The notes under the pieces: model-generated
What the model was told of the DNA's origin: nothing
Database searches by the model: none
The model's input: only the letters and a program-made list of their open reading frames with translations
In this document: positions 1 to 64,000 of the stretch, piece by piece
How positions within the stretch are numbered: the stretch's first letter is position 1
Layout: every line of letters starts with the position of its first letter
Made by a program: the position numbers and the translations under genes
Assembly (NCBI RefSeq): GCF_018882325.1
Contig: NZ_JACVOQ010000005.1
Coordinates: 62,001 to 126,000 of the forward strand
Length of the DNA: 64,000 nucleotides
Reading direction: 5' to 3'
DNA from: Polynucleobacter sp. 78F-HAINBA
GTDB lineage: Bacteria; Pseudomonadota; Gammaproteobacteria; Burkholderiales; Burkholderiaceae

Positions 1-324
1 ATCAAGCCATTAACTTTTGGTTTGAACTGCGCCTTAGGTGCTGCACTAATGCGTCCTTATATTGCTGAGCTTGCTCGCATTTGCGATGCCGCTGTATCTT
101 GCTATCCCAATGCCGGCTTGCCCAACCCAATGAGTGATACCGGCTTTGATGAAACACCAGAAATTACATCCAGCCTTGTCGATGGCTTTGCAAAAGATGG
201 CTTAGTCAATCTCGTAGGTGGTTGCTGTGGAACGACGCCGGACCATATTCGTGCCATTGCTAATGCGGTTGCTAAGCGCAAGCCACGTGCCTTCTATCGC
301 GAGAGCGCAGAGGTGTCGGCATGA
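1..324 (+). CDS. metH1: Methionine synthase, homocysteine-binding subunit (3' end, partial)
   Basis: The reading frame is open from base 1, so the start lies outside the window; about 107 codons are visible. They match the end of the homocysteine S-methyltransferase domain of cobalamin-dependent methionine synthase. The zinc-ligand motif [11 protein letters not shown] supplies two of the three Cys ligands that hold and activate homocysteine. The gene stops after this domain, and the remaining MetH domains are in the next gene, which starts inside this stop region (ATGA overlap, 4 bases). Many Burkholderiales split MetH this way, so this is a family trait, not a frameshift. Identity is firm; only the length is unknown. 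Confidence 0.93.
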
Positions 325-3068
325 ATAAGACTACGAAGGTAATGCCGCCAATGAAGCTCTCGGGCTTAGAGCCTTTTAATGTTACAGCCGATGTTGGCTT
401 TGTGAATATTGGTGAGCGTACTAACGTCACAGGCTCCAAAGCATTTGCACGCATGATTTTGAATAATCAATTTGATGAAGCCTTGGTAGTTGCAAGACAG
501 CAAGTTGAGAATGGTGCTCAAGTCATTGATATCAATATGGATGAGGCGATGTTGGATTCGGAAGCGGCGATGACGCGCTTCTTGAATTTGATTGCTTCAG
601 AACCAGATATTGCTCGTGTACCAATCATGATCGACTCTTCTAAATGGAGTGTGATTGAGGCGGGTCTGAAATGTATTCAAGGCAAGCCGATTGTTAACTC
701 AATTTCTCTCAAAGAGGGCGAAGAGCCTTTCAGAAAACAAGCGCGTCTAATTCGTCGTTACGGCGCAGCTTCTGTAGTGATGGCATTTGATGAAGTAGGT
801 CAAGCGGATACTTTTAAGCGCAAGACTGAAATTTGTCAGCGCTGCTATCAAATTCTTGTGAATGAGATTGGCTTCCCAGCAGAAGATATTATTTTTGATC
901 CCAATATCTTTGCCATTGCGACTGGTATTGAGGAGCATGACAACTACGCGGTAGATTTCATTAACGCCACCCGTTGGATTAAAGAAAATCTACCGGGCGC
1001 GAAGGTGAGCGGTGGCGTCTCTAATGTGAGCTTCTCTTTCCGCGGTAACGATCGCGTACGTGAAGCCATTCATACCGTGTTCCTGTATCACGCTATTCAA
1101 GCGGGTATGGACATGGGTATTGTCAATGCGGGACAGCTTGGTGTTTATGCAGACTTGGATCCAGAATTACGTGAGCGCGTTGAAGACGTGGTGCTCAATC
1201 GCTTTAAAGAAAAAGACGGTAAGACTCCAACTGAGCGCTTGCTGGATATTGCCGATCAATTTAAGGGCGGTGGCGCCAAGCAAGTAGAGAACTTGGTGTG
1301 GCGTGAAGCACCCGTGCGTGAGCGTTTAACCCATGCTTTGGTGCATGGCATCACTACTTTTATTGAAGAAGATACTGAAGAGCTGCGTGCCCAAATTATG
1401 GGTGCGGGCGGTCGTCCTATCGAGGTTATCGAAGGCCCTCTAATGGATGGCATGAACGTTGTTGGCGACTTGTTTGGCGCTGGCAAGATGTTCTTACCGC
1501 AAGTGGTTAAGAGTGCGCGTGTCATGAAACAAGCGGTAGCGATTTTGATTCCCTATATTGAGGAAGAAAAGCGCCTGCATATTGCTTCTGGAGGCGAAGC
1601 CAAGGCCAAAGGCAAGATTGTGATGGCGACTGTTAAAGGTGACGTGCACGATATTGGTAAAAACATTGTGACAGTAGTGCTGCAATGTAATAACTTTGAA
1701 GTTGCCAATATGGGCGTGATGGTGCCTTGCGCAGAAATTCTGAAACGTGCCAAAGAAGAAAAAGCAGACATTGTTGGGCTATCTGGTTTGATCACTCCAT
1801 CCTTAGAAGAGATGACTTACGTTGCTCAAGAGATGCAGCGTGATGATTATTTCCGTGAGCGTCAAATTCCATTGATGATTGGTGGTGCTACCACTTCTCG
1901 TGTGCATACCGCGGTGAAGATTGCACCTCATTACGATGGCCCTGTGGTCTATGTGCCTGATGCGTCCCGCTCAGTATCCGTTGCATCAAGCTTGCTATCC
2001 GATGAAAGCGCCAAGAAATTTATTCAAGATCTGCGCGATGACTATGTCCGTATTCGTGAGCAGCATGCCAACAAAAAAGCATCACCAACGATCTCTTTAG
2101 AAGCAGCACGTAAGAATCGCGAGCTGATTGATTGGGCTAGTTATGTGCCTGAGAAGCCGAAGTTTATTGGGCGCCGTGTTTTCAAGAATTTTGCTTTAAG
2201 TGACATTGCTAAATACATTGATTGGACACCATTCTTTCAGACCTGGGATTTGGCTGGTAAGTTCCCAGCAATCTTGGATGATGAAGTCGTTGGCGTAGAG
2301 GCTCGCAAAGTATTTGAAGATGGCCAGGCTCTATTAGATAAATTAATCAAAGGTCAGTGGTTGCAGGCTGATGCAGTAGTCGCTTTCTATCCAGCAAGCA
2401 CGATAGGTGATGACATCGTCTTATACAGCGATGAATCGCGTGAGCACCCCTTATTTGTTTGGCACAACTTACGTCAGCAGTCTGAGCGCCCAGTAGTTGA
2501 TGGCGTTCGTCGACCTAATCGTTGCTTGGCAGATTATGTGGCGCCAAAAGATTCTAAGGTGGCTGACTACCTTGGTTGCTTTGCTGTGACGACTGGTCAT
2601 GGTGTTGAGAAAAAAGTTGCCGAGTTTCATGCAAAGCATGATGACTACAGTGCAATCATGTTGCAATCCTTGGCCGATCGTTTGGCAGAAGCATTTGCAG
2701 AGTTGATGCACCATCGCGTTCGTACGGATCTTTGGGGTTACGCAACTGATGAGATTTTGACGAATGATCAAATGATCAATGAGGAATACCGTGGTATCCG
2801 TCCGGCGCCAGGTTATCCAGCTTGTCCTGCACATGAAGTGAAAAAAGATTTATTGCGCGTCATTGGTTCAGAAGATATTGGTATGACCTTGACTGAGTCG
2901 ATGGCTATGAACCCAGCTTCTAGTGTCAGTGGTTTTTACTTGGCACACCCAGATGCGCGTTATTTCAATGTGGGCAAGTTGTCAGCAGACCAGATTGAAG
3001 ATCTTGCTAAGCGCCGTAATGAATCTGTTGAAGACATCCGTCGCCAGCTGGCTAGCTCGATCGACTAA
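321..3068 (+). CDS. metH: Cobalamin-dependent methionine synthase, folate/B12/activation domains
   Basis: 915 residues carrying the remaining MetH modules. An N-terminal pterin-binding domain (about residues 10-290, with [11 protein letters not shown] near the start) is followed by a cap and cobalamin-binding domain with the [10 protein letters not shown] motif; His443 would be the lower cobalt ligand. The C-terminal activation domain contains [13 protein letters not shown], the S-adenosylmethionine-binding signature. It transfers a methyl group from 5-methyl-tetrahydrofolate through cobalamin to homocysteine held by the upstream subunit, in the cytoplasm. The 4-base overlap with that gene implies coupled translation and a fixed stoichiometry. 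It is followed by a convergent gene. Confidence 0.96.
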
Positions 3069-3089
3069 GAACTTCCTTGATGTGGTGCT

Positions 3090-3407
3090 TTAAACGCCCC
3101 ACATCACTGGTTCATCTTTGGCTTTAGCCTGCTTCATGAGCTCTAGGAAGGGATAGGCGCGCTGCCCCAGCCTGTCGGCCAGCTTCGGTTTCTCAGTATT
3201 TTCTTGATCAGCCGCATTACTTTTAGCTCGCTCTTCCAGGTCTTTCAGAATGGCGGTTTCTAGGGCGATGATGAGGGCTGGCAATTGCTCAACCGTCAAA
3301 ATACCTCTCGGCTCTAATGGGCGGCCCAAAATTTCAAAGATTCGCTGGGTCAGATCAGCCAGCATGATGACGTCAGGACCCGCTTTGGAGCGAAATTGAT
3401 AGATCAT
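3090..3407 (-). CDS. DUF1840 domain-containing protein
   Basis: 105-residue cytoplasmic protein beginning MIYQFRSKAG, the characteristic opening of the DUF1840 family, which is small, mostly proteobacterial and of unknown function. There is no signal peptide or membrane segment; the middle is charged and probably helical. It stands alone, convergent with metH and divergent from argS. The start is set by the family pattern. No Shine-Dalgarno sequence precedes it, but TAAGCT sits exactly six bases before the ATG. A hairpin (3079-3105, arms GATGTGG/CCACATC) covers its stop codon. Confidence 0.8.
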   Translation of the reverse strand: MIYQFRSKAGPDVIMLADLTQRIFEILGRPLEPRGILTVEQLPALIIALETAILKDLEERAKSNAADQENTEKPKLADRLGQRAYPFLELMKQAKAKDEPVMWGV

Positions 3408-3413
3408 TTCGAT

Positions 3414-3419
3414 AGCTTA
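3414..3419 (-). promoter_or_regulatory. Candidate -10 element for a leaderless DUF1840 mRNA
   Basis: TAAGCT, then six bases, then the ATG at 3407. The same hexamer occurs at the same offset before pth (49516-49521). Only T1, A2 and T6 of the consensus are kept, so this is among the weaker members of the set. Confidence 0.4.
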
Positions 3420-3442
3420 CCACCTGATAAACTCACTTATCT

Positions 3443-5170
3443 ATGTTGTTAACTAATAAAAATCGTTTAATTGAAATGCTGAGCGCAGCCCTGCAGGGTT
3501 TGGCTCAGGAGCGTGGTTTGGGCGATGCCCCTGCGCCTCGTTTGGAGCGCCCTAAGGCGGTAGACCACGGAGATGTCGCTTGCAATATTGCCCTCCAGCT
3601 CTCTAAAGCTTGGAAGCTAAATCCTAGGGAGTTGGCACAAGCGTTGGTTGAGCGCCTAGAGCAGCAACCCGGCTATGGCGACCTCATCGCCTCTTGCGAA
3701 ATCGCGGGCCCTGGATTTATCAACTTTCGCCTGAGCAATGCCGCTAAAACTGCGGTGGTACAAGAGGTTCTCACGGCAGGATCCCAGTTTGGTCAGTTAG
3801 CTCCAGAAGCGGCCCCGGTCTCCAGTGCCATGATTGAGTTTGTGTCTGCTAATCCGACTGGACCACTACACGTTGGTCATGGCCGTCAGGCTGCACTCGG
3901 CGATGCCTTGGCAAACTTATTAGCAACGCAGGGCATTAAAGTGCACCGCGAGTTTTATTACAACGATGCTGGAGTCCAGATTGCGAATTTGGCACTCTCT
4001 GTGCAGGCTCGATTAAATGGACTTAAACCAGGTGATGCTGCTTGGCCAGAGAGTGCTTATAACGGTGAATACATTGCAGAGATTGCAACCGCTTTTAAAG
4101 CTTCATCTGAATATAAAGATGAGCTTGAAGCTATCCGTCAATTTGCTGTGGCGTATTTGCGCAATGAACAAGATATCGATTTAAAAACATTTGGCGTCAA
4201 GTTTGATTGCTACTACCTAGAGTCTTCTTTGTATACCGATGGCAGTGTTGCAAAAATTGTTGAAGAGCTGCAGAGCATTGGTAAGACCTATGAGTCTGAG
4301 GGTGCACTTTGGCTCAAGACAACGGATGATGGTGATGATAAAGATCGCGTCATGCGAAAGTCTGATGGTAGCTTTACCTACTTTGTGCCTGATGTTGCTT
4401 ATCACACCAGCAAATGGAATCGTGGCTTTGAAAAAGTGATTAATGTCCAGGGCAGTGATCACCATGGCACGATCGCACGCGTGCGCTCAGGCTTACAAGG
4501 TGTGGCTCAGAAGCGTGGTTGGGATATTCCAAAAACCTATCCTGAGTATGTATTGCATAAGATGGTGACAGTGATGCGCCATGGTGAAGAAGTCAAAATC
4601 TCTAAACGTGCAGGCTCCTATGTGACTGTGCGTGACTTGGTTGAGTGGTCTGGTGGAGTTACGCCAGAGATGACTGCTGATGAGCGCGAGCTTGCGCTGC
4701 AGCGCGGACGCGATGCTGTGCGTTTCTTCCTCATCTCTCGAAAAGCCGATACTGAATTTGTATTTGATGTTGATTTGGCATTGCAGCAAAATGATGAGAA
4801 CCCAGTTTTCTATGTGCAATACGCTCATGCTCGCATTTGCTCAATTTTGACTCAATGGGGCGGACAAGTTTCTGACCTGAAGGGCGCGGACCTTTCTTTG
4901 TTACAAAGCAAAGCTTCCGATCATTTATTGCGCCGCCTAGCTGAATACCCAGAAATGCTTACTGATGCAGCGGCAGACTTGGCGCCACATGCTTTGGCTT
5001 TCTACTTACGTGATTTAGCGGGAGACTTCCATACTTTCTATAACGCAGACCGCGTTTTGGTGGACGACCCTGCATTGAAATTAGCTCGCCTCGCCTTACT
5101 CTCGGCGACTCGTCAAGTGCTTGAAAATGGATTAAAAGTATTGGGTGTATCAGCACCCGCTAAGATGTAA
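3443..5170 (+). CDS. argS: Arginyl-tRNA synthetase
   Basis: 575-residue class I aminoacyl-tRNA synthetase that charges tRNA-Arg. It has the N-terminal Arg-S additional domain, the HIGH-type motif as HVGH (near residue 143) within [13 protein letters not shown], and the KMSKS counterpart KISKRAG near residue 387. A DALR anticodon-binding domain ends the protein. Length matches the family (about 575-590). It is probably first in an operon with the SPOR protein and dsbA downstream. No clear ribosome binding site was seen before the ATG. Confidence 0.97.
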
Positions 5171-5220
5171 GCTGTAGTACTTGCTAGCGCTTAAGAAGTA
5201 AAAAGAAGGATGGGGACACG

Positions 5221-5835
5221 ATGAAAAAAAACAATCAACACACCAGCTTCGCTCCAAAGACACAGTCTTCGAGCCCCGAGTATGGCGGCACTATTCTTGG
5301 TTTTATCTTAGGGCTTGGAGTTGGCCTGGGGGTTGCTTTTGTGATCGCCTTTTACCTTTCAAAAAATACACCCCAAGAGCGTCCTGGAGTTAGGGCCCCC
5401 AATCTCCCCTTAACCATTAAGTCAGGACCGGCTCCTGCCGAAGGAGAGGCTGCTGCTCCAGCGGAAGCGCTCGACCTGAATAAGCCTTTGCAAGGTAAGT
5501 CTGCTGCACCTGCCGCTAGTGCGCCAGACCCCATTGCTGACTTGGCTAATGGCAAGAAGCCAGTGGATGCGGCTCCAGCCTCTGCTGCAAAATCAGACGC
5601 TATCTATTTCTTACAAGTTGGTGCGTTTAATAAGCGCGCTGATGCGGATGCGCAAAAAGCGAGTTTGGCTATTCAGGGTATTCAGTCTCAATTGAGTGAG
5701 ATCAGTAGTGAAGGCAATACACTCTGGCGTGTTCGCGTTGGACCGTACAACAGTGTTGAAGAAAGCAATCCTGTGCGAGATAAGTTAAATGGCATGGGCA
5801 TTAAACCGAGCGTTATTAAATCTAGCAAATCATGA
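5221..5835 (+). CDS. SPOR domain protein (FtsN-like)
   Basis: 204 residues: a short cytoplasmic N-terminus, one transmembrane helix (about residues 25-48, Gly/Val-rich), a Pro/Ala-rich periplasmic linker (about 50-120), and a C-terminal SPOR domain (about 125-200; YFLQVGAFNKRADA near its start). SPOR domains bind glycan strands stripped of stem peptides at the division septum, so a role in division or envelope remodelling is likely. Betaproteobacterial annotation often calls such proteins FtsN-like. An AAGAAGGATGGGG ribosome binding region lies just upstream. The 3' end overlaps dsbA by 4 bases. Confidence 0.85.
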   Translation: MKKNNQHTSFAPKTQSSSPEYGGTILGFILGLGVGLGVAFVIAFYLSKNTPQERPGVRAPNLPLTIKSGPAPAEGEAAAPAEALDLNKPLQGKSAAPAASAPDPIADLANGKKPVDAAPASAAKSDAIYFLQVGAFNKRADADAQKASLAIQGIQSQLSEISSEGNTLWRVRVGPYNSVEESNPVRDKLNGMGIKPSVIKSSKS

Positions 5836-6494
5836 TTACATTATCTAAGTCTAAGAGAGCCCTTTTATCTGCGACCATTCTTGGCCTGGCCTTTTCTTTT
5901 TCAGGCCTTGCTACTGCGCAAAGTCCTAAGATCGAAGAGGGATTTGATTACCGCATTCTGCCTGTTCCTCAGCCGGTTGAATCTAAGGGCAAGGTAGAGG
6001 TTATCGAGTTCTTTTGGTATGGTTGCCCACATTGCTATGACTTTGAGCCAGAGTTAAATGCTTGGCTTAAGCGCCAACCAAAGGATGTCACATTCCGTAA
6101 GGTGCCGGTTGCCTTCCGTGATGACTTCATGCCACACAGCCAATTGTTCTATGCCTTAGAGGCCATGGGCAAGGGTGAGGCGATGAATGACAAAGTGATG
6201 TACGCCATGCATAAAGAAAATAAGCGCCTCATGACAGAAAATGAGATAGCAGATTGGGTCGCTTCTCAGGGTATTGATCGCAATACTTTCTTGGCTACAT
6301 ACCGTTCATTTGCGGTTGTTTCTAAAGCACGTGCGGCAAGACAGATGGCTGATGCTTACCGCATTGATGGTGTGCCAACTATTGTGATGCAGGGCCGCTA
6401 TGTGACCTCTCCATCAATTGCTGGAACCAAAGCTAAAGCGATTGCAGTGATGGATTACTTGGAGCAAAAAATCCGCAAGGATAAGTACAAGTAA
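5832..6494 (+). CDS. dsbA: Thiol:disulfide interchange protein DsbA
   Basis: 220 residues with a Sec signal peptide (cleavage after ATAQ, about residue 30) and a thioredoxin fold. The active site is Cys65-Pro-His-Cys68, the classic DsbA CPHC, and the cis-proline loop is GVPTIV near residue 178. It introduces disulfide bonds into periplasmic proteins and would be re-oxidised by DsbB, which is not in this window. It overlaps the SPOR gene by 4 bases (ATGA), so the two are translated together. Confidence 0.95.
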   Translation: MITLSKSKRALLSATILGLAFSFSGLATAQSPKIEEGFDYRILPVPQPVESKGKVEVIEFFWYGCPHCYDFEPELNAWLKRQPKDVTFRKVPVAFRDDFMPHSQLFYALEAMGKGEAMNDKVMYAMHKENKRLMTENEIADWVASQGIDRNTFLATYRSFAVVSKARAARQMADAYRIDGVPTIVMQGRYVTSPSIAGTKAKAIAVMDYLEQKIRKDKYK

Positions 6495-6503
6495 TTCAGG
6501 GTC

Positions 6504-7280
6504 TTAGATTTTGACGAAGCGTCTTACTATCCAAAAATAGAGTGGGTAAGGCAGGATTCTGAGGAACTTTAAGAATCCTGAAAACCGCTTAGGGAAGTGA
6601 ATATCAAATTCTCCAGCCTGTAGTCCTGAGAGAATTTCTGTTGCAGCCTCCTCAGCAGTAATGAGTGCTGGCATTTCAAAATCATTCTGTGCAGTCGCTT
6701 CGGTTGCTACAAACCCTGGTGAAATCATGTGCACGCTCACACCCTGCGGTAGCAAGTCGTAGTACAGGGTTTCGCAGAAGTTAATAATTCCTGCTTTGCT
6801 AGGTCCATAGGCCAAGGCTTTTGGCAATCCACTGTATCCAGCTACGCTACCAACGATGGCAATATGACCAGCATGCTCTTTGAGCATATTGGGTAAAACA
6901 ATGCTGACCGCTCTCATGGGGCCAAGTAGGTTTGCATCAATTGTTTTCTGCGCAACTTCAAACTCAAAATTATCGGCGCGTAATGGTGTGTATACGCCCG
7001 ACACAAATAGCAATAGGTCTAAGCCACCCCAGGCTTCAAGGATGGTCTGGTAGGCGGAAATGAGCTGTTCTTGCTGAGTGACATCTAGCGGCAGGACTAA
7101 GGTCTGCCCCAGTGCTGCGGATTGTGCGATGGTATTGAGTTTCTCAGCGCGACGACTAGAAAGAGCAACTCTTGCACCTGCCTTGATAAAGGCTTGTGTA
7201 CAGGCCTCACCAATTCCGCTGGAAGCGCCAATGATCCAAATACGTTGATTTACAAATGAATCAAATCCTTTTTGTTTCAT
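6504..7280 (-). CDS. Short-chain dehydrogenase/reductase
   Basis: 258-residue classical SDR. The nucleotide-binding motif GASSGIG is at residues 18-24; Ser145, Tyr158 and Lys162 (YGPSK) form the catalytic set. Substrate is not evident. It is the last gene of a five-gene operon and overlaps the Cfa-type gene by 4 bases. An SDR is commonly found in the DUF1365/Cfa/FAD-oxidoreductase cluster of other proteobacteria, so it may act on a modified acyl chain or an aldehyde derived from one; that role is inference. The C-terminus is hydrophobic and basic (LPYPLYFWIVRRFV), suggesting membrane association. Confidence 0.88.
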   Translation of the reverse strand: MKQKGFDSFVNQRIWIIGASSGIGEACTQAFIKAGARVALSSRRAEKLNTIAQSAALGQTLVLPLDVTQQEQLISAYQTILEAWGGLDLLLFVSGVYTPLRADNFEFEVAQKTIDANLLGPMRAVSIVLPNMLKEHAGHIAIVGSVAGYSGLPKALAYGPSKAGIINFCETLYYDLLPQGVSVHMISPGFVATEATAQNDFEMPALITAEEAATEILSGLQAGEFDIHFPKRFSGFLKFLRILPYPLYFWIVRRFVKI

Positions 7281-8572
7281 GGGCGCAGGGCATCGTTCGA
7301 GTGGGTAACATCTGAATGTTTGAGGGTGTATTGCACGACATCAATATTCTTTTCGGAGAATCCAGCAGCGCAGTACATAAGATAGAAATTCCACAGTCGA
7401 ATAAAAGCTTCATCAAATCCAAGGCGATAGATTTCTTCAATCTTGTGATTAAAGCTGTCGCGCCATAGGCATAAGGTTTTGGCATAGTCAGCACCAAATG
7501 CAAACTCTGCCTCAACCTCTAAACCCGCATTAGCTGCAGCAGCCTTGAATTTAGAAGGTGAGGGAAGCATACCGCCTGGGAAAACGTATTGCTGAATAAA
7601 GTCGGTGCTATGACGATAGCGATCAAACAAGTCCTCTGCAATCACGATAGTTTGGATGCAGGCTCGGCCACCCGCTTTCAGTCGCTTAGCAACTGTTTGG
7701 AAGTATTCGCCCCAATGGTTCTCGCCAACTGCTTCAAACATTTCAATGGAGGCAATACCATCAAATTGTTCTGCGCAGTCCCGATAGTCCTGAAGGCGTA
7801 CCTCGAATTTCTGTTGATTACCCACCTCTGTATTAACTTTTTGAAGTCTAGTATCTGCAAAGGCTTTTTGCTCTGTGGATAAAGTTAAGCCTGTAACTTG
7901 ATTGCCATTGCGTAAGGCCTCTTCCATAAATCCACCCCAGCCACATCCAATTTCTAGTAGTTGGTCACCCGGTTTAGCGTGGATGGAGTCTAGTATGCGT
8001 TTGATCTTGGCGCGCTGCGCATCCATCAGGGATTGCTTGTCTCCCTCAGAGAACCAGGCGCTTGAATAGCTCATTGACGGATCTAGCCACAGGGTATAGA
8101 ACGCATTGCCTAGGTCATAGTGCGCATGAATATTTTTACGACTTCCAGATTTGGAATTGTCTCTAAACCAATGCTTCAAGCGATACGCTATAGAACCTAA
8201 CCAGCTTCCATAGATTGCTTTTTCTAAAATGTTGCGATTTCGAATGGCTAATTCCAGCAAGGCTTTAAGGTCAGGCGTATTCCATTCGCCTCGAATATAG
8301 CTCTCGGCAAAGCCAATATCGCCATGAGATAAAACTTGCTTAAATACTGACCAGTCTAAAACTTGAATTTCTGCATGCAGTTGGTCTGAGCTATTTCCAA
8401 ACTCCCTTACTTCCTTGTTTGGTAATGTAAGAACCAAATGCCCGCTACGCAATTCCGCTAGGAGACTTAATAAAGTCTGTGTGCTTGCACGGTATTGTTG
8501 TTGCTTAGACTCCCGCTTCTCCGGACGGGAGAATGTGAGTCGAGATAGCAGGGATTGACCGGGGCGATTCAT
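7277..8572 (-). CDS. Cyclopropane-fatty-acyl-phospholipid synthase family methyltransferase
   Basis: 431 residues. The central SAM-dependent methyltransferase domain has motif I LLEIGCGWGGF (near residue 210), preceded by the family's HYDLGNAFY substrate-binding segment and followed by QYVFPGGMLPS. It belongs to the Cfa family, which methylates unsaturated acyl chains in membrane phospholipids. Some members make cyclopropane rings, and paralogues beside DUF1365/FAD-oxidoreductase genes make methyl-branched or furan fatty acids. The neighbourhood favours the second kind, but sequence alone cannot settle the product. It overlaps both neighbours by 4 bases. Confidence 0.9.
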   Translation of the reverse strand: MNRPGQSLLSRLTFSRPEKRESKQQQYRASTQTLLSLLAELRSGHLVLTLPNKEVREFGNSSDQLHAEIQVLDWSVFKQVLSHGDIGFAESYIRGEWNTPDLKALLELAIRNRNILEKAIYGSWLGSIAYRLKHWFRDNSKSGSRKNIHAHYDLGNAFYTLWLDPSMSYSSAWFSEGDKQSLMDAQRAKIKRILDSIHAKPGDQLLEIGCGWGGFMEEALRNGNQVTGLTLSTEQKAFADTRLQKVNTEVGNQQKFEVRLQDYRDCAEQFDGIASIEMFEAVGENHWGEYFQTVAKRLKAGGRACIQTIVIAEDLFDRYRHSTDFIQQYVFPGGMLPSPSKFKAAAANAGLEVEAEFAFGADYAKTLCLWRDSFNHKIEEIYRLGFDEAFIRLWNFYLMYCAAGFSEKNIDVVQYTLKHSDVTHSNDALRP

Positions 8573-9354
8573 CTAGTAATTTCAAGTTCTGGTGGTTTAG
8601 GTTTTGAATAAAAGGGTACTCCTTTTAGCCACAATTTCAATGCCTGCCAGTGAATCCGGCCGATGACACCTAGGCTCATCAGCGGGTACCGCAAGAAGGC
8701 ACGATAGAGGGCGCTTTTACTCAGTGCCTGAGCAAGACCGCTGATACTGGTGTTGATCAATGGGGCTCCATCTTCATGGAGCTCAATTCGGCAAACGATA
8801 TTTCGCTTTGAATGACTATCCTGGGGAAATAAGAAGCGGAAGTGATATTCCCCTCGAACATCACAGAAAGGTGATACGTGGAAGACCTTCTTGCTCACCA
8901 GAGTCTCTCCAGATTGCACGGCTTTTCCAGAGTCATGATGAAGTAAGTAGCAGTGTCGTTCGCCAAAGGTGTTATTCACCTCGGCTAGCACTGCTTGAAC
9001 CTGACCATTGGCTCGGGTACAGATCCAAAAACTGACAGGATTGAAGACATAGCCTAGTACGCGTGGGAAGGTTTGTAGCCAAATCTCGCCATCAATATTC
9101 TGGATGTTGTTTTCTTCAAGAATTGTTTCGATCCAGGACAGGCTATCCTGACTTCCTAGGCCATGGTCTTGATCGAAGAATGAAAACAGTCCAAACCGAT
9201 TGTCTCTAAGACCATGTTTACTGAGTAACGCTGGATCATTCCTACGCGCACGCATTGGAATAGACAAAGTAAATACACCATAGCCAAACGCATTTTTAGC
9301 GGGACGAAAACGCCGATGCTTAACCGCTCCGAAATTAATCGTTGGCAAATTCAT
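8569..9354 (-). CDS. DUF1365 domain-containing protein
   Basis: 261 residues matching DUF1365: NFGAVKHRRFRPAKNAFGY near the N-terminus, then LGYVFNPVSFW and a conserved EVNNTFGERH segment. The biochemical function is not established. The family is almost always encoded between a FAD-dependent oxidoreductase and a Cfa-type methyltransferase, exactly as here. The start codon directly abuts the upstream stop (TAA then ATG), and the 3' end overlaps the Cfa gene by 4 bases. No signal peptide is visible. Confidence 0.88.
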   Translation of the reverse strand: MNLPTINFGAVKHRRFRPAKNAFGYGVFTLSIPMRARRNDPALLSKHGLRDNRFGLFSFFDQDHGLGSQDSLSWIETILEENNIQNIDGEIWLQTFPRVLGYVFNPVSFWICTRANGQVQAVLAEVNNTFGERHCYLLHHDSGKAVQSGETLVSKKVFHVSPFCDVRGEYHFRFLFPQDSHSKRNIVCRIELHEDGAPLINTSISGLAQALSKSALYRAFLRYPLMSLGVIGRIHWQALKLWLKGVPFYSKPKPPELEITR

Positions 9355-10743
9355 TTACTGAGCATCTTTAATGGAGCTAGATTTAACGCGATGAGAGATG
9401 CTTTCCATTAGATCCATTGCGACCAATTCGCCTGATCGCAGACCATCTTCATGAAAGCCAAAGCCAGTCCATGCGCCGCAATACCAAATTGAGGAGTTGC
9501 CCTGAATTAAAGGCAGTGCCTTTTGGGCCTGGACTGCGCGCATATCAAAGACTGGATGCGAGTAATGAATTTCTTCATGCACTAAGCTTGGCTTGGGATC
9601 AGTCAGTGGGTTCAAGCTCACAATAATCTGCGTGCTCTCGAATGCCTTAGGCAGAGGTTGCAAGCGGTTAATTAAATAATTAACGCTAACGTGTTGTTGT
9701 GCAGTTGGTGTTGCACCCGATTTTGCAGTGTAGTTCCAGGCCGCCCAGCAGCGCTCGGTAGTTGGCAAGAAATTGATATCAGTATGCAAAATCGCACGAT
9801 TCTTTTGATAAGGAACCGAGGCTAAAATATTACGAGCATCTTGGTCAATGCCATGAACTAAGTCTAAAGTTTGATCGCTATGACAAGCCATGACTACTTC
9901 ATCAAACCAGTGTGACCCAGATGCGGTAATGACTTCAGCCTGAGAGTTTTCAGTTTGACTTGCATTAACTCGGGTTGCGGATTCGCGCACAAATTGGACT
10001 TGATGTTTCTCAAGGGCCGCCACTAAAAGCTTTACATATTCTCTTGAACCGCCTTTAACAGTAAGCCATTGCGGGCGATTCTGAATTTGCAAAAGGCCGT
10101 GATTATGGCAGAAACGCACCATAGTTTGAATTGGAAACTCTAGCATCTGCTCAACAGAGCATGACCAGATAGCACCAATCATCGGTAAGAAATAATTCTC
10201 TCTGAAGCTGGTGCTAAAGCGGTTGCGATCTAAAAAATCTTTAATACGCTCATCAGGTTCTGAGTATTCAAGCTTAGAGGTGATTTGTTCTTCGGCAAGC
10301 TGAGTAGCAAGACGATTGAAGCGCAAGATGTCATAGGCCATTCTCCAAAATGAAAGCGAGAATAAATTAGATCGTTGGCCAAAGAAAGAATTGAGGTCGT
10401 TACCAGCCCATTCTATTTTTTTGTTGTGCCCAGTTTTTTCGCTGGCATCAATCGATACTGAGAAAGACATTTCTGATGGAGCAATCGGCACTCCAATTTC
10501 TTCAAATAGACGAACTAAGCGAGGATAGGTTTTGCGATTAAATACTAAAAATCCAGTATCCACTCCATGAGTAGTCTTACCTTGAGGGGTTTCGAGCGTT
10601 AGGTCTACGGTATTGCTATGACCACCAATATGATTGCCGCCTTCGAATAGGGTGATGTCTAAATCTGGGTGCTGTCTTAATGCATATGCGCAGCCTAAGC
10701 CAGATATACCAGCGCCAATGATGGCAACTTTTTTCTTACCCAC
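9355..10743 (-). CDS. FAD-dependent oxidoreductase (amine-oxidase/desaturase type)
   Basis: 462 residues with an N-terminal Rossmann FAD-binding motif, GAGISGLGCAYAL (about residues 10-22), then an acidic residue and the GGHSNTVD segment of the amine-oxidase and phytoene-desaturase superfamily. The C-terminal WYCGAWTGFGFHEDGL segment is the second FAD-binding region. The start codon is GTG, overlapping the glutathione peroxidase stop by one base (TAGTG). In related clusters this protein is thought to oxidise a modified acyl chain; substrate here is unknown. Confidence 0.87.
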   Translation of the reverse strand: MGKKKVAIIGAGISGLGCAYALRQHPDLDITLFEGGNHIGGHSNTVDLTLETPQGKTTHGVDTGFLVFNRKTYPRLVRLFEEIGVPIAPSEMSFSVSIDASEKTGHNKKIEWAGNDLNSFFGQRSNLFSLSFWRMAYDILRFNRLATQLAEEQITSKLEYSEPDERIKDFLDRNRFSTSFRENYFLPMIGAIWSCSVEQMLEFPIQTMVRFCHNHGLLQIQNRPQWLTVKGGSREYVKLLVAALEKHQVQFVRESATRVNASQTENSQAEVITASGSHWFDEVVMACHSDQTLDLVHGIDQDARNILASVPYQKNRAILHTDINFLPTTERCWAAWNYTAKSGATPTAQQHVSVNYLINRLQPLPKAFESTQIIVSLNPLTDPKPSLVHEEIHYSHPVFDMRAVQAQKALPLIQGNSSIWYCGAWTGFGFHEDGLRSGELVAMDLMESISHRVKSSSIKDAQ

Positions 10744-11321
10744 TAAATTTTCTCTCCAAGAAGTTTTTCTATCTCGCCAGTAATGCTGCTACTCGATGGT
10801 TTAGTCATGCTGCCATAGGAGTCCACAACATTGCCGTTGCGATCAATGAGGTATTTATAAAAATTCCACTTAGGAGTTGTACCAGTTTTAGCAATCAACA
10901 TCTTAAATAAAGGATTGGGATTGCTGCCGCTGACTGAGCTCTTGGCAAACATGGGGAACTTCACGTCATAGGTATTTTTACAGAAGTCAGCAATCTCTTT
11001 GTTGCTACCCGGCTCTTGTTGTCCAAAATCATTGGATGGAAATCCCAGTACAACTAAGCCACGATCTTTATATTTGGCATACAGCTTCTCAAGACCTTCA
11101 TATTGGCTGGTGAAGCCACAAAAGCTGGCTGTATTGACGACCAGAATGACTTTGCCTTGATATTGGCATAGATTTTGAGGTGCCTCATCCTGTAGTCTGG
11201 GGAAGGTGTGTGACAAGAGGGGGCTGCAGCTGGCCGAAGCTGGAGGAGCTGCCTTTGCAAATTGCATTGCCGGCAGCAGCAAAAATAGTGCTAGTAAGTA
11301 GCTAGGCATATTGCGAGTCAT
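10743..11321 (-). CDS. Glutathione peroxidase, exported
   Basis: The start was placed at the ATG at 11321 (an in-frame start 17 codons earlier is possible) because an AAGG ribosome binding site lies nine bases upstream and the product then opens directly with a signal peptide (MTRNMPSYLLALFLLLPAM, cleavage near AKA). The mature part is a cysteine glutathione peroxidase: the peroxidatic Cys is in NTASFCGFTS, with Gln in FGQQEPG and Trp-Asn in KWNFYKYL. It reduces hydroperoxides, probably in the periplasm, using thioredoxin or a related thiol more often than glutathione. It is first in the lipid operon, which ties that operon to peroxide defence. Confidence 0.9.
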   Translation of the reverse strand: MTRNMPSYLLALFLLLPAMQFAKAAPPASASCSPLLSHTFPRLQDEAPQNLCQYQGKVILVVNTASFCGFTSQYEGLEKLYAKYKDRGLVVLGFPSNDFGQQEPGSNKEIADFCKNTYDVKFPMFAKSSVSGSNPNPLFKMLIAKTGTTPKWNFYKYLIDRNGNVVDSYGSMTKPSSSSITGEIEKLLGEKI

Positions 11322-11399
11322 CTTGAACCTTAGGGTGGGACTGGGATGTCCAAGTCTAAGACATTCTGGCAAATATCGTTGAGCCTAGCGCAATGCCAT

Positions 11400-11405
11400 T
11401 AATAT
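11400..11405 (+). promoter_or_regulatory. Candidate -10 element for a leaderless rfaE2 mRNA
   Basis: TAATAT, six bases, then the ATG at 11412. A TTGAGC that could act as -35 lies 15 bases upstream (11379-11384), which is a short spacer. No Shine-Dalgarno sequence is present. Confidence 0.4.
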
Positions 11406-11411
11406 GACGCT

Positions 11412-11903
11412 ATGAGCTCTTTACCTTTACCTTCTTTTGAGTCTAAAGTCTGCCCCCCGGCAGAGTTAGAGGCCCGCATTGCGGCGCTCCCAAGGCCCCT
11501 GGTATTTACGAATGGAGTCTTTGATATTCTGCATCGCGGACATGCCAGTTACTTGGCTCAAGCACGTGCCTTAGGTGCTAGCCTTGTGGTGGGGGTGAAC
11601 TCAGATGCCTCAGTGAGGATGTTGGGGAAGGGTGATGACAGGCCTATTAATACCGAGGCTGACCGCCAAGCTTTATTGGCGGCGCTGGAGAGCGTGGATT
11701 TAGCTGTGATGTTTACAGAGCAAACCCCAGTCAATCTGATTGAAAAAATTCATCCGGATATCTACGTTAAGGGTGGAGATTATGAAATCGATACTCTTGA
11801 AGAAACTCGCTTGGTGAAGACTTGGGGCGGTAAAGCAGTCGCTATTCCATTTCTGTATGAGCGCTCTACGACAACCCTGTTAGGCAAGATCCGAACTAGC
11901 TAA
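11412..11903 (+). CDS. rfaE2: D-glycero-beta-D-manno-heptose 1-phosphate adenylyltransferase
   Basis: 163-residue nucleotidyltransferase with the HxGH-type motif in FTNGVFDILHRGH and the family tail YERSTTTLLGKIR. It transfers AMP to heptose 1-phosphate, giving ADP-heptose for the inner core of lipopolysaccharide. In enteric bacteria this domain is fused to a kinase in HldE; here it is a stand-alone protein, as usual in betaproteobacteria. Its 3' end overlaps the convergent coaX by 4 bases. Confidence 0.94.
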   Translation: MSSLPLPSFESKVCPPAELEARIAALPRPLVFTNGVFDILHRGHASYLAQARALGASLVVGVNSDASVRMLGKGDDRPINTEADRQALLAALESVDLAVMFTEQTPVNLIEKIHPDIYVKGGDYEIDTLEETRLVKTWGGKAVAIPFLYERSTTTLLGKIRTS

Positions 11904-12721
11904 AGATTTTGTAAGAGCCAAGCCCAAAGCCCGCGCAGTACCAAACCTTCAATCGGTTCAACAGGAAGCGCTGACAACTCTGGAAACCGTTTGATTTCAT
12001 TTGCCAAAATTTTGGCGTTGCCACCATCAAGCCAAATTCGCTCGACAGGATGATTCATGGCCTTAGCTAAATAAGCCGCGCGCAGTATCGCTCCTATTTG
12101 CGCCGCATCACAACCACCAGTAATAGCTTCATCCGTCGTTGTGCCAAAGCTTGCTTGAGCCTCAGAATTGCTAGTGCGAACCGCAAGTGGAAGTTGGGCT
12201 GTATTTTGTTGAAGGCTTTCTTGCATCAGGCTAAGGCCCGGCAAGATCCAGCCGCCGTAATGAACGCCGTTGCCACCCAATAAGTCAATAGTGGTGGCTG
12301 TTCCTGCATTAATCACCAGTGTGTTCGTATTTGAGAGTGCTCTTGCACCAATGAGTGCTGCCCATCGATCTGCACCCAGCTTGTTTGGATCTTGATAGAG
12401 TGTGCGCACACCATCGTAAGCACTGCTACCTGTAAATTGCTTCCACTCAAGGTCTTGCCACTGCGGAAAGAGGCTACGTAGATTTTCAATGGCAGCATCA
12501 CCTGCTACACAGCAAAATGCAATCGCATCTGGCTTTGGCAATGTTTTAGAAATGTAGTCAGATAGTTCGGCGCGTAGCTCGGGCGATTGGAAAGACTTAG
12601 TACTAATCGATCCAGAGTATGCCCACAGTTTTTTATTCCTGTCCGCAATATTCTGTGTGGATTCAACGGCGGCCCATTTAAGCCGAGTGTTGCCAAGATC
12701 AAATACTAAATACAGACTCAT
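11900..12721 (-). CDS. coaX: Type III pantothenate kinase
   Basis: 273 residues of the ASKHA kinase fold: the phosphate-1 loop DLGNTRLKW at the N-terminus, LGADRWAALIGAR near residue 117, and INAGTATTIDLL. It catalyses the first step of coenzyme A synthesis with weak ATP affinity and no feedback by CoA, as known for the type III class. It overlaps birA by 4 bases, an arrangement common in betaproteobacteria. The last CoA-pathway adenylyltransferase, coaD, is also in the window. Confidence 0.94.
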   Translation of the reverse strand: MSLYLVFDLGNTRLKWAAVESTQNIADRNKKLWAYSGSISTKSFQSPELRAELSDYISKTLPKPDAIAFCCVAGDAAIENLRSLFPQWQDLEWKQFTGSSAYDGVRTLYQDPNKLGADRWAALIGARALSNTNTLVINAGTATTIDLLGGNGVHYGGWILPGLSLMQESLQQNTAQLPLAVRTSNSEAQASFGTTTDEAITGGCDAAQIGAILRAAYLAKAMNHPVERIWLDGGNAKILANEIKRFPELSALPVEPIEGLVLRGLWAWLLQNL

Positions 12722-13518
12722 GATTGAACTCGCAAAGAAACATCGCCTGCATGAATGGCAATCAATTTGTCATGCTGTTTTAGGAGGAGCGCGCCAGTGT
12801 CATCAACTCCGGAAGAAATTCCAATGATGGGATCCGTGCCTGTGCCTGAAATGCAAACTGACTGGTCATTGAAGGCATCCCAGCGTTCCCAGGAATTTTT
12901 AAAATAGCCAAATCCATATTGCTCAAATTGAGTCAAATGCTTTTCAAATGACTCAATTAGTTTTAGCCAAATAAATTCCGTATCGGGAATTGAGGTTTGA
13001 TGCGGTATGAGTTGATCCAAGGTGGCAACATTAAGAGAGGATTGATCTTTCAAACCTTTTTGAATGAGTGCTGGGTTACGTAAGTTCAGACCTAGTCCGA
13101 TTACCATCCAAGTGGGTGAATTTGGATTGCTCTGTCCACCTTCAATCAAGATGCCACCAAGCTTTGCATTGTTCAGTAGTAAATCGTTGGGCCACTTCAG
13201 TCGTAGACCCTGTTGATGAAGCGCATCCTCGCTAAGCCCCAGAGCTGTCGCAATGCCGGAAATAGCCGCCAAGCCGATAACTAGACTGAGCCCACTCAGT
13301 TCATTGGGGCGCTTCTGGAATGGGTAGGCCAAGGAAAAGCACAGAGTATCCTCAGGGTTGGAGAGCCAAACTCTTCCAGCTCGACCCTTGCCCGAGGTCT
13401 GCTCGTGGGCAATACGAGCAACGGGATCAATTAATTCCCCGGCACGCCAGCGGGCCAATAAATCATCATTAGTTGATTTGGTGGTGGCAACGCGCTCTAG
13501 GATGCAATTCGGACTCAT
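12718..13518 (-). CDS. birA: Biotin--[acetyl-CoA-carboxylase] ligase
   Basis: 266 residues with the biotin-AMP loop SGKGRAGRVW (usual form GRGRxxR), KWPNDLLL and the C-terminal SH3-like domain. It attaches biotin to the carboxyl carrier protein of acetyl-CoA carboxylase. The N-terminal helix-turn-helix of the E. coli repressor form is absent, so this is a monofunctional ligase. It overlaps coaX by 4 bases and is divergent from the VanZ gene. Confidence 0.93.
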   Translation of the reverse strand: MSPNCILERVATTKSTNDDLLARWRAGELIDPVARIAHEQTSGKGRAGRVWLSNPEDTLCFSLAYPFQKRPNELSGLSLVIGLAAISGIATALGLSEDALHQQGLRLKWPNDLLLNNAKLGGILIEGGQSNPNSPTWMVIGLGLNLRNPALIQKGLKDQSSLNVATLDQLIPHQTSIPDTEFIWLKLIESFEKHLTQFEQYGFGYFKNSWERWDAFNDQSVCISGTGTDPIIGISSGVDDTGALLLKQHDKLIAIHAGDVSLRVQS

Positions 13519-13524
13519 TTTCCT

Positions 13525-13530
13525 ATTGTA
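13525..13530 (-). promoter_or_regulatory. Candidate -10 element for a leaderless birA mRNA
   Basis: TACAAT, then AGGAAA, then the birA ATG at 13518. AGGA could also serve as a very close Shine-Dalgarno sequence, so this case is ambiguous. No recognisable -35 was found. Confidence 0.45.
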
Positions 13531-13552
13531 GAAAGATCTGGCCTAGCTGACC

Positions 13553-13558
13553 TAGAAT
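13553..13558 (+). promoter_or_regulatory. Candidate -10 element for a leaderless VanZ-family mRNA
   Basis: TAGAAT, six bases (GATGGA), then the ATG at 13565. The divergent birA has its own hexamer at the same offset, so both genes share a 46-base spacer that has no room for usual leaders. Confidence 0.45.
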
Positions 13559-13564
13559 GATGGA

Positions 13565-14659
13565 ATGCATCACGAAGATCAGCGTCCTCGCAAGTTTGTT
13601 TGGCCACTCCAAGCAATGCCTTTGGCCAGAGCCATCAGCTTGAGCTATGCGCTTTTAATCGTCTATGTCAGTCTCAACCCCTTTGATTTCAACTTTGACA
13701 ATGGAATTGCTGCTTGGGCGTGGTTAGATGCTCCTTTACCCCGCTTTATTACACTCTTTGACGTTTCGGTCAATATTTTGGCCTACATCCCCTTGGGATT
13801 TTTATTGGTCTTTGCCTGCTATCCACGATGGCGTAATTTCGTTGCTCTGGGTATCGCCTTGAGCTTTAGCGCGGCATTGGCTTTTAGCGTCGAGTCATTA
13901 CAAACTTGGTTGCCCACTCGCATTCCCAGTCAAATGGATTGGTGGGCCAATGTTTTGGGTGGATTGATGGGCGGCCTCTTGGCGATCCCTTTGGGGCCTC
14001 AGTGGCTCTCTGGTAGCGCAGTACGCCGTCGTTTTGACCAGTGGTTTGGTTTGAACTGGGCAGCTTGCGCCTTATTTTTACTTTTTCCTTGGGCTCAGAT
14101 CTATCCCCAGAGTTCGTGGTTGGGGACTGGGGTGTGGGGTCATGCGATTTTTGCCTCAGTCGACTGGGGAACGATGGTGGTGAATCATTTCGTCCAAGAA
14201 TCCATCATTACGGCGGTTTGCTGGTTAGGAACCGGACTCCTACTATCTCTAGGTATGCGCGCAAAAGCGCCCCAGTGGAAAATCTTGAATAGCCTGCTTT
14301 GCTTCACCGTTTTGGTCAAAATTACCTTTACCGCATTGCAATTCGGGGCAGAATTCAGTTTTTCATGGCTTACCGCAGGCGCTATTTGGGGGATGGTATT
14401 GGGAACCCTGTTGCTGAGATGGGCACTTCAATTGCCTGTATCCAGTAAAGCTTGGCTTGCAATCGCTTGTTTGGTCAGCGCCACCCTGGCAATTAATCTC
14501 TTGCCGGACAACCCTTATTTCATTTTGACATTACGACACTGGTACCAAGGCCGACTATTACACTTTAATGAATTAATGCAATGGGTTTCCGTAGTATGGT
14601 TGCCATTAGCTTTGCTTTGGGCGCTCCGAAATAGAGCCACCTTTAATTTAAAACCTTGA
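13565..14659 (+). CDS. VanZ family membrane protein
   Basis: 364-residue polytopic inner-membrane protein with roughly eight to nine hydrophobic helices. The first third resembles the VanZ domain (LNPFDF, then NILAYIPLGFLL and an SVESLQ.WLPTRIPSQMDWWAN stretch typical of the family). VanZ in enterococci gives low-level teicoplanin resistance, but most homologues have no known role. It is divergent from birA and is followed closely by a ferredoxin gene. Confidence 0.8.
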   Translation: MHHEDQRPRKFVWPLQAMPLARAISLSYALLIVYVSLNPFDFNFDNGIAAWAWLDAPLPRFITLFDVSVNILAYIPLGFLLVFACYPRWRNFVALGIALSFSAALAFSVESLQTWLPTRIPSQMDWWANVLGGLMGGLLAIPLGPQWLSGSAVRRRFDQWFGLNWAACALFLLFPWAQIYPQSSWLGTGVWGHAIFASVDWGTMVVNHFVQESIITAVCWLGTGLLLSLGMRAKAPQWKILNSLLCFTVLVKITFTALQFGAEFSFSWLTAGAIWGMVLGTLLLRWALQLPVSSKAWLAIACLVSATLAINLLPDNPYFILTLRHWYQGRLLHFNELMQWVSVVWLPLALLWALRNRATFNLKP

Positions 14660-14671
14660 TTGAGATTTTTT

Positions 14672-14980
14672 ATGAGTTTTAAGTACCATGTTTTTTTCTG
14701 TCTAAACCAGCGCAGTAATGGCGAAGACTGCTGCGATCGCCATAATGCTTTTGCATTATTTGACTATGCAAAAAAACGCGTGAAAGAGTTGGGACTGTCT
14801 GGCCCTGGAAACATTCGCATTAATAAGGCGGGATGTTTAGACCGTTGTGCTGATGGCCCTGTAGCGGTGATTTATCCAGAGGGTATTTGGTACACATTTG
14901 TGGATACCGAAGACATCGAAGAAATAATCCAGTCACACTTAATACAAGGACGCCCAGTAGAGCGTCTGCAGTTAGCTTAA
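14672..14980 (+). CDS. Thioredoxin-like (2Fe-2S) ferredoxin
   Basis: 102 residues from the ATG at 14672; a TTG 12 bases earlier is less likely. The cysteine pattern is that of thioredoxin-fold 2Fe-2S ferredoxins: two Cys in CLNQRSNGEDC near the N-terminus and two in GCLDRC near residue 55. These small proteins resemble the NuoE C-terminal domain and probably carry electrons or sense redox state. It lies between the VanZ gene and the hydrolase on the same strand. Confidence 0.85.
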   Translation: MSFKYHVFFCLNQRSNGEDCCDRHNAFALFDYAKKRVKELGLSGPGNIRINKAGCLDRCADGPVAVIYPEGIWYTFVDTEDIEEIIQSHLIQGRPVERLQLA

Positions 14981-15003
14981 AAAGATTTGAGAAAGTTTGC
15001 CTC

Positions 15004-15720
15004 ATGAATAGCCGTACAAAAATAATTCATATTGATGGTGTTGTTGGTCAAATCGAAATGTCGATTGATCTTCCTGATGAATTAAAAAACAACCCTGATT
15101 TTGTAGTGAGAGGTTTGGCCTTGGTTGCACATCCACACCCGCTAATGGGTGGAACAATGGATAACAAGGTTGCGCAAACGATGGCTCGCGCTTTTAATCA
15201 ATTGGGTTACGTCAGTGTGCGCCCCAATTTTCGCGGAGTGGGTGCTACAGCTGGTGTGCATGATGACGGCGTTGGCGAGATGGAAGACTTGCTACACGTC
15301 ACCGATTGGATGCGCACACCTTCCAGCTGGAATCAATTTGAGGCTACCTCGCAACAGGCATGGGTGCAGACTGCGAATACCTTACCTTTGGTGGTTTCTG
15401 GATTTTCATTTGGAAGTTTTGTCGGAACGCATTTAGTGCAACGCTTAGCGGAGCTAGGACGCCCAGCTGAGCGGCTTGTCATGGTAGGTAGCGCAGCTGG
15501 CAAGTGGGTCCTAGCACCCGTTCCTGCTGATACGATTTTGATTCATGGCGAAGTGGATGAAACCATTCCCCTAATTGACGTTTTAGATTGGGCGCGTCCT
15601 CAAGAGTTAACAGTGCAAGTGGTGCCAGGAGCGGATCATTTCTTCCATCGACGTTTACATTGCATTCGCAACATCATCACAGGCGCTTGGTTGGGAATGC
15701 CCGATCATCGTAATCAATAA
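15004..15720 (+). CDS. Alpha/beta hydrolase (COG2945 type)
   Basis: 238 residues from the ATG at 15004, which has a GAGAAAG ribosome binding site; a longer in-frame reading would run into the ferredoxin gene. Features are HPHPLMGGTMDNKV, RPNFRGVGAT, the nucleophile elbow GFSFGS (Ser), an Asp in HGEVDETIP and a His in GADHFFHRRLH, giving a full Ser-Asp-His triad. Substrate is unknown; related proteins act as small esterases or dienelactone-hydrolase-like enzymes in the cytoplasm. Confidence 0.86.
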   Translation: MNSRTKIIHIDGVVGQIEMSIDLPDELKNNPDFVVRGLALVAHPHPLMGGTMDNKVAQTMARAFNQLGYVSVRPNFRGVGATAGVHDDGVGEMEDLLHVTDWMRTPSSWNQFEATSQQAWVQTANTLPLVVSGFSFGSFVGTHLVQRLAELGRPAERLVMVGSAAGKWVLAPVPADTILIHGEVDETIPLIDVLDWARPQELTVQVVPGADHFFHRRLHCIRNIITGAWLGMPDHRNQ

Positions 15721-15745
15721 AGAAAATTGAGAAAGAGAAAAAGAC

Positions 15746-16015
15746 ATGACTGAAGATAGAAAATCCCTTATTGAATATCCATCAGAATTTCCAATTAAGG
15801 TGATGGGCAAGACTAACCCAGAGTATTTGCCTGCGATCTTGCATATTGCGCGTCAATTTGACCCTACTCTTGATGAGAGCAAGGTTGAGCAACGACCTTC
15901 TAAAGATGGAAATTATCTCGGTATTACTTTGCCAATTACTGCGACCAGCCGTGAGCAGTTAGATGAGTTGTACCGCACTCTATCGACACATCCTTTGGTG
16001 AGCGTTGTTCTCTAA
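15746..16015 (+). CDS. DUF493 (YbeD-like) family protein
   Basis: 89 residues with the ferredoxin-like fold signature of the YbeD family: IEYPSEFPIKVMG at the N-terminus and a final LYRTLSTHPLVSVVL. Proposed to be a small regulatory domain; its gene is commonly next to lipB, as here (nine bases upstream). A purine-rich GAGAAAGAGAAAAAG ribosome binding region precedes it. Confidence 0.88.
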   Translation: MTEDRKSLIEYPSEFPIKVMGKTNPEYLPAILHIARQFDPTLDESKVEQRPSKDGNYLGITLPITATSREQLDELYRTLSTHPLVSVVL

Positions 16016-16024
16016 ATTATTTGC

Positions 16025-16669
16025 ATGAGTTTTTTAGTAAAACATTTAGGGGTGGCTGACTACGAGTCAACTTATCAAGCGATGCGAGAATTTACGCAGC
16101 AGCGAGATAGCGATACTCCAGATGAAATCTGGATTCTGGAGCATCCTCCAGTATTCACATTGGGTTTAGCGGGAGATGCAAGTAATTTGCATTCCCCTAG
16201 CGATGAAATCCCGTTGGTACAGGTCGATCGTGGTGGCGAGATCACTTATCACGGGCCTGGGCAAATTGTGGTGTATCTACTGCTCGATCTGAGGCGATTG
16301 GGGATTTTTGTAAAAGAGCTTGTATCCCGAATTGAGCAGGCTTTGATTAATACTCTTGGTGACTTTGGAATTCAGGCAGAAAGACATGCTGGTGCACCCG
16401 GTATTTATGTTGCTCGGGAGAGTGCGATGCCATTGGAGTATCGGGGCGCCAAGATTGCTGCTTTGGGCCTCAAAGTCTCCAAGGGATGCTCCTATCATGG
16501 GCTTGCTTTGAATGTATCGACCGATTTAGCAGCTTTTGCCCGTATTCACCCATGCGGGTATGAGGGCTTAAGGACGGTGGATATGCAAACCCTTGGGATC
16601 AAGGACAATATAGACATTATTAGCCAAACCCTTTTAGGGCATTTGCAAAAGCAACTAAGTTCATCATGA
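16025..16669 (+). CDS. lipB: Octanoyltransferase
   Basis: 214 residues with the LipB signature [12 protein letters not shown] and the catalytic Lys-Cys pair in [19 protein letters not shown]. It moves octanoyl from acyl-carrier protein to lipoyl domains of 2-oxoacid dehydrogenases and the glycine cleavage system. It overlaps lipA by 4 bases, so the two steps of lipoate assembly are encoded together. Confidence 0.96.
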
Positions 16670-17682
16670 CCACCAATAAGCCGGATCTCGATATCACCGC
16701 CACTGGCAATAGTCGCCAGGACCTTAATTACGATGCTTCCCGTAAGCAGAAGTCGAGTGAAAAAACTGCGCGTATTCCGATCAAGATTGTTCCATTGGAG
16801 CAAGTGCTCAAAAAACCAGATTGGATTCGAGTTAAAGCTGCCTCTGGAAATTCTCGCTTCTCTGAGATTAAAAAGATTCTTCGTGAGAATGAGTTGGTCA
16901 CAGTTTGCGAAGAGGCAAGTTGTCCCAATATTGGTGAATGTTTCGGCAAGGGCACTGCTACCTTCATGATCATGGGTGACAAATGTACCCGTCGTTGTCC
17001 ATTTTGTGATGTGGGTCACGGTAGACCAGATCCGCTAGATACCAAAGAGCCTGGTAATTTAGCGCGTACGATCGCTGCTCTCAAATTAAATTATGTTGTG
17101 ATTACTAGCGTAGACCGCGATGATTTGCGTGATGGCGGCGCTATGCATTATGTGGATTGCATATCTCAGTCACGAGACCTCTCCCCAAGCACTCGGATTG
17201 AAGTCTTGGTTCCAGATTTTCGGGGTCGCTTAGATAAAGCTTTGGATATTTTTTCAGAGCATGCCCCGCAAGGTTTGCCTGACGTGATGAATCACAATTT
17301 AGAAACAGTTCCACGCTTATACAAAGAGGCGCGTCCCGGTGCTGACTACGCACATTCTTTAAAGTTGCTGAAAGATTTCAAAGAGCGCTTCCCGCATATC
17401 CCAACTAAGAGCGGTTTAATGGTTGGCTTGGGAGAAACTGATGAAGAAATTTTAGAAGTCATGCGCGATATGCGTGAGCACAATATTGATATGCTGACTA
17501 TTGGTCAGTATCTAGCTCCTTCAGGACATCACCTGCCAGTTCGTCGTTATGTGCATCCTGATGTCTTTAAGCATTTTGAGGAAGAGGCTTATGCTATGGG
17601 CTTCTCACATGCTGCCGTGGGCGCGATGGTTCGCTCTAGTTACCATGCTGACCAACAAGCGCATGGGGCTGGCATTGTCTAA
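16666..17682 (+). CDS. lipA: Lipoyl synthase
   Basis: 338-residue radical SAM enzyme that inserts two sulphur atoms into the octanoyl chain placed by LipB. Both iron-sulphur motifs are present: the auxiliary cluster [12 protein letters not shown] (C-x4-C-x5-C) and the radical SAM cluster CTRRCPFC (C-x3-C-x2-C). The C-terminal RSSY motif, with the Ser that ligates the auxiliary cluster, is at the end ([10 protein letters not shown]). The start overlaps the lipB stop. Confidence 0.97.
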
Positions 17683-18262
17683 ACGTATTCTTAAAAAGTT
17701 TGGTGTAGCTCTAGCGTTTGGATTTCTACTATCTGCTTGTAGTCCTAAATTAGACTGGCGGACTGTGCAGTCTCCACAAGAAGGCTATAGCGCTTTGTTC
17801 CCAGGCAAGCCCGAAAAGATTGAGCGAAAACTCCCATATCAAAACCAAGAAATTCCACAAACCTTAGAGGCAGTAAAAATTGAGGATGATATTTATTCGG
17901 TGAGCACAATTCACTTGGGTAAAGATCAAGTCGCGCTAGCGCCTAAGTTATTAGAGCAATTACAAGGCAACCTATTAAATCGTGCAAATGCTAATTTTGA
18001 AAATGCGGTTACTGAAGATGCTTCTTATCAAGCGGCTAATCGTCAACGCTTGCCTACTAAAGATTATTTTTTAGAATTCAAATCCACTGGTGCGATAGAG
18101 CAGTCAATGCGTGTGCGTTGGATCACCAGGATTGTGCCAGACAATGGAGCTTGGATTTATCAAATTTCGGTTTTACATACTGCGCCAGCGCGAGTAGCTG
18201 CAAAACAATTTTTTTCTGAAGAGGCCTACTCTAATTTCTTTGATGAGTTTCATCCAGAATAG
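17663..18262 (+). CDS. Putative lipoprotein
   Basis: About 199 residues. The N-terminus is a lipoprotein signal peptide: basic residues (SKRILKK), a hydrophobic stretch and the lipobox LSAC, so it should be anchored in an envelope membrane. The rest matches no family I recognise and has no cysteine after the lipobox. The start is uncertain: the ATG at 17663 was chosen, but a TTG at 17675 would give the most compact signal peptide and an ATG at 17645 is also possible. All overlap the lipA 3' end, so it is probably co-transcribed with lipA. Confidence 0.72.
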
Positions 18263-18286
18263 TTTCCGGACGAAACTAAAATTCTG
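18255..18286. terminator. Hairpin between the convergent lipoprotein and ubiK genes
   Basis: Arms TAGTTTC (18260-18266) and GAAACTA (18272-18278) around CGGAC, extended outward by CAGAA/TTCTG with a small bulge. There is no strong T-run on either side, so termination is only a suggestion from its position. Confidence 0.4.
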
Positions 18287-18287
18287 A

Positions 18288-18542
18288 TTAAGACTTTTCT
18301 AAAGCCGCTACTTTAGCTTCGAGGGCTTCTAGTTTTTCTCTGGTCTTAGCAAGCACCTTAGATTGCAGATCAAATTCTTCGCGAGTAACCAGATCCATTT
18401 TCTGAAAACCCTGATTCATCATCGCGCGGACATTCTTTTCAATCTCTTGCGCAGGTGAATTACGAATAGCATCTCCAACCTTGTTTTGCATATCGCTAGC
18501 AATGCGTTGGATTTGTTCTAGGATTTCGCCTGGTTTTTGCAT
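18288..18542 (-). CDS. ubiK: Ubiquinone biosynthesis accessory factor UbiK
   Basis: 84 residues of the BMFP (YqiC) family: an N-terminal amphipathic helix and a C-terminal coiled coil (LAKTREKLEALEAKVAALEKS region). In E. coli UbiK binds UbiJ and helps the Ubi complex make ubiquinone aerobically. The family also fuses membranes in vitro. Single gene, convergent with the lipoprotein gene and divergent from the porin. No Shine-Dalgarno sequence or offset hexamer is visible before its ATG. Confidence 0.88.
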   Translation of the reverse strand: MQKPGEILEQIQRIASDMQNKVGDAIRNSPAQEIEKNVRAMMNQGFQKMDLVTREEFDLQSKVLAKTREKLEALEAKVAALEKS

Positions 18543-18642
18543 AATGCGGCCCGCCGTTCTATTGAAAGTTGCTTAAAAGATACAGATCGTATTTTAAGTT
18601 GTAGAGCCAAAAACAGGCAAAACCAGCCAAAAATGCTGCAAT

Positions 18643-18692
18643 TGCACCAAAATGAACGCAAATGGTGCAAATATAAGCACCAAAATTGGGCA
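18643..18692 (+). promoter_or_regulatory. NtrC-like half-sites upstream of the porin-glnK-amtB genes
   Basis: Three related half-sites occur: TGCACC (18643-18648), GGTGCA (18664-18669) and GCACC (18677-18681). The E. coli NtrC consensus is TGCACC-N5-GGTGCA. The first pair has the right arms but a 15-base spacer, one helical turn too long. The third forms GCACCAAAATTGGGCA, a degenerate full site. No -24/-12 promoter (GG-N10-GC) was found in 18543-18803. The rest of this 261-base gap holds only a GGGG/CCCC hairpin (18706-18718). Confidence 0.45.
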
Positions 18693-18803
18693 TAAGCCTT
18701 ATTTAGGGGAATCGCCCCAAATTGAGATGACTCCCGAGATTCATGATCACTCCATGCAATAAAGCATTTATCCCTTTTTTTCATGACCACCAAGGAGTTT
18801 TAT

Positions 18804-19628
18804 ATGAAAACTATTCAAAAGACAGCCATCGCTCTAGCGGCATCTGGCTTATTTGCAACAGCGGCATTTGCGCAAACAGCACCCGCAGCTGCTCCAGAGG
18901 CTCCTGAGGTGAGTCCAATTACAGCTAACGTGACAGTAACAAATAACTATATCTACCGCGGTATTTCGCAATCAAATTTCAAGCCTGCGATTCAAGGTGG
19001 ATTTGACTATGCCCATGAAAGTGGCCTCTACATTGGTAACTGGAACTCATCAATAAGTTGGGTGTCAGATGGTGGTGCCGCCACTAGCGCCCCTATAGAG
19101 ATGGATTTTTATGGCGGCTTTAAAAAGGATTTAATAGCAGAAGGCTTTGCTTCTGATATTGGTCTTTTACAGTACTACTATCCAACCAGTGGAATCATCG
19201 CTGGATTTACAAATCCAAATACAACGGAAATTTATGCTGCACAAAATGCAACATTCGGACCGGTTACGGGCTTCTTGAAATTTTCATATGCCCTCAGCAA
19301 TACTTTCGGATTTGCTAACAGTACGGGATCAAGCTACCTTGATTTAACGGGGAACTACGATACTGGTTTCTATGGCATTTCATTAAATGCACACGTGGGT
19401 ATGCAAAGAATTGCAGGCCAGTACTACACGGCTGAGCAGGCTACTGTGAGTTATACCGACTGGAAGCTGGGCCTTACAAAAGACTTTGGTGGTGGCTTAT
19501 CCGCATCAGCAGCTTATGTTGGTACCAATGTCAAGCAGGGTAGTGGAGGTTCATACGCTTACTATTCACCAACAGGAAGAAATCTTGGCGGTCAAACAGG
19601 TTTAGTGTCTCTCACAAAAACTTTTTAA
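18804..19628 (+). CDS. TorF-family putative porin
   Basis: 274 residues from the ATG at 18804, chosen because a strong AAGGAG ribosome binding site precedes it and a signal peptide follows (cleavage after AFAQ). The rest is a beta-rich sequence with the NVTVTNNYIYRGISQSN opening of the TIGR02001/TorF outer-membrane family. Such genes often precede glnK-amtB in betaproteobacteria, suggesting a nitrogen-responsive outer-membrane channel; the substrate is unknown. The Phe-terminal end (SLTKTF) fits an outer-membrane barrel. Confidence 0.85.
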   Translation: MKTIQKTAIALAASGLFATAAFAQTAPAAAPEAPEVSPITANVTVTNNYIYRGISQSNFKPAIQGGFDYAHESGLYIGNWNSSISWVSDGGAATSAPIEMDFYGGFKKDLIAEGFASDIGLLQYYYPTSGIIAGFTNPNTTEIYAAQNATFGPVTGFLKFSYALSNTFGFANSTGSSYLDLTGNYDTGFYGISLNAHVGMQRIAGQYYTAEQATVSYTDWKLGLTKDFGGGLSASAAYVGTNVKQGSGGSYAYYSPTGRNLGGQTGLVSLTKTF

Positions 19629-19641
19629 TTCTTTCCTCTGA

Positions 19642-19992
<351 letters not shown>

Positions 19993-20005
19993 AGAGAGGT
20001 TCAAA

Positions 20006-21469
20006 ATGTTAACTTGGATGAAAAAACTCCTTGCTAGCGGTGCGGTAGCTTTGGCTATTGGTGCTACTGGCGTTATGGCGACTTCATCAGCTTTTGCTGA
20101 AGAGGCTAAGCCAGTTGCCGCTGCCGCTGCCGCTGCGGTTGCTGCTGCTCCGGCATTGGTCCCAAATAAGGGTGATACAGCTTGGTTGCTGGTGTGTACC
20201 GCACTAGTAATCTTGATGACATTGCCTGGTTTGGCCTTGTTCTACGGTGGTTTAACACGTAGCAAGAACATTCTTTCTGTACTCGTACAGTGTATGTTTG
20301 TGTTCGCGTTGATCACAGTGTTGTGGTCCCTTTATGGATACAGCTTTGCATTTACTGAAGGTGGCGCATTCATTGGTGGACTCGATCGCTTGTTCTTGCA
20401 AGGCATTACTCCTGACTCAGTTGCCGCTACATTTAGTAAAGGCATTGTGATTCCTGAGTATGTATTTATGGCCTTCCAAGCTGCGTTTGCAACTATTACT
20501 TGCTGCTTGATCATTGGTTCATTTGCTGAGCGTGCTAAGTTTTCTGCAATCGTTGTATTTGTAATCCTTTGGTTCACATTTAGCTACTTGCCAATCGCTC
20601 ACATGGTTTGGTTCTGGCCTGGTCCTGATGACATCAAAGATGCAGCATCACTTGAAGCAATTACAGCGCGTGCTGGTTGGTTGTGGCAGAAGGGTGTTCT
20701 CGACTTTGCTGGCGGTACCGTTGTTCATATCAATGCTGCTATCGCTGGCTTGGTAGGTTCATTCGTGATCGGCAAACGTTTGGGTTACGGCAAAGAAGCA
20801 ATGAAGCCGCATAACTTAGTGTTTGTAATGATCGGCGCTTCACTATTGTGGTTCGGTTGGTTTGGTTTCAATGCCGGTTCTGCTTTAGAGGCAAACGGTA
20901 GTGCAGCCTTGGCATTCGTAAACACATTGTTGGCAACAGCTGCAGCAGTATTGAGCTGGTCAGTTGCTGAGTGGGTCCACAAAGGTAAGCCTTCCATGTT
21001 GGGTGGTGCATCTGGTTGCGTAGCTGGTTTAGTTGCTGTTACTCCTGCTGCTGGTTTTGTAGGCCCAATGGGTGCCCTCGTAATTGGTGCTGCTGCTGGC
21101 GTAGTTTGCTTGTGGGGTGTTTCTGGTCTCAAGAAGATTTTGGGTTCAGACGACAGCTTGGATGTATTCGGTGTGCATGGCGTTGGCGGTATCTTGGGTG
21201 CTTTGTTGACTGGTGTGTTCGCAGATCCAGCTTTAGGCGGAACAGGTATTTGGGATTACGTAGCAAATGCTGCTGCTCCTGACTACTCCATCGCTAGCCA
21301 ATTGTGGATTCAGAGCCAAGGTGTCATCGTTACCCTAATTTGGTCTGGCGTAGTTTCTTATATTGCCTACAAATTGGTTGATATGGTGATTGGCCTGCGC
21401 GTTAAAGAAGATGCAGAGCGCGAAGGTTTGGACATCACTTCCCACGGTGAGTCTGCTTACGAGTCTTAA
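20006..21469 (+). CDS. amtB: Ammonium transporter
   Basis: 487 residues from the ATG at 20006 (ribosome binding site AAAGAGAGG); longer in-frame readings would overlap glnK. A signal peptide (cleavage near AFAEE) is followed by an Ala-rich linker and 11 membrane helices. Family signatures are present: DTAWLLVCTALVILMTLPGLALFYGG, twin-His pore residues (VVHINAAIAGL and FGVHGVGGILG) and WFGWFGFNAGSAL. It conducts ammonium/ammonia across the inner membrane under GlnK control. A terminator follows. Confidence 0.96.
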   Translation: MLTWMKKLLASGAVALAIGATGVMATSSAFAEEAKPVAAAAAAAVAAAPALVPNKGDTAWLLVCTALVILMTLPGLALFYGGLTRSKNILSVLVQCMFVFALITVLWSLYGYSFAFTEGGAFIGGLDRLFLQGITPDSVAATFSKGIVIPEYVFMAFQAAFATITCCLIIGSFAERAKFSAIVVFVILWFTFSYLPIAHMVWFWPGPDDIKDAASLEAITARAGWLWQKGVLDFAGGTVVHINAAIAGLVGSFVIGKRLGYGKEAMKPHNLVFVMIGASLLWFGWFGFNAGSALEANGSAALAFVNTLLATAAAVLSWSVAEWVHKGKPSMLGGASGCVAGLVAVTPAAGFVGPMGALVIGAAAGVVCLWGVSGLKKILGSDDSLDVFGVHGVGGILGALLTGVFADPALGGTGIWDYVANAAAPDYSIASQLWIQSQGVIVTLIWSGVVSYIAYKLVDMVIGLRVKEDAEREGLDITSHGESAYES

Positions 21470-21490
21470 TTAGCGTTTTTACCCCTCACT

Positions 21491-21520
21491 GGGCGGCTTT
21501 TGTTGGCTGCCCGGTTTTTA
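21491..21520 (+). terminator. Terminator after amtB
   Basis: Arms GGGCGGC (21491-21497) and GCTGCCC (21506-21512, one G-T pair) with an 8-base loop, followed by GGTTTTTA. Confidence 0.8.
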
Positions 21521-21522
21521 AG

Positions 21523-21554
21523 CGCGGGATCCTCGGATTCCGCGTCTTTCTTTT
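21523..21554 (+). terminator. Second hairpin with T-rich tail, just before gshA
   Basis: Arms CGCGGGATCC (21523-21532) and GGATTCCGCG (21535-21544, one G-T pair), followed by TCTTTCTTTT. It ends 20 bases before the gshA ATG and 8 bases before the gshA -10 candidate, so it should insulate gshA from amtB transcription. The inner base pairs cannot all form because only two bases separate the arms. Confidence 0.65.
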
Positions 21555-21562
21555 AAAAATCT

Positions 21563-21568
21563 TACAAT
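21563..21568 (+). promoter_or_regulatory. Candidate -10 element for a leaderless gshA mRNA
   Basis: TACAAT, six bases, then the gshA ATG at 21575. The start is firm because MVPHLITAL opens this GshA family. The hexamer follows the T-rich tail of a hairpin, leaving no room for a leader. The upstream GC-rich stem contains no -35 match. Confidence 0.5.
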
Positions 21569-21574
21569 GGTGAA

Positions 21575-22873
21575 ATGGTTCCACATCTCATCACTGCCCT
21601 TAGCGGCCCTCTTCTCGATCTCGAGTCGAAGGTATTAGAAGCAACCCCAACTATTGAGCGCTGGTTCAGGCTTGAGTGGCAGGAGCACACTCCGCCGTTC
21701 TACTGCTCAGTTGATCTGCGTAATGCTGGCTTTAAGCTAGCTCCAGTCGACACTAATCTCTTTCCGGGCGGCTTTAATAATCTATCTCCACAGATGTTGC
21801 CTTTGGCAGTTCAGGCAGCAATGGCTGCAATTGAGAAGATTTGTCCTGAAGCAAAAAATTTACTGTTGATACCTGAGCGACATACTCGCAATACCTTCTA
21901 CTTGCAGAATATTGCACGCCTATCTTCGATCTTGCGACAAGCAGGCCTCAATGTGCGTCTGGGTACTTTGTCAGATGAAATTAAAAAGCCAACGTGGATT
22001 GATTTGCCTGATGGCAATCGCCTCTTGATGGAGCCTTTATCTCGTTTGGGTTTGAAGAAACAGCGATTGGGATTAAAAGATTTTGATCCTTGTTCAATTT
22101 TGCTAAACAATGATTTGTCAGCAGGCATTCCTCCAATCTTAGAAAATCTGCATGAGCAGTATCTCTTGCCGGGCCTGCACGCAGGATGGCATGTGCGCCG
22201 CAAATCAAATCACTTTGCTGCCTATGACGAAGTTGCAAAGAAATTTGCAAAGGTGGTGGACATTGATCCTTGGATGATTAATCCTTACTTTGCTAGTTGC
22301 TCTAATGTGAACTTTCATGAGCGCAAGGGCGAAGAAGAATTACAAGCGGCTGTAGAGAAAGTTCTCAAGAAAACTGCCAAGAAATACCGTGAGTACGGCA
22401 TTAAAGAAAAACCATACGTTGTTGTTAAAGCCGATGCTGGAACATACGGTATGGGCGTAATGGTAGTGAATGATCCTGCCCAGCTCAAAGGCTTGAATCG
22501 TAAAGACCGCAATAAGATGAGTGTTGTCAAAGAAGGCCTTGAGGTAAGTGATGTATTGATTCAGGAAGGTGTTTACACCTTCGAGAAAGTGAATGAAGCT
22601 GTCGCTGAACCAGTGGTGTACATGATTGACCGTTATGTAATCGGCGGCTTCTATCGCGTACATACTGACCGTGGCCCCGATGAGAATTTGAACGCGCCTG
22701 GCATGCATTTTGTACCTTTGGCATTCGAGCAAAACTCCATGCCAGATCTGGCTGCTAAGCCTGGTAGCGCACCGCCCAATCGCTTTTATCTCTATGGCGT
22801 TGTCGCTCGCCTAGCTTTATTGGCCGCTTCTTTAGAACTGGAGCGTTCCGATCCTAATGCTGAAGCTGCTTAA
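21575..22873 (+). CDS. gshA: Glutamate--cysteine ligase (betaproteobacterial type)
   Basis: 432 residues matching the TIGR02049 GshA family, a form found in betaproteobacteria and acidithiobacilli that differs from the E. coli enzyme. Recognisable segments are RWFRLEWQEHTPPFYCSVDLRN, VDTNLFPGGFNNL and KADAGTYGMGVMVV (ATP-grasp-like). It forms gamma-glutamylcysteine, the first and limiting step of glutathione synthesis. gshB follows after 25 bases. Confidence 0.93.
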   Translation: MVPHLITALSGPLLDLESKVLEATPTIERWFRLEWQEHTPPFYCSVDLRNAGFKLAPVDTNLFPGGFNNLSPQMLPLAVQAAMAAIEKICPEAKNLLLIPERHTRNTFYLQNIARLSSILRQAGLNVRLGTLSDEIKKPTWIDLPDGNRLLMEPLSRLGLKKQRLGLKDFDPCSILLNNDLSAGIPPILENLHEQYLLPGLHAGWHVRRKSNHFAAYDEVAKKFAKVVDIDPWMINPYFASCSNVNFHERKGEEELQAAVEKVLKKTAKKYREYGIKEKPYVVVKADAGTYGMGVMVVNDPAQLKGLNRKDRNKMSVVKEGLEVSDVLIQEGVYTFEKVNEAVAEPVVYMIDRYVIGGFYRVHTDRGPDENLNAPGMHFVPLAFEQNSMPDLAAKPGSAPPNRFYLYGVVARLALLAASLELERSDPNAEAA

Positions 22874-22898
22874 CTTTATTTGAATGCTCGGACATAAG

Positions 22899-23840
22899 AT
22901 GAATCTCCTTTTCATTGCTGACCCTTTGGAGTCTTTCAAGATTAGTAAAGATTCCACCTTGGCAATGATGCGAGTTGCACAAGAGGCAGGGCATCAATTG
23001 TGGTTTTGTCAAAGTCGCAATATCCTTTGGAGGGATGACTTTGTAGTAGCGGATTGTCAGTCTCTCGACATTAAGCCAAGCGGTACTGCATGGTTTGAAT
23101 TGGGCCCCGTTGAAGATCGCCCATTAAATACTTTTAACGCAGTCATGATGCGTACTGATCCACCGTTTGATATTGAGTATCTCAATACCACTTGGTTGTT
23201 ATCTGCTGCAGTTCGTCAGGGTGCAAAAGTATTTAATAACCCGATGGCTATTCGGGACCATTCTGAAAAAATATCTATTACTGAATTTCCAGAGCTTATT
23301 CCGCCAACTTTGATTACGCGCGAACTTAGTGCAATCGAGGTATTTCATCAAGAGCATCAGGATATTGTGATTAAGCCTTTAGATGGCATGGGTGGTATGG
23401 GCGTGTTTCGTGTCGGGCTGGATGGCTTGAACCTTGCCAGTATTGTGGAGACGCTTGGCGAGAACGGCGCACGTACTTTGATGGTGCAAAGATTCTTGCC
23501 TGAAATAGCTCAAGGCGATAAACGGGTCTTGCTGATTGGTGGCGAGGTAGTGCCATTCGCATTGGCTCGCATTCCACAGGGTAGCGAAATCCGAGGTAAC
23601 TTAGCTGCTGGTGGCAAAGGAGTGGCTATGCCACTGACGGATGCCGAGCTTAAGGTTGCAGAGCGCCTTGCCCCAATTTTGAATGCCCGGGGCTTGTTCT
23701 TGGTAGGATTAGATTTAATTGGTGCTTATGTCACAGAAATTAATGTGACCAGCCCAACATGTTTTGTAGAAATTACTGAGCAAAGCGGATTTGATGTCCC
23801 GAAATTTTGGTTAACAGCGCTTGAAAAGGCATTGGCATAA
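22899..23840 (+). CDS. gshB: Glutathione synthetase
   Basis: 313 residues from the ATG at 22899, preferred over the ATG at 22884 because it aligns with the family opening (MNLLFIADPLESFKISKDST). ATP-grasp ligase with DPPFDIEYL, KPLDGMGGMGVFRV (ATP-binding loop) and NVTSPTCFVEI. It adds glycine to gamma-glutamylcysteine. It sits between gshA and a phosphotransferase gene three bases downstream, so glutathione synthesis and the regulatory PTS share an operon. Confidence 0.95.
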   Translation: MNLLFIADPLESFKISKDSTLAMMRVAQEAGHQLWFCQSRNILWRDDFVVADCQSLDIKPSGTAWFELGPVEDRPLNTFNAVMMRTDPPFDIEYLNTTWLLSAAVRQGAKVFNNPMAIRDHSEKISITEFPELIPPTLITRELSAIEVFHQEHQDIVIKPLDGMGGMGVFRVGLDGLNLASIVETLGENGARTLMVQRFLPEIAQGDKRVLLIGGEVVPFALARIPQGSEIRGNLAAGGKGVAMPLTDAELKVAERLAPILNARGLFLVGLDLIGAYVTEINVTSPTCFVEITEQSGFDVPKFWLTALEKALA

Positions 23841-23842
23841 AC

Positions 23843-24277
23843 ATGGTTGGAATCGTAATAGTTGCCCACACCCCAGTGGCAAGCGCGATGCTCGGTTTTG
23901 CTGAGCATGCATTTGGTGTAGTGCCCGAGAGGGTTAGGGCTGTCGATATTCCGCCCTATGAAGACACAAAGGCTAGCTTCGATCGAGTGTTAAGGGCGGC
24001 ATACGGCGTCAATACTGGTCAGGGCGTTTTAATCCTCACTGATGTGATGGGCGCTACTCCAGCCAATGTGGCATCTAAGCTTGAAGCTCTAGGGCCATTA
24101 TCTGGCCTGAATGCGCCAGTGATTGTGTTGGCGGGACTTAATTTACCGATGTTGATGCGTTGCATTTCTCATCGCGGAGAGGGCCTAGAGGAGCTGGCTC
24201 AGAAAGCGCTTCAGGGTGGCCAAAATGGCATCCTACGATTGGGTTCTAAAGCCCCACAAGCCACTACGGAGAGATAG
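23843..24277 (+). CDS. PTS EIIA component, mannose/sorbose family
   Basis: 144 residues of the EIIA-Man fold: MVGIVIVAHTP places the phosphorylatable His at residue 9, and TDVMGATPANVA is a conserved phosphate-accepting loop. No EIIB, EIIC or EIID lies nearby, so it probably serves as a regulatory phosphate acceptor of HPr rather than a sugar transporter subunit. The same EIIA-HPr-EI order is widespread in betaproteobacteria. Confidence 0.92.
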   Translation: MVGIVIVAHTPVASAMLGFAEHAFGVVPERVRAVDIPPYEDTKASFDRVLRAAYGVNTGQGVLILTDVMGATPANVASKLEALGPLSGLNAPVIVLAGLNLPMLMRCISHRGEGLEELAQKALQGGQNGILRLGSKAPQATTER

Positions 24278-24285
24278 GGCCCACT

Positions 24286-24555
24286 ATGCCTGTTGCTGAA
24301 ATTGAAATCATTAATAAGTTGGGCTTGCATGCTCGCGCATCTGCGAAGTTATCTCAACTTGCTGCAGAGTTTCCTTGCGAAATCTTCCTGTCCCGTAATG
24401 GCCGTCAAATTAATGCCAAAAGCATTATGGGCGTCATGATGCTAGCTGCTGGCATTGGCAGTACAGTCACTTTAGAGACTGTTGGTGAAAAAGAAGATGA
24501 GGCAATGCAGGCCTTAACGGCATTGATTAACGATCGATTTGGCGAGGGCGAATAA
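24286..24555 (+). CDS. ptsH: Phosphocarrier protein HPr
   Basis: 89 residues. His15 (GLHARASA) accepts phosphate from EI, and Ser46 (NAKSIMGVM) is the target of HPr kinase, whose gene hprK is also in this window (56711-57730). Both sites being intact means HPr can integrate phosphoenolpyruvate flow and kinase signals. It is 2 bases from ptsI. Confidence 0.95.
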   Translation: MPVAEIEIINKLGLHARASAKLSQLAAEFPCEIFLSRNGRQINAKSIMGVMMLAAGIGSTVTLETVGEKEDEAMQALTALINDRFGEGE

Positions 24556-24557
24556 GG

Positions 24558-26309
24558 ATGACTTTTGCTTTGCACGGAATAGCAGTATCTAAAGGCATTG
24601 CTATCGGCAAAGCCGTACTGATATCACGCGCAGCATTAGAGGTTAGTCATCACTTAATTGAAGCTGGTAAAGAAGAGGCTGAAGCCCAAAAGTTATTAGA
24701 TGCTTTTGAGCAGGTGCGTCTGGAGTTGGCGCAATTGCGCCAAGGGTTGCCTAAAGATGCACCACAAGAAATGGCTGCGTTCTTGGATGTGCACGGCATG
24801 ATTCTGGCAGACCCGGCTTTAGCTGAGAAGCCAATTAAATTAATTCGCACTCAAAGATTAAATGCTGCTTGGGCTTTAACAACCGAGCTGAATGATCTTT
24901 TAGAGCAATTTGCTGATATTGAGGATGCGTATTTAAAAGAGCGTGCCAACGATATTCGGCAGGTAGCTGAGCGCGTAATTAAGGCTTTGAATGCTCAGAA
25001 AAAAGATCCTTTACACGATGCCGATTTTTTGCCTGCAAGCGATATCGGCATAGAGTCGATTATTGTTGCCCACGATATTGCTCCCCATGACATGCTGCGC
25101 TTCAAAGAGCATGCCTTTACGGGGTTTGTAACGGATCTTGGCGGTAAGACCTCCCATACCGCCATTGTTGCGCGAAGCATGGAAATCCCCGCAGTAGTCG
25201 GTGTGCGCCATGCCAGCGAAATGATTCGCCATGGTGATTGGCTGATATTGGATGGCGAGCATGGGGTTGTCGTAGTTGCGCCCGATGAACAACTCCTTGC
25301 TGAGTATCGAAAGCTACAAGCCCAAGCCTTAAAAGAGGCCCGCAAATTAAAACAGTTAAAGCATGCCAAGACAGAGACGGCTGACCGCGTTGAGATTGAG
25401 TTATTTGCCAATATTGAGTTGCCTGAGGATGCTATTCAGGCAGTGAAGTTGGGTGCTGTAGGCGTTGGCTTATTCCGCTCCGAATTTTTATTTATGGATC
25501 GCAAGCAAGCCTTGCCCGATGAAGAGCAGCAGTATCAAGAATATCGCCGTGTAGTTGATTTAATGCATGGTCTGCCTGTCAATATTAGAACTATTGACGT
25601 TGGTGCCGATAAGGCATTGGGTGGTGGAGGCGATGTTTCTCAAACTGGTGCATCACCACTGGGATTGCGAGCGATTCGCTGGTCTTTGACCGAGCCTGAA
25701 ATCTTTCTAACGCAACTTAGGGCCATCTTACGTGCATCGGCCCATGGTCAGGCGCGCATCATGATTCCGATGTTGGCCCATGCTAAAGAAATCGACGAAA
25801 CATTTAGATTAATTGAAAAAGCAAAGCAGCAATTGCATCAGCGTGGCAAAGCATTCAATCCGAATATTCAAGTTGGTGCCATGATTGAAATTCCAGCGGC
25901 TGCATTGATGCTACCCTTGTTTATTAATCGATTTGATTTTCTTTCGATTGGTACGAATGACTTAATTCAGTACACCTTGGCAATTGACCGCGCAGATCAT
26001 GCGGTAGCGCACCTGTACGATCCTTTGCATCCTGCTATTTTGAATTTACTGGCAAGCATTATTGACCAAGCTAAACGCGCGGATGTGCCAGTTGCTGTTT
26101 GCGGAGAGATGGCGGGCGATCCTGCGTTAACAAAGCTATTGCTCGCACTCGGGCTAACGGATTTCTCAATGCACTTCAGTCAGCTGTTGTTAGTTAAGCG
26201 TGAGATCCTAAAGGCAAATGTGGGCCTATTAAAAGCCCGTGTTCCTAGGGTTCTGCGTGCTTACGAGCCCGAAGAGCAGGCCAAGGCATTGGAGCGATTG
26301 CTTTCTTAA
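24558..26309 (+). CDS. ptsI: Phosphoenolpyruvate-protein phosphotransferase (enzyme I)
   Basis: 583 residues. The active-site His is about residue 200 in GGKTSHTAIVARS; the PEP-binding barrel shows FRSEFLFMDR and the C-terminal signature CGEMAGDP. It transfers phosphate from phosphoenolpyruvate to HPr. Last gene of the gshA-gshB-EIIA-ptsH-ptsI operon; it ends five bases before a convergent gene. Confidence 0.96.
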   Translation: MTFALHGIAVSKGIAIGKAVLISRAALEVSHHLIEAGKEEAEAQKLLDAFEQVRLELAQLRQGLPKDAPQEMAAFLDVHGMILADPALAEKPIKLIRTQRLNAAWALTTELNDLLEQFADIEDAYLKERANDIRQVAERVIKALNAQKKDPLHDADFLPASDIGIESIIVAHDIAPHDMLRFKEHAFTGFVTDLGGKTSHTAIVARSMEIPAVVGVRHASEMIRHGDWLILDGEHGVVVVAPDEQLLAEYRKLQAQALKEARKLKQLKHAKTETADRVEIELFANIELPEDAIQAVKLGAVGVGLFRSEFLFMDRKQALPDEEQQYQEYRRVVDLMHGLPVNIRTIDVGADKALGGGGDVSQTGASPLGLRAIRWSLTEPEIFLTQLRAILRASAHGQARIMIPMLAHAKEIDETFRLIEKAKQQLHQRGKAFNPNIQVGAMIEIPAAALMLPLFINRFDFLSIGTNDLIQYTLAIDRADHAVAHLYDPLHPAILNLLASIIDQAKRADVPVAVCGEMAGDPALTKLLLALGLTDFSMHFSQLLLVKREILKANVGLLKARVPRVLRAYEPEEQAKALERLLS

Positions 26310-26313
26310 TTCC

Positions 26314-27066
26314 CTAATGTTGGGAGCCGCAAACTTTGCATGCGGGATTTCGAGAAATGCGAATCTCATCAATTTGAGTATTGAGCGCATTCCAAAGCAA
26401 CATTCTTCCTACTAAAGGCTGACCAAAGCCAATCAATACCTGAAGGGCTTGGGCTGCTTGCATCGCGCCAATAATGCCAACCAAGGGCGAGAAGATACCC
26501 ATGCTGGCACAGCTAACTTCCTCGAACTGTTCTTCCGGAGAAAAAAGGCAGGCGTAGCAGGGTGACGTTGCACTCCGAAAATCAAAGACGCTCAATTGAC
26601 CATCAAATTTGAGGGCAGATCCAGAGATGAGTGGCACCTTGTGATTAAAGCAGGCTGCATTAATGAAGTGGCGGGTAGCAAAGTTATCAGTGCAATCTAG
26701 GACGAGGTTTACTGATGGCAAAAGATTGCTCAATAAATTCTTGGTCGCCTTCTCTGCGATTGCGTTAATCGTGAGGGTGGGATTAATGCTGTGCAAAAAC
26801 TGTTTTCCTGACTCCACCTTACTTTTGCCGATGGAGTTTTGACTATGCATGATTTGTCGTTGCAAATTAGTGAGCTCGACTTTGTCATGATCAACTAGCG
26901 TTATTTTTCCGACACCGGCTGCGGCTAAATAGGGTGCAGCAGCGCTTCCAAGTCCACCTGCACCAATGATCAGGACGTGCGAGCCAAGAAGCTTTTCTTG
27001 GCCAGCAACATCAATTTCTTCTAGCAGTAAATGCCGCGAGTAGCGAAGTAGCTGCTCATCATTCAT
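26314..27066 (-). CDS. moeB: HesA/MoeB/ThiF-family sulphur-carrier adenylyltransferase
   Basis: 250 residues from the ATG at 27066, chosen over one six bases earlier because CTAGG lies at ribosome-binding distance from it. The adenylation domain has GAGGLGSAAAPYLAAAGVG, the NLQRQ arginine finger region and DCTDNFATR; two CxxC pairs (CYAC and CKVC) form the zinc site. It adenylates the C-terminus of a MoaD- or ThiS-like carrier. ThiF and MoeB cannot be told apart from this sequence alone. Convergent with ptsI. Confidence 0.9.
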   Translation of the reverse strand: MNDEQLLRYSRHLLLEEIDVAGQEKLLGSHVLIIGAGGLGSAAAPYLAAAGVGKITLVDHDKVELTNLQRQIMHSQNSIGKSKVESGKQFLHSINPTLTINAIAEKATKNLLSNLLPSVNLVLDCTDNFATRHFINAACFNHKVPLISGSALKFDGQLSVFDFRSATSPCYACLFSPEEQFEEVSCASMGIFSPLVGIIGAMQAAQALQVLIGFGQPLVGRMLLWNALNTQIDEIRISRNPACKVCGSQH

Positions 27067-27088
27067 ATGCATGCCTAGTTGCTAGAAC

Positions 27089-28522
27089 TTACTCTAGCTT
27101 AGAGGCTGAGCGTTTAACTGGCTCACCATTGATAAATGCGACTGCCTGAGTAAGCATGAAATCATCTGCGCTACCGAGCTCGACAGGTTTTTTAGACTTG
27201 TCTTTTTCTTTCTCTTCAGGAGTCTTCTTGGCATTTTTTTCTTCAATGCGCTGAAGCTCCTCAAGGCGACGCTTTTCACGATCGGCAACCAGTTTTTCTT
27301 CTGATGATTGCTTGTTGCGCAAATGCTTCTCGCTATCAACTTCGCGGGTAATTAATACATCATCCGGATCGCCATCTTTATTTTGATCAACTGCGATATC
27401 CGGTTTGACGCCATAAGCTTGAATCGATTTACCACTCGGTGTGTAGTAATAAGCAGTAGTGATCTTCAGCGCAGAATCATTAGTCAGTGGGCGCACTGTT
27501 TGTACAGAGCCTTTACCAAAAGTAGTCTTACCAATGATGGTTGCGCGTTTGTAATCTTGTAATGCGCCAGCCACAATTTCAGAAGCGGAAGCGGAGTAGG
27601 CGTTTACCAAAACTACCATAGGTAATTTTTTATACATCGCTGGCACACCAGCTAAGGGATCACCAGGCTCACTGAGGCGATACATTGCAGGTGTTGCATT
27701 GAACACCTGCTTAGAGTCAGCTGTCTGACCCTTAGTGGAAACAATTACAGCATCTGCTGGCAAGAAAGCGGCGGCAACACCGACCGCACCTTGTAGCAAG
27801 CCACCACCATTGTTTCTGAGATCAAGAATGATGCCCTTCATTTTGGGATCTTGATTTGCCAGCTCGGTTAATTTTTTGGCTAGATCAGGAACAGTGCGCT
27901 CTTGAAAGCTAGTGACTCTTACCCAGGCAATATCGTTATCTAAAATTTTGGCTTTAACTGACTGCACTTTAATTTCAGCCCGGGTAATTGTTACTGGAAA
28001 GCTACGCTCTTCACTCTTACGGAAGACGGTCAAAGTAATTTTTGTGCCTGGCGTACCGCGCATGGTACGCACTGCTTTATCCAGCGACATCCCGCGAACA
28101 GGTTTGTCATCTAAGCGGGTAATCAGATCGCCAGCCTGTAAGCCAGCTCGCGCTGCGGGACTATCTTCAATTGGATTGAGTACTTTAACAACGCCATCTT
28201 CTGAAGTGATTTCAATTCCAAGACCAGCAAACTTGCCACTGGTTTGTTCTTGCATTTCAGAGAAATCTTTTTTATCAAGATAGGTAGAGTGCGGGTCAAG
28301 ACTGCTCACCATCCCTTTGACAGCATCGGTCAGTAACTGTTTATCTTCAATCGGCTCAACATACTCACGTTTGATTTGAGCAAAGACATTCGATAATGTG
28401 CGCAGCTCATCCAAAGGTAGCGTCGCGCCTTGTTGGGCGGTGGCTGATAGTTGAATAGTGGCTGCAACCCCGGCGATGAGGCCGACAGAGACTAGGGCAA
28501 AGTTCTTGAAAAATACGCGCAT
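27089..28522 (-). CDS. ctpA: C-terminal processing peptidase (S41 family)
   Basis: 477 residues: signal peptide (about 1-30), a PDZ domain (about 85-170, GLGIEI then AGDLITRLD), and the S41 catalytic domain with Ser in NAYSASASEIV and Lys in GKTTFGKGSVQT. The last 90 residues are rich in Glu and Lys and look like a coiled, extended tail. It is a periplasmic protease that trims C-termini of envelope proteins. It lies 14 bases downstream of gpmA on the same strand, with AGAAG as a possible ribosome binding site. Confidence 0.94.
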   Translation of the reverse strand: MRVFFKNFALVSVGLIAGVAATIQLSATAQQGATLPLDELRTLSNVFAQIKREYVEPIEDKQLLTDAVKGMVSSLDPHSTYLDKKDFSEMQEQTSGKFAGLGIEITSEDGVVKVLNPIEDSPAARAGLQAGDLITRLDDKPVRGMSLDKAVRTMRGTPGTKITLTVFRKSEERSFPVTITRAEIKVQSVKAKILDNDIAWVRVTSFQERTVPDLAKKLTELANQDPKMKGIILDLRNNGGGLLQGAVGVAAAFLPADAVIVSTKGQTADSKQVFNATPAMYRLSEPGDPLAGVPAMYKKLPMVVLVNAYSASASEIVAGALQDYKRATIIGKTTFGKGSVQTVRPLTNDSALKITTAYYYTPSGKSIQAYGVKPDIAVDQNKDGDPDDVLITREVDSEKHLRNKQSSEEKLVADREKRRLEELQRIEEKNAKKTPEEKEKDKSKKPVELGSADDFMLTQAVAFINGEPVKRSASKLE

Positions 28523-28536
28523 GCTTCTGTTTTACC

Positions 28537-29226
28537 TTAATCCAAGTAAAAATGCTGAATGGGCTTGAGGTTGTCATCGAGCTCATAAACAAGCGGGATG
28601 CCATTAGGAACGTTAATTTCCATAATATCTTCGTCAGAAACCTGGTCGAGATACTTAATTAATGAGCGAATGCTATTGCCGTGTGCAACGAGTAATACGC
28701 GCTTGCCTGCTTTGAGGGCAGGAGCGATGGATTCATTCCAAAGAGGTAATACGCGCTCGACGTTATCTTTGAGGCACTCGCCTAAAGGAATGTCGGAAGC
28801 GCTGAGCTTTTCGTAACGTCGATCATTTTGTGGATTGCGCTCATCATCTTTTTCTAGGAGTGGTGGGCGTACATCGTAAGAGCGACGCCAAATATGAACT
28901 TGGGCATCTCCATACTGTTGGGCAGTTTCAGCTTTATTCAGGCCAGTGAGAGCGCCATAGTGACGTTCGTTCAGTCTCCAGCTGTGAACGACCGGTAGCC
29001 ACATCAGGTCCATAGTGTCCTGAACATGCCACAGGGTGCGGATAGCTCGTCTGAGGACTGAGGTGTAGGCCACATCAAACTCGTAGCCTGCTTTGCGAAG
29101 GTCTTCTCCAGCAGCTAGGGCCTGTTCAGTGCCTTTTGGGGTTAAGTCAACGTCCGCCCAGCCAGTGAAGCGGTTTTCAAGGTTCCAGGCGGATTCGCCA
29201 TGACGAATAAGGACAAGTTGTTTCAT
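28537..29226 (-). CDS. gpmA: 2,3-bisphosphoglycerate-dependent phosphoglycerate mutase
   Basis: 229 residues, start fixed by [15 protein letters not shown]. The catalytic His is in RHGES, with [10 protein letters not shown] supplying the acid-base Glu and VAHGNS the second His. It interconverts 3- and 2-phosphoglycerate in glycolysis and gluconeogenesis. It is divergent from the rhodanese gene with 22 bases between the start codons, and upstream of ctpA. Confidence 0.96.
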
Positions 29227-29232
29227 AGAGCC

Positions 29233-29238
29233 ATTCTA
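29233..29238 (-). promoter_or_regulatory. Candidate -10 element for a leaderless gpmA mRNA
   Basis: TAGAAT, six bases (GGCTCT), then the gpmA ATG at 29226. The start codon is certain, and there is no Shine-Dalgarno sequence. Two bases of the hexamer are shared with the opposite-strand TATAAT of the rhodanese gene. Confidence 0.55.
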
Positions 29239-29242
29239 TAAT
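29237..29242 (+). promoter_or_regulatory. Candidate -10 element for a leaderless rhodanese mRNA
   Basis: Perfect TATAAT, six bases (CCGGTG), then the ATG at 29249. It overlaps the divergent gpmA element by two bases, so RNA polymerase could not occupy both at once. Confidence 0.55.
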
Positions 29243-29248
29243 CCGGTG

Positions 29249-29662
29249 ATGAACTTTCTCACGCAAATTGATAATTTAGCGCTTATCGCCCTCCTGCTTG
29301 TTTCGGGCGCAGCACTCTTCTTCCCAACATTATCTACGCTTATTAGCGGAAAAGGCTTATCGCCCACAGAAGCAACAATTTGGATGAATCGCCGTAAAGC
29401 TGCTGTTTTGGACTTACGTCCAGAATTCGACTTTAAGGCTGGCCACCTGCCTGGAGCAAAGCATCTTTTGGCCGATCAAATCCCGTCCGGAATCGATAAG
29501 CTCAAGCTGGACCGTAAAAACCCCATTATTTTGGTTTGTCACTCAGGTATGAGCGCCCGTAAGGTGGTTCCAGAATTGAAGAAATTGGGGTTCTCTGAAG
29601 TTGCGGTCTTGGATGGCGGCGTTCAAGGCTGGCAGGCTGCAGCCTTGCCATTGGTTAAATAA
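29249..29662 (+). CDS. Rhodanese-like membrane protein
   Basis: 137 residues from the ATG at 29249: an N-terminal membrane helix (about residues 8-30), then a rhodanese domain with DLRPEFDFKAGHLPGA and the active-site Cys loop CHSGMSARK. It probably handles persulphide sulphur at the inner membrane. It begins a run rhodanese-grxC-secB-gpsA, a typical betaproteobacterial order. Confidence 0.9.
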   Translation: MNFLTQIDNLALIALLLVSGAALFFPTLSTLISGKGLSPTEATIWMNRRKAAVLDLRPEFDFKAGHLPGAKHLLADQIPSGIDKLKLDRKNPIILVCHSGMSARKVVPELKKLGFSEVAVLDGGVQGWQAAALPLVK

Positions 29663-29679
29663 TTCAGCGGATCTTCGAT

Positions 29680-29934
29680 ATGCCACCAGTCACGATGTAT
29701 AGCACTCAAGTTTGCCCTTACTGCGTTATGGCGGAGAAGCTATTGCAGAAGAAGGGCGTTGCAAATCTAGAGAAGATCCTGATTGATCGCGATCCTGCGC
29801 AGCGCGAGATCATGATGACTCGTACTGGCCGCCGCACTGTGCCGCAAATTTATATTGGTGAAACCCATGTTGGTGGTTATGACGATCTAGTTGCACTAGA
29901 TCGTGCCGGCCAACTTGATCCACTCTTAGCTTAA
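29680..29934 (+). CDS. grxC: Glutaredoxin 3
   Basis: 84 residues with the dithiol site CPYC at residues 12-15 and the TVPQIYIG cis-proline loop with GGYDDL for glutathione binding. It reduces disulphides using glutathione, linking to the gshAB operon in this window. 17 bases after the rhodanese gene and 23 before secB. Confidence 0.95.
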
Positions 29935-29957
29935 AAAATTTACCCAGAAAGTTTCCC

Positions 29958-30479
29958 ATGACTGAACAAACTACTTCCGCTCCTGATGCAGCAGATAACT
30001 CAAAAGAGCCTGGTTTCCGTATTCAACGTATTTACCTCAAGGATCTATCTTTAGAGCAGCCAAACGCACCACAAATTTTATTGGTTGCCGCTGAGCCTCA
30101 AGTTGAGGTTGAGGTGGATGTTGCAGTTACACGTTTGAGCGATGAAATTTTTGAGGTTGCTTTAATTGCCACAGTAACTGCCAAAGTAGAAAGCAAGGTG
30201 CTATTTTTGGTTGAAGCAAAGCAAGCTGGTATTTTTGAATTTAGCAATATTCCTCCAGAGCAAATTGATCCGATGTTAGGCATTGCTTGCCCAACGATTT
30301 TGTATCCTTACTTGCGCTCGAATATTGCTGACACTATTAGTCGCGCTGGTTTCCAACCAATTCATTTGAATGAGATTAACTTCCACGGTATGTACGAGCA
30401 TCGCCTGATGCAGGCTGCGCAAGCTGCTGCAACGGAAAGTGGCTCTACCGATGAAAGCAAAATCATTCTTCCTCACTAA
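29958..30479 (+). CDS. secB: Protein-export chaperone SecB
   Basis: 173 residues of the SecB fold: [19 protein letters not shown] opening and the conserved [18 protein letters not shown] segment. It forms a tetramer that keeps preproteins unfolded and hands them to SecA. An Ala-rich acidic-polar tail of about 30 residues follows. The grxC-secB-gpsA order is conserved in many proteobacteria. Confidence 0.96.
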
Positions 30480-30505
30480 GCCGATTTAATTAAAGCCCAC
30501 AGATC

Positions 30506-31528
30506 ATGAAAGTGACGCTACTTGGAGCTGGTTCATGGGGCACTGCTATGGCTGCGCAAGCAGCGCGCCATCTTCAGACTGGCGATGTTTGCTTGTGGTC
30601 CCGAAGCGTTGAGCAGTTAGAGGGTATTCAGAAGTCTGGCGAAAATGCAGACTATCTGCCTGGCGTCATCTTGCCAAAGGGCTTGCAATTAGAGGTGAGT
30701 TTTGAGCGGGCTGTCCAACGTCTTTCTGAAAATGATCTTTTAGTCATTGCTACTCCGATGTCAGGTTTGTCTGAAACGGTGGCGCAGGTACTGGGCCTTG
30801 CTAAACACCCACTCAATATTGTTTGGTTATGCAAGGGCTTGGAGCCCAGCACTACCTTATTGCCGCACCAAGTAGTAGACCGGGAAGATAAGTTGCACAG
30901 TCATGGTCTGCGCCATGCTTACGGCGCTCTATCAGGGCCGAGTTTTGCGCAAGAAGTTGGTAATGGCATGCCATGTGCATTAACTATTGCCAGCAAATCG
31001 AATGCCTTATGCGACATTGTTCAGGGTGCATTTCATCATGGCAATATGCGCATCTATGCCAGCGATGATTTAGTTGGTGTTGAATTAGGTGGTGCGATTA
31101 AAAACGTTTTAGCAATTGCGGCCGGTATTGGCGATGGCCTAGACCTTGGTTTAAATGCACGCGCTGCAGTGTTAACTCGTGGCCTTGCGGAAATGATGCG
31201 TTTGGTAAAAGCTGCGGGCGGCAGACCGGAGACCTGCATGGGTTTAACCGGCGTAGGCGATTTGATTTTGACTGCCACTGGTGATCTATCGCGTAATCGC
31301 CGTGTTGGCTTAGCGCTTGCTGCAGGAAAACCTTTGCCTGAAATTTTGGGCAACTTAGGACATGTTGCTGAGGGTGTACTTTGTGCCTCTGCGGTGGGCA
31401 ACCTGGCGACACGCCTAGGTGTTGAGATGCCAATTACTGCCATGATGGGGGAAGTCTTATCTGGAAAACTCTCACCACATGAAGCCGTGAAAAAACTCAT
31501 GGGGCGCGACCCCAAGGTCGAAGTTTAA
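30506..31528 (+). CDS. gpsA: Glycerol-3-phosphate dehydrogenase [NAD(P)+]
   Basis: 340 residues with the Rossmann motif GAGSWGTAMA (residues 7-16), KGLEPST, the catalytic Lys in GAIKNVLAIAAG, and the NARAAVLTRGLAEM signature. It makes sn-glycerol 3-phosphate, the backbone for phospholipids. Last in its operon; convergent with trmL five bases away. Confidence 0.95.
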   Translation: MKVTLLGAGSWGTAMAAQAARHLQTGDVCLWSRSVEQLEGIQKSGENADYLPGVILPKGLQLEVSFERAVQRLSENDLLVIATPMSGLSETVAQVLGLAKHPLNIVWLCKGLEPSTTLLPHQVVDREDKLHSHGLRHAYGALSGPSFAQEVGNGMPCALTIASKSNALCDIVQGAFHHGNMRIYASDDLVGVELGGAIKNVLAIAAGIGDGLDLGLNARAAVLTRGLAEMMRLVKAAGGRPETCMGLTGVGDLILTATGDLSRNRRVGLALAAGKPLPEILGNLGHVAEGVLCASAVGNLATRLGVEMPITAMMGEVLSGKLSPHEAVKKLMGRDPKVEV

Positions 31529-31533
31529 GTTTC

Positions 31534-32004
31534 TTAACTTCCGCCAAGCAATCCGTTTTGGCGCCATGCTTCATAAACAACAATTGCTACTGTATTTGAG
31601 AGATTCAAACTACGACTACTATCTTGCATAGCTAGGCGAACTTGATTGGGTGTTGGAATTGAGCTTCTCACTTCTTCGGTGATACCTTTGGTTTCTGAGC
31701 CAAAAACAAAATAGTCTTCAGGTAAATATTTGCCATCATGAAACTTGCCGGTACCTTTGGTGGTGAGAGCAAAAATACGTTCAGGCTGAGGTTTTTCATC
31801 AATCAGAAATTGCGCCCAGTTTTTATGAACTTTTACTTTTGCGAACTCGTGATAGTCCAGTCCCGCTCTGCGAAGTTTGGCATCCTCCATGGGGAAGCCG
31901 AGGGGTTCAATGAGATGTAACTTTGCACCCGTGTTTGCGCACAGGCGAATGATGTTGCCTGTATTCGGTGGAATTTCTGGTTCGAATAAAACAATATTAA
32001 ACAT
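31534..32004 (-). CDS. trmL: tRNA (cytidine(34)-2'-O)-methyltransferase
   Basis: 156-residue SPOUT methyltransferase with the trefoil-knot motifs NTGNIIRLCANTG, FGSETKG and SSRSLNLSNTVAIVVYEA. TrmL 2'-O-methylates the wobble base of tRNA-Leu isoacceptors. Its start overlaps the comF stop by 8 bases. Confidence 0.93.
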   Translation of the reverse strand: MFNIVLFEPEIPPNTGNIIRLCANTGAKLHLIEPLGFPMEDAKLRRAGLDYHEFAKVKVHKNWAQFLIDEKPQPERIFALTTKGTGKFHDGKYLPEDYFVFGSETKGITEEVRSSIPTPNQVRLAMQDSSRSLNLSNTVAIVVYEAWRQNGLLGGS

Positions 32005-32758
32005 GCTCTGATCTTTGTGACGGACGAAGTGTTCTCAGTAGAACCCAATTAATAACACGAGATACACCATTGTCCTTCAATATGCGGGCGATTTCATTTA
32101 AGGTTGCTCCGCTAGTCATGACGTCATCAAACACAATGACTGATGCAGACTCTAGCTGCCTCTGATGCTGAGGGTTGATATAAAACATGTCTTGAATAGC
32201 AAGCTGACGATTGGCGCGGTTCTCATTGGCTTGATGTTGAGTGTGATGGTAGCGCTTCAAAATATGTGGGTTTTTATGAATATGTTTGTCACAGTCAATT
32301 CGCCTAACCAATTCCCAGCTTTGATTAAAACCTCTGGCGCATAGTTTTTCTTGGCTCAGCGGTACCGGCACAAGAAAGTCTGCTTGGACTGTTATTAAGT
32401 CCTGCGTAAGCAGAGCATTCCATGTGGATGCCAAGCCATGCGCACATGCAAGTCGACGCTGATATTTCAATTGATGCAAAGCAGGTTGTAGTTTGCCATC
32501 GTATCGATCTAGGCAATAAGTTTCATCGAAGTGGGGTGGGTTAGTGATGCACTCTCGACAACGTTTTTCCTTTAACTCTGTTACTTCAAGGGTGAGGCCA
32601 CATTGCCTGCAGCATTCGTAATTTGACAGTTGATCTGATTGCAGCTGGATCAAGCAATCAAGGCAGAGAGTGTGTCGCTGAAATTCCCCGCAAACAATGC
32701 ATGAGCTTGGTAATAGGTGAGAACAAATGGATTGAAAAATATTCTCTATTGCGCGCAT
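31997..32758 (-). CDS. comF: ComF family protein
   Basis: 253 residues from the ATG at 32758; a TTG at 32794 would extend it across the divergent gene's start. An N-terminal zinc-finger region (CIVC, CLDC, CRQC, CREC pairs within the first 80 residues) is followed by a phosphoribosyltransferase-type domain with the PRPP loop VIVFDDVMTSGATL. ComF proteins are needed for DNA uptake in naturally competent bacteria, though the reaction is unknown. Confidence 0.88.
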   Translation of the reverse strand: MRAIENIFQSICSHLLPSSCIVCGEFQRHTLCLDCLIQLQSDQLSNYECCRQCGLTLEVTELKEKRCRECITNPPHFDETYCLDRYDGKLQPALHQLKYQRRLACAHGLASTWNALLTQDLITVQADFLVPVPLSQEKLCARGFNQSWELVRRIDCDKHIHKNPHILKRYHHTQHQANENRANRQLAIQDMFYINPQHQRQLESASVIVFDDVMTSGATLNEIARILKDNGVSRVINWVLLRTLRPSQRSEHV

Positions 32759-32769
32759 GGGCCGCTGAG

Positions 32770-32775
32770 TATACT
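32770..32775 (+). promoter_or_regulatory. Candidate -10 element for a leaderless methyltransferase-like mRNA
   Basis: TATACT, six bases (GAGCCA), then the ATG at 32782. The surrounding AGTATACT is palindromic, so the opposite strand also carries TATACT (32768-32773), nine bases before the comF ATG. Confidence 0.45.
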
Positions 32776-32781
32776 GAGCCA

Positions 32782-33585
32782 ATGACCCAATCAATTAGAT
32801 GGCTTCAGGATGAAATTGCAGCTCGCATGTTGCAAAAATTAGACATCGTGAAGTTGGAGGCAAAAGACGTCCTATTGATTCCAGATTTCCCTGGAGCGCA
32901 TGCCCCTTTTCTGACAAAACGTTTTCCGGGAATTCGTTTTCACAGTGCACCAGAATGCGAGCTATCCGGTTTTGATTTGTTGAAACTGAGAGTGTCTCGT
33001 TTTTGGAATTCAAGAATGAAGTCGGCATCCCAGATTTCTCTTGATGACTACAAGAAAACAGGCCGCATTAATCTTCCTAGCAATTCTGTAGATTTAGTGG
33101 TCAGCGTTCTCTTGATTCAGGACTTGGCTGATCCCAAGCATTTCTTGCAAGAGTGCTGGCGAGTACTTAAAGAAGGTGGATTGTTGACGTTGAGTTATTT
33201 GGGCCCCGATACCGCCAAAGAGCTCAACTCTGAAGCTTTGGTGCAGCAATTGCCGCTTCAAAAGTTAGTCAGCCCCTGGGATATGCACGATATGGGGGAT
33301 GCCCTGCTGGGTGAGCGTTTTTCGGACCCGGTAATGGATATGGAGTTTTTGAACTTGGATTACGACTCCGATGCGCTCTTATTGACTGATGCCAGAGCCC
33401 TCAATTTGCTTGTTTCTGAAGATCAAGACATCACCCAAATTACCCAATTACCCAAAAAAATGACCTTAGAGGTGGTTTATGGACATGCCTGGGCTTTGGG
33501 CAAGCACCTTGCCAAGGCACAAGATCATGTCGCTTATATTGATCTAAATCAAATCGGACGCAAGACTAGGAGTGATTCTGCTTAA
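32782..33585 (+). CDS. BioC-like methyltransferase-fold protein with degenerate SAM loop
   Basis: 267 residues from the ATG at 32782; longer in-frame readings run antisense into comF. The later class I methyltransferase elements are clear (SVDLVVSVLLIQDLADP, then ECWRVLKEGGLLTLSYLGP), resembling BioC. At motif I, where a GxGxG loop should bind S-adenosylmethionine, the sequence reads LLIPDFPGAHAPFL, with a single Gly. It may be inactive or use a changed cofactor site. Biotin synthesis cannot be assumed. Divergent from comF, an arrangement seen elsewhere in Burkholderiales. Confidence 0.75.
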   Translation: MTQSIRWLQDEIAARMLQKLDIVKLEAKDVLLIPDFPGAHAPFLTKRFPGIRFHSAPECELSGFDLLKLRVSRFWNSRMKSASQISLDDYKKTGRINLPSNSVDLVVSVLLIQDLADPKHFLQECWRVLKEGGLLTLSYLGPDTAKELNSEALVQQLPLQKLVSPWDMHDMGDALLGERFSDPVMDMEFLNLDYDSDALLLTDARALNLLVSEDQDITQITQLPKKMTLEVVYGHAWALGKHLAKAQDHVAYIDLNQIGRKTRSDSA

Positions 33586-33647
33586 GTGTAAGTGCTCACT
33601 ATCTTTTAAACCATTACCAAGATTGAGGCTGACATGGTTAACCCGGT

Positions 33648-33676
33648 TTGTTGTTGAACCTAATTAACCCTATAAT
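33648..33676 (+). promoter_or_regulatory. Sigma-70 promoter of the cytochrome oxidase operon
   Basis: TTGTTG (33648-33653), a 17-base spacer and TATAAT (33671-33676). Transcription would start near 33683, giving ctaC a leader of about 85 bases, in contrast to the leaderless-type starts elsewhere in the window. Confidence 0.65.
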
Positions 33677-33766
33677 CAGCGCTAGAAGTATTGGCTTGAT
33701 ACCGCTTTTTTGGGCTTTTTGAGGCTTTATTGCCGCAAAAGTTCATGACAATAAACAGAGAATAAG

Positions 33767-34924
33767 ATGAATTTATTTGGAAAAGTCACTAGGGCTTCGC
33801 TCTATTTAGTAGCAGCCTTCGGCACTGCAATTGCACATGCAGCTGAAAATATGCCAGGCGGCCCAGCTGTCAATCAATTGAATTTTGCCGCTCCAGCGAC
33901 AAAAATCATGCAAGAAATCCATTGGTTGCATTGGATGATGTTGATTATTTGTGCACTCATTTTTATTGGTGTTTTTGGAGTGATGTTCTATTCCATTCTC
34001 AAGCACCGTAAATCTTTAGGTGCTAAGTCTGCATCTTTTCACGAGAGCACTACGGTTGAGATCATTTGGACAGTTATTCCATTGTTGATCGTTATCGGTA
34101 TGGCTTTGCCAGCAACAAAAACTGTTGTGGCAATGAAAGACACTACTAACTCTGACATCACTATTAAGACCACTGGTTACCAGTGGAAATGGGGTTACGA
34201 CTACATCAAAGGTGAGGGTGAGGGCATTAGCTTCTTATCAACCATGTCTACTTCACGTGAGGCCATCAATAACTTGGCTCCTAAATCAAATACATATTTG
34301 ATGGAAGTGGATAACGAGATGGTTGTACCAGTTGGCAAAAAGATTCGTCTCATCACTACAGCTAACGACGTAATCCATTCATGGACGATTCCTGCATTTG
34401 GCGTTAAGCAAGATGCCATCCCTGGTTTCGTTCGCGATACTTGGTTCCGTGCTGACACTATCGGTAAATTCCGTGGCCAGTGTTCTGAGTTATGCGGCGC
34501 TGAGCATGCCTTTATGCCTATCGTGGTCAATGTAGTTTCACAAGATGACTACACCAAGTGGGTAGAAGAGAAGAAAAAAGAAATGGGCGCGGCCTCTGAT
34601 GATCCAACTAAGGTTTACACCTTGGATGAGCAAAAAGAGCGTGGTGCCAAAGTCTATGCAGCTAATTGCGCAGCTTGCCATCAGCCTAACGGTAAGGGTG
34701 CAGGCACATTCCCAGCGCTTGACGGTAGCAAAGTGGTTCTTGGACCAAAAGCTGGTCAATACAACATTCTTATCAATGGTAAGGGTGCTATGCCGAAGTG
34801 GGCTGGTGTAATTTCTGATGGCGATATTGCTGCCGTGATGACATATACCCGCAATGCTTGGGGCAATAAAACGGGCGAGATTATTCAGACCCAAGATATT
34901 GTTTCTGCACGCGCTGGCAAGTAA
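33767..34924 (+). CDS. ctaC: Cytochrome c oxidase subunit II with fused cytochrome c domain
   Basis: 385 residues: signal peptide (cleavage near AHAA), two membrane helices (about 45-70 and 95-115), the CuA domain with CSELCGAEHAFM, and a C-terminal cytochrome c domain with CAACH (about residues 304-308). Electrons enter from soluble cytochrome c through the fused haem to CuA and on to subunit I. The fused haem makes this a caa3-like aa3 oxidase. A GAGAATAAG ribosome binding region precedes it. Confidence 0.95.
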   Translation: MNLFGKVTRASLYLVAAFGTAIAHAAENMPGGPAVNQLNFAAPATKIMQEIHWLHWMMLIICALIFIGVFGVMFYSILKHRKSLGAKSASFHESTTVEIIWTVIPLLIVIGMALPATKTVVAMKDTTNSDITIKTTGYQWKWGYDYIKGEGEGISFLSTMSTSREAINNLAPKSNTYLMEVDNEMVVPVGKKIRLITTANDVIHSWTIPAFGVKQDAIPGFVRDTWFRADTIGKFRGQCSELCGAEHAFMPIVVNVVSQDDYTKWVEEKKKEMGAASDDPTKVYTLDEQKERGAKVYAANCAACHQPNGKGAGTFPALDGSKVVLGPKAGQYNILINGKGAMPKWAGVISDGDIAAVMTYTRNAWGNKTGEIIQTQDIVSARAGK

Positions 34925-34964
34925 TTTATTTATTAATACAGATCAAACTAAACCGGAGTAATCC

Positions 34965-36584
34965 ATGAGCACAGTCTCTACCACCCACGATCACGCACAC
35001 GACCACGCGCATGATGATCACACGCCACATGGTTGGCGTCGTTGGTTGTTTGCAACCAACCATAAAGACATCGGCACGATGTACCTCATCTTCTCATTCG
35101 TGAGTCTGATGGCTGGTGGTGTGATGGCTTTGGGTATTCGTTTGGAATTGTTCCAACCAGGTTTGCAATTCTTGCGCCCTGAGTTCTTCAATCAGTTAAC
35201 TACCATGCACGGTTTGGTGATGGTGTTCGGTGCGATCATGCCGGCATTCGTCGGATTTGCTAACTGGATGATTCCGGTTCAGATCGGTGCATCAGATATG
35301 GCCTTCGCACGGATGAATAACTTTAGCTTCTGGATCCTTCCAGTAGCAGCTTGCTTGTTGTTTGGTTCGTTCTTAGCTCCTGGTGGTGCTCCTGCTGGTG
35401 GTTGGACTTTGTATGCTCCATTGACCTCACAAATGGGCCCTGGCTTGGACATGGGTATTTTTGCACTCCATTTATTGGGTGCTTCTTCCATCATGGGCTC
35501 GATTAACATCATCGTGACCATCTTGAACATGCGCGCTCCTGGTCTGACATTGATGAAGATGCCAATGTTCTGCTGGACTTGGTTGATCACTGCTTATTTG
35601 TTGATTGCTGTAATGCCTGTATTGGCTGGTGCAATCACCATGGTTCTTACGGATCGTCATTTCGGTACTTCATTCTTCTCCGCAGTTGGCGGTGGTGACC
35701 CAATCATGTTCCAGCATATTTTCTGGTTCTTTGGTCACCCAGAGGTGTACATCATGATTCTTCCGGCGTTCGGAATTGTGAGTGAGATCATCCCTGCGTT
35801 CTCCAGAAAAACATTGTTTGGCTATAGCTCAATGGTTTATGCAACCGCATCTATTGCGATCTTGTCATTCATTGTTTGGGCTCACCACATGTTTGCAACT
35901 GGTATGCCTGTAACTGGCCAGTTGTTCTTTATGTACGCCACGATGTTGATCGCCGTTCCAACTGGAGTGAAGATTTTTAACTGGGTCGCAACTATGTGGA
36001 AGGGTTCGATGACTTTCGAAACTCCAATGTTGTGGGCAGTTGGCTTTATTTTCGTATTCACAATGGGTGGTTTTACAGGCCTGATCTTGGCAATGGCTCC
36101 AATTGATATTGGTGTGCAAGATACTTACTACGTTGTTGCCCACTTCCACTATGTATTGGTAGCAGGCTCACTGTTCGCAATGTTTGCTGGCTTCTATTAC
36201 TGGTGTCCAAAGTGGACTGGCTACATGGCCAATGAAACTCGCGGCAAGATCCACTTCTGGACTTCCATGATTTTCTTCAACATTACTTTCTTCCCAATGC
36301 ACTTCTTGGGCTTAGCAGGTATGCCACGTCGTTACGCTGACTACCCAACTCAGTTTGCTGATTTCAATATGGTTGCTTCTATTGGTGCGCTTGGTTTTGG
36401 TTTATCTCAGGTGTACTTCTTGCTATTCGTTGTCTTGCCGGCTTATAACGGCAAAGGCGAAAAAGCGCCAATGAAGCCATGGGATGGTGCTAAAGGTTTG
36501 GAGTGGACAATTCCATCGCCAGCTCCACACCACACATTTGAAACACCTCCTGATGCTAAAGAGTTGCATGCTGCAGGAATCTAA
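34965..36584 (+). CDS. ctaD: Cytochrome c oxidase subunit I
   Basis: 539-residue, 12-helix haem-copper oxidase subunit. The CuB/Tyr motif HPEVYIMILPAFG and the CuB His pair in WAHHMFATG are present, as is HFHYVL for the two haem ligands. It reduces oxygen to water and pumps protons. The N-terminus has eight His within residues 7-24, an unusual possible metal-binding tail. The 3' end overlaps a small membrane-protein gene by 17 bases. Confidence 0.97.
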   Translation: MSTVSTTHDHAHDHAHDDHTPHGWRRWLFATNHKDIGTMYLIFSFVSLMAGGVMALGIRLELFQPGLQFLRPEFFNQLTTMHGLVMVFGAIMPAFVGFANWMIPVQIGASDMAFARMNNFSFWILPVAACLLFGSFLAPGGAPAGGWTLYAPLTSQMGPGLDMGIFALHLLGASSIMGSINIIVTILNMRAPGLTLMKMPMFCWTWLITAYLLIAVMPVLAGAITMVLTDRHFGTSFFSAVGGGDPIMFQHIFWFFGHPEVYIMILPAFGIVSEIIPAFSRKTLFGYSSMVYATASIAILSFIVWAHHMFATGMPVTGQLFFMYATMLIAVPTGVKIFNWVATMWKGSMTFETPMLWAVGFIFVFTMGGFTGLILAMAPIDIGVQDTYYVVAHFHYVLVAGSLFAMFAGFYYWCPKWTGYMANETRGKIHFWTSMIFFNITFFPMHFLGLAGMPRRYADYPTQFADFNMVASIGALGFGLSQVYFLLFVVLPAYNGKGEKAPMKPWDGAKGLEWTIPSPAPHHTFETPPDAKELHAAGI

Positions 36585-36699
36585 ATTAGCCGCACACAAA
36601 TCCCAATCTGCTAGCAATCGCAGATTGGGTTTTATCCTTTTAAGCGTTGCCCTTGTTTTCTTTGTCGGCATCGTAATTAAACGGAGCGTGCTGGGTTAA
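36568..36699 (+). CDS. Small cytochrome oxidase assembly-type membrane protein
   Basis: 43 residues: a polar basic N-terminus (LAAHKSQSASNRR) and one membrane helix (about residues 20-37) ending KRSVLG. It starts inside ctaD, overlapping by 17 bases in another frame, and lies between ctaD and ctaG. Tiny proteins at this position are annotated as cytochrome oxidase small assembly protein in betaproteobacteria. The role is inferred from position. Confidence 0.7.
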   Translation: MLQESKLAAHKSQSASNRRLGFILLSVALVFFVGIVIKRSVLG

Positions 36700-36713
36700 G
36701 GCCCTACATCATC

Positions 36714-37307
36714 ATGTCTGCTATTGCCTCTATCAACCGCCAAATCTTGCTGAAGCTATTGATAGCTTCTGTGATGATGTTTGGTTTTGGATATGCGCTA
36801 GTGCCGATGTATAAGGCCTTGTGTGAAGTGACTGGCATTAACGTAGTCACTAGCAAGAATGACTACGGTATCCGAGCGTACAGTGCGAACAAGGTAGGCA
36901 ATACCCAGGTCGATTATTCCCGTAAGGTAACTATCGAGTTTGACTCGAATAGTCGTGGTCCATTTACGTTTCGCCCAGTAAAGAACTTCTTGGAAGTTCA
37001 TCCAGGCGAAATGACAGAAATTGTCTATGAAGTAACAAATAACTTGAATCGCTCTGTGGAAGCTCAGGCGATACCAAGTTATGCGCCTAAAAGCGCTATG
37101 GAGTTCTTTACCAAATTAGAGTGTTTTTGTTTTCAGCAGCAAACTTTGGCGGCTCATGAAATGAAAAAGATGCCGGTAGTGTTTGTGATTGATGCGGGAC
37201 TACCTGCGGATGTGAAAACGATTACCTTGTCATACACCTTCTTTGAGTTAGGCGTTGGTCAGCAGCCAGCAGGCTCAACAACCCCTAAATCGAAATCGGT
37301 GTCATGA
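36714..37307 (+). CDS. ctaG: Cytochrome c oxidase assembly protein CtaG/Cox11
   Basis: 197 residues: one N-terminal membrane helix (about 12-32) and a periplasmic immunoglobulin-like domain with the copper-binding CFCF motif (about residue 139) and FVIDAGLP near the end. It delivers copper to the CuB site of subunit I. The stop overlaps the DUF2970 gene by 4 bases. Confidence 0.95.
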   Translation: MSAIASINRQILLKLLIASVMMFGFGYALVPMYKALCEVTGINVVTSKNDYGIRAYSANKVGNTQVDYSRKVTIEFDSNSRGPFTFRPVKNFLEVHPGEMTEIVYEVTNNLNRSVEAQAIPSYAPKSAMEFFTKLECFCFQQQTLAAHEMKKMPVVFVIDAGLPADVKTITLSYTFFELGVGQQPAGSTTPKSKSVS

Positions 37308-37498
37308 GTAAAAAAAGTACTTTTATGCAATCCATGATCGCGGTGTTGTGGGCTTTTTTGGGTGTGCGTAAAAAATCAGGATTGCAGGAAGATGTAGCTT
37401 CATTAAGTTTTGTCCATATTGTTATTGCGGGAGTTTTAGGTGCCTTGATTTTTATGGGCATACTCCTTTTGATAGTTAAAGCAGTTGTGTCCCATTGA
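37304..37498 (+). CDS. DUF2970 family small membrane protein
   Basis: 64 residues: an N-terminal amphipathic part (AVLWAFLGVRKKSG) and one membrane helix (about 40-62). DUF2970 genes sit between ctaG and ctaE in most betaproteobacteria, as here, which suggests an oxidase assembly or stability role; nothing is proven. Overlaps ctaG by 4 bases. Confidence 0.85.
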   Translation: MSKKSTFMQSMIAVLWAFLGVRKKSGLQEDVASLSFVHIVIAGVLGALIFMGILLLIVKAVVSH

Positions 37499-37527
37499 TT
37501 ATTTTTTGATTGAATAGAGAGAATAAG

Positions 37528-38382
37528 ATGTCATCCAATTCAACCCCTTACTATTTCGTTCCTGGACTATCCAGTCATCCAGCATCAGCAGCCTTAGGTT
37601 TGCTTGCTTTTGGCGCCGGTATGTCTGGTTGGGTAAACCATGCAGCTTGGGGCGGCCCAGTAACTGCAGTAGGCGTCCTCTGGGTTTTGTTTGTTCTCTA
37701 TAACTGGTTTGGCGACACGATTGCTGAGTCTAACTCCGGTAAAAACGGTGTCAACGTTGATATCTCTTATCGCTGGTCGATGGCTTGGTTCATCTTCTCT
37801 GAGATTATGTTCTTCGGTGCGTTCTTTGCAGCATTGTTCTATGCGCGCAATATTGCGATGCCTTGGATGGGTGATGTAGAGAGCAAATTACTCTGGCCTA
37901 ACTTCACAGCAGTTTGGCCTAACGACGGCCCTGCAGGTTTAGTTGAGAAATTTACAACTATGGGCCCATGGCCAATCCCAACTATTAATACCTTACTGCT
38001 CTTGAGCTCAGGTGTAACAGTTACTTATGCTCACCATGCTCTTCGTGAAAATCACATGAAGAAAGCGATTAATGGTTTGGCTGCAACGGTTGGCCTTGGC
38101 ATTATCTTCTTAGGCTTTCAGATGTATGAGTACTACCATGCATACCATGCACTGAACTTGAAATTGACTTCAGGCGTTTATGGTTCAACATTCTTTATGC
38201 TGACCGGTTTCCATGGTTTCCACGTATTCCTTGGCGGCTTGATGTTAGCGATCGTATTGCGTCGTATGATTCGTGGCGACTTTACTGCTGAAAATCATTT
38301 TGCGTTTGAAGGTGCCGCTTGGTACTGGCACTTCGTTGACGTTGTTTGGCTCGGCCTCTACATCGCTGTTTACTGGATGTAA
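37528..38382 (+). CDS. ctaE: Cytochrome c oxidase subunit III
   Basis: 284 residues from the ATG at 37528 (AGAGAGAATAAG ribosome binding region); an in-frame TTG 18 bases earlier is less likely. Seven membrane helices; family segments FSEIMFFGAFFAALF, LTGFHGFHVFLGG and WYWHFVDVVWLGLY are clear. It stabilises the oxygen-reduction site of subunit I. Last gene of the first oxidase block and followed by a terminator. Confidence 0.96.
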   Translation: MSSNSTPYYFVPGLSSHPASAALGLLAFGAGMSGWVNHAAWGGPVTAVGVLWVLFVLYNWFGDTIAESNSGKNGVNVDISYRWSMAWFIFSEIMFFGAFFAALFYARNIAMPWMGDVESKLLWPNFTAVWPNDGPAGLVEKFTTMGPWPIPTINTLLLLSSGVTVTYAHHALRENHMKKAINGLAATVGLGIIFLGFQMYEYYHAYHALNLKLTSGVYGSTFFMLTGFHGFHVFLGGLMLAIVLRRMIRGDFTAENHFAFEGAAWYWHFVDVVWLGLYIAVYWM

Positions 38383-38391
38383 GGAAATAAA

Positions 38392-38421
38392 AAATCGGGG
38401 CGTTAAGCCCCGATTTGTTTT
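38392..38421. terminator. Bidirectional terminator between ctaE and the twin-TM gene
   Basis: A perfect 10-bp stem, AAATCGGGGC (38392-38401) and GCCCCGATTT (38407-38416), loop GTTAA. GTTTT follows on the plus strand, and on the minus strand a T-rich tract (rc of 38387-38394) follows, so it can serve both converging genes. Confidence 0.85.
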
Positions 38422-38442
38422 GGATTGCTGCTTTTGTATTGC

Positions 38443-38655
38443 TTAGTTTGATCCCACCCGAACACCGGTAGCTTCAATGTAGCCAAAGTAGTGGGCAATT
38501 AAAATTCCCAAGAAGAGTACGATTGATAGCCCAATACGTAACATGAGCGACTGAACCATTCTTGAGCTGCCGCCCTTATCCTTCATCATGAAGTAGAGAG
38601 CAGAGCCTAAGCTCCCTACAATCATTAGCAGTGCAACCGGAATAATCCATTTCAT
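38443..38655 (-). CDS. Twin transmembrane protein (DUF2909)
   Basis: 70 residues with two hydrophobic helices (about 4-24 and 37-60) joined by a basic loop (MMKDKGGSSRM). The DUF2909/twin transmembrane family is found beside oxidase assembly genes in betaproteobacteria. It runs against the oxidase genes here and is divergent from the SURF1 gene with 14 bases between. Confidence 0.82.
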   Translation of the reverse strand: MKWIIPVALLMIVGSLGSALYFMMKDKGGSSRMVQSLMLRIGLSIVLFLGILIAHYFGYIEATGVRVGSN

Positions 38656-38669
38656 CTCAAAATACCCCT

Positions 38670-39452
38670 GTGAATATGTTTTCTAGCTTAATTACTAGTC
38701 GTATAGTCGCTACTTTATCAGCCCTGCTGGTAATTTTGGTTGGCTGTGGCGCGGGTATTTGGCAGCTGAATCGGGCGGATCAAAAGATTCGCTTAGGTGA
38801 CTCCCTGGCTGCCAAACTGCAAATGCCCGTACTCAATGCTAGTACCGATAGCTTGAGCTTAGAGCAGGCTTCAGAGCGTCGTATTCTTGCCCGTGGCCGT
38901 TTTATCCCATCCGAGGCTATTTGGCTGGATAACCGCCCGCGTCCTATTCCGGATGGTGGGGCTGGCAGTGCAGGGCAGTCTGGCTTTTATGTGATGATGC
39001 CTTTGAAATTAGATGGTCAAGATGCCGTTGTTTGGGTCAATCGAGGTTGGGCTCCTCGGAATAACGAAAATCGTACTGAGCTACCCCCAGTCAATACCCC
39101 AGATGAAGTGGTGACTATTGAGGGTATTGCTTTCCCCCACCCTGGAAGGGTTTATGAATTGGGGCAAAAAGGCGATACGAAAGCAAGCCCTAGAATTGAG
39201 CAAAATTTTGATTTAGCGCTCGAGGCCCAAAGTCATGGGTGGAGGCAGTTGCCATTTATTGTTCGTGAATCCGATTCAGCCAAAAAAGATGGTTTAGTCA
39301 GAAATTGGCCCTCTCCAACAAATGGAGTCGATCGCCATTATGCTTATGCCTTTCAGTGGTTTGCTTTGGCATTGGCTGGATTTTTATTTTGGCTCATTAA
39401 TGGGCTTATGAAATATCGGCGAGAGCTTGCTGTGAATGGAGATAGAGTGTGA
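38670..39452 (+). CDS. SURF1 family oxidase assembly protein
   Basis: 260 residues with membrane helices at both ends (about 10-32 and 225-245) flanking a periplasmic domain. Family segments: GIWQLNRADQK, RGRFIPSEAIWLDNRP and WVNRGWAP. SURF1 helps insert haem a into subunit I. The start may be GTG at 38670 or ATG at 38676; neither has a good ribosome binding site. It overlaps the next gene by 4 bases. Confidence 0.9.
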   Translation: MNMFSSLITSRIVATLSALLVILVGCGAGIWQLNRADQKIRLGDSLAAKLQMPVLNASTDSLSLEQASERRILARGRFIPSEAIWLDNRPRPIPDGGAGSAGQSGFYVMMPLKLDGQDAVVWVNRGWAPRNNENRTELPPVNTPDEVVTIEGIAFPHPGRVYELGQKGDTKASPRIEQNFDLALEAQSHGWRQLPFIVRESDSAKKDGLVRNWPSPTNGVDRHYAYAFQWFALALAGFLFWLINGLMKYRRELAVNGDRV

Positions 39453-40108
39453 GTGATAAAGAGTTATTGATCCCAGCTTCGCAAATGGATTCCTCGGCAA
39501 TTAATGCGCAGACTCGCCGCGGGCGTCTGCAAATGCTGTTTTTATTGCTTGCATGTGCAGCGCCGGTCATTGCATCCTATTTGGCTTATTACGTTTTTAA
39601 GCCAGAGGGTGGAAAGACCAATTTCGGAACCCTGGTTCAGCCGGTGCAAGATGTGAATCCTGCTTGGTTTGATGTTCCCTTTAATGGCAAGTGGACTTTG
39701 TTAGTGGCTAGACCAGCCGGCGAATGCACCATTAAAAATGAATCTTGTCTTGAGGCTTTATTTTTGATGCGTCAGTTGCGTATTGCGGTCGGTCGCGAGA
39801 GTAGTCGCGTGCAGTTAGTTTGGGTGAATACGGATGGGAAGGCAGTAGACCCAGAAGTATTGCTAGCCTACGATCAAAAGACTGCAGGATTTCAGATACT
39901 GAGCTTGCCAGCAGATCCTAAATTGAAGTCTGAGTTTGACACTTGGCTTAATCGTGATGGCGCAGGTCAGAAGATTCAGTTGATCGATCCAAGTCCGGCG
40001 AAGATGATGGTTTTCCCGGTGACGAATTCTCCAAAAGAATTTGGCAGTATTAAAAAAGATCTCGAGAAGCTACTGCGCCTCAATCGCAAGGGTGAGCAAT
40101 TGCAATGA
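39449..40108 (+). CDS. Hypothetical membrane protein of the oxidase assembly cluster
   Basis: 219 residues starting at GTG (GTGA overlap with SURF1). One N-terminal membrane helix (about residues 27-48) and a periplasmic part with two Cys (CTIKNESC) that could be redox-active; the order of elements loosely recalls a thioredoxin or Sco fold. It sits between SURF1 and ctaA, where betaproteobacteria usually carry an uncharacterised cytochrome-oxidase-associated protein. Function not assigned. Confidence 0.72.
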   Translation: MSDKELLIPASQMDSSAINAQTRRGRLQMLFLLLACAAPVIASYLAYYVFKPEGGKTNFGTLVQPVQDVNPAWFDVPFNGKWTLLVARPAGECTIKNESCLEALFLMRQLRIAVGRESSRVQLVWVNTDGKAVDPEVLLAYDQKTAGFQILSLPADPKLKSEFDTWLNRDGAGQKIQLIDPSPAKMMVFPVTNSPKEFGSIKKDLEKLLRLNRKGEQLQ

Positions 40109-41235
40109 TTAGTTTGTTGCTGCTCGCGGAGTTAGCTGCAATTGCAATTGTCTTTGCAGGCCTGCCTTTGCTATATCTCTGGACCAGACCAGGCTATAAC
40201 TTTTTCCAAAAACTCAATTGGGTTTTGGTCTTTATGACTTTTGACTTAATTGTGTTCGGTGCGTTTACCCGCCTTACAGACTCGGGTTTAGGTTGCCCTG
40301 ATTGGCCTGGTTGCTATGGCACATCAAACCCATGGCATGCGATCGGCGAGATACAGCTGGCTGAAGCCAATATGCCTACAGGTCCAGTGACCGTAATCAA
40401 AGCTTGGATTGAAATGATTCACCGTTATTTAGCAATGACAGTGGGGGCTTTGATTTTGATTCAGGTGGGCTTAGCTTTCGGCAAGCTAAAGAGCTTGGGC
40501 ATGAAACCTTTTCTGGGTAGCCTGGGCTTACTGATTTTGGTATGTGTTCAGGGAGCGTTTGGCGCCTGGACTGTGACGCTTAAATTGCAACCCATCATTG
40601 TGACTATTCACTTAATGCTGGCTTTGGTTTTGCTGGCCTGTTTAACGGCTTATGCGCAGCAAGAGTGGGAGGAGAAATCTTCTTCAGTATTGCGCTTTCA
40701 ACCTAAGCCACTTTCTGCGAAGTTGCTCTTACTTGCCGCGATGACTCTCTGTATGCAAATATTCCTGGGCGCATGGGTGAGCACAAATTACGCGGTATTA
40801 GCCTGCCCTGATTTTCCGACTTGCATGGGAGCGCTTTTGCCAGAAACAGATTGGCAAGAGGGGTTTACTCTTTGGCGTGCGTTGGGCTTGAATGCTCAAG
40901 GTGAATCTATTTCTCCCGTTGCCTTGCAAACAATTCATTGGGCGCATCGGGCATTTGCAGTGGTTGCTATTGCAGCTCTAAGTCTATTGGGAGTGAGCGC
41001 TCTTCAGTTGAGTAATTCCGCATTATCTGGAATGGGCAAGATTGCCAAGTTATTGCTGGGCTTATTAATTCTTCAAGCCCTGACAGGCATTTCCAATGTA
41101 GTTTTCCAGTGGCCGCTACTTGCCGCCTTGATGCACACCGGCGGTTCCGCAGCTCTGGTGTTTTGTTTGGTTCGCCTGACCCAGTGGTGCTCTTGGAGTG
41201 CCCCCGTTCATATTAAGATGGTTAAATCATTATGA
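40105..41235 (+). CDS. ctaA: Haem A synthase (CtaA/COX15)
   Basis: 376 residues with eight membrane helices in two four-helix halves. Conserved pieces: [17 protein letters not shown] with the paired Cys, [20 protein letters not shown], and [13 protein letters not shown] in the second half. It oxidises the methyl group of haem O to make haem A. Overlaps both neighbours by 4 bases. Confidence 0.94.
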
Positions 41236-42125
41236 GTAACCCTACTTCTTCCACCCCTGTAGCGATGCCGCGTTGGCGTCAATACTGGGTGCTTACCAAG
41301 CCCCGCGTCACTCAGCTGGCAGTGTTCTGTGCAGTCATTGGAATGTTCTTAGCTACTCCTGGCATGGTTCCATATCCGGTTTTGATTGGCGGCATTGTTG
41401 GAATATGGTTATTGGCTGGCGCTGCTTTTGCAATGAACTGTTTGATTGAGCAAGCTGTTGATGCGAAGATGAAGCGCACCTCTTGGAGGCCATCTGCAAC
41501 AGGTGAGGTAACACCGTTCCACATTACTATTTTTTCAATTGTTCTCGGTAGCTTGGGAATGATCATCTTATGGAACTTCTGCAACCCATTAACAATGTGG
41601 CTCACAGTGGCAACTTTTGTTGGTTACGCTGTGATTTATACCTGGTTGCTTAAACCTGCTACACCACAGAACATTGTGATTGGTGGACTATCTGGCGCGA
41701 TGCCGCCAGCTCTGGGTTGGGCGGCAGTCACGAATAGCCTGTCTGCAGAAGCTTGGCTTTTAGTGCTCATTATTTTTGTTTGGACGCCACCACACTTTTG
41801 GGCGCTAGCCCTATATCGTCGCGATGATTATGTGCAAAGTGGTTTGCCGATGCTACCAGTGACTCATGGTGAGCGCTTTACGCTACTCAACATTTTGCTT
41901 TATACCTTAATCTTGATTGCCGCTACTTTGCTACCGTATATCTACGGCATGAGTGGGTTGGTGTATTTAGTCTCCGCAATCATTTTAGGTTTGATGTTCT
42001 TAGCTTATGTGATCGCTTTATTTGTTTCTTATAGCGACGAGTTAGCAAAGAAAACATTCCGTTTTTCGATTACGTATTTATCTCTGCTGTTTGCAGCGCT
42101 ATTAATCGATCACTATTTCATTTGA
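41232..42125 (+). CDS. ctaB: Protoheme IX farnesyltransferase (haem O synthase)
   Basis: 297 residues of the UbiA prenyltransferase superfamily: the Asp-rich motifs are [15 protein letters not shown] and [10 protein letters not shown], with LTKPRVTQL near the N-terminus. About eight or nine membrane helices. It adds the farnesyl chain to haem b, feeding ctaA. One base before the Sco gene. Confidence 0.95.
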
Positions 42126-42126
42126 G

Positions 42127-42738
42127 ATGAATATGAATTTATCAAAACTTTCCACTCGTGTTGCACGCATTTTGACCTTATCGCTTATTGGTTTAGCGTT
42201 GCTAGCTTGTAGCCCTAAGCCAAGCTTTAAGAATGTCGACATCACTGGCAGCAAGGCATTTGGCACCGACTTTAGCTTGCTTGATCCCGATGGGAAAGTG
42301 AGAACCTTGGCTGACTTTAAAGGCAAGGCAGTCGTGATGTTCTTTGGTTATACGCAGTGCCCAGACATTTGCCCTACAACGTTAACTGAGATGCAGCAGG
42401 TCATGACTCTATTAGGGCCTCAGGCTGATAAGGTGCAGGTATTGTTTGTAACGGTAGATCCTGAGCGAGACAGTGCAAGCATTTTGAAGCAGTATGTCCC
42501 TGCATTTGATTCACGTTTCTTGGGTCTGCGTCCAGCGGATGAAGCGGCTTTAGAAAAGGTCACCAAAGACTTCAAGATTTATTACAAAAAGGTACCCGGA
42601 ACGAGTCCTGGTTCATACACCATGGACCACACAGCGGGGAGCTATGCTTTTGATCCAGAGGGGCATCTACGCCTTTACATCAAGCATGCGCAAGGTGCTG
42701 AGACCTTGGCGCAAGACTTGAAGGAACTGCTGAAGTAA
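42127..42738 (+). CDS. SCO family copper chaperone lipoprotein
   Basis: 203 residues: lipoprotein signal peptide with lipobox LLAC (about residue 28), then a thioredoxin fold with the copper-binding CPDICPTTL (C-x3-C) and the distal His in TMDHTAGSYAF. It delivers copper to CuA of subunit II from the periplasm. End of the oxidase cluster, convergent with rpoH. Confidence 0.92.
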   Translation: MNMNLSKLSTRVARILTLSLIGLALLACSPKPSFKNVDITGSKAFGTDFSLLDPDGKVRTLADFKGKAVVMFFGYTQCPDICPTTLTEMQQVMTLLGPQADKVQVLFVTVDPERDSASILKQYVPAFDSRFLGLRPADEAALEKVTKDFKIYYKKVPGTSPGSYTMDHTAGSYAFDPEGHLRLYIKHAQGAETLAQDLKELLK

Positions 42739-42759
42739 AAGCTGAGAAGAGAAGGCTGC

Positions 42760-43701
42760 TTATGCGGCTTCTGTTTGTAAGAGGCTACGCATCTTCTTGA
42801 GAGCAGCAGTCTCAATCTGACGAACACGCTCTGCAGAGATACCATACTCACTAGCGAGATCGTGCAATGTTTTTGTACCATTGCCATCCGCATCCATTGC
42901 TAACCAACGGGATTGCACAATATTGCGGCTACGTTCATCTAAAGCCATGAGCGCTTGATCAAGTTGCGGGCCATGCAATGCATCGGTTGCGGCAGCAGCC
43001 ATCATCTCAGTAGGCTCTTGACTGTTATCAGCCAGCCATTGAATTGGTGCATAGGCTGACTCATCATCACTGTCATCACCCTCTAGGGCAATATCGCCAC
43101 CAGCAAGACGCATTTCCATTTCTTTAACGTCAGAGCCTTTGACATCCAAAGCCTTGGCTAATGCCTCAACCTCATTAGGTGTGAGGGCGGCCAGAGTAGG
43201 TTTGTTGCTGCGTAAGTTAAAGAACAATTTACGTTGTGCTTTAGTTGTTGCAACTTTGACTAAGCGCCAGTTCTTGAGGATGTACTCATGAATCTCCGCC
43301 TTAATCCAATGGATTGCATAAGAGACTAAGCGTGCACCTTGATTAGGGTCGTAGCGCTTAACGGCTTTCATCAAGCCGATATTGCCTTCTTGAATGAGGT
43401 CGGCGTGCGGAATGCCATAGCCTAAGTATTGACGTGCAACAGACACTACAAGGCGCAGGTGTGAGAGAACCAAAGTTTTCGCAGCATCCACATTTTCAGT
43501 ACGACGAAATTCTTGCGCGAGGTGAAGTTCTTCAGCGGCGCTGAGCATAGGTACGCGATTAACGTACGAGATATAAGAGTCGAGTGTGCCAACCCCAAGG
43601 GAAGGCAACATCGGAAAGGCAAGCGAAGCCGCAGCAGTCTGCGCTGCTGGCAATGTTTGCCTTGCTTGCAATTGCGGTTTGTATGCTTTCTTTTGAACCA
43701 T
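42760..43701 (-). CDS. rpoH: RNA polymerase heat-shock sigma factor (sigma-32)
   Basis: 313 residues of the sigma-70 superfamily. Region 2 has LRLVVSVARQYLGYGIPHADLIQEGNIGLMKAV; the RpoH box appears as AQRKLFFNLRSNK; region 4 ends with LASEYGISAERVRQIETAALKKMR. It directs transcription of heat-shock chaperones and proteases. A perfect CIRCE element lies 40 bases before the ATG, implying HrcA control in addition to post-translational control. ftsY is immediately upstream; the ftsE and ftsX genes found between them in E. coli are absent. Confidence 0.95.
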   Translation of the reverse strand: MVQKKAYKPQLQARQTLPAAQTAAASLAFPMLPSLGVGTLDSYISYVNRVPMLSAAEELHLAQEFRRTENVDAAKTLVLSHLRLVVSVARQYLGYGIPHADLIQEGNIGLMKAVKRYDPNQGARLVSYAIHWIKAEIHEYILKNWRLVKVATTKAQRKLFFNLRSNKPTLAALTPNEVEALAKALDVKGSDVKEMEMRLAGGDIALEGDDSDDESAYAPIQWLADNSQEPTEMMAAAATDALHGPQLDQALMALDERSRNIVQSRWLAMDADGNGTKTLHDLASEYGISAERVRQIETAALKKMRSLLQTEAA

Positions 43702-43740
43702 TTTCTTTTTATATATTTTAGGTATTAATAGAGTTCTATT

Positions 43741-43767
43741 TTAGCACTCTTGTCAAGAGAGTGCTAA
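43741..43767 (-). promoter_or_regulatory. CIRCE operator (HrcA binding site) upstream of rpoH
   Basis: Perfect inverted repeat TTAGCACTC - 9 bases - GAGTGCTAA, identical to the CIRCE consensus. On the rpoH strand the nine-base spacer and its edge contain TTGACA (rc of 43751-43756), a perfect -35; the best -10 at 18 bases is TCTATT (4/6), and TATAAA lies six bases before the ATG. HrcA binding here would occlude the promoter. Confidence 0.93.
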
Positions 43768-43795
43768 TGGTTTTTTACTTCTATAAGTCTATGAT

Positions 43796-44686
43796 TTAAT
43801 TGAATAATTCAGAAGAATATTGGGCGGCTGTAAAGGGGGCTAAATCATCAATTCCCTCGCCTTTGCCTAAGGCTAAAACCGCAGGTTTCGGCCCATCACT
43901 GAGGGTGTGGGCGAGTGCGCAGATGACCCCGCCCTTAGCGGTGCCATCTAATTTAGTCACGATTAAGGCTGAAAGCCCTAAAGCAGTATGAAAAGCCTTT
44001 ACTTGGCTTAAACCGTTTTGACCAGTATTGCCATCAAGAACGAGCAAAGTCTGGTGAGGCGCCCCAAGAAGGGCCTTGCCGATGACTCTTTTAACCTTCT
44101 TCAGCTCCTCCATCAAATGGTCTTGAGTGGCGAGCCTGCCAGCGGTATCAATAATCAAAATATCGCTCTTGCGAGAAATCGCCGCATGAATGGCATCGTG
44201 TGCCACAGCCGCTGCATCGCCACTCTCCTGCATGATGACGTCGACTTGATTGCGGCCACCCCATTCGAGAAGCTGGTTCCTTGCCGCTGCGCGGAAAGTG
44301 TCACCAGCCGCCAGTAAAACGGATTTACCTTGCGACTGAAAGAGTTTGCAGAGTTTGCCGATGGTGGTTGTCTTGCCGGCACCATTAACGCCAATCACTA
44401 GCCACACCTCTGGCGTGGTCTTTTGCTCATGAACGTACAAGGGATTGGGGCTTGGCTCCAGAGTCTTTAAGAGACTTGCTACCTCATGGATGAGCAGTTG
44501 CTTTAGATCTTCTGGGCTACTAGCTTTTTCTGATTTAGCAGCTTTACGCAGTTTGCTAATCAATTGTTCAGTCGTGGGTAGACCCACATCACTCAGTATG
44601 AGAGATTCTTCTAGGGCATCAAACCAGGCTTCATCAGTCTGATTGGATTTGAATAGGGATCCGAGGGTTTTACGTAGGCCGAACAT
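43796..44686 (-). CDS. ftsY: Signal recognition particle receptor FtsY
   Basis: 296 residues, the NG core of FtsY with almost none of the acidic N-terminal A domain of E. coli. GTPase motifs: GVNGAGKTTTIGKL, DTFRAAARNQL, DTAGR and TKLDGTAKGG. It docks ribosome-SRP complexes at the membrane. Convergent spacing places the rpoH regulatory region just downstream of its stop. Its own -10 was not identified. Confidence 0.95.
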   Translation of the reverse strand: MFGLRKTLGSLFKSNQTDEAWFDALEESLILSDVGLPTTEQLISKLRKAAKSEKASSPEDLKQLLIHEVASLLKTLEPSPNPLYVHEQKTTPEVWLVIGVNGAGKTTTIGKLCKLFQSQGKSVLLAAGDTFRAAARNQLLEWGGRNQVDVIMQESGDAAAVAHDAIHAAISRKSDILIIDTAGRLATQDHLMEELKKVKRVIGKALLGAPHQTLLVLDGNTGQNGLSQVKAFHTALGLSALIVTKLDGTAKGGVICALAHTLSDGPKPAVLALGKGEGIDDLAPFTAAQYSSELFN

Positions 44687-44748
44687 AATCGATACAATTT
44701 AATCCTTGCATCTTATCAATTTAATTCTAGGGATAGGTGATCTTACAG

Positions 44749-46134
44749 ATGCGCTCCACTTTATTGCGTTTTTCTTTCTATTTAATGCTCTGCTGTCCCA
44801 GCGCCTGGGCGGCCACAGACGCAGTTCAAGCAAATACCCATGAGTTTCAACTTTCTAACGGTCTTAAGTTGATTGTGCGTGAGGATCATCGTGCGCCGAC
44901 AGTTGCGCACATGGTTTGGTACCGCGCTGGCTCTATGGATGAGGTCAATGGTAAGACTGGTGTAGCTCATGTGCTCGAGCACATGATGTTTAAGGGCACG
45001 GACAAGGTGAAGTCAGGAGAGTTCTCTCGCTTAGTTGCAGCAGTAGGCGGTCGAGAAAATGCTTTCACCTCCCGTGATTACACCGCCTATTTTCAGCAGG
45101 TAGAAAAGTCTAAGTTAGATGAGGTGATGAAGTTAGAGGCTGATCGCATGTCTAACCTCAACTTTGATGATGCGGAATTTTTGAAAGAAATTCAGGTAGT
45201 GATGGAAGAGCGTCGCCTACGTACCGAAGACAACCCAAGTAGTTTGCTGAATGAATCGCTCATGGCTACTGCTTATATGAGTTCACCTTATCGTCATCCG
45301 GTAGTGGGATGGATGAATGACCTGGTCAATATGAAGGCTGCAGACGCACGTGATTGGTATCGCAGTTGGTATAAGCCTAACAACGCTACAGTCGTTATTG
45401 CAGGTGACGTTGACCCTAAAGCTATTTTGCAGGCAGTAGAAAAATATTATGGAGTCGCTTCTGCAAGAGCGTTGCCTGAACGTAAACCACAGATTGAGCC
45501 ACCACAAAAAGGTATTAAGCGGGTGCAGGTCAAAGCGCCAGCAGATAGCGCACAACTTGCAATGGCATGGAAGGTTCCCAAGTTACAAGTGGGCCAGCTA
45601 GAAGATGATGAGCCTTATGCCTTGGAGTTGTTGGCCGCAGTACTCGATGGTTATGACAACGCCCGCTTGAATCGCACTCTGGTTAAGCAAGAGCGGGTTG
45701 TCAATGATGTGGGCGTGGGTTACGACATGATCTCAAGAGGGCCGGAACTCTTTTTAATTAGCACCAGTATGGCTAAGGGCAAAACAGTAGAGCAGGCTGA
45801 GAGCAGTATTCGGAAGGCTTTAAAAGAAATTGCCGATAAAGGAATTCTGGAGTCAGAGCTCAAGCGCATCAAGGTACGCATTCTGTCCGATCAAATTTAT
45901 AAGCGCGATTCGATCTTTGGCCAGGCAATGGAAATTGGCAGCACAGAGATGGCAGGATTCTCATGGCGAGATATTGATGTGATATTGGAGAAGATGCAAA
46001 CAATTACCCCTGCACAAGTTCAAGCTGTTGCAAAAAAATATTTGGTCGATGAAGGTTTGACAGTTGCAGTTTTAGATCCGCAGGCACGTCAATCCAATGA
46101 GAGCAAGCAAGGGGACAATCGTGCTGCTAAATAA
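44749..46134 (+). CDS. M16 family zinc peptidase, catalytic subunit
   Basis: 461 residues from the ATG at 44749 (AGGTGA ribosome binding site); a GTG at 44737 is possible. Signal peptide (cleavage near AWA), then the M16 domain with the inverted zinc motif HVLEH (His74, Glu77, His78) and the second Glu further on (EVVMEERRLRTEDNPS region). It is a periplasmic pitrilysin-type peptidase, paired with the next gene like mitochondrial processing peptidase. Confidence 0.92.
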   Translation: MRSTLLRFSFYLMLCCPSAWAATDAVQANTHEFQLSNGLKLIVREDHRAPTVAHMVWYRAGSMDEVNGKTGVAHVLEHMMFKGTDKVKSGEFSRLVAAVGGRENAFTSRDYTAYFQQVEKSKLDEVMKLEADRMSNLNFDDAEFLKEIQVVMEERRLRTEDNPSSLLNESLMATAYMSSPYRHPVVGWMNDLVNMKAADARDWYRSWYKPNNATVVIAGDVDPKAILQAVEKYYGVASARALPERKPQIEPPQKGIKRVQVKAPADSAQLAMAWKVPKLQVGQLEDDEPYALELLAAVLDGYDNARLNRTLVKQERVVNDVGVGYDMISRGPELFLISTSMAKGKTVEQAESSIRKALKEIADKGILESELKRIKVRILSDQIYKRDSIFGQAMEIGSTEMAGFSWRDIDVILEKMQTITPAQVQAVAKKYLVDEGLTVAVLDPQARQSNESKQGDNRAAK

Positions 46135-47467
46135 ATTCATCAAGCAAGTTAGTCTTGTATTCGTTCTGCTGGCTGGGGTCAGTACCTCTGCCTATGCAAT
46201 ATTGCCGATTGAAAAACTAGATCCCTTTAAGGGCGCGCAAGCCTACCTCGTTCAGACTAAAGCTCTGCCGATGGTAGATATCGAGATCAGTATTGATGCT
46301 GGCGATCGTTATGATCCAGCGGTAAAGAGTGGCTTAGCCACAGTGGTTGGGCAGCTAATGAACTATGGCGCCAAGTCAGAAAAAGGGGTAATGACTGAGG
46401 CGCAGATCGCTGATGAAATTGCCGACTTGGGTGCAAACCTTGGCGTTTCTGTCAGTGGTGAGCGTGCCGTGATGCGCATCCGGACTTTAAGTCGCAAAGA
46501 TTTGCGTGATCGCGCTGTCCAATTGGCGTCGGCTATGTTGAGTGCGCCTACTTATGATGCCAAGATCCTAGCGCGTGAGAAGCAAAGGATGACAACTGCA
46601 TTGCTAGAGTCGGAGACAAAACCAGAATCTGTTTTGGATCGCCGTTTTAGAAAATCGGTTTATGGAAATTATCCGTTAGCTAATTCACCAACAGTACAAA
46701 GTATTGCCAATATCAGCGCAACTGACTTGCAGCAGTTTCATAAACAGTTCTACCGCGGCGATCGAATGATTGTCAGTATCGTAGGTGATGTGAGCAAAGC
46801 AGAGGCAGCTGAAATTGTTCAAGGCTTATTGCAAAGAGTCCCTCAGTCTGGCCCAGCTATTGCCAAGCTGCCAGAGTTTGAGCGTTCACCAGTAGAGCCT
46901 TTAAGTCAACGCGAAGTCACCATTCCATTTGATTCTCAGCAAGCGCATATAGCCATGGGAATGACTGCGGTAACTCGTAGCAATCCCGATTATTTTCCAT
47001 TGCTAGTCGGAAACTATGTCTTGGGTGGCGGAGGTTTTGTATCGCGCCTCATGTCAGAGGTTCGCGAAAAGCGCGGTCTCGCCTATAGCGTTTTCAGTTA
47101 CTTTGCACCCGGTAAGGATGCAGGAATATTTCAGGCTGGCTTGCAAACCAAGAATGATCAGGCAGCTTTGGCACTAGAAGTGATGAGTTCTTCCATTGCG
47201 CAATTTATTGCTGATGGACCCACGCAATCTGAGCTCGATGCTGCTAAAGCAAATTTGATTAATGGCTACCCATTGAGAATTGATAACAACCGCAAGTTGC
47301 TGGATAACGTTTCCTCAATTGCTTGGAATAATTTGCCGCTCGATACGATGGAGGTGTGGACCAAGCAAGTGGAAGCGGTCAGCCTCGAACAAGTAAAGGC
47401 AGCGTTCCAAAAATACTTAGCCATGGATCGAATGAAGATTGTGGTCTTGGGAGCGAAAAATAAATAA
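46121..47467 (+). CDS. M16 family peptidase, non-catalytic subunit
   Basis: About 448 residues. The GTG at 46121 was chosen because AAGGGG lies six bases before it; an ATG at 46097 would extend it by eight residues. Signal peptide (cleavage near AYA). The zinc motif HxxEH is missing (the region reads GDRYDPAVKSGLATV), while the substrate-binding Arg-Tyr pair in KRGLAYSVFSYF is kept, so it is the partner subunit. It overlaps the catalytic gene by 14 bases. Confidence 0.9.
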   Translation: MLLNKFIKQVSLVFVLLAGVSTSAYAILPIEKLDPFKGAQAYLVQTKALPMVDIEISIDAGDRYDPAVKSGLATVVGQLMNYGAKSEKGVMTEAQIADEIADLGANLGVSVSGERAVMRIRTLSRKDLRDRAVQLASAMLSAPTYDAKILAREKQRMTTALLESETKPESVLDRRFRKSVYGNYPLANSPTVQSIANISATDLQQFHKQFYRGDRMIVSIVGDVSKAEAAEIVQGLLQRVPQSGPAIAKLPEFERSPVEPLSQREVTIPFDSQQAHIAMGMTAVTRSNPDYFPLLVGNYVLGGGGFVSRLMSEVREKRGLAYSVFSYFAPGKDAGIFQAGLQTKNDQAALALEVMSSSIAQFIADGPTQSELDAAKANLINGYPLRIDNNRKLLDNVSSIAWNNLPLDTMEVWTKQVEAVSLEQVKAAFQKYLAMDRMKIVVLGAKNK

Positions 47468-48089
47468 GCCAGTTAAGCCTGCTGCGCTAGGCAAGCGTTC
47501 CGAGCTCCCTCAGAAAATCCGGATTATTGGTGGAGTGTGGCGTAGTCGTTTGCTGAGTGTGCTTGATTTATCTGGCCTACGTCCCACCACGGATCGTGTT
47601 CGTGAAACTTTATTTAATTGGCTCGGGCAGGATCTGGTAGGTTTGAGGTGCTTGGATTTGTTTGCCGGTACTGGCGCTTTAGGTTTTGAAGCAGCCTCAC
47701 GACATGCTCATTCAGTGACCTTGCTAGAGAAAGATAAGAAGGCCCATGCCAAGCTTTTGGCAAACTTTGCTTTGCTGCAGTCATCTCCTGCTCCTGGAGT
47801 GGTCGAAATTTTGCATCGAGATAGTTTGGAGTTTTTAAAGCAACAAGCCGATCGCTCAAGCAATCTGATTTTTATAGATCCACCCTTTCAGGAGGAGGGC
47901 TTATTCAATCAAGCGTTGATAGAGGCTGCTCGCGTTTGCGATGACAGCGCTGGCGGGGGGATTTATGTGGAGTTTCCTGCTAGTCGCTCCCGTGAGGAAA
48001 TTGAGGCTTTAGTGCCTGATTGGCATTGTGGAAAGTACTTAGAGGCTGGGCAAGCAAAAGCCTGTCTATTTCGCTCTAAGAGGGGCTAA
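47439..48089 (+). CDS. rsmD: 16S rRNA (guanine(966)-N(2))-methyltransferase
   Basis: About 216 residues; methyltransferase motif I is LDLFAGTGALGFEAASR and the catalytic motif IV is FIDPPF. It methylates G966 of 16S rRNA. The start is uncertain: the only standard start before the conserved KIRIIGGVWRSR is a TTG at 47439, which overlaps the M16 gene by 29 bases and gives a 26-residue extension. A non-standard start closer to KIRIIGG cannot be excluded. Confidence 0.88.
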   Translation: MWSWERKINKPVKPAALGKRSELPQKIRIIGGVWRSRLLSVLDLSGLRPTTDRVRETLFNWLGQDLVGLRCLDLFAGTGALGFEAASRHAHSVTLLEKDKKAHAKLLANFALLQSSPAPGVVEILHRDSLEFLKQQADRSSNLIFIDPPFQEEGLFNQALIEAARVCDDSAGGGIYVEFPASRSREEIEALVPDWHCGKYLEAGQAKACLFRSKRG

Positions 48090-48107
48090 ACTCTTGCCTG
48101 TAGCTGA

Positions 48108-48620
<513 letters not shown>

Positions 48621-48629
48621 GGCTGGTAG

Positions 48630-48908
<279 letters not shown>

Positions 48909-48912
48909 CGCA

Positions 48913-49509
48913 CTAATTCGTTTTTGAATGCAACTCCAGCATTGCTGACTGAGTGTCGCCCTTCATAAATAATCCGAGAATTTTTAAGCCATCCTCAATG
49001 CTGGCATCAATCTGTTTTTGCTCTGCCTGTAAAGGTCTTCTCAATACATAGTCAGCTACGTCCATTACGCGCGCACCTTCTGCGGCGAGATCTCGCGGGT
49101 GACCAATACCCAGGCGCAGGCGCCAGTATTCAGGTGTTCCTAGGTGAGCTTGGATATCTTTCAAGCCGTTGTGCCCACCAGTCCCGCCACCAAGCTTGAT
49201 ACGGGCTGTACCGGGCTTGAGATCAAGCTCATCTTGCACTACCAGCACATCTTTGGGTGTAATTTTATGGAAGCGGCACAGTGCCCCTACAGCTTGACCG
49301 CTGAGGTTCATATAAGTGCTGGGCTTAAGTAAGAAAAGATCTTCACTTTCCCATTTGGCCTTTGCTACTTTCCCATGAAATCGTTTTTCAGTTTCAAAGC
49401 GGGTACTTAATTGTTTTGCAAGGGCGTCAACAAACCAGAAGCCAGCATTGTGCCGATCTTCTATGTGTTCTTCGCCGGGATTGCCGAGGCCAACAATTAA
49501 TTTAGTCAT
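48913..49509 (-). CDS. pth: Peptidyl-tRNA hydrolase
   Basis: 198 residues; start certain from MTKLIVGLGNPG. Catalytic His20 with Asn21 in DRHNAGFW, and the conserved NLSGQAVGAL and GGTGGHNGLKDI segments. It recycles peptidyl-tRNAs dropped by ribosomes. It follows rplY, but a terminator lies between, and its own -10-like hexamer is placed six bases before the ATG. Confidence 0.96.
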   Translation of the reverse strand: MTKLIVGLGNPGEEHIEDRHNAGFWFVDALAKQLSTRFETEKRFHGKVAKAKWESEDLFLLKPSTYMNLSGQAVGALCRFHKITPKDVLVVQDELDLKPGTARIKLGGGTGGHNGLKDIQAHLGTPEYWRLRLGIGHPRDLAAEGARVMDVADYVLRRPLQAEQKQIDASIEDGLKILGLFMKGDTQSAMLELHSKTN

Positions 49510-49515
49510 GATGAG

Positions 49516-49521
49516 AGCTTA
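49516..49521 (-). promoter_or_regulatory. Candidate -10 element for a leaderless pth mRNA
   Basis: TAAGCT, six bases (CTCATC), then the pth ATG at 49509. The start codon is certain, no Shine-Dalgarno sequence exists, and a terminator upstream (49541-49567) means pth needs its own promoter. Confidence 0.5.
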
Positions 49522-49540
49522 AGGATAAAAGTATTTCCGC

Positions 49541-49567
49541 AAAAAAGAAAACCCGCTTGTAAGCGGG
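49541..49567 (-). terminator. Terminator after rplY
   Basis: Stem CCCGCT/AGCGGG (49552-49567) with a four-base loop, followed on the minus strand by TTTTCTTTTTT (rc of 49541-49551). Confidence 0.88.
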
Positions 49568-49599
49568 CTTCCTCTGTCGCAAAGATAAGGCTTAAATAA

Positions 49600-50238
49600 T
49601 TAAGCTTTGTCCTTTGGGGCTTCAGCAGCAGGAGCCGCAGCAGCAGCAGGAGCAGCTTCAGTATCGGCAGATTTCACTGCTGGGATACGTGCATTAGCTA
49701 ATACTGGGTTCTCTTGCTCAACATGCAATACCAAGGTAACGCCTTTTGGCAATGCGATGTCTTTAGCATGGATACCATGACCAACTTCAATCTTGTTCAG
49801 GTCCACTTCAATGAATTCTGGCAAGTCTGCTGGTAAGCAAGAAACTTCCAATTCAGTTGAGATGTGGCTGATTACAGCGCCTTGCAATTTCACTGCAGCT
49901 GAAGTCTCAGCATTGATGAAGTGCAATGGAACGCGCATATGAACTTTTTCAGTCGCAGAAACGCGCTGGAAGTCGATGTGCAGAACCAAAGGCTTAAATG
50001 GATGCATCTGGTAATCGCGCAACAACACTTTTTGTGCTTTGCCGCCGATTTCGAGATCAAGGATAGATGAGTGGAATGCTTCCTTACGGAGAGCATGGAA
50101 CAGTGCGTTGTGATCCAACTCAATTACAGTTGCGGCGTCTTTACCGCCGTAGATGATGCCCGGAGTTTTACCGGAGTTGCGCAGACGGCGGCTCGCACCC
50201 GTTCCCTGTACGCTTCTTTCAAAGGCTACTACTTTCAT
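49600..50238 (-). CDS. rplY: 50S ribosomal protein L25 (Ctc form)
   Basis: 212 residues: the L25 domain (about 1-95, binding 5S rRNA) plus the C-terminal TL5 domain of the long Ctc form, then an Ala/Pro-rich tail ending PKDKA. The opening [30 protein letters not shown] is typical. It has its own promoter candidate and terminator, separate from prs. Confidence 0.96.
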
Positions 50239-50294
50239 ATCGAATTCCTAAATTAAGGTTAATTTCCGTTCGCGACCAAACAGAAAAGCCTTTG

Positions 50295-50300
50295 ATTATA
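50295..50300 (-). promoter_or_regulatory. Candidate -10 element upstream of rplY
   Basis: Perfect TATAAT on the minus strand, 56 bases before the rplY ATG; no convincing -35 at 16-18 bases. rplY would therefore have an ordinary leader, unlike pth. Confidence 0.4.
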
Positions 50301-50341
50301 TCGTGGGAATGACGGTTTTTGCCTAGAAAAGGCTCAAAACT

Positions 50342-50374
50342 GCCAAAAACAGGGGTAGAAACGCTGTTTTTGGC
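50342..50374 (-). terminator. Hairpin terminator directly after prs
   Basis: A perfect 11-bp stem, GCCAAAAACAG (50342-50352) and CTGTTTTTGGC (50364-50374), starts at the base after the prs stop. The tail AGTTTTGAG is only weakly T-rich. Confidence 0.65.
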
Positions 50375-51343
50375 TTATTCAGCGAACATCGACATCACTG
50401 AATCACCCTTGCTAATGCGGGAAAGGGTCTCAGCGAGGATGGGAGCAACGCTTAATTGACGAATTTTTGCCACTTTCATTGCCTCTGGAGTCAATGGAAT
50501 GGTGTCAGTAACGACTAATTCATCTAATTCTGATGCAGCAATACGGGCCACAGCGCCACCAGAAAGGACGGCATGGGTACAGTAGGCGGTAACGCCCTTG
50601 GCACCACGCTCTTTTAGCGCCTCAGCGGCTTTACAGAGCGTTCCGCCGGTATCAATGATGTCATCCATGATGACGCAATGGCGGCCTTCTACTTCGCCGA
50701 TAAGGTGCATTACTTCTGATACGTTTGCCTTAGGGCGGCGTTTATCAATAATCGCCAAATCTGTGCCCAATTGCTTGGCCATCGCACGGGCGCGAACCAC
50801 GCCGCCGATATCTGGCGAAACGATGATGAGGTCTTTCTTAGTTTTTTGGGCTTCTAAATCAGCCAATAGAACAGGGGAAGCGTAAATGTTGTCTACTGGG
50901 ATATCAAAGAAACCCTGAATTTGGTCTGCATGGAGATCCATGGTCAAAACACGCTCAACGCCGGCAACGGACTGGAGCATGTTTGCAACGATTCTGGCAG
51001 AGATGGCAACCCGAGCTGAGCGTGGGCGGCGGTCTTGTCTGGCGTAACCGAAGTAAGGGATCACTGCGGTTATGCGGCTTGCTGATGCTCGTTTTAGGGC
51101 ATCAATCATGATCATCAGCTCCATCAAACTATCGTTTGTTGGAGCGCAAGTGGATTGGATAACAACCACGTTCTTACCGCGAACGTTTTCTTGAATTTCT
51201 ACCTGAATTTCACCATCAGAGAATCGACCAACAAATGCTTTTCCCATCGGGAGATTGAGCTCTTTGGCTACCGCATGGGCCAAAACCGGATTTGCATTGC
51301 CTGTGAAAAGAGTCAGTAAATCAGCGTTCATTGGGGCGGACAT
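50375..51343 (-). CDS. prs: Ribose-phosphate pyrophosphokinase
   Basis: 322 residues with the PRPP synthase signature [17 protein letters not shown] and the PRPP-binding loop [13 protein letters not shown]; the flexible loop region shows DKRRPKAN. It makes PRPP for nucleotide, His and Trp synthesis. It lies 61 bases downstream of tRNA-Gln on the same strand and has no visible ribosome binding site, so it may be expressed from the tRNA transcript. Confidence 0.96.
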
Positions 51344-51404
51344 AGGTGATTTTGGAATTTTGGTAGGGGTCGAATGGATGTCTTTTGGTCGTATCTACAG
51401 TATT

Positions 51405-51481
51405 TGGCAGGGGAAGAAGGATTCGAACCTTCGCATGCTGGAATCAAAATCCAGTGCCTTAACCAGCTTGGCGATTCCCCT
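51405..51481 (-). tRNA. tRNA-Gln (anticodon UUG)
   Basis: A 77-nt cloverleaf on the minus strand with encoded CCA. Acceptor AGGGGAA pairs with TTCCCCT, discriminator G; D stem GCC/GGC; anticodon stem CTGGA/TCCAG with loop TTTTGAT (anticodon TTG); T stem GAAGG/CCTTC with loop TTCGAAT. All stems are perfect. It sits between ispE and prs, the usual betaproteobacterial place for tRNA-Gln. Confidence 0.96.
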
Positions 51482-51486
51482 ACAGG

Positions 51487-52362
51487 TCAATCTGAAGAAA
51501 TCAAATTGTAAGCGGGATTTTTATTTAGCCCCCGAACAATTCGACCTATCCATCCTTTTGGAAGATTTTGCAGAAGAATTTCCAGATTCGCAGTGTCCGT
51601 CTTAGGGTCTAAGGCGGCAAAAACGCTACTTCCAGAGCCGGACATGCAAGGCGCCGAGTTTGGCACTGCCTTGTAAATCCAATCTAATGCTTGCTTCACT
51701 TCAGGACATTTCTGCACCGCTACTGCCTGACAATCATTTGACTGATATGACCTTGGCGATGCAAGAAAGCGATCTATTGTAATCGGAGCGTGATCTCGGG
51801 TCAATTGAGGGTCTTGAAAAATCTGAGCAGTGGCAATCCCCTGATTTGGGAAGATCACCACAAAGTCTTGGGTTTCCAGGGAAATTGGGTGTAATTTCTC
51901 TCCAACCCCCTCAACAAAGGCATTTTGGCCAAAGATGAAAAATGGCACGTCGGCACCGAGTTTTAGGCCAAGCTGGCAGAGGGTGGTGATATCGAGACGC
52001 AGATCCCAAAGCGCATTAAGGCCGATGAGGGTGGATGCGGCATCTGAGGATCCGCCCCCGAGGCCAGCACCCATCGGAATGTTTTTCTCAAGGCTAATTT
52101 CGACCCCTCGATCAATCTTGCAGTGATCTTTGAGAAGTTGGGCTGCGCGAACGACCAAGTCTTGCTCAGATGGGACTCCAGGAATGGGATTGATGCGGCG
52201 AATCTCGTTTTCCGAGATGAGCTTTAGGGTGAGGACGTCATACCAGTCAATCAACTGAAAAACAGATTGCAATAGATGGTAGCCATCATTGCGGCGCCCA
52301 ACAATATGTAGAAAAAGATTGAGCTTTGCGGGGCAACGAAGTTCTATCGCATTACTCATCAT
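51487..52362 (-). CDS. ispE: 4-diphosphocytidyl-2-C-methyl-D-erythritol kinase
   Basis: 291-residue GHMP kinase with CPAKLNLFLHIVGRRNDGYH and the ATP loop PMGAGLGGGSSDAAS. It phosphorylates an intermediate of the non-mevalonate isoprenoid pathway. Seven bases after lolB and five before the tRNA, so probably one transcript. Confidence 0.95.
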   Translation of the reverse strand: MMSNAIELRCPAKLNLFLHIVGRRNDGYHLLQSVFQLIDWYDVLTLKLISENEIRRINPIPGVPSEQDLVVRAAQLLKDHCKIDRGVEISLEKNIPMGAGLGGGSSDAASTLIGLNALWDLRLDITTLCQLGLKLGADVPFFIFGQNAFVEGVGEKLHPISLETQDFVVIFPNQGIATAQIFQDPQLTRDHAPITIDRFLASPRSYQSNDCQAVAVQKCPEVKQALDWIYKAVPNSAPCMSGSGSSVFAALDPKTDTANLEILLQNLPKGWIGRIVRGLNKNPAYNLISSD

Positions 52363-52369
52363 TCACGCA

Positions 52370-53857
52370 TCACTCATTCGGAGTATCAAATACTAAGCGG
52401 ATATCAATCGACCCGATATTGGAGCTACGAGTCATCGTCAGTTTTTCTAACTGCTGAGAATTATTCCAGTTGTAATTTAAGGTCCAGCCATCCTGTGTAA
52501 TTTTGCTGACTTGACCTTTTGCATTTCGCTCCACGCTTGCATTGCTACCAGGGCGAGTTTGTCCACGCAACCAGTCAGATAAACCGCGGGCTGGTAGTGG
52601 AAGTCCCAATGCATTTTGAATCAGGGTGTCGGCATCAATTGCGGTTGTTAATTGACCGTCACGTTCAAGAATTGCTTCACAGGGTTTAATCGTAATCTTG
52701 GCAATTGATCCGCCAACAGGATTGCGAATTTCTAATACATCAGTCAGCGCATCTTGAGTCAAAGTAAATCCACCTGAGCCACCTTGATTTTTACTCTCGG
52801 TAAGTCCTATGACCTTCACCGAGAAACGCCCGTCCCATGAGCCTTTGAGGGCGGCATCCGCAACAGACCAATCTGGCTTTAAGCGCTTCAAAGTTTCTTT
52901 GAGAGTGGGATTGTTGGCATCTAATTGCTGGCCTTTGCGCCACATATCTTCGGCTTCGATTGGGCGATTCATGACCCACAAGACTTCGCCTATATGTGCA
53001 GCAATGTCTGCCTCGGGCTTCATGTTAAATGCTTGTTGCAGTTGTTCAAGTGCTAACGCATTTTTACCCATGCGAAAGTTCACCCAACCAAGACTATCCA
53101 AAATAAAACCATCTTTAGGGGAGAGTTGATGCGCTTTGCTAATGAGCTTAAATGCTTCTGGTAATTTCTGGTTACGATCGGCCAGCGAGTAACCAAGTGC
53201 GTTAAGACTGTTAACATCATTTGGATTCTTGCGCAAGATATCGCGCAGAGTTTTCTCCATAACTTCGATTTGTCCTGACTTTTCAGCGGACATGGCGTAG
53301 GTATAGAGTAGCCCCGGATCTTTTGGTTCTGGTTTTACTGCTGAAACGATTTCATAAAAAGCCCTTAAGGCTTCTGACTCATCAGTAGCCTTGGCTAGTA
53401 GTGCCTGAATCTGTAACAAAGTAATTTCACGTTGGGCTGGTGTCTGCTGATTCAATAGGGAGATGGCAGGCTTGACTGCATCGGACCAGCGTTGATTCAG
53501 AATCAAGAGGGTGACCAGTACTTCTTTGGGCTTAGTTTGTTTTGGTCCCGCCAAGCTATCCCAAGTTTGTGCAGCTTGAAGTGCTTGGTTGGGCGCGCCT
53601 GCTGTAATAGCAATCTCCATAGCTCTTTGTGCCAAGCGAGGGTCATCTAGCTGTCGAGCAAGCTCTAGATAGGTGTTATAGGCCAGGCCAGCTTCACCGC
53701 GTTGCAGGGCGATTTCTGAGGCTAAGACCTCGAATACGGCTTGACCGTTATCCAGGCTGCTAGTTTTGGCGCCGGCATGATTGGAGGAAAGACTTAATCC
53801 AAGTCCAGCTACGAGCAATAAGGCCCCTAAAGAAGGCTTTAATGAAAATTTGGTCAT
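52370..53857 (-). CDS. TPR protein fused to a LolB-like domain, lacking a lipobox
   Basis: 495 residues from the ATG at 53857 (a GTG at 53863 is the alternative). Order: signal peptide (about 1-30), tetratricopeptide-type repeats (about 35-320, e.g. NALGYSLADRNQKLPEA), then a LolB domain from about residue 335 with GSWDGRFSV, LEIRNPVGGSIAKI, DADTLIQNALGLPLPARGLSDWLRG and QDGWTLNYNW. LolB inserts lipoproteins into the outer membrane and is itself a lipoprotein. Here the signal peptide ends SLSSNHAGAKT with no Cys, so the protein appears unlipidated. Many relatives encode the TPR protein and LolB separately at this locus. Confidence 0.85.
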   Translation of the reverse strand: MTKFSLKPSLGALLLVAGLGLSLSSNHAGAKTSSLDNGQAVFEVLASEIALQRGEAGLAYNTYLELARQLDDPRLAQRAMEIAITAGAPNQALQAAQTWDSLAGPKQTKPKEVLVTLLILNQRWSDAVKPAISLLNQQTPAQREITLLQIQALLAKATDESEALRAFYEIVSAVKPEPKDPGLLYTYAMSAEKSGQIEVMEKTLRDILRKNPNDVNSLNALGYSLADRNQKLPEAFKLISKAHQLSPKDGFILDSLGWVNFRMGKNALALEQLQQAFNMKPEADIAAHIGEVLWVMNRPIEAEDMWRKGQQLDANNPTLKETLKRLKPDWSVADAALKGSWDGRFSVKVIGLTESKNQGGSGGFTLTQDALTDVLEIRNPVGGSIAKITIKPCEAILERDGQLTTAIDADTLIQNALGLPLPARGLSDWLRGQTRPGSNASVERNAKGQVSKITQDGWTLNYNWNNSQQLEKLTMTRSSNIGSIDIRLVFDTPNE

Positions 53858-53863
53858 GAGCAC

Positions 53864-53869
53864 ATTCTA
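53864..53869 (-). promoter_or_regulatory. Candidate -10 element for a leaderless lolB-fusion mRNA
   Basis: TAGAAT, six bases (GTGCTC), then the ATG at 53857. It supports that start over the GTG at 53863, which would leave no space for any signal. Confidence 0.5.
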
Positions 53870-53880
53870 ATCCGCGAATC

Positions 53881-53886
53881 TACAAT
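53881..53886 (+). promoter_or_regulatory. Candidate -10 element for a leaderless mutM mRNA
   Basis: TACAAT, six bases (CCATTT), then the mutM ATG at 53893. The start is certain because Pro2 is the catalytic residue, and there is no Shine-Dalgarno sequence. Confidence 0.55.
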
Positions 53887-53892
53887 CCATTT

Positions 53893-54729
53893 ATGCCAGA
53901 ACTTCCAGAAGTCGAAGTTACCCGATTGGGTATTGCGCCCCATTTAGAGGGTCGCAGGGTAAGCGCGGTCAAAATTATTGATGGCCGCTTACGTTGGCCG
54001 GTACCGAGCAATTTAAATACGCTGCTTTCAGGTCAGAAAGTCTTGGGAATTGAGCGCCGAGGCAAATACCTCTTAATGGAGTTTGATGCCGGATATCTAT
54101 TGCTACACCTAGGAATGACGGGAACATTGAGAGTGTTGCCCAGCAGTGATCCACTGAAGACGCATGATCGAGTGACCTTTGAGTTTGGCAAGCTGAGTTT
54201 GCGTTTGCATGATCCCCGAAAGTTTGGCGCTGTTTTATGGCACTCAAAATCCAAGGGGCGGATTGAGAACTACGCGCTATTACAAAAACTCGGGGTCGAA
54301 CCTTTTTCATCCGAGTTTGAGGGTGAGCTTGGCGCAGATGTCTTGTATCAGTGCTCACGTAAGCGCAGTGTTGCCGTGAAGCAATTTCTATTGGCGGGCC
54401 AAGCTGTAGTGGGTGTAGGCAATATCTATTGCTCAGAAAGTTTATTTGAGGCGGGAATTCATCCGGCAAAGGCTGCTGGAAAATTAACGCGTCCGCAGTG
54501 CTCTCGACTGGCTAATGCAGTGAGGTCGATTTTGAAAAAAGCAATTGCTGCTGGCGGAAGTACCTTAAAAGACTTTGTGAATAGCGAAGGTGATCCAGGA
54601 CACTTCATGGTGCAAACCAAAGTCTACGATCGTAAGGATCAGCCTTGCAAGGTATGTAAGACGCCAATTAAGCAAATAGTCCAAGGTCAACGATCTACTT
54701 ATTTTTGCCCCCAATGTCAGAAGCGCTGA
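53893..54729 (+). CDS. mutM: Formamidopyrimidine-DNA glycosylase
   Basis: 278 residues. N-terminal PELPEVE places catalytic Pro2 and Glu3; a Lys in GRRVSAVKI-type context and the helix-two-turn-helix GVGNIYCSE follow; the C-terminal zinc finger has CKVC and CPQC. It removes 8-oxoguanine opposite C. The 3' end overlaps mutY by 16 bases, pairing the two enzymes of the oxidised-guanine repair system. Confidence 0.97.
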   Translation: MPELPEVEVTRLGIAPHLEGRRVSAVKIIDGRLRWPVPSNLNTLLSGQKVLGIERRGKYLLMEFDAGYLLLHLGMTGTLRVLPSSDPLKTHDRVTFEFGKLSLRLHDPRKFGAVLWHSKSKGRIENYALLQKLGVEPFSSEFEGELGADVLYQCSRKRSVAVKQFLLAGQAVVGVGNIYCSESLFEAGIHPAKAAGKLTRPQCSRLANAVRSILKKAIAAGGSTLKDFVNSEGDPGHFMVQTKVYDRKDQPCKVCKTPIKQIVQGQRSTYFCPQCQKR

Positions 54730-55874
54730 TTAAGAACTTCGCCACTAAGCTCATCGCTTGGCATGGCAAGGAGGGGCGTCAAGGCTTGCCATGGCAAAGT
54801 ATTCGAGATCCCTACGCAGTATGGGTTTCTGAAATCATGCTGCAACAAACTCAAGTGGCCACCGTTCTGGAGCGCTATCCCCGTTTCATGAAACGTTTTC
54901 CGACGGTAAAGAAGTTGGCTGCCGCACCCTTAGATGATGTCTTGGCAGAATGGGCGGGTCTCGGCTACTACACGCGAGCTCGCAATCTCCACGCTTGTGC
55001 CAAGCAGGTTGTGGAAGAGTTTGAAGGAAAGTTTCCTACTGACCCAGTATTGCTCGAGCAACTTAAGGGTATTGGTAGATCCACTGCAGGTGCCATTGCG
55101 GCTTTTGCATTTCATGAGCGGGCACCAATTCTGGATGCGAACGTCAAGCGGATTTTGGCAAGACTGTTTGGCATAGAGGGCGCCATTCAAGAAAAAGCAG
55201 TAAACGATGCATTGTGGTTGATCGCCAAAACAATCCTCCCTAAAAAATCTGCAGATATGCCGGTCTATACGCAGGCTCTGATGGATTTTGGGGCAACTTG
55301 GTGCACCTCTCGCAAGCCTGTGTGTTTGAGTGGCGAAAAGAAATGCCCGTTTGAAAAAGAATGCCAAGCCAATCTCAGTGATCAAGTGTTGCTATTGCCC
55401 CGTAAAGCAATCAAAGCAAAATCGCCCGAATTTAATTGCGATATGTTGTTGCTTAGGCATGGAGATTCAGTTTTGCTGCAAAGGCGTCCAGACAAGGCCA
55501 TCTGGGGTGGACTGTGGTCTTTGCCGGAGTCCTCTTGGAGACCTAAAGAAAAAAACTCCAAACCTTTCGCCAACCATTCAATGGATTTAACTGTTAAAGA
55601 ATTATTTCAGTTAGTGCTACCAGATGAAAAGATCTCTAGCGCTTTAAAGAGGTTCAAGCCAATCGAGCGAGGGGTAGAGATTAAGCATGTCTTTACGCAT
55701 CGACGTTTATGGATGCAGATTTGGCATGTGACTTCAAGTGATGCCATGAAATTCTCAGGCGATGATTTGAAGTGGGTTCCTTTGCGTCAGCTCGGAAAGT
55801 ACGGCCTACCCCAACCAATCAAATTGCTGTTGCAGGGATTGAGTCTAGCTCGCGGTGACGGCTTAAGAAATTAA
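54714..55874 (+). CDS. mutY: A/G-specific adenine glycosylase
   Basis: 386 residues from the ATG at 54714. Catalytic Glu in SEIMLQQTQV, helix-hairpin-helix LKGIGRSTAGAIAAFAF and catalytic Asp in LDANVKRIL; a NUDIX-like C-terminal domain has RRPDKAIWGGLWSLPE and FTHRRLWMQIW. It removes A opposite 8-oxoguanine. The four Cys of the iron-sulphur cluster are spaced C-x6-C-x6-C-x5-C instead of the usual C-x6-C-x2-C-x5-C. The 3' end overlaps convergent rapZ by 56 bases. Confidence 0.94.
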   Translation: MSEALIKNFATKLIAWHGKEGRQGLPWQSIRDPYAVWVSEIMLQQTQVATVLERYPRFMKRFPTVKKLAAAPLDDVLAEWAGLGYYTRARNLHACAKQVVEEFEGKFPTDPVLLEQLKGIGRSTAGAIAAFAFHERAPILDANVKRILARLFGIEGAIQEKAVNDALWLIAKTILPKKSADMPVYTQALMDFGATWCTSRKPVCLSGEKKCPFEKECQANLSDQVLLLPRKAIKAKSPEFNCDMLLLRHGDSVLLQRRPDKAIWGGLWSLPESSWRPKEKNSKPFANHSMDLTVKELFQLVLPDEKISSALKRFKPIERGVEIKHVFTHRRLWMQIWHVTSSDAMKFSGDDLKWVPLRQLGKYGLPQPIKLLLQGLSLARGDGLRN

Positions 55875-56709
55875 TCTGGAGTGCTGCTAAATCTTTTTGC
55901 GGTAGAAAGTGCGCAATGATGCGACTTACTAGATAGACTGAGCGATGTTGTCCGCCAGTGCAACCGATAGCAACAGTCAAGTAACTGCGACCGTCTGCAA
56001 TGTAGTGGGGCAGCCATTTTTCAATAAATTGAATGATGTCATTTTCCATGCTGACGACTTCAGGAATTTTCTCCAAGAACTCACGAACTGGCTGGTCTTT
56101 GCCAGACAAAGGGCGCAATAGCTTATCGTAGTGTGGGTTGGGTAGACAGCGAACATCAAACACAAGATCTGCTTCGCTTGGTAAACCTTTTTTAAAGCCA
56201 AAAGATTCAAAAATCACTGTCAGCCCTTGAGGCTTATCTTTAAGAAGGTCCTGTATCCAGGAGCGCAGTGCATGGGCAGGCAGGTTGCTGGTATCGATAC
56301 TATGGGCTTGAGTGCGCAGGGGCTCTAAGAGATTACGCTCTTTATCAATTGCCTCGATCAGAGTGGCTGCTTGAGTCTGTTGAGTTTTTCCGGAAAGTGG
56401 ATGACGCCGACGGGTTTCAGAGAAACGCTGGATCAACGTATTGGTATCAGCGTTTAAGAAAACAACTCGCACTTGATGGTTACGCCGTAGGTTTTCTAAG
56501 ATCTGGGGAAGCTCTGCAATGGACTGACCACGACGGGCGTCAATGGCTACAGCAACGCGCTCACTCTTTTCGTTTTCTAGCGTAGTGATGAGGTTTTCTA
56601 AGAGGGTAACTGGAAGGTTATCTACGCAGTCATAGCCTGCATCCTCAAAAGCTCTCAACGCAACGGATTTACCTGATCCGGAGATGCCGGTAATCAGATT
56701 GATCTGCAT
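55819..56709 (-). CDS. rapZ: RNase adapter protein RapZ
   Basis: 296 residues from the ATG at 56709, chosen because MQINLITGISGSGKS places the Walker A motif at the family position and the upstream hprK ends one base before. C-terminal domain has VAIGCTGGQHRSVY and SRHREL. In E. coli RapZ senses glucosamine-6-phosphate and guides an RNase to a small RNA; in betaproteobacteria only the fold and ATPase are certain. It is last in its operon. Confidence 0.92.
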   Translation of the reverse strand: MQINLITGISGSGKSVALRAFEDAGYDCVDNLPVTLLENLITTLENEKSERVAVAIDARRGQSIAELPQILENLRRNHQVRVVFLNADTNTLIQRFSETRRRHPLSGKTQQTQAATLIEAIDKERNLLEPLRTQAHSIDTSNLPAHALRSWIQDLLKDKPQGLTVIFESFGFKKGLPSEADLVFDVRCLPNPHYDKLLRPLSGKDQPVREFLEKIPEVVSMENDIIQFIEKWLPHYIADGRSYLTVAIGCTGGQHRSVYLVSRIIAHFLPQKDLAALQINFLSRHRELDSIPATAI

Positions 56710-56710
56710 A

Positions 56711-57730
56711 TTAGATAAGTCGGCCTTGAGACTTGGAAGATTCAGCCTCAGCATTCATTTGTAAACGCTGGCGCTCCATGAATTCTTTTAAGGTATCAAT
56801 GCCCCGTAACTGCAAAATAGTATTACGTACTGCGGCTTCTACGAGAACCGCTAAGTTGCGTCCTGCAGCCACCTGAATTTTGACAGTTCTGATTGGGATG
56901 CCTAATACATCTATGTGCTGCGCTTCTAATGGAAGGCGCTCAAATTCACCATCATTACGACGAACCAGCTGCACTATCAAACGTAATTTCAATTTACGGC
57001 GTACGGCTGTTTCACCAAAGATGGTGCGAATATCTAGCAAGCCCAATCCACGAACCTCTAAGAGATTACGCAAGATCACGGGACAGCGACCCTCAATATA
57101 GTCTGGGCCAAGACGAGCAAAGTCCACAGCATCATCAGCCACTAAACCGTGACCACGAGAAATCAACTCTAGGCCTAATTCACTTTTGCCTAGGCCAGAC
57201 TCACCCATGATGAGGACACCCAAGCCCAGGATATCCATAAATACACCATGCATGGTGATCTGAGGGGCGCCAATCTTGGTGAGATAAGTGCGAAGGTGAT
57301 CAATTACCTCGGCAGCCGAAATAGCAGTTGCAAAGAGTGGGGTGGAGGATCTTTGGCAAAAGAGTTGTAGATCAGCATCAGCTGCTTTTCCATCGGCCAC
57401 AATGACGCAAGGTGGCGTTTTAGAAATTAAGCTGGAGATCTGCTCTTGTCTTTGTTTTGGCTCAAGTTCAGCATGATAGTCAACCTCTTGTTCGCCAAAG
57501 ATCTGGATACGGCTAGGGTGAATCAAATTTAAGTGACCCACTAGATCAGAGCTAGCTGCGGCTGCTTTAACAGCCTCCGATGGAAATGTGCGGTCCGCAC
57601 CTTCTAAGCCGCCAATCCAAGAGAGCTTTAAGTCAGAGACATTGTCATCAAAGATCTGTTGGGCAGTAACTCCCTCAAGGAGTAGGGGTTGGGTTGTCAA
57701 GCCGAGCCCCAAGTTTGTAACAGCTGGCAC
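56711..57730 (-). CDS. hprK: HPr kinase/phosphorylase
   Basis: 339 residues. The P-loop GESGLGKS is at residues 176-183, followed by the capping-acid ADDAVDF and the family signature [15 protein letters not shown]. It phosphorylates and dephosphorylates HPr on Ser46, which is present in ptsH of this window. It overlaps ptsN by 34 bases in another frame, so the true start may be a downstream TTG. Confidence 0.94.
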
Positions 57731-58155
57731 ACCTTCTCTGGACTGTCTTCCGAGGCAAGCGACTTACGAGCGTCTTGGTCAGAAAGAAGTTGTGCAATCG
57801 AGGACAGAATTTCTAGATGTTGCTGGGTTGCTTTTTCTGGGACGAGCAAAAAAATCAAAATCGAGACTGCCTCACCATCGGGCGCGGCAAATTCAATTGG
57901 CTCTTTTAATTTGACAAAGGCTGCAATCGGATGCTTAAGCCCCTTTACGCGGCCATGGGGAATGGCTACGCCAGCACCTAATGCGGTCGAGCCCAAGTCC
58001 TCGCGAGCATTTAAGAAGCCAACAATTCCCTCGGCCTCCAGTCCCGCTTGCTTCGCAAAGAGTTGGCCTACGGCCGCAAATGCCTCAGCCCGATTTTTAG
58101 AAGGGCTATTTAAGGCAATGCGGTCTAAAGCGAAAAGATTGGTCAGGGCATTCAT
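57697..58155 (-). CDS. ptsN: PTS IIA-like nitrogen regulatory protein
   Basis: 152 residues of the EIIA-Ntr fold with phosphorylatable His67 in [10 protein letters not shown]. It has no transport partner and in other bacteria links PTS phosphorylation to potassium, nitrogen and phosphate control. TATAAT lies eight bases before the ATG (58164-58169, minus strand), so an internal promoter giving a leader of a base or two is possible. It is 33 bases downstream of hpf. Confidence 0.93.
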
Positions 58156-58188
58156 GTCAATTGATTATAGGTGTCCTGACGTCAAGCA

Positions 58189-58512
58189 TCACTCAAAATG
58201 CTTTTCATGGTGATGATCTTGGATTTTTTCTTTGTGCTTGACTACTTGGCGTTCAAGTTTGTCAACCACCGCATCCATAGCATGGTAGAGATCAGCGTTA
58301 TGCGCTTCGGCAAAGAGTTCCTTGCCTTTGAGGTGAATCGTGATCTCGGCCGCTTGACGAAGATTCTTTTCTTTGGCGTTATCGACAATCAAAAATGCGG
58401 AAGCATCTAGGACGTGGTCAAAGTGTTTGCGAATTTTGGCTAACCCGGCTTCGAGGTGGGAACGCATAGCTGGAGTAACTTCAACATGACGGCTATTAAT
58501 TTTCAGATTCAT
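58189..58512 (-). CDS. hpf: Ribosome hibernation promoting factor
   Basis: 107 residues, the short HPF/RaiA form: MNLKINSRHVEVTPAM opening, an HADLYHAMDAVVDKLERQV helix and a His-rich basic tail. It binds the 30S subunit in stationary phase and promotes 100S dimers. Its ribosome binding site is GGAG. In most relatives rpoN lies directly upstream; here the gene upstream is lptB. Confidence 0.93.
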   Translation of the reverse strand: MNLKINSRHVEVTPAMRSHLEAGLAKIRKHFDHVLDASAFLIVDNAKEKNLRQAAEITIHLKGKELFAEAHNADLYHAMDAVVDKLERQVVKHKEKIQDHHHEKHFE

Positions 58513-58680
58513 CAGCAGCTCCTATTCATAGCAAAACAAAATGCATGCGCAAATAATTACCCGGGGTGCGCAGCATGCCCCTGTAATGTTGTACTTGTTT
58601 ATACGGAAATGAACTTCATGAGCCTCCAGCGTATCAGCGATTTTGCTGAAAACCAAGGGGGCAGATCATTTTTATTTAAT

Positions 58681-58705
58681 AAATATTCAAAAACTCCGAA
58701 TATTT
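58681..58705 (-). terminator. AT-rich hairpin at the lptB stop codon
   Basis: Perfect arms AAATATTC (58681-58688) and GAATATTT (58698-58705), spanning the lptB stop. No proper T-run follows, so a terminator role is tentative. The 191-base gap 58513-58703 holds no open frame resembling rpoN; a GCATGC repeat (58542-58580 area) is the only other structure seen. Confidence 0.35.
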
Positions 58706-59471
58706 ACATGCGGAAGTTTTCGCCTAGGTAGACTCTTCTGACGGCATCGTTCTCAATGATTTGGTCTGGCTTACCAGCAGCCAGTACGCTACCTTCGCTG
58801 ATGATGTAGGCGTGGTCACAAATACCTAAAGTTTCTCGAACATTGTGGTCGGTGATCAGAACACCAATTTGACGGTCTCTTAAGAAGCGCACAATGCGCT
58901 GGATCTCACCAACTGCAATTGGGTCAACACCGGCAAATGGCTCGTCCAGCAAAATGAATTTAGGCTGGGATGCTAGGGCCCTAGCAATCTCAACGCGACG
59001 ACGTTCTCCACCGGAGAGTGAGAGGGCTGGGTTATCGCGAAGATGGCTGATTTGGAGTTCGCCTAAGAGCTCATCTAAGCGATGCGCAATCTCTGCCTTG
59101 CTTAATGGCTTACCACCTTGTACTTGGAGTTCTAATACGGCCTGAATATTTTCAGCCACATTGAGCTTTCGGAATACGGAAGCCTCTTGCGGGAGATAAG
59201 ACAAGCCCATGCGGGCGCGTTCATGAATCGGAAGATGGGTGATGTCAGTGCCGTCTAGAACAATACTGCCACCATCTAGAGGAACAAGTCCAACAATCAT
59301 GTAGAACGAGGTTGTTTTGCCGGCGCCATTTGGGCCTAGGAGTCCAACTACTTCGCCACACTTCACCTCTACCGATACGTCGCGCACCACTGTACGAGAT
59401 CCGTAACGCTTTTGTAGATGCTGCGCGCTTAAGGTTGCCGAGTTTTGATTGTTGCTGGAGTCCGTGGTCAT
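58704..59471 (-). CDS. lptB: LPS export ABC transporter ATP-binding protein
   Basis: 255 residues of ABC ATPase: Walker [17 protein letters not shown], signature [15 protein letters not shown], Walker [14 protein letters not shown] and His-loop TDHNVRETL. It powers lipopolysaccharide extraction from the inner membrane by LptFG, with LptC and LptA forming the bridge. It overlaps lptA by 4 bases. Confidence 0.97.
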
Positions 59472-60025
59472 TTCTCTAGTGTAGCTTTTCTTCTTGGTGA
59501 AAGGATGGCTCTAGCCAGCGGGAGGTCTTCGGCTTTGGCGTTTGCGGGCGGTGAGACTTTGTAGCGTTGTTGAACATCGTCGTAGTCAATTTTCCAGCCA
59601 CGCAGTTGATCCAGCATTTGCATATTGTGAAGACGCTTTAAGCTGGCATCTCCAGTTAAAGTCAGGAGTTCTGTTTTTGCATTGTAGGTAACCGTTTGAC
59701 CGCGACCCTGCATGAACTCATTAGCGGGACCTTCACGTCTCTGTCTAAAGCTTGCAGTAGATTCAGGGTTGCCCTGAACATCAACGTATTCATATCCCTC
59801 GGGATCAACTTTGATATTGCCTTTCTCGCCAGTAATCAAAATGCTACCTTTGGTTAATAGCACCTGACCATCAAGCTCATAGACCTGCTGCACGTCATTC
59901 ACGGAAACTTTCTCAGCCTCCAAAACAACCGGTTTGTCTTGATCCGCCTTTTCTGCATAAGCAGGGGCAATAAAACAGGACGTTAATAGTGAAAAAGATA
60001 GAACGAGTTTACGTAAGGAGATCAT
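59468..60025 (-). CDS. lptA: Lipopolysaccharide transport periplasmic protein LptA
   Basis: 185 residues: signal peptide (cleavage near AYA) and the OstA beta-jellyroll with [20 protein letters not shown] and [15 protein letters not shown]. It forms the periplasmic bridge for LPS. Overlaps lptC and lptB by 4 bases each. Confidence 0.94.
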
Positions 60026-60666
60026 GGTTGCGCTCCAGGTTGAACGCGCTCGATACGGCCCCTTACTTGTCCAGATAAAACCATGCTTTGTTCGATGTTG
60101 TTAAAGACCCCACCATCAGTTGAGCGAATAACAGAAAGGCCTTGCTCAAGCGTAATAGGTTTATCAGTCTCAATAATGTCATCATTAATGAGTACTTTGA
60201 AGTACGAAGAGCGTGCAAGCATGCGAGGCCTTGCTGGCTCAGTTGCTGTAGCTACTTGAGGGGGGCGAAAAATTTCGGCGTTATCAATCAAGTTGAGAAT
60301 CGTTAAGTCGCCATCTAAATGACCCGTATCTGCTTTAACGGTAACAGGTGATTTTTCAGGTGGGAACAAGCGCATCCGAGGCGTTTCTATATCGATCGAA
60401 GCATCATCGTCATAGTGAGTCACCTTTTTGCCTAACACTCGATATTTAGTGTTGCCAGACTCATTGAGTGCGGATAGAGCGCCATTGTTAATAATGTAAT
60501 CAGGCTCATGTAAGCGGACGCGTTCGATAGCAGACTTTTCTGCCGGAGTATTTTTCTTAACCAGCCAAAATGTGACGAGGGTTAGTGTGCCCATCAATAG
60601 CAAAGGCATAAGTCGCAATAAGGTGCGCCAGATACTCAGTTTGATTTGTTGGGCTTTCAGTTGCAT
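60022..60666 (-). CDS. lptC: LPS export protein LptC
   Basis: 214 residues: one N-terminal membrane helix (about 13-35, LMPLLLMGTLTLVTFWLV) and a periplasmic beta-jellyroll. The C-terminal part has DGGVFNNIEQSMVLSGQVRG, the usual family ending. It receives LPS from LptBFG and passes it to LptA. Confidence 0.92.
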   Translation of the reverse strand: MQLKAQQIKLSIWRTLLRLMPLLLMGTLTLVTFWLVKKNTPAEKSAIERVRLHEPDYIINNGALSALNESGNTKYRVLGKKVTHYDDDASIDIETPRMRLFPPEKSPVTVKADTGHLDGDLTILNLIDNAEIFRPPQVATATEPARPRMLARSSYFKVLINDDIIETDKPITLEQGLSVIRSTDGGVFNNIEQSMVLSGQVRGRIERVQPGAQP

Positions 60667-60677
60667 TGCGAAATACC

Positions 60678-61250
60678 TTAAGCGCGCGCCTGAGAGAGCA
60701 ATTCGTCATAGCGGTTTTGTGCTTTCAGGATCAGATCGCACACTTCACGTACCGCGCCACTACCGCCGGATCTCGTCGTGACAAAGTGAGCAGTTTCTTT
60801 TACGGCCTCATGTCCTTGGGCTGGGCATACCTTGAGGCCCGCAGACTTCATCATTTGAAAATCAGGCCAATCATCACCCATCACAGCGCAATCAGTTGAC
60901 TTCAGCTCCAGTGATTGCAAAATCTTTTCTAAGGCTGCAGCTTTATTTTCAACGCCCATGTGCACGTGCTTGATACCGAGTTCATCGCAGCGGGCTAAAA
61001 CCATTTTGGAACTGCGCCCAGTAATAATGGCTGTTGGAATACCAATTTTTTCTAAGAGCTTGATCCCCAATCCATCTTGAATATCAAAAGCCTTCAGAGA
61101 TTCTTTGCTATTTTCGCCAATAAATACTTGGCCATTAGTCAAGACGCCATCGACATCCAAAACGAGAATCTTGACCGCTCCAGCACGCTCCCAGGCCTGT
61201 GGATATTGACTCAGAGGGTTGGTGTTGTGAACGTTAAAGGCGCTAGGCAT
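60678..61250 (-). CDS. kdsC: 3-deoxy-D-manno-octulosonate 8-phosphate phosphatase
   Basis: 190-residue HAD phosphatase of the minimal C0 type. Nucleophile and acid are in LDVDGVLTNG, the second motif in IITGRSS, Lys later and Asp pair in VMGDDWPDFQMM (the family usually has GDDxxD). It makes free KDO for LPS. Between kdsD and lptC. Confidence 0.94.
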   Translation of the reverse strand: MPSAFNVHNTNPLSQYPQAWERAGAVKILVLDVDGVLTNGQVFIGENSKESLKAFDIQDGLGIKLLEKIGIPTAIITGRSSKMVLARCDELGIKHVHMGVENKAAALEKILQSLELKSTDCAVMGDDWPDFQMMKSAGLKVCPAQGHEAVKETAHFVTTRSGGSGAVREVCDLILKAQNRYDELLSQARA

Positions 61251-61286
61251 GTGAGTGGGGAGATAAATTATTGAAAGATGAGTGGT

Positions 61287-62279
61287 TTAAATAACCTTGG
61301 CGGCAAATAGATCATGGAGGTTCAATGCACCAAGTAGCGCACCGTTTGGATTGGTTACCACCAAATGGTTGATGCGATGTTTTTCCATCATCTCAATAGC
61401 CTCTTCTGCCAATAGCTCTGGAGGAATTGTGCGCGGCGCTGAGGTAATCGCTTTTTCTAATGTGAGGCCGTCTAAATTGGTGCTCTTCTCTAGTAGGCGA
61501 CGTAAGTCACCATCAGTAAAAATGCCAGCAACTTTATTTGCCTTGTCTAAAGTAACTACCATGCCCATGCGTTTAGCAGTCATCTCAAGCAAAGCTTCTT
61601 GCAAGGAGGCGGAGATTGAAATCTTCGGGGTCTCATCAAAGCTTCGCATGACTTCGCTGACATGCATGAGTTGTTTACGACCTAAGCGACCGCCTGGGTG
61701 CGAACGTTGAAAATCTTCAGCCTGAAAGCCGCGAGCATCTAACAGGGCAACAGCTAGAGCGTCGCCCATGGCTAGTGCTGCAGTTGTGCTGGTAGTTGGG
61801 GCCAAGTTAAGTGGGCAAGCTTCTTTTTCAACGCTGGTATCTAAATGAGCATCTGCCAACTTTGCTAAAGAAGAATTTGGCGCGCCGGTAAGGGCAATGA
61901 GTTTTGCACCCGTGCGCTTAACGATTGGCACGATAGTGAGTAGTTCATCAGTCTCACCAGAATTGGAGAGGGCAACAAAGACATCATCACGAGTCACCAT
62001 CCCAAGGTCACCATGACTGGCTTCAGCAGGATGTACAAAAAAGGCGGGAGAACCAGTAGAAGCAAAGGTAGCTGCAATTTTGCGAGCAATATGACCTGAT
62101 TTACCAATTCCAGAAACAACGATGCGGCCTTTGCAGGAGTGCAGCAAATCCACCGCTAAAACGAGGGCATCCGCGTTTGCGCCTTCAAGGCGATCACGCA
62201 TTGTGTGCAGTGCAGCAGCCTCAATGGTGAGGGTGTCACGCGCAAGCTTTAGGGTTCGGTCACGAGTCTTAGCTATCAT
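61287..62279 (-). CDS. kdsD: D-arabinose 5-phosphate isomerase
   Basis: 330 residues: SIS domain (about 30-190; GIGKSGHIARKIAATFASTG and SNSGETDEL) plus two CBS domains (about 210-325). It supplies arabinose 5-phosphate for KDO. First gene of the kdsD-kdsC-lptCAB operon. The ATG is only 11 bases from the divergent antiporter start. Confidence 0.95.
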   Translation of the reverse strand: MIAKTRDRTLKLARDTLTIEAAALHTMRDRLEGANADALVLAVDLLHSCKGRIVVSGIGKSGHIARKIAATFASTGSPAFFVHPAEASHGDLGMVTRDDVFVALSNSGETDELLTIVPIVKRTGAKLIALTGAPNSSLAKLADAHLDTSVEKEACPLNLAPTTSTTAALAMGDALAVALLDARGFQAEDFQRSHPGGRLGRKQLMHVSEVMRSFDETPKISISASLQEALLEMTAKRMGMVVTLDKANKVAGIFTDGDLRRLLEKSTNLDGLTLEKAITSAPRTIPPELLAEEAIEMMEKHRINHLVVTNPNGALLGALNLHDLFAAKVI

Positions 62280-62285
62280 GGGGTG

Positions 62286-62291
62286 AGTATA
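62286..62291 (-). promoter_or_regulatory. Candidate -10 element for a leaderless kdsD mRNA
   Basis: TATACT, six bases (CACCCC), then the kdsD ATG at 62279. TTAACT 15 bases upstream (rc of 62307-62312) is a possible -35, inside the antiporter gene. The hexamer overlaps the first base of the opposing ATG. Confidence 0.5.
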
Positions 62292-64000
62292 TGCCGTCAG
62301 TCCTTCAGTTAACTCTCATCTTGCTGGCCTCCGGAGTGGCCGGGGTAGTTATTTTCCGCTATTTTGGGCTACCCCCTATTTTGGGCTATCTAGCCATCGG
62401 CGTCCTTATTGGGCCGCATGCCCTTGGTTTGGCCAATGATTCGGCCACAGTTAAGTATTTGGCTGAATTTGGCGTGGTTTTCTTGATGTTCTCGATTGGC
62501 CTGGAATTTAACCTCCACAAACTGCGGGCTATGCGAACCATCGTATTTGGCCTGGGAGGCAGCCAGGTCATTCTGACCATGCTCCTAGCGGTCCCCGCCA
62601 GCTTGTTGATGAACTGGATTTACCCCATTTCCTGGCAGGCTGCCATTGCTCTGGGGGGTGCCTTGGCCATGTCCTCAACTGCCATCGTCACCAAACTCAT
62701 TTCCGATCGCTCAGAAATAGAAACTGAGCATGGACGCAACATCATCGGTATTTTGCTATTCCAAGATTTGGCAGTGGTATTCCTGTTGATTTTGTTGCCC
62801 TCGCTGGGCAAGAATCCCGGAGACCTATTCTTGGCGCTCACGGCAGAATCCATCAAGATCACCGTAGCCCTTGTACTCATTTTTGTAATTGGCCAAACCT
62901 TGATGAGTCGTTGGTTTAGTTTGGTTGCGAAGTTACGCTCCCAAGAGCTTTTCATGCTGAACCTCTTACTCATTGTTTTGGGTATGGCAGGTCTGACTGA
63001 GCACTTTGGCTTGTCGCTAGCACTCGGGGCTTTTCTGGCAGGTATGTTGATTGCAGAGACGCCTTATCGTCACCAAGTGGAGGAGGACGTCAAGCCATTT
63101 AGGGATGTACTTCTAGGCCTCTTCTTTATTACAGTTGGCATGCTGCTCGATTTCGAGGTGATCTATCAGCAGTGGATGCTAGTCCTTCTCCTGCTGATTG
63201 GACCTTTGGTCTTTAAGTTTGGGTTGATTGCTTTACTGTCGCGTGCCTTTGGCTCAAGCCCCGGCATCTCTATTCGGACGGGTTTGTGTTTGGCGCAGGC
63301 TGGTGAATTCGGCTTCGTTCTCTTAAACCAAATTGATGGCTTGGATTTAATTGATCCCGCTTTGAGTCAAGCGGTATTGGCAGCGATGTTGCTCTCGATG
63401 TTCGGCGCACCATTCTTGATTCAATATAGTGATCGTATTGCAATGCGCTTCTCGAGTAATGAGTGGTTATTGCAATCACTGGCACTGACGCGTGTTGCCG
63501 CAAAAAGTGTCCGTACAGAAAACCATGTCGTCATTTGTGGGTTTGGTCGCTCAGGCCAAAGCTTAGCTCGCATGCTCGATCAAGAAAAGATCCCCTATAT
63601 TGCTTTAGACATGGACCCAGATCGCGTGAAAGAGGCCGCCGCAGCTGGTGACAACGTGGTCTATGGTGACGCTAGTCGAGAAAATTATTTAGTGGCTGCC
63701 GGCTTATCGAGAGCAAAGGCAGTGGTGATTACTTACGCGGATACACCAGCAACATTAAAAGTATTGCATCAGGTCGAACATCTTCGTCCTGGGATGACGG
63801 TATTGGTGCGCACAAAAGACGATGCAGATTTAGCAAAGCTACAAGCTGCTGGCGCAACTGAGGTGGTGCCAGAGTTAATTGAAGGTAGCCTCATGATGGC
63901 CTCACACGTCTTATTGATGATGGGCGTACCCATGCGCAAGGTGGTACGTCGCATTACAAGTGCACGTGAAGCTCGCTATAGCCTTCTGCGCGGCTACTTC
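62291..64000 (+). CDS. Kef-type monovalent cation:proton antiporter (3' end missing)
   Basis: The frame is open for 570 codons to the window edge. Residues 1-380 are a CPA2 exchanger domain with about 12-13 helices (YFGLPPILGYLAIGVLIGP, then ALGAFLAGMLIAETPYRHQ). From about residue 410 a RCK/TrkA-N nucleotide-binding domain follows (VVICGFGRSGQSLARML, then VVYGDASRENYL). It resembles KefB/KefC/YbaL potassium or cation efflux proteins. A GGGGTGAG stretch lies just before the ATG, perhaps too close for an ideal ribosome binding site. Confidence 0.92.
   Translation, partial: MPSVLQLTLILLASGVAGVVIFRYFGLPPILGYLAIGVLIGPHALGLANDSATVKYLAEFGVVFLMFSIGLEFNLHKLRAMRTIVFGLGGSQVILTMLLAVPASLLMNWIYPISWQAAIALGGALAMSSTAIVTKLISDRSEIETEHGRNIIGILLFQDLAVVFLLILLPSLGKNPGDLFLALTAESIKITVALVLIFVIGQTLMSRWFSLVAKLRSQELFMLNLLLIVLGMAGLTEHFGLSLALGAFLAGMLIAETPYRHQVEEDVKPFRDVLLGLFFITVGMLLDFEVIYQQWMLVLLLLIGPLVFKFGLIALLSRAFGSSPGISIRTGLCLAQAGEFGFVLLNQIDGLDLIDPALSQAVLAAMLLSMFGAPFLIQYSDRIAMRFSSNEWLLQSLALTRVAAKSVRTENHVVICGFGRSGQSLARMLDQEKIPYIALDMDPDRVKEAAAAGDNVVYGDASRENYLVAAGLSRAKAVVITYADTPATLKVLHQVEHLRPGMTVLVRTKDDADLAKLQAAGATEVVPELIEGSLMMASHVLLMMGVPMRKVVRRITSAREARYSLLRGYF

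Follow-up and report, generated by a model that had tools for sequence, protein, structure and literature searches.

Canonical LolB is itself a lipoprotein of the outer membrane, into which it inserts other lipoproteins. We suggest that the LolB of the freshwater bacterium Polynucleobacter arose by one in-frame fusion of an lbcA-like gene with lolB, and that the resulting protein is a periplasmic LolB without a lipid, joined to a shortened LbcA, which docks the CtpA protease. Comparison of sequences and models leads us to assign this reading a probability of roughly 0.65. The fused gene was found in the window, i.e. the whole stretch of 64,000 nucleotides that was analyzed. As judged from sequence, its LolB domain carries no lipoprotein signature, and the LbcA-like adaptor to which it is joined carries none either.

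LolB, LbcA, soluble LolB mutants and the shared lbcA-lolB operon are already known. In the available text of the matches listed by our literature search there is no report of a natural non-lipidated LolB or of a TPR-LolB fusion, and no proposal of a link between LbcA/CtpA and lipoprotein delivery. Most of a free-living genus appears to manage without the LolB anchor, which makes it a natural experiment to be compared with the anchor-keeping relatives. The fusion partner would also tie lipoprotein delivery to CtpA proteolysis, as is hinted by the shared operon.

Organization of the fused gene

The source of the window was placed in Polynucleobacter by its named relatives (17 loci, 12 of them titled Polynucleobacter and five Burkholderiaceae bacterium). 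Positions of the fused gene, of the parts of its protein and of the related genes are given in Table 1. Pfam recognizes LolB (PF03550) at residues 342-491 of the fusion with E 2.3e-24 and 86.6 bits (cut-off 23.7). TPR_14 and TPR_17 are above their cut-offs at residues 181-235, and the remaining TPR models are weaker. The AlphaFold2 model, with the mean pLDDT of 84.6, has 17 helices in the region 37-326 and the LolB strands and helices in the region 339-490. Hence, the joining of a LolB domain to TPRs, which the first-pass annotation had read from the DNA, is confirmed by both the profiles and the model. The usual lolB locus is kept as well, as that annotation had stated, with ispE directly 3' of the fused gene and tRNA-Gln and then prs beyond it. 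Roughly 25 kb separate ctpA from the fused gene in the few genomes of the genus that were compared by eye.

Table 1. Coordinates of the fused gene, the parts of its protein and the related genes in the window.
Feature	Position	Strand	Basis or remark
Fused LbcA-like TPR/LolB gene	52370..53857	-	495 aa from ATG + stop
Sec-type signal peptide, residues 1-30	53768..53857	-	Type I-like site A28-G29-A30; no Cys or lipobox; by pattern
Helix 37-52, putative counterpart of LbcA H1 (CtpA-docking)	53702..53749	-	Alignment to 8sxe/7rqf; contact positions across the 75 fused proteins
Helical TPR region, residues 53-326	52880..53701	-	Pfam, LbcA alignment, AlphaFold2 model, fold comparison
Junction, residues 327-338	52844..52879	-	In split relatives, site of a stop codon and of the start, signal peptide and lipobox of LolB
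LolB domain, residues 339-491	52385..52843	-	Pfam; model; Z 16.9-19.4 to solved LolBs
Codon of V381, E. coli LolB Leu68 counterpart, tip of the insertion loop	52715..52717	-	By alignment with 1iwm and with 3wjv, the L68E variant
ispE, next gene downstream, as is usual for lolB	51487..52362	-	TIGR00154, 249.3 bits
ctpA-like gene of an S41 protease, presumed to act with the TPR half	27089..28522	-	Sole Peptidase_S41 match in the genome
mutM, divergent upstream neighbour of the fused gene	53893..54729	+	Opposite strand to the fused gene

Distribution and origin of the fusion

A LolB match is found in 144 of the 151 sampled genomes of the genus and in all 117 with at least 90% completeness and at most 5% contamination; the seven without it are 66-85% complete. 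In 140 of the 144 matched genomes, LolB lies within an open frame of 455-546 aa. The four shorter frames (149, 306, 393 and 419 aa) run into contig ends, as was seen at the locus in G054 and G143 and follows from coordinate arithmetic in G100 and G140. We read 87 Polynucleobacter loci, 83 with the full gene and four cut by ends, and obtained 75 distinct fused proteins. In relatives the two genes adjoin and their frames often overlap, so a frameshift or an assembly error could be thought to have joined them. The long frame, present in 140/144 genomes, in many of them within one contig, and in 83 of the 87 loci read, rules this out, and we regard the artefact as practically refuted.

The family sample outside the genus comprised 398 genomes, of which 29 were re-examined, with 55 LolB loci read. 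An LbcA-like TPR frame precedes LolB directly in 18 of the 20 family loci that were fetched with more upstream sequence. A junction-spanning model was matched in 387 of the 399 genomes of the order sample; among the listed rows, seven, all of them Polynucleobacter, reach position 319 of the model, with E from 3e-166 to 3e-170. Then E drops to 5e-58, and the listed rows end at position 176 or before. No other listed row extends beyond position 176, and those past about 165, where the LolB part starts, read through stop codons. In the class sample, where 328 of the 369 genomes are matched, the only fusion among the listed rows is the window's own; both tables hold the best-scoring rows, and a divergent fusion further down could escape them. 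In the comparison of split and fused forms across Burkholderiales, proposed by the first-pass annotation, the listed fused rows all belong to Polynucleobacter, and in the relatives the two genes are separate neighbours and LolB is, as judged from its lipobox, lipidated.

In the tree of 46 rows, the 20 fused LolB domains form one clade with support 100/99 and a long stem of 1.31 changes per column; the tree is long-branched and leaves the sister group of this clade unsettled. Most simply read, the genes fused once, and the fusion first changed rapidly and later came under constraint.

Several observations were made along the way. Spread of the fusion by plasmids was considered and rejected, as 39 plasmid records match and none covers 80% of the query. 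In the family sample LolB lies within frames of up to 1130 aa in some high-GC genomes; in the one such locus that was read, LolB has its own lipobox. Near-complete Burkholderiaceae genomes without a LolB match also occur (G168, G178, G157 and G216). Two of them are small (1.1-1.2 Mb), and G168 has no match despite 2.0 Mb and 99% completeness. It seems that LolB was lost, or diverged beyond the model, in some Burkholderiaceae lineages. Two other relatives with 1.2 Mb (G177 and G207; loci L146 and L161) have LolB with a lipobox, but the stretch read there contains no TPR gene of the LbcA type.

Signal peptide and absence of the lipobox

Lipobox, signal peptide and cleavage were judged by sequence patterns. 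By these patterns the window protein does not have the type II signal peptide with N-terminal Cys that characterizes canonical LolB. The Sec-type signal peptide without a lipobox Cys, described by the first-pass annotation, agrees with this: residues 1-30 look like such a peptide and end with A-G-A, and the single Cys of the protein is residue 393.

That annotation named a start further upstream, giving a lipobox, as the finding that would overturn its reading. We looked for such a start and did not find it. The fourth codon 5' of the ATG is an in-frame stop, and the frame is open for the three codons between them. The GTG two codons upstream adds two residues only and no lipobox. Among the 83 full Polynucleobacter loci, three codons separate the in-frame stop from the start used in 80 and one codon in the other three. 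With the frame open for just three codons 5' of the ATG, no upstream start can supply a lipobox.

In the pattern scan of the 75 distinct fused proteins, the strict lipobox is found in none and the lax one in seven, and 47 have no Cys within the first 60 residues. The strict A-x-A is present in the scanned stretch of only 46/75. Of the split LolBs of the family, 54/55 have the lax lipobox and 33/55 the strict one, although this set is skewed, with 30 of the 55, the best scorers in the family sample, coming from one genus. Since the lax pattern catches nearly all of the split LolBs, its near-absence in the fused proteins is meaningful.

It is conceivable that some members of the genus lipidate the fusion by way of an atypical lipobox. 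The lax pattern is sensitive, and three of the seven proteins that carry it (L130, L131 and L141), which are alike, have LLLASAC after a charged stretch. From this motif, lipidation of these three proteins is plausible, and we count them against the loss of the anchor across the whole genus. Against it speak the absence of the strict lipobox from all 75 proteins, the 47 without an early Cys and the window protein, which has none before residue 393, and we hold this reading to be very improbable.

TPR half and docking of CtpA

Among PDB sequences, the TPR half is matched best by LbcA of P. aeruginosa (PA4667), with E 1.9e-44, and the next TPR protein follows at 2e-11. LbcA is also the first Foldseek match of the AlphaFold2 model, with E 2.3e-11. 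In the alignment, residues of the fusion from 39 on correspond to the N-terminus of LbcA and residues 142-326 to its C-terminal TPRs, and roughly 235 LbcA residues, as reckoned from the alignment, are missing between the two parts. Structure comparison gives Z of 18.4 but rmsd of 10.4, so the identity with LbcA rests on the sequence and Foldseek matches. These comparisons identify the TPR half not as a generic TPR protein but as a shortened version of LbcA, the CtpA adaptor. The first-pass annotation had described the TPRs but not this identity. In Pseudomonas, LbcA activates CtpA and is a TPR lipoprotein with 11 TPRs and 29 helices (PMC8764530); its gene in P. aeruginosa shares an operon with lolB and ipk (PMC6050968). 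With about 235 residues fewer and 17 helices instead of 29, the handling of substrates by the fusion may differ or be lost.

According to the cryo-EM structure, LbcA contacts CtpA through L53, Y54, L56, L57, V58, L61, A62 and V87, and function is lost when L57 or V87 is replaced by a basic residue (PMC11021448). Mapped through the PDB alignment, the counterparts in the fusion are V41, F42, V44, L45, A46, I49, A50 and L75. L45, corresponding to L57, is invariant in 75/75 fused proteins, and residue 75, corresponding to V87, is hydrophobic in 75/75. Some variation is seen in the helix, with T or S at position 46 in 8/75 and G or S at position 50 in 11/75. The CtpA-like protein of the window matches P. 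aeruginosa CtpA with E 3.4e-110 and has LPLDELRT at the contact stretch, where F49, A50 and L53 of the P. aeruginosa protein correspond to L, S and F. A CtpA match is present in 149 of the 151 genomes of the genus (G051 and G061 are weak or fragmentary) and in all 117 good ones. The conserved contact positions suggest that the fusion most likely docks CtpA via its N-terminal helix.

The N-termini of the split LbcA-like proteins were examined at the 20 fetched family loci. A match was obtained at 18 and the N-terminus was placed at 14, of which 12 have no strict lipobox. In one split relative (L147) the match lies before the hydrophobic core of the LbcA-like protein, and in another (L159, genome G184) the LbcA-like protein has a plausible lipobox, LAAC. 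Lipidation of LbcA may therefore vary within Burkholderiaceae. In six genomes of one family of the order (f18: G514, G560, G603, G677, G707 and G871) the LbcA-like frame is short (335-411 aa) and the match stops before LolB; thus, the adaptor may have shrunk more than once.

These N-termini also bear on the possibility that something other than a lipid keeps the fusion at the outer membrane, e.g. TPR binding to an outer-membrane or peptidoglycan protein, so that it behaves like the anchored LolB. TPR domains bind proteins, and LbcA promotes membrane retention of CtpA in P. aeruginosa (PMC6050968). Moreover, anchoring has been argued to prevent insertion into the wrong membrane, and pressure for an outer-membrane LolB is thus to be expected (PMC11784454). 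However, no binding partner is known, and with 12/14 of the placed split proteins lacking the strict lipobox an anchor via the LbcA half is not evident in the sample. We consider such tethering possible, though rather unlikely.

Fold and conservation of the LolB half

The LolB half of the model superimposes on the solved LolBs 8orn_B (Z 19.4, 2.9 Å over 164 residues), 8cm1 (Z 18.9, 2.3 Å over 158) and 1iwm_A (Z 17.9, 2.8 Å over 163). The aligned range of the model starts at residue 302-312, which suggests, as read from the aligned ranges, that the last TPR helices may replace the N-terminal segment of LolB itself.

The first-pass annotation proposed to check whether the hydrophobic insertion loop is kept, and it is. 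The alignment, which includes the L68E variant, places V381 at E. coli Leu68, and the position is hydrophobic in all 75 fused proteins (V in 33, M in 15, I in 12, L in 12 and F in 3). In the split LolBs it is L, F or I in 55/55. W429, the counterpart of Trp117, is present in 75/75 fused proteins. The Trp of the lipid-binding half, found in 6/6 split LolBs shown, is replaced by Leu366 in 75/75 fused proteins. We take this Trp to be Trp52 of E. coli LolB. The W52P variant of E. coli LolB is defective (PMC10368991).

Both halves of the fusion are under strong purifying selection. The dN/dS ratio is at most 0.07 in 12/12 pairs for the LolB half and 0.02-0.09 in 11/12 pairs for the TPR half, the remaining pair being saturated; with many dS values above 1 these ratios are rough. 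The fusion does not reach the NCBIfam lolB equivalog TIGR00548 (43.3 bits, cut-off 59.6), so annotation pipelines may report Polynucleobacter as lacking LolB.

LolB is matched once in the 99.99% complete genome. A second LolB, which according to the first-pass annotation would have spoken against its reading, was looked for and none was found in this genome, where a very divergent type, of the kind detected by structure alone in Bacteroidota, would escape the search. LolA is found once (TIGR00547, 166.2 bits, cut-off 112). One protein of the LolC/E family and Lnt are also present, so that the LolA and the transporter that the annotation proposed to look for are in place, as far as the LolC/E-family protein represents the latter.

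It could be supposed that the LolB half has no insertase activity, that LolA does both jobs and that the fused domain serves the adaptor, e.g. by holding lipoproteins for CtpA. A bifunctional LolA exists in Caulobacter (PMC11784454), and the long stem of the fused clade and the substitution of Leu366 for the Trp also speak for it. Against it speak the insertion-loop residue, hydrophobic throughout, other LolB positions that are invariant, and the purifying selection. In addition, LolA of this genome passes the ordinary lolA model. We therefore hold an inactive LolB half to be improbable.

Proposed mechanism

Returning to the preferred reading of a periplasmic, non-lipidated LolB on a shortened LbcA, we suggest the following sequence of events.

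In the ancestor of Polynucleobacter, the adjacent genes of the LbcA-like TPR adaptor and LolB would have fused in frame, once. The fusion would have removed the signal peptide of LolB itself, its lipobox and its linker.

The fusion product is presumably exported by Sec and most likely cleaved by signal peptidase I, which would result in periplasmic LolB without lipid.

LolA would then hand lipoproteins to the LolB domain, and the hydrophobic loop of the latter would insert them into the outer membrane. We propose this insertion by analogy with the activity of lipid-free LolB elsewhere. The lipid anchor is dispensable for E. coli LolB (Tsukahara 2009, as cited in PMC11885536 and PMC11784454), and LolB1 C17G of F. 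johnsoniae gives full complementation (PMC11885536). The feasibility of a soluble LolB receptor, put forward by the first-pass annotation, thus agrees with lipid-free LolB working in both E. coli and F. johnsoniae.

Finally, the N-terminal helix would dock CtpA, and one molecule would thereby join lipoprotein insertion and envelope proteolysis.

A further step can be imagined, in which the fusion acts as a lipoprotein triage factor, with the soluble LolB and the CtpA-docking arm choosing between insertion into the outer membrane and proteolysis. Three of the four cell-wall hydrolases degraded by LbcA-CtpA (PA1198, PA1199 and PA4404) are predicted outer-membrane lipoproteins (PMC6050968). The genome encodes two NlpC/P60 proteins, one with a lipobox (L198, LSGC) and one without it (L199). 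With lipoprotein hydrolases as substrates and one lipobox-bearing NlpC/P60 protein here, a single fusion molecule could decide whether such a protein is inserted or degraded. We offer this idea tentatively and judge it unlikely. If it were true, LbcA and LolB would be physical partners in the relatives as well, as separate proteins, and the fusion would have brought this to light.

Comparison with known systems

The C-terminal half of the fusion is similar to LolB (PF03550) of E. coli, X. campestris and V. cholerae in domain sequence, fold, the counterparts of Leu68 and Trp117 and the locus on the side of ispE. However, unlike canonical LolB, it has neither a signal peptide nor a lipidated Cys of its own, as judged by pattern, and is the C-terminal part of a larger protein. 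In Bacteroidota, LolB-like proteins have recently been described, and these carry the Cys for lipidation (PMC13103446, PMC11885536).

The N-terminal half resembles LbcA of P. aeruginosa (PA4667) in sequence, in the Foldseek match, in the predicted CtpA-docking helix, in the gene order with lolB and ispE and in the presence of CtpA in the genome. It is shorter, with about 295 residues (31-326) before the LolB domain, compared to roughly 560 of the mature LbcA, and its helix count is lower to the extent given above. LbcA is lipidated at Cys17 (PMC8764530), whereas the fusion has no lipobox and has the LolB domain added.

The bifunctional LolA of Caulobacter is likewise a natural departure from the scheme with the anchored LolB (PMC11784454). 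There LolB is absent and LolA does both jobs, whereas in Polynucleobacter the LolB domain is present, apparently unanchored and fused. Last but not least, NlpI-Prc of E. coli is likewise a pair of a TPR adaptor and a C-terminal processing protease, which controls envelope proteins (PMC6050968). NlpI is a lipoprotein and is described there as having no sequence similarity to LbcA, and the one S41 protease found in Polynucleobacter is CtpA-like.
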